Assembly (NCBI GenBank): GCA_021783595.1
Contig: JAJXTS010000012.1
Location: 1-32,495 of the forward strand
DNA from: Chloroflexota bacterium
Lineage (GTDB): Bacteria > Chloroflexota > Limnocylindria > Limnocylindrales > CSP1-4
DNA length: 32,495 bases
Reading direction: 5' to 3'
The position numbers and the translations under genes are program-made. Below, piece after piece: positions 1-32,495 of this stretch (the stretch's first letter is position 1; each line of letters opens with the position of its first letter). The notes under the pieces were generated by a model. That model ran no database searches and was not told where the DNA came from. It worked only from the letters and a program-made list of their open reading frames with translations.

Positions 1-126
<126 letters not shown>

Positions 127-136
127 GGATCCCGAG

Positions 137-445
137 ATGGCGAAGCAGCGGATCCGAATCCGCCTCAAGGCCTATGACCACCGGCTGCTGGATCAGTCGG
201 CAGCCCAGATCGTCGAGACGGCTCAGCGCACCGGCGCTGACGTTGTCGGCCCGGTCCCGCTGCCGACCCGGATCGAGAAGTTCACCGTGCTGCGCTCACC
301 GTTCATCGACAAGGACTCCCGGGAGCAGTTCGAGATCCGCACCCACAAGCGGCTCATCGACATCCTGGACCCGTCGTCGAAGACGGTGGACGCCCTGATG
401 CGGCTCTCGCTTGCGGCGGGCGTCGACATCGAAATCAAGATGTAG
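137..445 (+). CDS. rpsJ: 30S ribosomal protein S10
   Basis: S10 sits in the head of the 30S subunit and in many bacteria also pairs with NusB in transcription antitermination. The 102-aa length is normal. Seen directly: the family block VGPVPLPT near residue 37 and [16 protein letters not shown] near residue 61. An AAGGA overlapping the tuf stop codon serves as the ribosome site for ATG 137. It is the first gene of the S10 cluster and rplC follows after 10 bases. Confidence 0.98.
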
Positions 446-455
446 GGCGGCCCTG

Positions 456-1067
456 ATGAGCATCGGTCTGATCGGCCGCAAGGTCGGCATGACGCAGGTC
501 TTCCAGCCGGACGGCACCATGGTCGCCGTCTCGGTCGTGGAAGTCACCCCCAACACCGTGACGCGGCTCCGCACCGCTGAGCGCGACGGCTACACGGCCG
601 TCCAGCTTGGCGCCGGCGAGCGTCGGCGCCAGACCAAGCCGATGGCCGGCCAGCTGCGGGACCTGCCGCGGGTGCGCACCATCCGCGAGTTCCGGCTGGA
701 CGACGCGGACACCTACAGCGTGGGCCAGCAGATCACCGTCGGCGACGTGTTCGCGGCGGGCGAGCTGGTGGACGTGACCGGCGTGTCGAAGGGCCAGGGC
801 TTCGCGGGCACCGTGAAGCGCCACAACTTCGCGCGCGGCCCCAAGACCCACGGGTCCGACAACTATCGCAAGCCGGGCTCCATTGGCCCCGGCACGACGC
901 CCGGTCGCGTCTACAAGGGCCTCCGCATGGCGGGCCACATGGGCAGCGAGCGGGTCACGATCAAGAAGTTGCGCGTCGTCCGGGTGGACGCCGAGCGGAA
1001 CCTGATCCTCGTGATGGGTTCCGTCCCGGGGGCCCCCGGCGCGCTCACCTTCGTCCGGAAGGCCTGA
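456..1067 (+). CDS. rplC: 50S ribosomal protein L3
   Basis: L3 binds 23S rRNA early in 50S assembly and reaches towards the peptidyl-transferase centre. The product from ATG 456 is 203 aa and begins [14 protein letters not shown], the normal L3 start; the open frame runs further upstream but that part overlaps rpsJ and does not resemble L3. The central loop with GPKTHGS and the PGRVYKG and GHMG motifs (about residues 130-170) is present. The gene lies 10 bases after rpsJ and 3 bases before rplD. Confidence 0.98.
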
Positions 1068-1070
1068 CCG

Positions 1071-1709
1071 ATGCCGCAGACCACTCTCTACGACCGAACC
1101 GGCGCGACCGTCGGTAGCGTGGATCTCGCTGACGCGCTGTTCGCGGCGCCCGTCAACGAGGCCGTGCTCCACCAGGCCGTCGTCGCCCAGCTCGCCGGGC
1201 GGCGGCTGGGCACGCACGACACGAAGACCCGCGGCGAGGTCCGCGGCGGCGGCAAGAAGCCGTACCGCCAGAAGGGCACCGGCCGTGCCCGGCAGGGCCA
1301 TCGGACGGCCCCGCACTTCCGCGGCGGCGGCGTGGTGTTCGGTCCGCACCCGCGCTCCTACGACCAGAAGCTGCCCCGCAAAATGCGACGGCTGGCGCTC
1401 CGCTCGGCGCTGTCGGCAAAGTTCACCGACGACGCGATTAAGGTGGTGCAGGCCTTCGGCATGGCCGACGAGCCCAGGACCAAGGCGTTCGTCGGGGTCC
1501 TCGAGGCGCTCGGCGCGGGCGATGGCCACGAGCGTCGCGTGCTCGTGGTCGCCCCGGCGAAGGACGAGCCGCTCCTCCGGTCGGCGCAGAACCTGCCGTC
1601 GGTGACGGTGATCCTCGCCGACTCGCTCAACGTGGTGGACCTGCTCAACGCGGACGCCGTGCTGATCGAGCAGCCGGCCCTCGCCCGCATCGAGGAGGTG
1701 TACGCGTGA
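1071..1709 (+). CDS. rplD: 50S ribosomal protein L4
   Basis: L4 is a 50S assembly protein whose long loop lines the polypeptide exit tunnel; in enterobacteria it also represses the S10 operon, which cannot be judged here. The product is 212 aa. The basic tunnel loop is plain around residues 57-87 (RGGGKKPYRQKGTGRARQG). The globular C-terminal half ends in a short acidic stretch. The stop overlaps the GTG start of rplW, so the two are translationally coupled. Confidence 0.97.
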   Translation: MPQTTLYDRTGATVGSVDLADALFAAPVNEAVLHQAVVAQLAGRRLGTHDTKTRGEVRGGGKKPYRQKGTGRARQGHRTAPHFRGGGVVFGPHPRSYDQKLPRKMRRLALRSALSAKFTDDAIKVVQAFGMADEPRTKAFVGVLEALGAGDGHERRVLVVAPAKDEPLLRSAQNLPSVTVILADSLNVVDLLNADAVLIEQPALARIEEVYA

Positions 1710-2020
1710 GCGCCCTGACCGCCGCTGACATCATCCTGCGCCCGGTGATCTCGGAGAAGTCCATCGACGAGTCCGGCCGCGGGAAGTACACCTTCGCGGT
1801 CCACCAGGACGCGAACAAGATCCAGATCAAGGCCGCCATCGAGGAGCTCTACAAGAAGGAGAAGGTCACGGTCGTGGCCGTGAACGTTCTGACCTCGAAG
1901 GCCAAGGAGAAGCGCCGCGGCACGAAGCGCGGTCGCGTCACGGGGCACACCTCCGTCTGGCGGAAGGCCATCGTGACGCTCGCCCCCGGCCAGAAGATCG
2001 AATTCTTCGAGGGGGTGTAG
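1706..2020 (+). CDS. rplW: 50S ribosomal protein L23
   Basis: L23 lies at the exit of the 50S tunnel and is the docking site for trigger factor and SRP in bacteria. The product is 104 aa with the family opening (I)[10 protein letters not shown] and the internal [22 protein letters not shown]. The start is GTG 1706, overlapping the rplD stop by four bases (GTGA) with a strong GAGGAGGT upstream. The long basic loop [13 protein letters not shown] is present. rplB follows after two bases. Confidence 0.97.
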
Positions 2021-2022
2021 CG

Positions 2023-2853
2023 ATGCCGCTCCGAAGTTACAAGGCAACCTCCGCCGGGCGCCGGTGGATGACTCGCTCGACGTTCGAGGAGATCACCACC
2101 GACCAGCCGCACAAGCCCCTGCTCGAGCCGCAGAAGCGCATCAGCGGCCGGAACAACCAGGGCCGCATGACCGTGCGCCATCGTGGTGGCGGCGAGAAGA
2201 CCCACTACCGGCGGATCGACTTCAAGCGCGACAAGTTCGGCGTTCCCGCCCGGCTGGCCACGATCGAGTACGACCCGAACCGCTCGGCGCGGATCGGCCT
2301 GCTCCACTACCGCGACGGCGAGAAGCGCTACATGCTCCTGCCGCACGGCCTCAAGGTGGGCGACGTCGTCGTCTCCGGGCCGGACGTGGAGGCGCGCCTG
2401 GGCAACGCCCTGCCGCTCGCGAACATCCCGCTCGGCACCACGGTGCACAACATCGAGCTCGTCCCCGGCAAGGGCGGCCAGATCGTCCGGTCCGCCGGCA
2501 CGTCTGCGCAGCTGCTGGCCAAGGAGGGCGACTTCGCCACCGTTCGCCTGCCGTCGGGCGAGATGCGCCGAGTCCCGCTCAAGTGCATCGCCACGATCGG
2601 CCAGGTCAGCAACCTCGACCACGAGAACCAGAGCCTTGGCAAGGCCGGGCGCGCCCGCCACATGGGCCTGCGTCCGGAGGTCCGCGGCGTGGCGATGACC
2701 CCGCGGGACCACCCCCATGGCGGTGGCGAGGGCAAGAGCCCGACCGGCATGCCGCCCAAGACGCCTTGGGGCAAGCCGGCGATGGGCTACCGCACTCGGC
2801 GCGGCAAGGCGTCCAACCGCCTGATCGTCCGCAGCCGGCATCGCAAGTCGTAA
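2023..2853 (+). CDS. rplB: 50S ribosomal protein L2
   Basis: L2 is among the most conserved 50S proteins; it supports subunit joining and peptidyl-transferase activity. The product is 276 aa, normal length. Recognisable blocks: [15 protein letters not shown] near residue 43, the SH3-like core, and [10 protein letters not shown] near residue 228, which holds the histidine tied to peptidyl transfer in other bacteria. The C-terminus [15 protein letters not shown] is typical. A frame-shifted 479-aa ORF over the same bases is a shadow. Confidence 0.98.
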
Positions 2854-2865
2854 GAGGAGCCAGAG

Positions 2866-3150
2866 ATGTCGCGATCGGTCAAGAAGGGGCCGTTCGTCCA
2901 GCCCCGGCTTCTCGCCCGGGTCCAGGACATGAACAGGCGGAACGAGCGGAAGGTCCTCAAGACCTGGTCGCGCGCGTCCGTGATCTTCCCCGATTTCATC
3001 GGCCACACGGTGGCGGTGTACAACGGCAAGAAGCACGTGCCGGTGTACGTCACCGAGAACATGGTCGGCCACCGGCTCGGCGAGTTCGCGCCCACCCGCA
3101 CCTATCGCGGGCACGGCAGGACAGCCGACCGGTCCGGCGGGCTGCGGTAG
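2866..3150 (+). CDS. rpsS: 30S ribosomal protein S19
   Basis: S19 is in the 30S head, bound to S13, near the A-site tRNA. The product is 94 aa and starts [15 protein letters not shown]. The conserved C-terminal [16 protein letters not shown] occupies residues of about 67-82. An AAGAGGAGCCAGAG ribosome site precedes ATG 2866. Between rplB (12 bases away) and rplV (14 bases away), as in other S10 operons. Confidence 0.98.
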
Positions 3151-3164
3151 GGGAGGCGAGCACG

Positions 3165-3503
3165 ATGCGAGTTTCCGCGACCGCCAAATACCTGCGGGGA
3201 TCCACCCGGAAGGCCCGCCTCGTGACCGAGGCGATCAAGGGCAAGCCCGTGGAGGAGGCCACCACGCTCCTGCGGTTCATGCCGCAGGCCGCCGCACGGG
3301 ACGTCGCGCGCGTCCTGCGGAGCGCGGCGGCGAACGCCGAGAACAACCTGTCGCTGTCGGCTGACGAGCTCTACGTCGCCGACGCGATCGCGAACGAGGG
3401 CCCGACGATCAAGCGGTGGCGCCCCCGGGCACAGGGTCGGGCCTTCCCGATCCACAAGCCCATGACGCACATCACCATCGTCGTGGCTAATCGGGAGGCC
3501 TAG
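3165..3503 (+). CDS. rplV: 50S ribosomal protein L22
   Basis: L22 touches every 23S domain and its beta-hairpin lines the exit tunnel near the macrolide site. The start ATG 3165 is supported by GGGGAGG upstream and gives 112 aa starting MRVSATAKYLRGS; the open frame continues far upstream only as a shadow of rplB and rpsS. The hairpin tip KRWRPRAQGRAFPI (about residues 83-96) and the end THITIVV are typical. It ends two bases before rpsC. Confidence 0.97.
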   Translation: MRVSATAKYLRGSTRKARLVTEAIKGKPVEEATTLLRFMPQAAARDVARVLRSAAANAENNLSLSADELYVADAIANEGPTIKRWRPRAQGRAFPIHKPMTHITIVVANREA

Positions 3504-3505
3504 GC

Positions 3506-4198
3506 ATGGGACACAAAGTCCATCCGTACGGCTACCGCCTGGGCTACACCCGAACGTGGACCGCCAAGTGGTACGCCGACAAGGACTACACGGACCTCCT
3601 CAAGGAGGACATCTCGATCCGCAAGCTCCTTGACCGGCGCCTTGCGAACGCCAGCGTGAGCGGGGTGGAGATCGAGCGCGGCATCAACCACGTGACGGTG
3701 GCCATCCACACGGCCAAGCCGGGCATCGTGATCGGCCGCGGTGGCCAGAACGTCGAGGTGCTCCGCAAGGAGATCGGCGACCTGACCAAGCGCAAGGTGA
3801 AGCTGGAGATCAAGGAGATCCGCCAGCCCGAGCTCGACGCCTACCTCGTCGCCCTCAACATCGCCCAGCAGCTGACTCGCCGCGTCGCCTACAAGAAGGC
3901 GATGAAGCAGTCGGTGCAGCGGTCGATGAAGGCGGGCGCCAAGGGCGTCAAGATCGCGCTCGCCGGCCGCCTGGGCGGTTCGGAGATGGGTCGCCGCGAG
4001 TGGGATCGCGAGGGTCGCATCCCGCTCGGCACGCTGCGCGCCGACATCAGCTACGGCCAGGTCCACGCCCACACGACCTACGGACGCATCGGCGTCAAGG
4101 TCTGGATCTACAAGGGCGAGATCCCGGTCGAGCGTCGGCGCCGCGAGGCCGCCACCGCCACCGCGAGCGCCGCGGCCGCAGCCGCGCAGGGGGCCTGA
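3506..4198 (+). CDS. rpsC: 30S ribosomal protein S3
   Basis: S3 forms part of the mRNA entry channel and helicase of the 30S subunit. The product is 230 aa. It opens [17 protein letters not shown] and holds a KH type-2 domain with the nucleic-acid loop IGRGGQNV near residue 77, then the C-terminal domain ([22 protein letters not shown]). The last 20 or so residues are an alanine-rich tail ([16 protein letters not shown]), a lineage-specific and probably flexible addition. Confidence 0.98.
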
Positions 4199-4201
4199 GC
4201 C

Positions 4202-4639
4202 ATGCTGATGCCCCGGCGCGTCAAGCACCGCAAGGTCATGCGCGGCCGCATGTCCGGGTCGGCCAAGGGCGGCGCGACCGTCGCCTTCGGCGAGTACGGC
4301 CTGGCCACCCTCGAGCCGGCGTGGATCACCGCCCGCCAGATCGAGGCCGCCCGGCGCGCGATGACCCGCTCGGTGAAGCGAGGCGGCAAGATCTGGATCC
4401 GGATCTTCCCGGACAAGCCCGCCACCAAGAAGCCCGCCGAGACCCGCATGGGCTCCGGCAAGGGCGCGCCCGACCACTGGGTCGCGGTCGTCCGCCCCGG
4501 CCGGATCCTGTTCGAGATGGCCGGCGTCGAGCGCGAGGCGGCCGTCGAGGCCATGCGCCTCGCGGCCCACAAGCTCCCGGTCGCGACCAAGGTCGTTGTC
4601 CGCGAGACTGCGCAGGAGGTCACCGATGGAGATCGGTGA
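4202..4639 (+). CDS. rplP: 50S ribosomal protein L16
   Basis: L16 organises the A-site tRNA elbow region of the 50S subunit. The product is 145 aa. It starts [16 protein letters not shown] and has [17 protein letters not shown] and [19 protein letters not shown], the last near residue 81 and typical of L16. The final 14 bases overlap the start of rpmC, so the two genes are coupled. Confidence 0.98.
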
Positions 4640-4832
4640 GGTCCGGAAGCTCACGGATCGCGAGCTGGACGATCGGCTGAAGGAGGCGAAGCAGGAGCTC
4701 TGGCAGGCTCGCTTCGCCCTCTCGACCCGCCAGCTGAAGGACTACAGCCAGATCCCGGCGACTCGGCGCACGATCGCCCGGATCCTCACCGTCCAGCGCG
4801 AGCGCTCAACCGCGCCTCGCCTGGCGGAGTAG
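4626..4832 (+). CDS. rpmC: 50S ribosomal protein L29
   Basis: L29 is a small helical-hairpin protein close to L23 at the tunnel exit. ATG 4626 gives 68 aa, the usual size, and the start [14 protein letters not shown] matches the family; an earlier in-frame ATG at 4596 would add ten arginine-rich residues inside rplP and is less likely. The ribosome site CAGGAGGT just upstream lies within rplP. Overlaps rplP by 14 bases. Confidence 0.96.
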
Positions 4833-4842
4833 GAGCGTCGGG

Positions 4843-5229
4843 ATGCCCACCGCAGGAGCCACCAACCCCGTGAAGGGTCAGCGCAAGACGAAGGTCGGGC
4901 GCGTGGTCAGCGACAAGATGGACAAGACGATCGTCGTGTCCGTCGAGCGGCTGACGCGCCACCCGCTGTATAAGCGCGTCATGAAGGCCTCGACCAAGTT
5001 CGCCGCCCACGACGAACGCAACGAGGCCAAGATCGGCGACACAGTCCTCATCGAGGAGGCGCGGCCGCTGTCCGCGACCAAGCGCTGGCGCCTCGTCTCG
5101 GTGCTTTCGCGCTCGGGCGAGGATCGGGCCGCCGAGGTGATCCCGACCGAGGAGGTCGAGACCGCCGAGGCGATCCACGGCGCGGCACACCCCGGCCGCC
5201 ACGCCGAGGGTGAGGAGGCGGGCGCGTGA
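4843..5229 (+). CDS. rpsQ: 30S ribosomal protein S17 with acidic C-terminal tail
   Basis: S17 is a primary 16S rRNA binder with an OB fold. The core covers about residues 14-90 ([23 protein letters not shown], later [14 protein letters not shown] and KRWRLV). S17 is usually 80-90 aa; this one is 128 aa because of some 38 extra residues rich in Glu, Ala and Gly. The tail has no recognisable domain and is probably disordered. GTGA at the end overlaps the rplN start. Confidence 0.96.
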
Positions 5230-5594
5230 TCCAGGTCGCAACCCGCCTCCGCGTGGCCGACAACACCGGCGCCCGGACGATCGAGTGCATCCGGATCATG
5301 GGGCGCTCGCGCAAGACCACGGCCGGCATCGGCGACGTGATCATCGCGAGCGTCAAGTCCGCGATCCCGAACGCCCCGGTCAAGAAGGGCGACGTCGTGC
5401 GCGCGGTCATCGTGCGCACGTCCAAGGAGTTCGGCCGCCCCGACGGCAGCTACATCCGCTTCGACGAGAACGCGGCTGTCCTCATCAACAACCAGGGCAA
5501 CCCGCGCGGCACCCGGATCTTCGGCCCGGTGGCGCGCGAGCTGCGGGACCGCAACTACATGAAGATCATCTCGCTCGCCCCGGAGGTGCTCTGA
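5226..5594 (+). CDS. rplN: 50S ribosomal protein L14
   Basis: L14 forms a bridge between the subunits and neighbours L3 and L19. The product is 122 aa, exact family length, beginning with GTG 5226: (M)[23 protein letters not shown]. The block [25 protein letters not shown] (about residues 83-107) is diagnostic. The start overlaps rpsQ by four bases and the stop overlaps the rplX start by one. Confidence 0.98.
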
Positions 5595-6040
5595 TGGCCG
5601 CACGGTCGCCCGAGCACCAGACCAAGGTGCCCGAGATCCGCAAGGGCGACACCGTGGTCGTGCTGTCGGGCAAGGACGCCGGCAAGCGCGGCAAGGTGGA
5701 GCGCGTCGTCCGCGAGGACGCGTCGCCGTCGCCGCTCCGCTCTGGCTACCGCCGGACCTCGATCCGGGGCGGTATCGGCGTGGTGATTGAGGGCGTCAAC
5801 ATCGCCCGCAAGCACACCAAGCCGCGCCAGCGCAACACGGGCAGCTCCATTGGCGGGGGCGTGCCGAGCATGGACCCCGGCGGCATCCTCGACCACGCGA
5901 TGCCGATGCCGGCGAGCAAGGTCATGGTGGTGTGCAGCCACTGCGACAAGCCCACCCGTATCGGCCACCGCACGCTCGACAACGGCACCCGGGTGCGCAG
6001 CTGCCGCCACTGCGGCGAGCCCCTGGAGGTGAAGGCGTGA
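5594..6040 (+). CDS. rplX: 50S ribosomal protein L24, zinc-ribbon form with insertion
   Basis: L24 starts 50S assembly and sits at the tunnel exit. The KOW motif is clear ([21 protein letters not shown], residues 15-35) and EGVNIARKH follows. Between them lie about 17-20 residues (42-61, Ser/Arg/Gly-rich) that ordinary L24 lacks. The C-terminal part carries a zinc ribbon, C114xxC117 and C137xxC140, common in Gram-positive and related lineages. At 148 aa it is well above the usual 100-110. The start ATG 5594 overlaps the rplN stop. Confidence 0.96.
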
Positions 6041-6579
6041 GCGGGCAGCTTCGGGACCGCTACCAGAACGAGGCCATCCCGGCCATGCAGAAGCAGTTCG
6101 GGTACAAGAACCCGAACCAGGTCCCGCGCCTCGACAAGATCGTCGTCAACGTGGGCCTGGGCGAGGCCCTTCAGAACGCGAAAGCCGTCGATGCGGCGGT
6201 CGGCGACATCGTGGCCATTACCGGCCAGAAGCCGATCGTCACACGCGCCAAGCGTTCGATCGCCCAGTTCCGCGTCCGCACGGGCAACCCCATCGGCGTG
6301 AAGGTGACCCTTCGCGGCGAGCGGATGTGGGACTTCCTGGAGCGCCTCACCCGGCTCGCGCTGCCGCGCATCCGGGACTTCCGGGGGGTTCCGGGCAAGT
6401 CGTTCGACGGGCGAGGCAACTACTCGCTGGGGCTCCGCGAGCAGCTCGCCTTTCCCGAGATCGACTACGACAAGGTGGACCGTCTCCGCGGGCTGGAGAT
6501 CAGCATCGTGACGACGGCGAAGACCGACGAGGAGAGCAAGAAACTGCTTGAACTCCTCGGCATGCCCTTCGCCGGCTAG
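6037..6579 (+). CDS. rplE: 50S ribosomal protein L5
   Basis: L5 binds 5S rRNA and contacts P-site tRNA. GTG 6037 overlaps the rplX stop (GTGA) and gives 180 aa, the usual length, starting (M)[16 protein letters not shown]. Landmarks: [15 protein letters not shown] near residue 28, [19 protein letters not shown] near residue 62 and [19 protein letters not shown] near residue 112. The open frame extends upstream but that part is a shadow of rplX. Confidence 0.98.
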
Positions 6580-6598
6580 GGCGCGGGGAGGAGTCCAG

Positions 6599-6784
6599 AT
6601 GGCCAAGAAGTCAATGATCGCGAAAGCGAATCGCAAGCCCAAGCACACGGTGCAGGCGTACCACCGCTGTTACGTGTGCGGTCGGCCGAGGGCGTACATG
6701 CGCCGCTTCGCGCTCTGCCGCATCTGCTTCCGCGAGCGAGCGCTCGTCGGCGAGCTGCCCGGCGTCACGAAGTCGAGCTGGTAA
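6599..6784 (+). CDS. rpsZ: 30S ribosomal protein S14, zinc-binding type Z
   Basis: S14 in the 30S head, the short 61-aa zinc form rather than the 89-101-aa zinc-free form. Zinc ligands are C24, C27, C40 and C43 (CYVCGRP and CRICFRE). It ends GVTKSSW, as in the family. ATG 6599 has GGGGAGGAG upstream; the longer in-frame ATG at 6548 lies inside rplE and is not credible. No zinc-free paralogue is seen in this window. Confidence 0.97.
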
Positions 6785-6788
6785 GAAG

Positions 6789-7187
6789 ATGAACGTCTCC
6801 GACCCGATCGCGGACATGCTCACGCGTGTCCGGAATTCGTCCCGGGCGCGGCATGCCGAGGTGGTCGTTCCCGCCTCGCGGACCAAGCGCGAGATCGCCC
6901 GCATCCTCAAGGAGGAGGGCTTCATCGCCGATGTCCGCGAGGAGCGCGACGGTCCCGCTCAGCTGCTCCGCCTGGAGCTCAAGTATGTCGACGGCAAGGT
7001 GCCGGTCGTCTCGGGCCTCAAGCGGATCAGCAAGCCCGGCCTGCGCGTCTACGCGCGCAAGACGGACATTCCGCGGGTGCTCGGCGGCCTGGGCGTCGTG
7101 ATCGTCAGCACGTCCAAGGGGATCATGACCGGCACTCAGGCCCGCCAGGCCGAGCTGGGCGGCGAGATCCTCGCCTACGTCTGGTAG
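6789..7187 (+). CDS. rpsH: 30S ribosomal protein S8
   Basis: S8 is a primary binder of the 16S central domain and, in enterobacteria, the translational repressor of the spc operon. The product is 132 aa with the start [16 protein letters not shown] and the C-terminal [22 protein letters not shown], both family hallmarks. ATG 6789 is four bases after rpsZ and rplF starts four bases after the stop. Confidence 0.98.
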
Positions 7188-7191
7188 CCCG

Positions 7192-7743
7192 ATGTCCCGA
7201 ATCGGTCGTCTCCCCATCACCGTCCCGGCCGGCGTCGACGTGACGCTGGACGGGCGCATCATCACCGTCACAGGGCCCAAGGGCACGCTGACCCGCCAGC
7301 TCCCGCCGCGCATCGAGATCGAGCGCGAGGGGGATGTGCTGCACGTGACCCGGCCCACCGAGAACAAGCTCGACAAGTCGCTCCACGGCCTGACGCGGAC
7401 GCTCGTGAACAACATGGTCGTGGGCGTCACCACCGGGTACCGGAAGGGCCTCGAGATCATCGGCGTCGGCTACCGAGCGCAGAAGACAGGCAACAACCTC
7501 CAGCTCGCGCTCGGCTACAGCCACCCGGTTGAGATCGTGCCGCCCGAGGGGATCAGCTTCGAGCTCGAGACGCCCCTCAAGCTCGCGGTCGTCGGGATCG
7601 ACAAGGAGCTTGTCGGCCAGATCGCCGCCAAGGTTCGCGCGACCCGCAAGCCCGAGCCCTACAAGGGCAAGGGCGTCCGCTACGCCGGTGAGAAGGTTCG
7701 CCGCAAGGCGGGCAAGGCCGGCAAGATCGGCGGGAAGAAGTAA
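7192..7743 (+). CDS. rplF: 50S ribosomal protein L6
   Basis: L6 lies at the base of the stalk and affects factor binding. The product is 183 aa with two repeated L6 folds. Seen: [15 protein letters not shown] at the start, [13 protein letters not shown] near residue 28, the GYRAQ motif of domain two, and [15 protein letters not shown] near residue 151, the signature of bacterial L6. The tail is lysine-rich. It lies within the spc cluster between rpsH and rplR with gaps of 3-4 bases. Confidence 0.98.
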
Positions 7744-7746
7744 GCC

Positions 7747-8109
7747 ATGAGCCAAGTTGCCACTCGCTCGTCCCAGCGCGTCAAGCGTCACGAGCGCCTT
7801 CGTCTCCGTCTCGCCGGCACCTCGGACCGTCCGCGCCTCGCGGTGTTCCGCAGCCTCAACCACATCTACGCCCAGGTCATCGACGACACCACCGGCACGA
7901 CCCTCGCCGCGGCGTCCTCGCTGGAGCCCGCCCTTCGCGGCGCGGAAGGCACCAAGCGCGACGACGCCCAGCGCGTCGGCCAGCTTGTCGCCGAGCGCGC
8001 CAAGGCGGCAGGCGTGGACAAGGTGGTGTTCGATCGGGCCGGCTTCCAGTACCACGGGCGGGTTCGCTCGCTCGCCGAGGCGGCGCGCGAAGCCGGCCTC
8101 GACTTCTGA
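7747..8109 (+). CDS. rplR: 50S ribosomal protein L18
   Basis: L18 delivers and anchors 5S rRNA with L5. The product is 120 aa. It has a basic N-terminus, then [23 protein letters not shown] (about residues 28-50) and the ending [28 protein letters not shown], which is diagnostic. Normal length; the rpsE start follows after 11 bases. Confidence 0.98.
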
Positions 8110-8120
8110 GAGGACTGCCT

Positions 8121-8660
8121 GTGGCTCGCATCGACCCCAACAAGCTCGCGCTCGAGGAGCGCGTCGTCCAGATCAACCGCGTCGCCAAGGTCCACAAGGG
8201 CGGCCGGCGCTTCAGCTTCTCGGCGGTGATCGTCGTGGGCGACGGCAACGGCCACGTGGGCGTCGGCCTCGGCAAGGCCGGCGACGTGCCCGAGTCCATC
8301 CGCAAGGGCGTCGAGGACGCGAAGAAGCACATCGTCAGGATCCCCATGATCGGGTCGACGATCCCCTACGAGGTGCGCGAGGAGTATTGCGCCGCCCGCG
8401 TGATGCTCAAGCCCGCCTCGAAGGGCACCGGCGTCATCGCCGGCGGCGCGGTCCGGGCCGTCGTGGAGGCAGCCGGCGTCCGCGACATCCTGGCCAAGGT
8501 GCACGGCTCCACCAACCCGGTGAACGTGACCCGGGCCACCCTCAACGCGCTCAAGAGCCTGCACTCGGTGGAGGACCTGGAGCGTCAGCGCGGCGTCAAG
8601 CTCCGCCTGGTCGTCCCCGGCCAGGAGGCGGCGCGCCAGGAGGTCGCCGATGCCCGGTAA
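8121..8660 (+). CDS. rpsE: 30S ribosomal protein S5
   Basis: S5 takes part in mRNA unwinding at the entry channel and in decoding accuracy. The product is 179 aa from GTG 8121, with GAGAGGACTG upstream. It contains the double-stranded-RNA-binding-like N domain ([37 protein letters not shown]) and the C domain ([21 protein letters not shown]). The C-terminal end overlaps rpmD by 11 bases. Confidence 0.98.
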
Positions 8661-8865
8661 GCTCCGCGTCACCCAGACCAAGAGCACGATCAGCCATATC
8701 GCCCGCAACCGGGCGACGATCCGGGCCCTGGGCCTGCACGGCATCGGCAGCTCGTCGGTCCTTCCGGACAACGAGGCCGTCCGCGGCATGTGCCGCCAGG
8801 TCCGGTTCCTCGTGACAGTCGAGGAGCTGCCCGAGGGCGCCGACACGACCGCGGAGGCCAAGTAG
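8650..8865 (+). CDS. rpmD: 50S ribosomal protein L30
   Basis: L30 is a small 50S surface protein, absent from some phyla, so its presence is informative. The core begins [25 protein letters not shown] and keeps the [19 protein letters not shown] end. It is 71 aa against the usual 58-62 because of a short acidic tail. It overlaps rpsE by 11 bases and its stop abuts the rplO start directly. Confidence 0.97.
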
Positions 8866-9396
8866 ATGAAGACCCACGACCTGCATCCCGCCCCGGGGTC
8901 GGTCACCAAGAAGACCCGGGTCGGCCGCGGCATCGCGGGCGGCAAGGGCAAGACGGCCGGCCGCGGCACCAAGGGCCAGCGCGCTCGCGCAGGCGCCTCG
9001 ATCCCGGCTTGGTTCGAGGGCGGCCAGACGCCGATCCACGTCCGGATCCCCAAGCTGCGCGGCTTCCGCAACATCAACGACATCGAGTACGAGGTCGTCA
9101 ACGTCGGCGCGATCAGCGCCGCGGTCGAGACCGGCCGGCTGGTGGCGGAGGACGGGGCTCCGGTCACCGTCAACGCCGACACGCTCAAGGAGGCCGGCCT
9201 CGTCAGCCGGGACCGCCTCCCGCTCAAGATCCTCGGCGACGGGGACGTCGTCGTCAGGCTGTTCGTGCTTGCTGACGCCTTCACCAAGTCGGCCAGGGCG
9301 AAGATCGAGGCCGCGGGCGGCACCGCCCAGGTCATCGAGATTCCCACCGAGCCGATGGCGGCCCTCGGCGTCGAGCCGACCGCCGACAACGGCTAG
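8866..9396 (+). CDS. rplO: 50S ribosomal protein L15
   Basis: L15 is a late-assembly 50S protein with an extended basic N-terminal arm. The product is 176 aa, rather longer than the usual 145-150. The arm RVGRGIAGGKGKTAGRGTKGQ (first 45 residues) and FEGGQTPIHVRIPKLRGF (about 46-63) are typical. The C-terminus ends in an acidic stretch before the stop. secY follows after six bases. Confidence 0.97.
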   Translation: MKTHDLHPAPGSVTKKTRVGRGIAGGKGKTAGRGTKGQRARAGASIPAWFEGGQTPIHVRIPKLRGFRNINDIEYEVVNVGAISAAVETGRLVAEDGAPVTVNADTLKEAGLVSRDRLPLKILGDGDVVVRLFVLADAFTKSARAKIEAAGGTAQVIEIPTEPMAALGVEPTADNG

Positions 9397-9402
9397 CCAG
9401 TC

Positions 9403-10680
9403 GTGTTCGAGGGACTGCTCAACGCGTTCCGGGCGCCGGACCTCCGGCGCCGGATCCTGTTCGTCGCCGGGGCCATCCTGGTCTTCCGGCTGCTGGCGCA
9501 CGTCCCGGTGCCCGGCGTCGACAAGACTCAGCTCGGCAACTTCCTCAGCAACAACGGGATCTTCGGCCTGCTGGACCTGTTCTCCGGCGGAGGCCTGACC
9601 AACTTCTCGGTCGTGGCCCTCGGCGTGAACCCGTACATCAACGCCTCGATCATCATGCAGTTGATGACGGGCGTGATCCCCTCGCTGCAGCAGCTGCAGC
9701 GCGAGGGTGAGTACGGCCGCACCAAGATCAACCAGTACACCCGCTACCTCTCGGTGCCGATGGCACTGCTGCAGGCCTACGGGTTCCTGGCCCTGCTCAA
9801 CTCGCAGGGTGCCCTCAAGACGCCGTTCGACCTGGGCAGCTGGGAGACCATCACCCAGATCATCACGATGACCGCCGGGACCACTGCCCTGATGTGGATT
9901 GGCGAGCTGATCACCGAGAAGGGGATCGGCAACGGCGTCAGCTTCATCATCTTCGCGGGCATCGTGAGCAAGGTTCCGGGCGCGCTCGGCGGGTTCATCC
10001 AGAACCCCGACCTCGCGCAGCTGGGCCTGCTCGGCATCATGGCCATCGCCGCCGTCGCGGTGATCATCTACATCCAGGAAGGGCAGCGGCGCATCCCGAT
10101 CCAGTACGCCTCGCGCGTGCGGGGCCGGCGCATGTACCAGGGTGGCCAGACCTTCCTGCCGCTCCGGGTCAACCAGGCGGGCGTCATCCCGATCATCTTC
10201 GCCGTCAGCATCCTGCTGTTCCCGGTGCAGATCGCGGGCTACTTCACGACCTCGCCCGGCCTGATCGGCAGCATCGCCCAGACGATCGGCTCGTGGCTGT
10301 CCCGGGGCTCGTGGCTGTACGTCCTGCTGTACTTCGTCCTGACCGTCGGATTCACGTACTTCTACACGGCGTTCACGTTCAAGCCCGACGAGACCGCCGA
10401 GGAGCTGCGCAAGAACGGCGGCTTCATCCCCGGCATCCGGCCGGGACGGCCCACCCAGGACTACCTGGCCCGCGTCGTCACGCGGATCACCGTTGCCGGC
10501 GCGCTGTTCCTGGGCATCGTCGCCGCGGCCCCGCCGTTCATCGCCTTGATCCAGCCGTCGTTCCAGAACTACGCGCTGGGCGGCACGGGCATCCTGATCG
10601 TTGTCTCCGTTGTCGTCGAGACGATGAAGCAACTCGAGGCCCAGCTCCTGATCCGCCAGTACGAGGGGTTCATCCGGTGA
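9403..10680 (+). CDS. secY: Protein translocase subunit SecY
   Basis: SecY forms the protein-conducting channel in the cytoplasmic membrane with SecE and SecG. At 425 aa from GTG 9403 it is full length. About ten membrane segments can be seen. Conserved landmarks are FSGGGLTNFSVVALGVNPYI (around residues 62-82), the cytoplasmic loop QREGEYGRTK, the C4-C5 loop with YASRVRGRRMYQGG, and KPDETAEELRKNGGFIPGIRPG near residue 327, which is important for SecA and ribosome contact. Its stop overlaps the adk start by four bases. Confidence 0.98.
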   Translation: MFEGLLNAFRAPDLRRRILFVAGAILVFRLLAHVPVPGVDKTQLGNFLSNNGIFGLLDLFSGGGLTNFSVVALGVNPYINASIIMQLMTGVIPSLQQLQREGEYGRTKINQYTRYLSVPMALLQAYGFLALLNSQGALKTPFDLGSWETITQIITMTAGTTALMWIGELITEKGIGNGVSFIIFAGIVSKVPGALGGFIQNPDLAQLGLLGIMAIAAVAVIIYIQEGQRRIPIQYASRVRGRRMYQGGQTFLPLRVNQAGVIPIIFAVSILLFPVQIAGYFTTSPGLIGSIAQTIGSWLSRGSWLYVLLYFVLTVGFTYFYTAFTFKPDETAEELRKNGGFIPGIRPGRPTQDYLARVVTRITVAGALFLGIVAAAPPFIALIQPSFQNYALGGTGILIVVSVVVETMKQLEAQLLIRQYEGFIR

Positions 10681-11345
10681 ACGTCGTGGTCCTGCTCGGC
10701 GCCCCCGGCGCCGGGAAGGGCACGCAGGCGCCGCCGCTCGCCGCCCGCCTCGGGATCCCGGTCGTCGCGACCGGGGACCTGTTCCGGGCGGCGGTGCGCG
10801 ACGGCTCCCAGCTCGGCCGAGAGGCGCGCCGCTACATGGATGCCGGTCAGCTCGTACCCGACGAGATCACGGTCAGCCTCCTCCTCGAACGCCTGGCCCG
10901 TCCCGACGCGGCCGCGGGGGTCATCCTCGACGGGTTCCCGCGCACCGCTGTGCAGGCGAAGGCGCTCGACGTGGCGCTGGCCGAGCGGGGCGCGAGCGTG
11001 TCGGTTGCCATCCTGGTGGACGTGCCCGCGGACGAGTTGGTCAGGCGCATGTCCGGCCGGTGGATCTGCCGCGCCGCCGGACACCCCTACCACGAGACCT
11101 CGAGTCCGCCCCGGGCCGCCGGGATCTGCGACGTGGACGGCTCGGAGCTGTACCAGCGCGCGGACGACCAGCCGACGACGATCCGGGCGCGCATGGACCA
11201 GCAGCTTGGCGCGCTCGCCCAGGTCGTCGAGCACTACCGTGCTTCGGGCGTGCTGCGGACCGTTGACGGCCTGCAGCCGATCGAGGCCGTCTCGGCCGCT
11301 GTCGGGGCGGCGCTCGCCGGGACCGGCGTGGCGATGGCGCGCTGA
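10677..11345 (+). CDS. adk: Adenylate kinase with incomplete lid zinc site
   Basis: Adenylate kinase catalyses ATP + AMP to 2 ADP and keeps the adenylate pool balanced. GTG 10677 overlaps the secY stop and gives 222 aa; the open frame before it is a shadow of secY. The P-loop GAPGAGKGTQ is at residues 8-17, TGDLFRAA follows near residue 32 and DGFPRT near residue 84. The lid, usually CxxC...CxxC/D, reads CRAAGHPYH...GICDVDG, so the second cysteine is alanine. secY-adk-map is a normal Gram-positive-like order. Confidence 0.97.
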   Translation: MNVVVLLGAPGAGKGTQAPPLAARLGIPVVATGDLFRAAVRDGSQLGREARRYMDAGQLVPDEITVSLLLERLARPDAAAGVILDGFPRTAVQAKALDVALAERGASVSVAILVDVPADELVRRMSGRWICRAAGHPYHETSSPPRAAGICDVDGSELYQRADDQPTTIRARMDQQLGALAQVVEHYRASGVLRTVDGLQPIEAVSAAVGAALAGTGVAMAR

Positions 11346-12142
11346 TGGAGATCACCCGCAAGTCCGCCGCCGAGATCGACAAGATGCGGATTGCCGGGCG
11401 TATCGTGGCCGAGGTCCTCGCCCTGGTGGAGGAGAGCCTCGCCCCCGGGATCTCGACCGCCGATGTCGACCGCCTGGCGGAGCGGCACATCCGCGGCGCA
11501 GGCGGCGTCCCGTCCTTCCTCGGCTATCTGGGCGGGCGTCGATACGACATGTCGCACCCCCACGCCTACAAGGCCACGACCTGCGTCTCCATCGACCACG
11601 AGATCGTGCACGGCATTCCCGGCAACCGCGAGATCAAGCGGGGCCAGGTGGTGTCGGTGGACGTCGGCGTCATCTACGACGGGTGGAACGGCGACGGCGC
11701 CCGCTCGTTCATCTGCGGCGGGCGTGAGGCCGGCACGCCCGAGGCTCTGGGCCTGCTTGACGCGACGCGCCTGGCGCTGATGGCCGGCATCGCCGCCGCC
11801 CAGGCGGGCGCCCTCGTTGGCGACATCGGCGCGGCCGTCGAGGCCGTCGGCCAGGAGGGCGGCTACGGGATCGTGCGCGGCTATGGGGGCCACGGGATCG
11901 GGCAGGCGATGCACGAGGACCCGTCGGTGCTCAACTTCGCCAACGACTACCCGGACGCCCGGGTCAGGCTCGAGCCCGGCATGTGCCTGGCGATCGAGCC
12001 GATGTTCATGACCGGCGGCGAGAAGACCAGGACGCTCAAGGACGGCTGGACGGTGGTGACCGCCGACCGCTCTCTGGCCGCCCACTTCGAGCACACGATC
12101 ACGATTCACCCGGAGGGACCGGAGATTCTGACGAAGGTCTAG
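11345..12142 (+). CDS. map: Methionine aminopeptidase, type I
   Basis: This enzyme removes the initiator methionine from new proteins. It has 265 aa with the five metal ligands D106, D117, H183, E218 and E249, in SVDVG, GDGAR, GGHGIG, AIEPMF and HFEHT, and catalytic-type H89 in EIVHGIP. The loop between PSFLGYLGG and TTCVSI is a few residues longer than in E. coli, and the usual SVNE is SIDHE. The start overlaps the adk stop by one base. The S10-spc read-through may stop near here, since infA has its own promoter. Confidence 0.97.
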
Positions 12143-12150
12143 GGGCTGGG

Positions 12151-12179
12151 TTGTCGGATCGATGGGGGTTTGGTATCCT
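12151..12179 (+). promoter_or_regulatory. Predicted sigma70-type promoter of infA
   Basis: A TTGTCG -35 box (12151-12156) and TATCCT -10 box (12174-12179) are separated by exactly 17 bases, in the only sizeable gap inside the ribosomal cluster (98 bases between map and infA). Transcription should begin near 12186. This would let infA-rpmJ-rpsM-rpsK-rpsD-rpoA-rplQ be expressed apart from the S10-spc part. The match is by eye and no transcript evidence exists. Confidence 0.6.
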
Positions 12180-12189
12180 CACCATTCGT

Positions 12190-12213
12190 GTGTCGGCCCA
12201 GCCGGGCCGACAC
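12190..12213 (+). promoter_or_regulatory. Perfect 10-bp hairpin in the infA leader
   Basis: GTGTCGGCCC (12190-12199) and GGGCCGACAC (12204-12213) are exact reverse complements around the loop AGCC. The hairpin starts about four bases after the predicted transcription start and ends 27 bases before the infA start codon, leaving the ribosome site GGGAG (12231-12235) free. No T-run follows, so an intrinsic terminator for map is unlikely. A 5' stabilising stem or a regulator site is more likely. Confidence 0.7.
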
Positions 12214-12240
12214 TCGTCTGCAAAGGACACGGGAGCTAGC

Positions 12241-12459
12241 TTGGCGAAGAAGGACGCGATCGAGGTCGAAGGGACCGTCATCGAGCCTCTGCCGAACACG
12301 ATGTTCGCGGTGGAGCTGGAGAACGGTCATCGCGTCCTTGCGCACATCAGCGGCAAGCTCCGGATGAACTTCATTCGGATCCTGCCCGGGGACCGGGTCC
12401 GCGTCGAGTTGTCTCCGTACGACCTCACGCGGGGTCGGATCACGTACCGCCTGAAGTAA
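12241..12459 (+). CDS. infA: Translation initiation factor IF-1 (TTG start)
   Basis: IF-1 blocks the 30S A site during initiation. The start is TTG 12241: GGGAG lies five bases upstream and the 72-aa product (M)[19 protein letters not shown] is exactly the family length, with the S1-like OB fold ([20 protein letters not shown], then [20 protein letters not shown]). An in-frame upstream ATG would add 86 residues from the map end and leader and is not credible. A rare start codon on this essential gene may tune expression. Confidence 0.96.
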
Positions 12460-12471
12460 TCGAGGGACCCG

Positions 12472-12585
12472 GTGAAGGTCAGAGCGTCCGTCAAGACGCG
12501 TTGCGACAACTGCAAGGTCATCCGGCGCCACGGCACCGTGATGGTGATTTGCGCCAATCCCAAGCACAAGCAGCGGCAGGGCTGA
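12472..12585 (+). CDS. rpmJ: 50S ribosomal protein L36, zinc form
   Basis: L36 is the smallest 50S protein and helps shape 23S rRNA around the L7/L12 side. GTG 12472, with GAGGGA upstream, gives 37 aa: (M)[20 protein letters not shown] and so on. Zinc ligands C11, C14, C27 and H32 are in place, so this is the zinc-containing form. It is 12 bases after infA and 4 before rpsM, its usual place. Confidence 0.96.
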
Positions 12586-12589
12586 CGCG

Positions 12590-12964
12590 ATGGCACGTAT
12601 TGCGGGCATCGACATCCCGCGCGAGAAGCGCGTCGAGGTCGCCCTCACCTACATCTACGGGATCGGACTGAGCACCAGCCAGAAGATCCTCAAGCAGACC
12701 AACGTCAACCCGGACACGCGTGTCCGCGATCTCACGGACGACCAGGTCAACCGGCTCCGCGAGGTCATCGACCGCTCTCACAAGGTCGAGGGCGACCTGC
12801 GTCGCGAGGTGGCGCTGAACATCAAGCGCCTGATCGAGATCGGGTCGTACCGTGGCACGCGGCATCGCCGCAACCTCCCCGTGCGCGGGCAGCGCACCAA
12901 GACGAACGCCCGCGCGCGTCGCGGACCGAAGAAGACGGTCGGCGCCCGGAAGAAGACGAAGTGA
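12590..12964 (+). CDS. rpsM: 30S ribosomal protein S13
   Basis: S13 is in the 30S head and contacts P-site tRNA and L5. The product is 124 aa. It starts [26 protein letters not shown], has the helix-hairpin-helix LSTSQKIL segment, and ends in the basic tail [25 protein letters not shown] typical of bacterial S13. First of the alpha-operon ribosomal proteins. Confidence 0.98.
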
Positions 12965-12981
12965 CGAGGAACCGCTAAGGC

Positions 12982-13377
12982 ATGGCCGATCGAAAGCGCG
13001 CCGTCAAGCAGCGGCGTCGGGAGCGAAAGAACGTCCCGCAGGGACACGTCCACATCCTGGCGAGCTTCAACAACACGATCGTGACGATCACCGATCTGAC
13101 CGGTGCCGTCATCTCGTGGGGTTCGGCTGGCATCGCCGGGTTCAAGGGCTCCCGGAAGAGCACGCCCTACGCCGCCGCGCTCGCCGCGGACGGTGCGGCG
13201 CGCCGCGCCATGGAGCACGGCATGCGCCAGGTCGAGGTCTACGTGAAGGGCCCCGGCGCCGGCCGCGAGCAGGCCATCCGCTCGCTCCAGGCCGCTGGCC
13301 TCGAGGTGAGCGCGATCACCGACGTCACGCCCATCCCGCACAACGGATGCCGCCCGCCCAAGCGGCGCCGCGTCTGA
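12982..13377 (+). CDS. rpsK: 30S ribosomal protein S11
   Basis: S11 lies on the 30S platform at the mRNA exit. The product is 131 aa with [27 protein letters not shown] (about residues 23-49), [10 protein letters not shown] and the family C-terminus [20 protein letters not shown]. The first 18 residues form a basic arm. It sits between rpsM and rpsD with gaps of 17 and 13 bases. Confidence 0.98.
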
Positions 13378-13390
13378 GCGTAGGTAGGTC

Positions 13391-14017
13391 ATGGCCCGCT
13401 ACATCGATCCCGTCTGCCGGCTGTGCCGTCGCGAAGGGCTGAAGCTCTTCCTCAAGGGCGGCCGCTGCTACACCAAGAAGTGCTCGTTTGAGCGTCGGCC
13501 CACCCCGCCGGGGCAGCACGGCGTCCGCCGTCGCAAGGTTGGGGACTACGGCCTCCAGCTGCGCGAGAAGCAGAAGGTCCGCCGCGTCTACGGCGTGCTC
13601 GAGAAGCAGTTCCGCAACTACTTCATCGAGGCGACCCGCCACTCCGGCGTCACCGGCGAGGCGCTGCTGCGCTCGCTCGAGCTTCGGCTGGACAACGTCA
13701 CCTTCCGGCTCGGTTTCGCCCCGTCCCGGGCAGCCGCCCGCCAGATGGTCGCCCACGGCCACTTCGCCGTAAACGGCGTGCCGACCAACGTCCCCTCCTA
13801 CCGCCTCAAGGTTGGAGACCGGATCGAGGTTCGCGAGTCGCACAAGGAGCGGACGCTGTTCAAGAACGTCAAGGAGACGCTCCGGTCCCATCAGGCGCCG
13901 GAGTGGCTGAGCCTGGACTCGGCAAAGCTTGCCGGGTCCGTCCTGGCCCTCCCGCGTCGCGACCAGATGCCGCCCGAGTTCAACGAGCAGCTCGTCGTCG
14001 AGTACTACTCGAGGTAG
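13391..14017 (+). CDS. rpsD: 30S ribosomal protein S4, zinc form
   Basis: S4 starts 30S assembly and, in E. coli, represses the alpha operon. The product is 208 aa, starting [20 protein letters not shown]. Cysteines C9, C12, C26 and C31 form the N-terminal zinc site, so this is the zinc form. The S4 RNA-binding domain follows near residue 95 ([29 protein letters not shown]). It ends VEYYSR, as the family does. rpoA follows after nine bases. Confidence 0.98.
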
Positions 14018-14026
14018 CCGTCTTTC

Positions 14027-15019
14027 ATGATTGAACTCGAGACCCCGCAGATCGAGCCCGTCGCGGAAGCCGGCACGTACGCGAAGTACGAAGCCGGGCC
14101 GCTGCAGGCGGGCTACGGCGTCACGCTGGGCAACGCGCTCCGACGGGTGCTCCTGTCGTCGCTCGAGGGCGCCGCGGTCACCTCGATCCAGTTGCGTGAC
14201 GTCTACCAGGAGTTCTCGACGATCGCTGGCGTCAAAGAGGACGTCACCCAGATCGTCCTGAACGTCAAGAAGCTTCGCCTCAAGAGCTTCGCCTCGCACC
14301 CGGTCCAGCTGCGCCTGCTCAAGAGCGGCGCCGGGCCGGTCGTGGCAGCCGACATCACCGAGTCGGCAGACGTCGAGATCGTCAACCCCGAGCTGGTGCT
14401 GATGACCATCGACTCGGACGACACCACGATCGAGATGGACCTCACGGTCGAGCGCGGCGTGGGTTACCTCTCCGCCGAGCGCACCGAGGCCCTGCCGATC
14501 GGCGTCATCGCCGTCGACGCGATCTTCACCCCGGTCCGCAAGGTCAACTACTGGGTGGAGAGCACCCGGGTTGGCCAGATGACCAACTTCGACAAGCTCA
14601 CGATCGAGATCGAGACCGACGGCACGATCACGCCGGAGGAGGCGCTCTCGCGCTCCGCCGACATCCTCGTCCGCCAGTTCCAGCCGTTCGTGACCGTCGG
14701 CGTCCAGACCGCACCGGCTGACCGCTCGGTGCCGGGCGCCCCGCAGCTCCCGTCGAACATGCTCGACATGCCGATCGAGGAGCTCGACCTGCCGATGCGG
14801 GCGTACAACTCGCTCAAGCGCAACAACATCGTCAAGGTCGGCCAGTTGCTCCAGCTCAAGGACGACGACCTCCTGCGGATGCGCAACTTCGGCAAGAAGT
14901 CGCTGGACGAGATGAAGGAGCGCCTCCGTATGCGCGGCTTCATCCTGCCGGAGGCTGAGCCGGACGGCGACTACGAAGAGGACGCCGACCAGCCGTTCGA
15001 CGCCGACGAGGAGGCCTGA
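14027..15019 (+). CDS. rpoA: DNA-directed RNA polymerase subunit alpha
   Basis: The alpha dimer scaffolds RNA polymerase assembly and its C-terminal domain contacts UP elements and activators. The product is 330 aa. The N-terminal domain covers about residues 1-235, with GYGVTLGNALRRVLLSSL near residue 30. The C-terminal domain (about 242-305) has the helix-hairpin-helix ELDLPMRAYNSLKRNNI and MRNFGKKSLDEMKERL. An acidic tail follows (DYEEDADQPFDADEEA). The spacing and place between rpsD and rplQ are standard. Confidence 0.98.
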   Translation: MIELETPQIEPVAEAGTYAKYEAGPLQAGYGVTLGNALRRVLLSSLEGAAVTSIQLRDVYQEFSTIAGVKEDVTQIVLNVKKLRLKSFASHPVQLRLLKSGAGPVVAADITESADVEIVNPELVLMTIDSDDTTIEMDLTVERGVGYLSAERTEALPIGVIAVDAIFTPVRKVNYWVESTRVGQMTNFDKLTIEIETDGTITPEEALSRSADILVRQFQPFVTVGVQTAPADRSVPGAPQLPSNMLDMPIEELDLPMRAYNSLKRNNIVKVGQLLQLKDDDLLRMRNFGKKSLDEMKERLRMRGFILPEAEPDGDYEEDADQPFDADEEA

Positions 15020-15022
15020 GCC

Positions 15023-15376
15023 ATGGCCCATCGAGTTGACGGGCGCAAGCTCTCGCGCCAGCGCGGGCCGCGCCTCGCCCTGTACAAGAACCTCACGGTC
15101 TCGGTCCTCCGCTACGAGCGGGTGCAGACCACCGAGGCCAAGGCCAAGGAGATCCGCGGCCGGGTCGAGCGGATGATCACGCTCGCCAAGCGCGGGGATC
15201 TCTCGGCGCGTCGGTCGGTCGTCTCGGAGTTCCCGAACGAGCCGCTCGTCGTGTCCAAGCTGTTCGACGTGATTGCCCCCAAGTACGCCGATCGCCAGTC
15301 GGGGTTCACCCGCCTGGTTCACATTGGCCAGCGCAAGGGCGATGCCGCCGAGATCGTCCAGATCGAACTGGTCTGA
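15023..15376 (+). CDS. rplQ: 50S ribosomal protein L17
   Basis: L17 is at the tunnel exit of the 50S subunit. The product is 117 aa, beginning MAHRVDGRKLSRQRGPRLALYKNL and containing the family ending RQSGFTRLVHIGQRKGDAAEIVQIELV. Normal bacterial length. It starts three bases after the rpoA stop; truA follows after a 37-base gap. Confidence 0.98.
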   Translation: MAHRVDGRKLSRQRGPRLALYKNLTVSVLRYERVQTTEAKAKEIRGRVERMITLAKRGDLSARRSVVSEFPNEPLVVSKLFDVIAPKYADRQSGFTRLVHIGQRKGDAAEIVQIELV

Positions 15377-15413
15377 CGGCCTCGCGGGCCCACGAGTTCG
15401 AGAGGACTCGGCC

Positions 15414-16178
15414 GTGCGCTTTCGCGCCCGGTGCGAATACGACGGGACGGACTTCGCCGGGTTTCAGCTCCAGCCGAATGCCCGGACGGTCCAGGGAGAG
15501 CTCGAGGCCGCGCTAGCCCGCCTCAACAGGGGCGAGCGGGTGGTGGTCGACGGGGCTGGGCGCACGGACGCCGGGGTCCACGCCGCCGGGCAGGTGATCG
15601 CATTCACCTACGCCGGCAGTGTGGCGGCAGAGAGGCTCCAGCGAGCGGTCAACGCACTGCTCCCGCGGGACGTCGCCATCCGCGACCTCCGGCGGGCAAC
15701 CGACGGGTTCCACCCTCGCTACGCGGCGCGGTATCGGGAGTACCGCTACACCGTCTGGAACGGGCCGCGGAGCCCGCTTCTCGAGCGGACAGCGCTCGGG
15801 GTGCGAGCCCCCCTGGACGTCGCCGCGATGGCGAGGGCCGGGTCGGTCTTTCTGGGCCGACACGACTTCTCGTCGTTCGGTGCCGTTGCGGAGGACCGAT
15901 CGCCGGTCCGGACCGTGCAAGCGGTGCGGGTCCGGGGGGCGGGCGGCTTGGTGACGATCGACGTCAGGGCCAACGCCTTCCTCCGGGGGCAGGTGCGCCG
16001 CATGGTGGCCGTCCTCCTGGAGGTCGGTCACGGCAAGATGGACGAAGCGGAGCTCGAGGCGGCACTGGCCGCTGGAGAGCCTGCCCTCAACGGGGCAGCC
16101 GCCCCGGCGAAGGGGCTCTGCCTCCGGCGCGTCGCCCTCGGGCGGCGACCGGTGGACGACAAGGAAGACGAGGAATGA
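15414..16178 (+). CDS. truA: tRNA pseudouridine synthase A
   Basis: TruA makes pseudouridine at positions 38-40 in tRNA anticodon arms. GTG 15414, seven bases after AGAGGA, gives 254 aa starting (M)[17 protein letters not shown]. The catalytic aspartate is D52 in [22 protein letters not shown] (about residue 108), [11 protein letters not shown] and [17 protein letters not shown] are further family blocks. A longer upstream reading frame overlaps rplQ and is not credible. Stop and the rplM start overlap (ATGA), so truA is coupled to the L13-S9 pair. Confidence 0.97.
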
Positions 16179-16606
16179 GCGCGAAGACCTATACGCCTCG
16201 AGAGAGCGAGATCGAGCGACGCTGGTACGTCGTCGACGCGACGGACGAGACGCTCGGCCGCCTCGCGACGCGTATCGCGCGCGTTCTCGAGGGGAAGAAC
16301 AAGCCTGGGTACGCCCCCCACCTCGACACGGGCGACCACGTTATCGTCCTGAACGCGGCGAAGATCACGGTGACGCGGGACAAGCTCACGTCCAAGGTCT
16401 ACGCCCGCCACAGCGGCTACCCGCAAGGCTTCAAGGAGGAGACCCTGGGTCACCTTCTCGCCCGTCGGCCGGAGGAGCCCATCCGCCGTGCCGTGAAGGG
16501 GATGCTGCCGCACAACCGGCTCGGGGCCCAGATGCTCCGAAAGCTCAAGGTCTATGCGGGCCCTGAGCACCCGCACCAGGCTCAGAAGCCCGAGCCGCTG
16601 GCCTGA
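16175..16606 (+). CDS. rplM: 50S ribosomal protein L13
   Basis: L13 is an early 50S assembly protein. ATG 16175 overlaps the truA stop and gives 143 aa. Family blocks: [21 protein letters not shown] near residue 15, [12 protein letters not shown] near residue 53, [13 protein letters not shown] near residue 104, [22 protein letters not shown] at the end. Forms the usual rplM-rpsI pair. Confidence 0.97.
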
Positions 16607-16619
16607 TCGAGGAGCCCTG

Positions 16620-17018
16620 ATGTCGATGCCTGCGTTCTACTGGGGCACCGGCCGCCGCAAGACCGCGGTTGCCCGGGTCCGCCTCATCCCCGGTGAGGGG
16701 TCCATGGTCATCAACGGCCGCACGCCCGAGGAGCACTTCGGCGGCGTGCTGTCGGACTCGCAGCTGTTCCTGCCGTTCCGGGTGACCGGGACCGAGGGCC
16801 GCTTCAACGTCACGATCAAGGTCGAGGGCGGCGGCGTCGTCGGCCAGGCCGGGGCTATCCGCCACGGCGTCGCCCGTGCGCTCCTCCAGGCCGACCCGGA
16901 GTCGCATCGCGTGCCCCTGCGCCAGGCCGGCCTCCTCACGCGCGACCCGCGCATGAAGGAGCGCAAGAAGTACGGTCTCAAGCGCGCCCGCAAGGCCCCG
17001 CAGTACACCAAGCGCTAG
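16620..17018 (+). CDS. rpsI: 30S ribosomal protein S9
   Basis: S9 reaches the P site with its C-terminal tail in the 30S subunit. ATG 16620, after GAGGAGCC, gives 132 aa starting [20 protein letters not shown]. Other family blocks are [19 protein letters not shown] (about 72-90) and the tail [17 protein letters not shown], with the invariant terminal Lys-Arg that contacts tRNA. It is the last gene of the superoperon and is followed by two strong hairpins. Confidence 0.98.
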
Positions 17019-17031
17019 TCGCGCCCGTCGG

Positions 17032-17055
17032 GCGGCCGATGCCCGCGTCGGCCGC
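17032..17055 (+). terminator. First hairpin after rpsI
   Basis: GCGGCCGA (17032-17039) and TCGGCCGC (17048-17055) are perfect reverse complements with the 8-base loop TGCCCGCG, 13 bases after the rpsI stop. There is no clear T-run. It may help end the superoperon transcript, or protect its 3' end, together with the next hairpin. Confidence 0.5.
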
Positions 17056-17082
17056 TCCCGTCCTCGCTCACGAAGCTCTGAG

Positions 17083-17111
17083 GCGCCCGCTCCGGTTCGC
17101 CGGGCGGGCGC
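17083..17111 (+). terminator. Strong UUCG-capped hairpin after rpsI
   Basis: GCGCCCGC (17083-17090) pairs fully with GCGGGCGC (17104-17111). Inside, after one unpaired T, CCGG (17092-17095) pairs with CCGG (17100-17103) around a TTCG tetraloop. That makes 12 GC pairs, followed by TCTGCGTTG. This is the best intrinsic-terminator candidate for the ribosomal superoperon, although the downstream tract is only weakly T-rich. Confidence 0.65.
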
Positions 17112-17146
17112 TCTGCGTTGCCCGCGCGGCTTGAGCGCCCGGGCCT

Positions 17147-17166
17147 GCGAGTCGCGCTGGACTCGG
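17147..17166. repeat. Dyad GCGAGTC-N6-GACTCGG, copy 1
   Basis: GCGAGTC (17147-17153) and GACTCGG (17160-17166) flank six unconserved bases; CGAGTC and GACTCG are perfect inverted arms. An identical-arm copy lies 94 bases further on. Both fit either a DNA site for a dimeric regulator or an RNA stem with a six-base loop. Confidence 0.6.
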
Positions 17167-17181
17167 ATTGCGCGCCGTGCC

Positions 17182-17226
17182 GCACGGCCAGGCGTCGGAC
17201 CTGGCCCTCGTGGCCTTCGGCCGTGC
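17182..17226 (+). repeat. Nested inverted repeats between the two dyads
   Basis: GCACGGCC (17182-17189) is the exact reverse complement of GGCCGTGC (17219-17226). Within it GGCCAGG (17186-17192) pairs with CCTGGCC (17200-17206) around a seven-base loop. A further GCCGTGC (17174-17180) can compete for the same arm. The pairings exclude each other in part, so alternative folds are possible. Confidence 0.45.
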
Positions 17227-17240
17227 GTGGGACTGAGCTG

Positions 17241-17260
17241 GCGAGTCTGACGTGACTCGG
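17241..17260. repeat. Dyad GCGAGTC-N6-GACTCGG, copy 2
   Basis: GCGAGTC (17241-17247) and GACTCGG (17254-17260) repeat the arms of copy 1 exactly (14 of 14 bases), while the six central bases differ (TGACGT against GCGCTG). The conservation of arms with free centres is the pattern of a protein-binding dyad or of a conserved stem. Confidence 0.6.
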
Positions 17261-17696
17261 GCCGCCGGGGCCCCGCCGACGCCTCCGATGAGCACCCTGC
17301 GGCTGCCCGGCGACGCCACCCGCCGCCGCTTGCCGCCCCGAACGCGGCAGGCGAGATCGGGGAGTCGCTCGAGTACCCGCCTCAGGCGAGATGCCTGGGG
17401 GCCGTGGCCGCCGGGCAGCTGACCGATCCCGAGCTCCGCTCCGCGACGCCGAGCGCGACGCGCAGCCGCGCGCCACCCTTGCCCGTCAAGTCGAGGGCGA
17501 GTTGGCCCGGCGCGTGCGGCGCAACCGAGGGCCCCCCGGGCGGCGACCCTGACCTCCACGCCCACCTGCCCCGCGCTTCGCCTCCGAGCCCGGCGAGTCC
17601 CGCCGGATGCCTGCGGCTGGCCGGGGGAGGGCAGAACCCGGAGCGCGGACGCGACAGCCGTCACGCTTGGGCGTATCGCGCGCGCCCCGAATTCGG

Positions 17697-17702
17697 TAGG
17701 GT
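17697..17702 (+). promoter_or_regulatory. -10 box of argF, leaderless type
   Basis: TAGGGT ends six bases before the argF ATG at 17709, so transcription should begin at or next to the A of the start codon. No ribosome-binding sequence is present in the six bases GGCGCC between them and no good -35 box lies at the usual distance. This fits the TANNNT promoters of leaderless mRNAs in GC-rich bacteria. Confidence 0.55.
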
Positions 17703-17708
17703 GGCGCC

Positions 17709-18650
17709 ATGACGAACGCAGCCCTTGCCGGACGGGACCTGATCTCGGCGGCCGACCTCTCGGCGCAGGACATCGCGGTGCTCTTCGCCCGCGCGGGCGA
17801 ACTCAAGGCCGAGTACCGCGCGGAGCGTCGTCATGCCAGCCCGCCGCTGGAGCGCAAGACGCTGGCGATGCTGTTCCAGAAGCCCAGCCTGCGCACGCGC
17901 GTGACGTTCGAGGCGGGGATGACGCAGCTGGGCGGGCACGCGATCTACCTCGAGGAGAAGATCGTGCTGGGCGGGCGCGAGACCGTGGGCGACGTCGCGC
18001 GCAACCTCGAGAACTTCGTCGACGCCATCATGGCGCGGACTGGCCCCCATGAGGTGGTCGTTGAGCTGGCGGCGAAGGCGTCGATCCCGGTGATCAACGG
18101 CCTCACGATCCGCGAGCACCCCTGCCAGTCGCTGGCGGACCTGTTCACGCTCCACGAGCGGTTCGGCGACCTGCGCGGCGCCACGCTCGCGTTCGTCGGG
18201 GACGGCAACAACGTGTACCACTCGCTGGCCCTGATGGGCGCGACCCTCGGCATGCACGTGCGCCTGGCGCACCCGATCGGCTATGGGCCGAGCGGCAGGA
18301 TCGTCGAGCGGGCCGAGGAGCTGGCGGCGGCCAGCGGCGGCTCGATCAGCTTCACGCAGGACGCGCGCGAGGCCGTGGCCGGGTGCGATGTGGTCTACAC
18401 GGACGCCTGGACCTCGATGGGCCAGGAGGCGGAGGCCGAGGAGCGACGGGACGCCTTCGCGCGCTACCAGGTCAACCGGGCTCTCATGGCCGCCTCGCCG
18501 GACGCGGTGGTGATGCACTGCCTGCCCGCCCACCGCGGCGAGGAGATCACCTCCGAGGTGATGGACGGCCCCCGGAGCGTCATCTTCGACCAGTCTGAGA
18601 ACCGGCTGCACGCCCAGAAGGCGCTGCTGGTCGAGTTGCTGGGAGCTTGA
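17709..18650 (+). CDS. argF: Ornithine carbamoyltransferase
   Basis: It catalyses carbamoyl phosphate + ornithine to citrulline in arginine synthesis, in the cytoplasm. The product is 313 aa, the usual length. The carbamoyl-phosphate loop SLRTR is at residues 60-64, the HPCQ motif at 137-140, the ornithine-binding DAWTSMG at 232-238 (the SMG loop separates OTCase from aspartate transcarbamylase) and HCLPAHRG at 270-277. No other arginine genes are nearby. There is no recognisable ARG box. The TPR gene follows after 36 bases. Confidence 0.96.
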   Translation: MTNAALAGRDLISAADLSAQDIAVLFARAGELKAEYRAERRHASPPLERKTLAMLFQKPSLRTRVTFEAGMTQLGGHAIYLEEKIVLGGRETVGDVARNLENFVDAIMARTGPHEVVVELAAKASIPVINGLTIREHPCQSLADLFTLHERFGDLRGATLAFVGDGNNVYHSLALMGATLGMHVRLAHPIGYGPSGRIVERAEELAAASGGSISFTQDAREAVAGCDVVYTDAWTSMGQEAEAEERRDAFARYQVNRALMAASPDAVVMHCLPAHRGEEITSEVMDGPRSVIFDQSENRLHAQKALLVELLGA

Positions 18651-18686
18651 GGCGGGCGTGGCGATGCGGGCTGGGGGAGGATGCCG

Positions 18687-19667
18687 GTGAGCAGCGAGGC
18701 CCTCTACGAGCAGTACAAGGACGCGCTGCGCAGAGGCCATGTCGCGGCCCTGCGCGGGCAGCTCGACGAGGCTCTCGCGGCCTACGCGGAGGCCGCCCGG
18801 ATCGCGCCCGAGCGGCTCATGCCCCACACGTCGGCAGGGACGGCGCTCCTCCGCCACGGGCGCCCGGGAGATGCCGTCCGGCAGTTCGACATGGCGCTCG
18901 CGATGGGCCCCGGCGACGAGCCCGCCCTGGGCGGTCGGGCCAGGGCGCTCGTGGCCCTCGGCCGCCGCCGCGAGGCCGCGGAGGCGTTCGACGTGCTCGC
19001 CGAGGCGCAGGCGGGTGCCGGGCGGATCGCGGACGCCGTGGATGCGGCCCGCCGTGGCCTTGAGCTGGCCGAGGGGCGCGAGCGGCGACGGCTGCTGGAG
19101 CGGCTGATCGCCCGGCTCCGGGCGTCGGAACCGGGCGAGCCCGGGCGGCTGGCCCTGGAGCGGGCTCTGCGCGTCCTCGAGGGGCCGGCCGTCGCGCCGC
19201 CCGTCCCGTCGGCCCCGGCCGGCGCCGACGCCCCGAGCGAGCCCGTCCCGCTGCCGGGCGCGGACGCAGGGGCCGACAACGCCGCGGAGCCGCCCGGCGG
19301 GCGCGCCGTGATCGGGTTCGCCCCGCCAGCCATTCCCGCGGGCGCCTCGCTCGATGACCTGACTGCACGTGCGCAGGCCGCCTCGGATGCGGGCCAGCCG
19401 AGGGCCGCGGCGGAGGCGCTCCTTGACCTCGGGGCGCTCCACGTCCGCGACGGGCGCCCGGACGCCGCCCTCGACGCCTACTACGCCGCCGTCTCGTTCG
19501 ATCCCGCCAGCCCGGCGCTCCACCTGGCGCTAGCCCGGCTCTACGCCGAGCGGGGCTGGGACGCCCTCGCCGCCGAGAAGCTCGACCTGCTCGAGCGGCT
19601 CGCGCGACTCGATGGCGACGAGGCCGCCGCCGCGGGCGTCGCGGCCGCCCGCGAGGCACGCCGGTAG
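18687..19667 (+). CDS. Tetratricopeptide-repeat protein
   Basis: A 326-aa protein of helical repeats with no enzyme motif. The N-terminal half (about residues 1-150) has TPR-like pairs, for example GQLDEALAAYAEAARIAPE and GRPGDAVRQFDMALAMGPGD; a Pro/Ala-rich linker (about 170-210) follows; a second TPR group fills the C-terminus (GRPDAALDAYYAAVSFDPAS, LARLYAERGWDALAAEKLDL). GTG 18687 is chosen because GGGGGAGG ends six bases before it; ATG 18681 touches that site. No signal peptide, so probably cytoplasmic. The partner is unknown. Confidence 0.82.
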   Translation: MSSEALYEQYKDALRRGHVAALRGQLDEALAAYAEAARIAPERLMPHTSAGTALLRHGRPGDAVRQFDMALAMGPGDEPALGGRARALVALGRRREAAEAFDVLAEAQAGAGRIADAVDAARRGLELAEGRERRRLLERLIARLRASEPGEPGRLALERALRVLEGPAVAPPVPSAPAGADAPSEPVPLPGADAGADNAAEPPGGRAVIGFAPPAIPAGASLDDLTARAQAASDAGQPRAAAEALLDLGALHVRDGRPDAALDAYYAAVSFDPASPALHLALARLYAERGWDALAAEKLDLLERLARLDGDEAAAAGVAAAREARR

Positions 19668-19695
19668 GGTCGCGGAGGGCTGTCTGGGGTCGGTG

Positions 19696-19701
19696 TAGAC
19701 T
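19696..19701 (+). promoter_or_regulatory. -10 box of cdaA, near-leaderless
   Basis: TAGACT ends nine bases before the cdaA ATG (19711), which predicts a 5' leader of only zero to three bases. It lies in the 43-base gap after the TPR gene and would start the c-di-AMP/cell-wall operon. No -35 box is evident. Confidence 0.45.
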
Positions 19702-19710
19702 CGCCCGAAG

Positions 19711-20790
19711 ATGCTCGCGTTCCTCGAGTCGCTGGTTCGGCCGGTCACGCCGAATGCGCTGCTGGACATCGGCATCACCGCCCTGTTCATCTACGGGCTG
19801 TTCAGCCTGATCCGCGGGACCCGGGCCGTGACGCTGGTGATCGGCGTGTCCGTGCTGCTCGGCGTCTACGCCCTCGCCCAGTTCCTCCAGCTGCGGCTGT
19901 TCACGCAGATCCTGCAGGCCGGCGCCTTCGTGGGCGTGTTCGCGCTCGTCGTGGTGTTCCAGCCGGAGCTCCGGCGCGCCCTCGAGCGGATCGGCCGGGT
20001 GGGCACCTTCGGCTGGCTCGTGCCCGCGTCGTCGCACCGGCGGGTGGGGCACGTGGCGGCGGTGGTCGCCAAGGCGGCTGCCGCCCTGTCGGCCGAGGGC
20101 CACGGCGCGCTCATCGTCCTGGAGCGGGAGACGGGCCTCGAGGACACGGCCGAGACGGGCGTCATGCTCCACGCCGACATGACCGTCGAGCTGCTCCTCA
20201 CGATCTTCATGCCCAAGACCGCGCTCCACGACGGGGCCGTCGTCGTCCGGGGCGAGACGCTCCTGGCCGCGGGGGCCCTGCTGCCGCTCACCGACATGCG
20301 CCTCTCCGAGCGGTTCGGGACCCGCCACCGCGCCGCGCTCGGGATCACCGAGGACACCGACGCCGTCGCGGTCGTGGTGTCGGAGGAGAACCACCAGATG
20401 AGCGTGGTGGAGCGTGCCCGGATCGTGCGCGTGCCCACCGAGGCGCAGCTGGAGCGCGCGCTCGTGGGCCTGCTGGAGCCGCACGAGCCCAGGACCGGGC
20501 TCGCCCTGCCGCATCGCGAGCCAGGTGCCGCCAGCCGGCCCGCCGGCCGCCTGCGCATCGCCCGGCGGGCTGCGGCTCACCTGGGGGCGACGGCGCCGGA
20601 GCCGCTCCCGGCCGAGGCGCGCCGGTTTGGGGTGGCTAGCGGGGACGGCAGCGCCGGAACGCCTCCCACCGCGTCCGCCCGCGCGGACCATGCGTCACCG
20701 GTGCCCCCCGCGCCCATGCCGGATCTGCCAGGCGCGGGCGTGCCCCCGCCCGGCGACGCGGACGCCTCGGGCGGGGAGCCTGCAGCGTGA
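19711..20790 (+). CDS. cdaA: Membrane diadenylate cyclase CdaA
   Basis: It makes cyclic di-AMP from two ATP. Three hydrophobic segments (about residues 18-34, 38-57 and 66-83) place it in the membrane; the DAC domain (about 100-240) holds the catalytic DGA at 174-176 and RHR at 205-207. Classical CdaA is about 270 aa; here about 95 residues of Pro/Ala/Gly-rich, probably disordered sequence are added at the C-terminus (from about 262). The stop overlaps the start of its partner cdaR, the usual neighbour together with glmM. Confidence 0.95.
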   Translation: MLAFLESLVRPVTPNALLDIGITALFIYGLFSLIRGTRAVTLVIGVSVLLGVYALAQFLQLRLFTQILQAGAFVGVFALVVVFQPELRRALERIGRVGTFGWLVPASSHRRVGHVAAVVAKAAAALSAEGHGALIVLERETGLEDTAETGVMLHADMTVELLLTIFMPKTALHDGAVVVRGETLLAAGALLPLTDMRLSERFGTRHRAALGITEDTDAVAVVVSEENHQMSVVERARIVRVPTEAQLERALVGLLEPHEPRTGLALPHREPGAASRPAGRLRIARRAAAHLGATAPEPLPAEARRFGVASGDGSAGTPPTASARADHASPVPPAPMPDLPGAGVPPPGDADASGGEPAA

Positions 20791-22067
20791 CGGTCGGCAG
20801 GCTGATGCGGCGCCTGGCTGGCGGCATCGTCCACAACTGGCCCCTCAAGCTGGCTGCCGTGGCGCTGGCTCTGCTGCTGTACGTGGGCCTGGTGGCCACG
20901 CAGGACAGCAACACGTACCCGGGCCCGATCCGCGTGGACGTGATCAACCAGCCTGCCGGCACCGTCGTCACCAACCAGCTGCGGACCGTGGACGAGGTCA
21001 AGTACATCGCGCCGGCCGACCTCGGCCGCCTGACCGCCCAGGACTTCAGGGCCACCGTGGACCTGTCAAACGTGCCCCCAACCGGGTCTGCGACCAGCGT
21101 CCGCGTGGTGGTGGAGGCGAACGACCCGCGGGTCGCCATCCTCGACGTTGTCCCCCGTACGATTCCGGTGGTGCTCGACGAGCTGATCAGCAACACGGTG
21201 CCGGTGCGCGTCAACCGCGGCTCGGCGCCGCCGGGCGTGGATGTCGGCGCCACCAGCTTCACGCCGGCGCAGGTCAGCGTCACCGGCCCTTCCACCGCAG
21301 TCAAGAAGGTCGTCGCGGTGGAGGTCAACGTGTCGCTCGACCCGAGCGGGATCAACGTGGACCAGGAACTCGAGGGCACGCCCGTGGACGCGACGGGGGC
21401 CGCGGTCACCGGCGTGAACGTGTCGCCCCAGACCGTCCATGTCACCATCCCGCTGTACACCAACCTGCAGTCGAAGACCGTCCCGATCAACCCGGTCCTC
21501 GCCGGTGTCCCGGCGCCGGGCTTCCGGGTGGCGAGCGTGACGGTCAGTCCGCTGACCGCGACCCTCGAGGGGAACGCCAACCAGCTCGCCACCCTGGTCT
21601 CAGCCGACACCGCGCCGATCCAGATCGCGGGGGCCACGCGCGCCGTCAGCCAGGCGGTCGCCCTGTCGCTCCCGACCGGCGTGACGGCGGTCGGGAGCCC
21701 GACCGTGGACGTCACGGTCCAGGTCCAGGCCGTAACCGAGACCCGGACCTTCACCGCCGGGATGCGGGTGGACGGTGCAGATCCATCCCAGACGTACACG
21801 CTCTCGGCCCAGACCGTCCTGCTGACGGTCTTCGGCTCGACGGCAGACCTCGACCGGCTCGGCAGCACGGCCATCACCGTCGGCCTGGACGTGTCGGGGC
21901 TGTCGCCCGGCACCTACCAGCTCACCGTCGTGCCGCTGGTCCCGTCGGGCGTGACCGTGGTCGCCATCGAGCCGTCGATCGTCACGGTGACCGTGTCGGG
22001 GCCGGCGCCGGCACCCTCGGCGTCGCCGCCGCCCGGCGCGCAGACCCCGACGCCGCTGCACACCTGA
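20787..22067 (+). CDS. cdaR: YbbR-domain protein CdaR, partner of CdaA
   Basis: CdaR regulates the cyclase CdaA in Firmicutes. GTG 20787 overlaps the cdaA stop (GTGA). The 426-aa product has one N-terminal membrane helix (about residues 18-37, preceded by HNWPLK) and an extracytoplasmic part of about four YbbR repeats, seen as recurring beta-rich blocks such as VPVRVNRGSAPPGV, VTGPSTAVKKVVAVEV and KTVPINPVLAGVPAPGF. The end is Pro/Ala/Ser-rich. Membrane anchoring suits direct contact with the CdaA membrane part. Confidence 0.92.
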   Translation: MTVGRLMRRLAGGIVHNWPLKLAAVALALLLYVGLVATQDSNTYPGPIRVDVINQPAGTVVTNQLRTVDEVKYIAPADLGRLTAQDFRATVDLSNVPPTGSATSVRVVVEANDPRVAILDVVPRTIPVVLDELISNTVPVRVNRGSAPPGVDVGATSFTPAQVSVTGPSTAVKKVVAVEVNVSLDPSGINVDQELEGTPVDATGAAVTGVNVSPQTVHVTIPLYTNLQSKTVPINPVLAGVPAPGFRVASVTVSPLTATLEGNANQLATLVSADTAPIQIAGATRAVSQAVALSLPTGVTAVGSPTVDVTVQVQAVTETRTFTAGMRVDGADPSQTYTLSAQTVLLTVFGSTADLDRLGSTAITVGLDVSGLSPGTYQLTVVPLVPSGVTVVAIEPSIVTVTVSGPAPAPSASPPPGAQTPTPLHT

Positions 22068-22133
22068 GCTGCCCCGCCCGCGTCGCGGCCTGCCACCGCC
22101 GGGCCGCGTCTCCCACCCGCATCGAGGAGCCCC

Positions 22134-23468
22134 ATGACCCGCCTGTTCGGCACCGACGGCATCCGCGGCCTCGCCAACGTGGACCTGCGCCCTTCGCTCG
22201 CCACGTCGCTCGGCCGCGCGACCGCGCACCGGGTCGTGGGCGCCGGCGGCTCGCTGGTGGTGGGCCAGGACACCCGACGGTCGGGCGACATGTTCGTGGC
22301 CGCGATCACCGCGGGCGCGACCAGCATGGGCGTGGACGTCCACAGCGCCGGCGTCGTGCCCACGCCCGCGCTCGCCTTCCTCGCGGGCAACGGCGCCTTC
22401 GCGGCCGGGATCATGGTCTCGGCCTCGCACAACCCGGCCGACGACAACGGCCTCAAGGTGCTCGACCCCAACGGGCTCAAGCTCGATGACGATCTCGAGG
22501 ACGAGCTCGAGGCCCTGATGCTGCGGGCCGACGAGCTCCCGGGCGTGGGGCCGGGTCGCCTTGGCCGGGCCATTGACGCGACCCCGCTCCTCGGCCAGTA
22601 CGTCGCGCACCGCACCGCGCTCGCGTCGGCCGTCCACGCGACCGGCCTCCACATCGTGCTCGACACGGCCAATGGCGCCGCCCATGCCGTGGCCCCGGCA
22701 ATCCTGCGCGCCACCGGCGCCCGCGTGACGGTCATCCACGACCAGCCCGACGGCGACAACATCAACCGCGGCTGTGGCGCCACCGCGCCCGAGTCCCTGA
22801 TGGCCGCGGTCGCCGAGCACGGCGCGGACGTGGGCTTCGCGCTCGACGGCGACGCCGACCGCTGCGTGGCCGTGGATCGTCACGGCCGCCTCGTGGACGG
22901 CGACCAGGTGCTCGGCATCCTGGCGCTCGAGCGGCTCGCTCGCGGCGCGCTCGACAGGCGCAGCCTGGTCGTCTCGGTCCTCTCCAACGGGGGCCTCCAG
23001 GGCGCGATCGAGGCAGCCGGGGGCCGGCTGGTCCGAACGCCCGTGGGCGACAAGCACATCCTGGCCGCGATGCTGGTCTCGGGCGCCGGCCTCGGCGGCG
23101 AGAAGAGCGGCCACGTGATCGTCCGCGAGCACACCAACTCCGGCGACGGCATCGTGACCGCGACCGAGCTGCTGCGCGTGATGACGGCGGCCGGCGCGGA
23201 CATCGACGAGCTCGCCGGACAGATCCCGCTCCTGCCGCAGCAGCAGCGAGCGGTCCGGGTCGCGCACCGGATGGAGTGGGACGCGGACGAGGTGTTCGCG
23301 GAAGCCGTCGCCGGCGCCGCGGCGCGACTGGCCCCGCGCGGACGCATCCTCGTGCGCCCGTCGGGCACCGAGCCCGTGCTCCGCGTGATGGTGGAGGGCG
23401 ACGACGCGGCGTTGGTCGTTGAGGTGGCCGACGCGATCGCGGCCCTCGCGGGCGAGCGTCTACACTAG
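22134..23468 (+). CDS. glmM: Phosphoglucosamine mutase
   Basis: GlmM converts glucosamine-6-phosphate to glucosamine-1-phosphate, on the way to UDP-GlcNAc for peptidoglycan. It is 444 aa, normal length, starting MTRLFGTDGIRGLAN. The phosphoserine is S98 in SASHNP (96-101), the metal loop DGDADR is at 238-243, the sugar-binding GGEKSGHVI near residue 321 and the phosphate-binding RPSGTEP near 408. GAGGAG precedes the ATG in a 66-base gap after cdaR. GlmM is known to bind and inhibit CdaA in Firmicutes, which may hold here. Confidence 0.97.
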   Translation: MTRLFGTDGIRGLANVDLRPSLATSLGRATAHRVVGAGGSLVVGQDTRRSGDMFVAAITAGATSMGVDVHSAGVVPTPALAFLAGNGAFAAGIMVSASHNPADDNGLKVLDPNGLKLDDDLEDELEALMLRADELPGVGPGRLGRAIDATPLLGQYVAHRTALASAVHATGLHIVLDTANGAAHAVAPAILRATGARVTVIHDQPDGDNINRGCGATAPESLMAAVAEHGADVGFALDGDADRCVAVDRHGRLVDGDQVLGILALERLARGALDRRSLVVSVLSNGGLQGAIEAAGGRLVRTPVGDKHILAAMLVSGAGLGGEKSGHVIVREHTNSGDGIVTATELLRVMTAAGADIDELAGQIPLLPQQQRAVRVAHRMEWDADEVFAEAVAGAAARLAPRGRILVRPSGTEPVLRVMVEGDDAALVVEVADAIAALAGERLH

Positions 23469-23472
23469 CCCG

Positions 23473-23490
23473 GCCGCGGCCGGCCGCGGC
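23473..23490. repeat. 18-bp perfect palindrome between glmM and glmS
   Basis: GCCGCGGCC followed by GGCCGCGGC is fully self-complementary and lies four bases after the glmM stop and 28 bases before the glmS start. In RNA it can form a 7-bp stem with the loop CCGG. There is no T-run. It could act as a weak terminator or as a regulator site for glmS. The glmS ribozyme core is not seen. Confidence 0.5.
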
Positions 23491-23517
23491 GTCCCCCCAA
23501 GGAGTCCAGAGCGCGGC

Positions 23518-25347
<1,830 letters not shown>

Positions 25348-25351
25348 GCCC

Positions 25352-25939
25352 GTGCCGGCCGCCGACGGCGACCCGCGCCTGCCCCCGGGCCTGGTGCCGG
25401 AGGGCACGACCGAGCTGGGCGTGGACATCGTCAGGGTGGAGCGCATCCGCGCCGCTCTCGAGCGGTTCGGCGATCGGTTCGAGCGGCGCGTCCTGACGGA
25501 CGGCGAGCGCCGGTACGTCCGGGGCCGCCCGGAAACGTTCGCCGGCCGGTGGGCCGCCAAGGAGGCCGTGTCCAAGGTGCTCGGCCTGGGCGTGCGGGGA
25601 ATCGGCTGGCGGGACATCGAGGTCCAGCGCCTGCCCACGGGCCAGCCCTCCGTGCGCCTGCACGGGCGCGCGGCCCGGCGGGCCGAGCAGTTGGGCATGG
25701 GACGGGTCGCCCTCTCGATCACCCACGAGGCGGACTTCGCGGTGGCGGTCGCGTTCGGCGTCCGGACCGCGGGCGGGCGGTACGTCTTTCCGCTCGACAT
25801 CGACGAGCGACTCGACGAGCGCGAGCGCAAGCTTCTGGCGCGTCTCGAGCGGCTGGCGGCGCTCCACGCGGCGAGCCGGCAAGCGGCGGCCCCGGCCGAG
25901 GGCGGCCGGGTTCAGGGCGAGGAGGCGGCGGATGGGTGA
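25352..25939 (+). CDS. acpS: Holo-[acyl-carrier-protein] synthase with C-terminal extension
   Basis: AcpS moves 4'-phosphopantetheine from CoA to acyl carrier protein. GTG 25352 starts four bases after glmS and gives 195 aa. Metal ligands are D25 in GVDIVRVER and E71 in RWAAKEAVSKVLG; SITHEADFAVAVA (about residue 117) ends the domain. Normal AcpS is about 125 aa; here there are about 20 extra residues at the N-terminus and 60 at the C-terminus, the latter charged and helix-like (DERLDERERKLLARLERL). Overlaps nnrD by eight bases. An internal start near residue 21 cannot be excluded. Confidence 0.9.
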   Translation: MPAADGDPRLPPGLVPEGTTELGVDIVRVERIRAALERFGDRFERRVLTDGERRYVRGRPETFAGRWAAKEAVSKVLGLGVRGIGWRDIEVQRLPTGQPSVRLHGRAARRAEQLGMGRVALSITHEADFAVAVAFGVRTAGGRYVFPLDIDERLDERERKLLARLERLAALHAASRQAAAPAEGGRVQGEEAADG

Positions 25940-26999
25940 GCGGCCGGTCGGGTTCGGGCGGCACGACCGCGGCGGAACGACGCCGCCCCCGGGGACGGCG
26001 CTGCTCGACGACGAGTCGATGGCGCTGCTGCTGCCCGAGCGCAGCAGGCGCGGCCACAAGGGGACGTTCGGCAAGCTGCTCGTGGTCGCGGGCTCGCTCG
26101 ACTTCGCCGGGGCGGCGCTGCTCGTCTGCCGGGCCTCGGGCCGCGCCGGCGCTGGCCTCGTCACGCTCGCCGTCCCGGAGTCGCTGCAGCCGCTCTTCGC
26201 GTCCAAGGTGGTCGAGGCCACGACGATGGCCCTGCCTGAGGACGACGTCGAGGAGGTGGATCCCGAGCCCGCCCTCGCGAAGATCCTCGACAACGAGCAC
26301 GACGCCCTGGTCATCGGACCGGGACTGCGACCGTCGCTCGCCGGCGCGGACCTGCTGCGCCTGCTGCTGACCCAGCCCGAGGAGGGCGTGAACCCGCCGG
26401 CGGTGGTGGACGCGGAGGCGCTGCGCACCCTGGCCTCGGTGGGGGAGTGGTGGACGGGCGTGACCCGGCCCTGCGTCCTGACCCCTCACGCCGGGGAGTT
26501 CGCCCGGCTCCGCGCCGGCAGCGGCCACGACCCGGCCGAGGACGGGGACCTCAACGAGGACGACGAGTCCCGTGCGCGCGCTGCCGCCTCGGCAGCCGCC
26601 GAGTGGGGCCAGGTCGTGGTGCTCAAGGGGGCGAACACCGTGATCGCGGCGCCGGACGGCACGACGGCGATGGCTCCCTTCGAGAACCCGGCCATGGCCA
26701 CCGGGGGCACCGGCGACGTCCTCGCCGGGACCATCGGGGCTCTGCTGGCGCAGGGTCTCGCGCCGTTCGACGCGGCTCGGCTGGGCGTCTACCTGCACGG
26801 CGGCGCGGGCGAGTTCGTGCGCGAGCGGCTGGGCGACGCCGGGCTGCTCGCCGGCGACCTGCCCGACGCGCTGCCGATGGTGCGCAAGCGCCTCGCCGGG
26901 ATCGCCGAGCGGTTGCGCAACGGGCGCCGGCTCGGCTTCGCAACGCACCACGGCCACGATGCGGGTGCTGGGCCCGCCGCACCCGTGACCGGCAACTGA
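25932..26999 (+). CDS. nnrD: ADP-dependent NAD(P)H-hydrate dehydratase
   Basis: It restores NAD(P)H from its damaged hydrate form using ADP. The product is 355 aa of the YjeF C-terminal (ribokinase-like) family: RRGHKGTFGKLLVVAGS at 39-55, the TPHAGEF motif at 184-190 and GGTGDVLAG at 258-266, with D262 as the likely catalytic base. The N-terminal NAD(P)HX epimerase domain, often fused, is absent, and no epimerase gene is in the window. It overlaps acpS by eight bases; acpS-nnr linkage is common in bacteria. Confidence 0.93.
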   Translation: MGERPVGFGRHDRGGTTPPPGTALLDDESMALLLPERSRRGHKGTFGKLLVVAGSLDFAGAALLVCRASGRAGAGLVTLAVPESLQPLFASKVVEATTMALPEDDVEEVDPEPALAKILDNEHDALVIGPGLRPSLAGADLLRLLLTQPEEGVNPPAVVDAEALRTLASVGEWWTGVTRPCVLTPHAGEFARLRAGSGHDPAEDGDLNEDDESRARAAASAAAEWGQVVVLKGANTVIAAPDGTTAMAPFENPAMATGGTGDVLAGTIGALLAQGLAPFDAARLGVYLHGGAGEFVRERLGDAGLLAGDLPDALPMVRKRLAGIAERLRNGRRLGFATHHGHDAGAGPAAPVTGN

Positions 27000-27008
27000 G
27001 GGACCGCC

Positions 27009-28277
27009 ATGACGGACACCCGGCCGCCCGAGCCCCGGGCGCCCATCGAGCAGCGCCTGCGCGACGCGGGGCTGCCGCCCCTCGCCCGCCACGCGTGGCT
27101 CGAGATCGACCTGGACGCACTCCGCGGCAACCTGGCAGCTCTGCGTTCGGCCGTCGGCCCGGGGGTTCGGGTCGAGCCCGTCGTCAAGGCGGACGCCTAC
27201 GGCCACGGGGCGGTGCCGGTGGCGACGGCGCTCCAGGCGGCCGGTGCCGACGGCCTGTCGGTGGCAACGATGGACGAGGCCGTGGAGCTGCGCGACGGGG
27301 GAGTGACGCTGCCGCTGCTGGTGATCTACCCGGTGCCAGTCGCGTGGCTGGGCGAGGCGGCCCGGCGGGGGATCGCGGTGGCCCTCGGTGCCGGAGCGGG
27401 CGCGGCCGAGGCCCTGGCCGCCGCCCGCGCGTCCGCGGCAGGCGACGTGCCGCCGCTCGAGGTCCACCTCGAGGTGGACACGGGCCTCGGGCGGGGCGGC
27501 GTGCTGCCGACGGACGCAGCCGAGGCGATCGACGCCGTGCTCGCCACGCCGGGCGTGCGCCTCGGTGGCGTGTGGACCCACCTCGCGGCGGCTGACGACA
27601 CGGCGCTCACGGTCGCGCAGGGTCGCCGGTTCACGGCCGCGCTGGCACCGCGCGCGGGCGCGGTGATCTGGGGCGGCACGCCGCAACTCGGCGTGCGCCG
27701 GCACCTCAACGGCAGCGGCGGTGTCCTGAGCGACGCGGTGCCGCGCTGGGACGCCGTGCGAGCCGGCCTCTCGGTCTACGGCCTCGTCCCCGACGGGCTG
27801 GTCCCTCCCGCCTCGACCGCCGTGGCGGCCGGGGCGCTTCGGCCGGCGATGGCCGCCTACGCCCGGCCCGTGCGCGTCCTCGAGCTGCCGGCGGGCCACG
27901 GCGTGTCCTACGGGCCCTCGTTCGTGACCGCCCGGCGGACGCGGGTCGCCACCCTGCCGTTGGGCTACGCCGACGGCTGGCGCCGGTTCCTCTCGGACCG
28001 GGCGGTCGCGCTCGTGCGCGGCGTCCGGGTCCCGCTGGTCGGCCGCGTGGCGATGGACGCCGTCATGGCCGACGTGACCGACGTGCCCGGCGAGCCGGTG
28101 ACCGAGCGCGACGAATTCGTGCTCCTGGGGGCCCAGGGCGGGGGGCGGATCACCGCTCACGAGCTCGCCGCGACAGGCGGGACGATCAGCTACGAGGTCC
28201 TGACCGGAATGTCTCGCCGGTTGGCACGGGTGTACCATGCCGCCGGTTCGCCCGTCGGGGTCCGAACCCTCGTCTAG
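27009..28277 (+). CDS. alr: Alanine racemase
   Basis: Alr converts L- to D-alanine for peptidoglycan and needs PLP. The product is 422 aa, slightly long because of about 28 N-terminal residues before WLEIDLDALRGNL. The PLP lysine is K60 in VVKADAYGHG and the catalytic tyrosine Y301 in GHGVSYGPSF. Other blocks are HLEVDTGLGRGG (153-164), VRAGLSVYGL (250-259), LPLGYADGWRR (316-326) and LVGRVAMDAV. It follows nnrD by nine bases, a frequent nnr-alr order, and joins glmM and glmS in wall-precursor supply. Confidence 0.95.
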   Translation: MTDTRPPEPRAPIEQRLRDAGLPPLARHAWLEIDLDALRGNLAALRSAVGPGVRVEPVVKADAYGHGAVPVATALQAAGADGLSVATMDEAVELRDGGVTLPLLVIYPVPVAWLGEAARRGIAVALGAGAGAAEALAAARASAAGDVPPLEVHLEVDTGLGRGGVLPTDAAEAIDAVLATPGVRLGGVWTHLAAADDTALTVAQGRRFTAALAPRAGAVIWGGTPQLGVRRHLNGSGGVLSDAVPRWDAVRAGLSVYGLVPDGLVPPASTAVAAGALRPAMAAYARPVRVLELPAGHGVSYGPSFVTARRTRVATLPLGYADGWRRFLSDRAVALVRGVRVPLVGRVAMDAVMADVTDVPGEPVTERDEFVLLGAQGGGRITAHELAATGGTISYEVLTGMSRRLARVYHAAGSPVGVRTLV

Positions 28278-28287
28278 GGGAGGTCGA

Positions 28288-28842
28288 GTGGCCAGGATCG
28301 AGCTGTGGAACGGGGACATCTGCGACCTGGAGGTCGACGCGATCGTGAGCCCCGCCGCCACCTCTCTCTGGATGAGCGCGGGCCTCGCCGGCGAGATCAA
28401 GCGAACGGGTGGAGACGCGATCGAGTTCGCCGCCGTCCGTCAGGGCCCCGCCAGGCTCGGTGACGCCATCGTCACCCCGGCCGGACGGCTCGCCGCGCAC
28501 GTGGTGATCCATGCCGTGTCCCTCGAGCGGGACCGGCGCACCAGCGCGGCCGCCATCGACGCCGCCACCCGCAGCGCCCTGCGCCGCGCGTCCGAGCTGA
28601 GCCTCGCGAGCATCGCGTTCCCCGCGCTCGGGACCGGGATCGGCGGGTTCCCGCTCGATGACGCCGCGCGAATCGTCGTGGGGGCCGTGCGAGACGAGCT
28701 GGCCTCCGCCCCGTCCCTCGAGCGCGTCGTGTTCGCGCTCCGCGGCGCGGCCGCCTACGCGGCGTTCGAGCGGGCCCTGACCGAAACCCGGCCCACCCCG
28801 CCGCCCCCGCTCGGGATCCGTCAGGACGGAGCGCGGGCATGA
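28288..28842 (+). CDS. Divergent macrodomain protein
   Basis: A 184-aa stand-alone macrodomain, a fold that binds ADP-ribose or related nucleotides. GTG 28288 has GGGGAGGT upstream. Domain blocks are WNGDICDLEVDAIVSPAA (7-24), GGDAIEFAA (41-49), GDAIVTPAG, VIHAVS and GTGIGGF (115-121). The usual NAAN/NPAN is SPAA at 21-24 and the GGG loop is WMSAGLAG, so the asparagine needed by hydrolases such as MacroD is missing. It overlaps the next gene (ATGA). Binding without hydrolysis is possible; function unknown. Confidence 0.85.
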   Translation: MARIELWNGDICDLEVDAIVSPAATSLWMSAGLAGEIKRTGGDAIEFAAVRQGPARLGDAIVTPAGRLAAHVVIHAVSLERDRRTSAAAIDAATRSALRRASELSLASIAFPALGTGIGGFPLDDAARIVVGAVRDELASAPSLERVVFALRGAAAYAAFERALTETRPTPPPPLGIRQDGARA

Positions 28843-29129
28843 GCTTCAGCCCCGAGCCCGTGGACGAGCGTCGCGAGGCGCTGGTGGAGGCCGTCGCGCG
28901 GGAGATCCGCCTTCGGGGCCTCACCGGGCCCGCGGTGCACTTCCTCGAGGCGAGCCGCCCGTACCGGCCCCTCGGCGCCCCCGCCATGCTGTTCTTCGAC
29001 CCGCGGGTGCGGGAGCTGTTCGGCGGCGAGACCCCGTCAGCCACGGAACTCCTCCGCGACGACGTCGGGATCGAGGCGCTCATCGATCGGCTCGAGGACC
29101 TGGACGAGCCTGACGACTGGGACGCCTAG
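28839..29129 (+). CDS. Conserved-looking small protein of unknown function
   Basis: A 96-aa protein that I do not recognise. It is charged at both ends (an acidic C-terminus EDLDEPDDWDA) with a more hydrophobic centre around residues 37-60 (SRPYRPLGAPAMLFFDPRVR). There is no cysteine pair, signal peptide or clear DNA-binding motif. ATG 28839 overlaps the macrodomain gene stop by four bases, so the two are translationally coupled and probably work together. A long hairpin follows directly, which makes this the last gene of the operon. Confidence 0.75.
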   Translation: MSFSPEPVDERREALVEAVAREIRLRGLTGPAVHFLEASRPYRPLGAPAMLFFDPRVRELFGGETPSATELLRDDVGIEALIDRLEDLDEPDDWDA

Positions 29130-29130
29130 C

Positions 29131-29164
29131 TCGGGGGCGAGCCGGGGCCCCGGCTGGCCCCCGG
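29131..29164 (+). terminator. Long GC hairpin ending the cdaA-to-macrodomain operon
   Basis: CGGGGGC (29132-29138) pairs with GCCCCCG (29157-29163) and, inside a single G-G mismatch, AGCCGG (29140-29145) pairs with CCGGCT (29150-29155) around GGCC. A T-G wobble extends the base (29131/29164). It starts directly after the stop of the 96-aa gene and before the next promoter. There is no T-run, as often in very GC-rich genomes. Confidence 0.6.
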
Positions 29165-29223
29165 ACTCGGTCGCGCCTCGGCACCCTCCCTGGCCGGGCG
29201 CGGTGCGTCCCCGCCGTCGCTGC

Positions 29224-29229
29224 TAGGAT
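29224..29229 (+). promoter_or_regulatory. -10 box of the MutL-like gene, leaderless type
   Basis: TAGGAT ends seven bases before GTG 29237, so the transcript should begin at or very near the start codon. The intervening CGGGCAG has no good Shine-Dalgarno. No -35 hexamer is evident at 17 bases. The site follows the hairpin at 29131-29164 in a 107-base gap. Confidence 0.5.
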
Positions 29230-29236
29230 CGGGCAG

Positions 29237-30844
29237 GTGAGCACCCCGTCACGCGTTCTCGCCACCGTGGACAGCGGCACGGCCACCGCGGCCGTCTCCC
29301 TGATCGGCAGGGCCGGCGGGCGGCATCGGCTGCTCGGTTCCACCGCCGGGCCGGTCGGCACGCCCGTCGAGGCGCTGCTCGAGCGCGTCCGCCGCCGCGT
29401 CGCCGGAGCGGACCCGGACCTGGCCCAGGCGCTCGGCATCGGACTCCCCGGGTCCGCCGCCGACGTCCCCCGGCTCGCCTCCCGGACGGCCCCGCCGCCG
29501 CAGCTTGCCGCCATCGCGGTCACCGAGCGCGCGCTGCGGCCGCTCGCGGCTGTCGCGGAGACGGCGGGCTGGCAGGTGCGGGCCCTGGTGGTCCAGGGGG
29601 CAGACATCCTGAAGCTGGCGACCTCGCTTGCCGACGGCCGCGTGGACGCGATCCTCGCGGGTGCCTCCGAGCCGCCCGCGGCCGACGAGCGGCACCTGGT
29701 CGCCGAGCTGGGGAACCTGGTCGCGGCCGCCACCGAGCGCCGCCCCGACCTCGTCACCGTGCTGGCGGGGGGCCTCGCCACGCCCGGCGGCCGTACCGAG
29801 TCGCTGTTCCGCGAGGGCCGCCCGGGCGCGACGGTCCTCGCCCCGTCGCCGACCGACGCCGACGGCGAGCCGCTGCGCGCCATCCTCGACGGGCTGCGGG
29901 GCGGTGGCGACGACGGCCGACGCGCTCTCGCGGTGGCCGCCGGCTCGCTCGCGACCGTGCTTCGCCGCCGTATCGAGGTCGTCGAGATCGGGCTCGCGGG
30001 CGGCTCGCGGACCCTGGCGTCGTGGCGTCCGGGCGACCGGGCGTCGGTCAGGACGGGCTCCGTGGCGCGGGCAGCGCTGCTCCCCCGATCGTTCACCGAC
30101 GAGATCCTCGACGAGATCATCAGGTGGCTGCCGATCCCGCTCGATCGCCTGCGCACGCGCGATCGCCTGCGCGAGATGGCCGCCTGCCCGTGGGGCGACG
30201 CCGCCGGCGACGGCGCCGTCCTCCGCCTGGCGGCAGCCCGGGCGGCGGCCGCGCGCCTGCTGGCGCGCACGCCTGCGATGGACGGCCTGCCCGCGGCCGA
30301 TATCGTCATCGCCTCCGGCGGCGCCTGGCAGGCGGCCCCCGCCCCCGCCACCGCCCTCGCCCTCGCGGACGTCGTCCGGCGCCCCGGCGCGCGGGCCCTG
30401 GGCCTGGACCACGCGCGCGCGCTGGCGCCGCTCGGCACGCTCGAGGACGAGGACGCTCGCCTGCGGCTCATGGCCGACCTTTTCGACGATCTGCTGGTGC
30501 CGCTCGGCACGGTGGTGCAGGTCGCCGGGCTGCGCCCGCCGCGGAGCGTGGGCACGCTGGTCGTCCGCGGGTCGGGCGACCCGATGGAGGTTGAGCTCCA
30601 GCCGGGCGGCATCGACCTCATCGACGTGCCCCCCGGCGAGCGGGCGACCGCGGAGTTCCGCTTCCGCGACCCGGTGGACGTCGGCACGCGGACCAAGCGC
30701 GTGGACCTCGGCGTGACCGGTGGCCTCGGGGGCCTGATCGTGGACCTGCGCGACATCCCCATGCGCCTCCCGGATCGGCTCGAGCCGCGGCGGGAGCTCC
30801 TCGCGGGATGGCAGGCGCCCACGTGGCCGGGGCTCGGCCAGTGA
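29237..30844 (+). CDS. MutL-like (glutamate mutase L family) ASKHA ATPase
   Basis: A 535-aa protein that looks like the MutL family named after the accessory ATPase of glutamate mutase. An actin/Hsp70-like phosphate motif opens it (VDSGTATAAV, residues 11-20). Repeated folds follow: ILAGASEPP and VLAGGLATPGG (139-185), VEIGLAGGSRT (249-259), the adenosine-side IVIASGGAWQAAP (356-368), LVPLGTVVQVAGL (420-432) and a closing GGLGGLIVDLRDIPMRLP (495-512). No mutase subunit genes lie nearby. GTG is the start; the stop overlaps the next gene. I infer an ATPase role, but the client is unknown. Confidence 0.75.
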   Translation: MSTPSRVLATVDSGTATAAVSLIGRAGGRHRLLGSTAGPVGTPVEALLERVRRRVAGADPDLAQALGIGLPGSAADVPRLASRTAPPPQLAAIAVTERALRPLAAVAETAGWQVRALVVQGADILKLATSLADGRVDAILAGASEPPAADERHLVAELGNLVAAATERRPDLVTVLAGGLATPGGRTESLFREGRPGATVLAPSPTDADGEPLRAILDGLRGGGDDGRRALAVAAGSLATVLRRRIEVVEIGLAGGSRTLASWRPGDRASVRTGSVARAALLPRSFTDEILDEIIRWLPIPLDRLRTRDRLREMAACPWGDAAGDGAVLRLAAARAAAARLLARTPAMDGLPAADIVIASGGAWQAAPAPATALALADVVRRPGARALGLDHARALAPLGTLEDEDARLRLMADLFDDLLVPLGTVVQVAGLRPPRSVGTLVVRGSGDPMEVELQPGGIDLIDVPPGERATAEFRFRDPVDVGTRTKRVDLGVTGGLGGLIVDLRDIPMRLPDRLEPRRELLAGWQAPTWPGLGQ

Positions 30845-31869
30845 CCGGCGAGCCCGCGACCGACTGGCGCGACGAGATTCCCCGGAGGGCGCTCGTGGAG
30901 GCCGGTTTGGAGACGACCGTGCCGCTGCCGCCTGGCGACCGGCCGCTGGTGGGCCCGGGGACGGCCGTCATGCCGGGCGACCTGCTGCTCGAGCACGTGC
31001 GCGATCCGAGGGTGGACGAGGTGGATGTGCGGCTGCCGGAGGGCGAGCGCCCTCTGGCGGGCGGCCGCTGGGCCCCGGTGCCCGGCCGTCGCCGCCACGC
31101 CGACCGAACAGCCGACGGGGAGCTGCTGGTCCCCGTGCCCGGCAAGGCCACGCGCTGGCGGCTGGTCACCGGCGACCACCGCGCACCGACCACGTCCGCC
31201 GTGTCGGGGATCGTCACCGAGGTCCGTCCCGGCGCCATGATCCGCCTCCGGGTCGCCGGCCTGGCGCTCCGCGGAACGCTCGCGGCCGGCGCGACCTCGC
31301 GCGGTCGGCTCGAGTTGGCGACGGACCCGTTCGGCGAGCTCCGTCCCGGAGGCATCGACGTGGGGCGGACCGGCAGCATCCTGGTGGTCGGCTCGCGGAT
31401 CGACGCCGAGGCGCTCACCCGGGCGCGCGCCATGGGCGTTCGGGGAATCATCGTGGCGGCGATCGCCGGCAAGGACCTGCGCGATTTCCAGGCCTCCGAG
31501 CGTCGGCAGCGGGCCGCCCTCCACATGCCCGAGCCGTTCGGCGTGCTCGCCCTCGACGGCGCGCTGCGGCGCCCGATCGCGACCCCGGTGGCGGCGCTGC
31601 TCGAGCGGCTCGCCGGCCACGAGGTCGCGCTCCTCGTGAACCCCCCGGCGCTCGTGTTCGACGGCTCGGCCATCGATCTGCCCGAGGTGGGGCCCGACTG
31701 GGTCCGCGTGCGGTCGGGTCCCAACTTGGGCGCCGAGGGGCGGGTGCTCGAGCCGGCCGGCCTGTGGCGGTTCGCTGGCGGCGTCCACCTCGAGGCCGCC
31801 CGCGTGCAGCTCGACGGCGAGCCGAGCCCGGTCGTCCTGCCTCTGTGCGATCTCGAGCGCTTCGGCTGA
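30841..31869 (+). CDS. Barrel-sandwich/KOW-like protein coupled to the MutL-like gene
   Basis: A 342-aa protein without a name I can support. GTG 30841 overlaps the MutL-like stop (GTGA); an in-frame ATG at 30808 would give 353 aa but has a weaker ribosome site. Residues 38-50 and 119-150 look like barrel-sandwich halves (GPGTAVMPGDLLL; SAVSGIVTEVRPGAMIRLRV), as in RnfC-like or lipoyl-like folds but without the lipoyl lysine motif. Residues 178-215 form an alpha/beta unit (GSILVVGSRIDAEALTRARAMG). A KOW-like end starts at 287 (WVRVRSGPNLGAEGRVLEP). It probably forms a functional pair with the ATPase. Confidence 0.75.
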   Translation: MTGEPATDWRDEIPRRALVEAGLETTVPLPPGDRPLVGPGTAVMPGDLLLEHVRDPRVDEVDVRLPEGERPLAGGRWAPVPGRRRHADRTADGELLVPVPGKATRWRLVTGDHRAPTTSAVSGIVTEVRPGAMIRLRVAGLALRGTLAAGATSRGRLELATDPFGELRPGGIDVGRTGSILVVGSRIDAEALTRARAMGVRGIIVAAIAGKDLRDFQASERRQRAALHMPEPFGVLALDGALRRPIATPVAALLERLAGHEVALLVNPPALVFDGSAIDLPEVGPDWVRVRSGPNLGAEGRVLEPAGLWRFAGGVHLEAARVQLDGEPSPVVLPLCDLERFG

Positions 31870-31912
31870 CGCGCCGGGCGCCCGTCCCGCCGCACCCGTC
31901 GCCCGGTTCGGC

Positions 31913-31918
31913 TACCCT
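31913..31918 (+). promoter_or_regulatory. -10 box of tsaE, leaderless type
   Basis: TACCCT ends five bases before GTG 31924 and eight before ATG 31927, in a 54-base gap. The transcript should begin at or next to the start codon. A 7-bp inverted repeat upstream (CCGGGCG 31874-31880, CGCCCGG 31900-31906) may close the preceding transcript. Confidence 0.45.
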
Positions 31919-31923
31919 CCGGC

Positions 31924-32400
31924 GTGATGCCCCACCCTGCCCCCCGCGAGCGCGTCGTCGAAACGCACGACCCCGCGGCAACGCGTGATCTCGCCGCGCG
32001 GCTCGCCCGCGCGGCCCGCCCGGGCGACCTGCTGTGCCTGGTGGGCGACCTCGGCGCGGGCAAGACCCAGTTCGCCAAGGGGTTCGCCGCCGGCCTGGGC
32101 GTCGATGGCGTCGTGAGTTCGCCCACGTTCGTGCTGATGGCCGAGTACGCGGGCCGGATCCCGATGTTCCACCTGGACCTCTACCGCCTGGCGGACGCCG
32201 CCGACGCGCTCGCCGGCGGGCTCCTCGACGAGCGTCAGCTCGAGGGCGTGGTCCTGGTGGAGTGGGCCGAGCGGCTGGGCGACGCGCTGCCTGCGGGGCG
32301 GCTCGACGTGCGCATCGACGGGACCGGCGACGAGGACCGGACGATCACGCTGCGGGCCGGGTCGGACGCGTACACGCGGTACCTGGCGGCGGCGGCATGA
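31924..32400 (+). CDS. tsaE: tRNA t6A synthesis ATPase TsaE
   Basis: TsaE is the small ATPase that, with TsaB and TsaD, makes N6-threonylcarbamoyl-adenosine in ANN-decoding tRNAs. The product is 158 aa. The P-loop GDLGAGKTQFAKGFA lies at about residues 42-56, SPTFVLMAEY near residue 65 and MFHLDLYRL near residue 81; WAER near residue 113 is the next family block. The start may be GTG 31924 or ATG 31927, one codon later; a nearby -10 box suggests a leaderless transcript. The stop overlaps the tsaB start (ATGA), a common pairing. Confidence 0.93.
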   Translation: MMPHPAPRERVVETHDPAATRDLAARLARAARPGDLLCLVGDLGAGKTQFAKGFAAGLGVDGVVSSPTFVLMAEYAGRIPMFHLDLYRLADAADALAGGLLDERQLEGVVLVEWAERLGDALPAGRLDVRIDGTGDEDRTITLRAGSDAYTRYLAAAA

Positions 32401-32495
32401 CCGAGGGCGGGCCGATCCTGCTCATCGACACGGCCACCACACGTGCCGTGGTGGCGCTGGGCACGGCCGGGGGCACGCTGCTGGAGCAGCGCCGA
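32397..32495 (+). CDS. tsaB: tRNA t6A synthesis protein TsaB, N-terminal end (partial)
   Basis: The first 33 codons of an open frame that runs off the window end. The start ATG 32397 overlaps the tsaE stop. PILLIDTATTRAVVALG matches the N-terminal phosphate-motif region of TsaB, an ASKHA-fold non-catalytic partner of TsaD. The order tsaE-tsaB is frequent in bacteria, which supports the call. Too little is visible to exclude another ASKHA protein. Confidence 0.8.
   Translation, partial: MTEGGPILLIDTATTRAVVALGTAGGTLLEQRR

Follow-up and report, generated by a model that had tools for sequence, protein, structure and literature searches.

Positions 29237-30844 of the window (the whole stretch of DNA that was analysed, 32,495 nucleotides) are occupied exactly by an open reading frame of 535 codons with a GTG start, encoding a MutL-like protein. 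The gene order around it is glmM - glmS - acpS - nnrD - alr - macro - 96-aa ORF - MutL-like - DS - tsaE, where DS denotes the partner gene described below (Table 1). The genome is a metagenome-assembled genome (MAG), 85.6% complete, of an uncultivated class that is abundant in soil and freshwater (PMC13212565). Five families of this class, f1 to f5, are compared here, f1 being the window's own family and f5 a sister family; the genome survey covered Chloroflexota, with 301 genomes of the phylum and 177 of the class. A scan of genome contigs with the single sequence found only a 92%-identical MAG.

The MutL-like ORF is real, conserved and under purifying selection, with dN/dS values of 0.07-0.32 in four pairwise comparisons. 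Relatives in f1 repeat the gene order of the window, the macro gene or the small ORF being missing in some, and almost every relative has its orthologue in the same neighbourhood. tsaE lies on the same side of the MutL-like/DS pair in families f1-f5 and is directly adjacent to it in most loci. Of 18 aligned f1 sequences, 15, the window's among them, carry a TAG[GC]AT box at -12/-13 relative to the start codon; in f1, the gene thus apparently stands behind a leaderless promoter of its own, while in f5 it lies within an operon. Three observations concern the neighbours. The 96-aa ORF, which matches no Pfam or NCBIfam family, is unusually conserved: in one relative it is at 100% identity, against 92% for the MutL-like protein. 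The macro-domain protein (window 28237-28842; Pfam 9.8e-25) adjoins alr and is kept in many, not all, relatives. Finally, TACCCT at 31913-31918, shortly before the tsaE start, is possibly a second leaderless -10 box, a hint that leaderless genes may be common here.

Table 1 Features of the locus and of the fused relatives. Coordinates are window positions unless a locus is named.
Feature	Position	Strand	Evidence
alr (alanine racemase)	27009..28277	+	Pfam, synteny; in f5, four membrane genes sit between alr and the MutL-like gene
96-aa ORF, upstream neighbour in f1	28839..29129	+	f1 loci keep it beside the MutL-like gene; one f5 locus has it after alr
TAGGAT, -10-like box 7 nt before GTG, candidate leaderless promoter of the MutL-like gene	29224..29229	+	f1 alignment
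MutL-like (orphan) gene, predicted ASKHA fold, 535 aa	29237..30844	+	ORF and translation, orthologue alignments, AlphaFold model, PDB fold matches
Degenerate PHOSPHATE-1 motif, residues 8-22 (LATVDSGTATAAVSL)	29258..29302	+	motif alignment with GlmL and f5
Degenerate PHOSPHATE-2 motif, residues 245-262 (RIEVVEIGLAGGSRTLAS)	29969..30022	+	motif alignment with GlmL
Adenosine-type motif DIVIASGG, residues 355-362	30299..30322	+	motif alignment
Extra C-terminal domain, about residues 404-535, signature GGLGGLIVDLRDIPMRLP (495-512)	30446..30841	+	end of the GlmL alignment
DS, coupled partner, 342 aa: beta domain, alpha/beta domain, C-terminal KOW-like domain	30841..31869	+	overlap, alignments A3 and A5, AlphaFold
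tsaE, conserved downstream neighbour of the MutL-like/DS pair	31924..32400	+	Pfam TsaE 1.1e-34
Fused MutL-like/DS loci of f2	L207:4924-6600, L208:4730-6400, L209:4537-6270		

The initial annotation had read a MutL-family ATPase layout from this protein. Its elements are present, with a D-x-G phosphate-like motif at residues 12-14, ASGG at 359-362 and GGLGGLIVD at 495-503, but MutL itself is detectable only through f5. The window protein alone has no Pfam, NCBIfam or PDB-sequence match, none of 18 f1 orthologues (alignment A1) gives a match to Pfam MutL or to NCBIfam GlmL, and the f1 profile compared with five GlmL-type proteins is not significant (hhalign 1.4%). Relatives in f5 match the f1 profile A1 over its full length (best E about 1e-58), and the same sequences match Pfam MutL, up to 5e-24. 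When f5 is included (alignment A2), the comparison with GlmL reaches 94.8% in hhalign (E 4.9e-8) over residues 6-399. Because the f5 bridge sequences match both profiles, the link to MutL and the ASKHA fold is real but distant. The AlphaFold model (pLDDT 93.0, pTM 0.93) finds ASKHA proteins in the PDB: acetophenone carboxylase, PilM, exopolyphosphatase, Hsp70 and corrinoid activators. With E-values of 1e-6 to 1e-4 and TM-scores of only 0.2-0.3, these matches identify the superfamily only. As judged from the profiles and the predicted structure, the window protein is an ASKHA-fold protein derived from MutL and far diverged from it. Weak PF13941 matches (about 13-17 bits, positions 220-270) also occur in f1 genomes, at sites away from the MutL-like locus.

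The initial annotation had singled out the conservation of the catalytic residues as worth checking; the adenosine-site GG is kept and the phosphate motifs are degraded. PHOSPHATE-1 reads DFGSTYTK in GlmL, DxGSAWTK in f5, mostly DxGSxxT[RK] in orphans of other classes and DSGTATAA in the window, where the Lys is gone. PHOSPHATE-2 is D[LV]GGATTD in GlmL and EIGLAGGSR in the window, the TTD having gone from the window protein and from all orphans aligned. GlmL and every f1 row shown retain the GG of the adenosine motif. That the PHOSPHATE-1 Lys and the PHOSPHATE-2 acid have been lost while this GG persists argues against an ATP-driven motor or reactivase, and the protein would most likely be a nucleotide-sensing or purely structural scaffold. 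At the other end of the protein, GlmL aligns only up to about residue 399. A signature of the GG-GLIxDxRxxPLxLP type is found in orphans, the window protein included, and is absent from GlmL. GGLGGLIVD, earlier taken for the closing block of MutL, is therefore the signature of an extra C-terminal domain lying beyond the end of GlmL, and marks the orphan branch.

The second gene to which such orphans had been said often to be coupled is present. In the window, the stop of the MutL-like gene and the start of DS overlap in GTGA at 30841-30844, and an ATGA or GTGA overlap of this kind is seen in 22 of 24 loci. In the AlphaFold model of DS (pLDDT 91.1), a beta-rich N-terminal part is followed by an alpha/beta middle and then by a KOW-like end, which KOW in Pfam matches weakly. 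Weak RnfC_N or biotinyl-lipoyl matches in some relatives suggest a barrel-sandwich domain. In the fold search, the sole PDB match below E 0.001 is NusG of T. maritima. DS is found in 152 of the 177 genomes of the class, in 52 of the 53 best ones, and even in genomes of about 1 Mb.

Elsewhere in the phylum, the MutL-like gene keeps other company. It is usually gene 5 of a phylum-wide six-gene module in the order DUF6754, 5-TM protein, TM-soluble-TM protein, second 5-TM protein, MutL-like, DS. Transmembrane segments were counted by a simple hydropathy scan: the first protein (DUF6754, PF20539) has one at each end, the second and fourth have 5-6, and in the third two segments flank a soluble domain; long DWL-motif repeats often stand before this, and some loci also have a zinc ribbon. 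The four membrane genes lie upstream of the MutL-like gene in 17 of the 23 loci outside the class and are missing in the other six, some of which are at contig ends; DS follows the MutL-like gene in most. In the open-access literature, searches on DUF6754, orphan MutL, GlmL and ASKHA with glutamate mutase returned nothing relevant, and the module appears not to have been described before. The TM-soluble-TM protein can be large: at L143:8895-13337 and L145:3274-5811 it carries up to dozens of DWL/AWL repeats (e.g. GSDVPAWLREEAAPAA), with a zinc ribbon in L145.

Within the class, the complete set of six lies between alr and tsaE in f5, the four membrane genes being present in every locus with enough upstream sequence except one (L086). 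None of the four was found upstream in f1-f4 loci, that of the window included, and PF20539 was not found genome-wide in f1. The profile of the second 5-TM protein matches in 18 of 22 f5 genomes and gives a single 17-bit match in f1, which is not credible. As read from these gene contents, the window's lineage has lost the four membrane genes and kept the last two. Conversely, six Chloroflexia-like loci outside the class (L143, L147, L149, L151, L155 and L170) have the four membrane genes with DS not detected at the locus, L151 ending near there. Since the MutL-like gene occurs with the membrane genes minus DS and, in f1, f3 and f4, with DS minus the membrane genes, it is the common member.

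The five families form a graded series. In f5, the module is full and the PHOSPHATE-1 motif is kept; in f1, the pair remains and the phosphate motifs are degraded; in f3 and f4, the pair remains and the N-terminal region of the MutL-like protein is shortened or degraded, its PHOSPHATE-1 region being lost or degraded; and in f2, whose genomes are about 1 Mb, a single protein of 556-577 aa lies between alr and tsaE, its first part matching the MutL-like profile and its last part DS. First readings of f4 and f2 as having no MutL-like gene were wrong, a shortened version being present in f4 and the fused form in f2, and L196 and L201, at first taken as f4 matches, do not represent the locus. Retention of the pair even at about 1 Mb suggests that it is likely to matter, and the series from full module to pair, truncated pair and fusion makes its core function testable. 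Strict coupling, co-retention and the fusion in f2 point most likely to one stable complex of the two proteins.

Our preferred reading, to which we give a probability of about one half, is that the gene encodes a repurposed MutL/GlmL-type ASKHA protein. It would belong to an orphan branch found throughout Chloroflexota and defined by its extra C-terminal domain and its gene company, not by a B12 mutase. In the ancestral state, the six genes would have encoded a membrane-associated complex with this protein as its soluble subunit, and the membrane proteins that accompanied it suggest a docking role like that of PilM, as an analogy of working and not of membership. With the four membrane genes gone from the window's lineage, the pair must do something independent of them. 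The two proteins would be made by coupled translation from the apparently leaderless promoter of the MutL-like gene and would most likely assemble into a stable two-protein scaffold, nucleotide-sensing or structural, and not into a mutase reactivase. Against this reading, the gene order could stem from shared regulation instead of a complex, the membrane genes are missing from six of the 23 loci outside the class, the pair of f3/f4 lies beside methylmalonyl-CoA mutase genes, and the fold matches have low TM-scores. A bolder version, which we advance tentatively and consider somewhat less probable than its negation, is that Chloroflexota possess a previously undescribed membrane machine made of a MutL-derived ASKHA subunit, a KOW-ended partner and four membrane proteins, two of them of the 5-TM type and two anchored by TM segments and bearing soluble domains. 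The class would have shed the membrane part of this machine stepwise, until in streamlined freshwater genomes a single fused protein was left, and the ASKHA-DS core would have an independent, non-ATPase function in nearly every genome.

The best alternative to the scaffold is that the role of GlmL gave rise to a chaperone or reactivase acting on a different B12 enzyme, for which methylmalonyl-CoA mutase (MCM) is the most plausible candidate. A striking argument for it comes from f3/f4, where genes for MCM, a methylmalonyl-CoA epimerase-like protein (glyoxalase) and a GATase directly precede the pair in each of the 8 loci whose upstream sequence is long enough. The window's own genome also has a B12-binding gene resembling the MCM small subunit, and the corrinoid reactivase RACo is among the fold matches. 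However, that small-subunit gene is followed by a MeaB/ArgK-type GTPase (named from sequence), the usual chaperone of MCM, and none of the loci read from f1, f2 and f5 has an MCM gene close to the pair. Moreover, the PHOSPHATE-1 region is degraded or gone in the f3/f4 proteins, f2 genomes have a B12-binding protein although their MutL part is strongly reduced, and in other classes the gene accompanies membrane proteins. We regard a helper of MCM as unlikely. In most of L195, L198, L199, L200 and L211-L214 (f3/f4), a gene of the penicillin-acylase family lies further upstream of the MCM, epimerase-like and GATase genes.

Equally doubtful is an ASKHA factor tied to the present neighbours, either in tRNA t6A synthesis (tsaE, tsaB) or in the making of amino-sugar and peptidoglycan precursors (glmM, glmS, alr). 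Such a link would account for tsaE following the pair in each of the five families, and TsaB and TsaD are themselves ASKHA proteins. The association would be one of synteny inside the class: outside it, the module was not found beside t6A or precursor genes, and within it the upstream neighbours differ among f1, f3/f4 and f5, and the f1 gene has its own promoter-like box.

That the gene is a relic on its way out and kept by chance might be read from the vanished phosphate motifs, the vanished membrane genes and the truncation and fusion in f2-f4. We consider it very improbable, however, as dN/dS is low, the -12/-13 box is kept in 15 of 18 sequences, the overlap with DS is conserved and DS persists in 52 of the 53 best genomes, even at about 1 Mb.

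There remains the mutase that MutL/GlmL serves. Glutamate mutase E (PF06368) was found in 0 of the 177 genomes of the class, the window's own and 53 high-quality ones included, and neither glutamate mutase E nor a B12-binding domain was matched on the window's contig, in keeping with the earlier remark that no such gene lies in the window. In the phylum, PF06368 is above cut-off in 4 of 301 genomes and PF13941 in 121; with this ratio of about 30:1, the reading of PF13941 proteins as glutamate mutase helpers misleads in Chloroflexota, and orphan MutL-like proteins do occur in this phylum, as the initial annotation had stated. With the GlmL model, five GlmL-type reference proteins reach 367-610 bits; with PF13941 they reach at least 455 bits, compared with about 60-250 bits for most orphans. 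In a tree of 47 sequences whose root is not fixed and which does not settle the grouping of the other orphans, the GlmL-type set forms one clade (100/100) and f1 another (100/100). The window protein is not GlmL, and a glutamate mutase in the same genome together with a place inside the true MutL clade, which the initial annotation named as decisive against its view, was looked for: PF06368 is absent and the clade is separate. A true GlmL whose mutase was missed in an incomplete assembly, a reading that could draw on the distant homology to PF13941, is barely credible and already refuted for the clade by the genome counts, the tree, the extra domain that GlmL is without and the GlmL motifs gone from the window protein. 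A role other than mutase reactivation, as first suspected, is thus strongly favoured by the sequence comparisons. One phylum member (G339; L142:4233-8027) carries a natural fusion of 1264 aa, whose N-terminal part resembles, by eye, a B12-dependent mutase and whose C-terminal part, with 270 bits to PF13941, is a GlmL-type MutL that retains its motifs intact.

Compared with known systems, the window protein shares with GlmL/MutL (PF13941, NF040745, TIGR01319), the accessory protein of glutamate (methylaspartate) mutase, an alignable region of about residues 6-399, reached through the f5 bridge, and the order of the ASKHA motifs. It differs in having no mutase, in the loss of K and TTD, in the extra domain of about 130 aa, in its neighbours and in its clade. 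The GlmL-related ornithine degradation protein Or-4 (NF040744) is matched partly by orphans of other classes (1.5e-22, 80 bits), far below the cut-off of 600, and no ornithine degradation genes were seen around orphan loci. RACo-type reductive activators of corrinoid proteins have the ASKHA fold and are among the fold matches (4c1n and 3zyy), at low TM-score, whereas no corrinoid protein is a neighbour in the window's lineage. DUF6754, which opens the module in f5 and in other classes, was not found in the window's family. DS resembles NusG/Spt5 KOW proteins in its KOW-like C-terminus and in the fold match to T. maritima NusG; with a TM-score of 0.16 and no NGN domain recognised, we rejected DS as a NusG. 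In manner of working, the protein may be compared with PilM of type IV pili, an ASKHA protein bound to inner-membrane proteins. PilN/O/P-type partners were not identified and the TM-score is only 0.24-0.33, so that the likeness is a works-like analogy only; PilM is among the best PDB fold matches (5eoy, E 1.7e-6) and, like the MutL-like protein of the full module, is a cytosolic ASKHA protein whose gene accompanies those of membrane partners. In Chloroflexota, a B12-enzyme helper fold has moved into an apparently uncharacterised, membrane-linked gene module.
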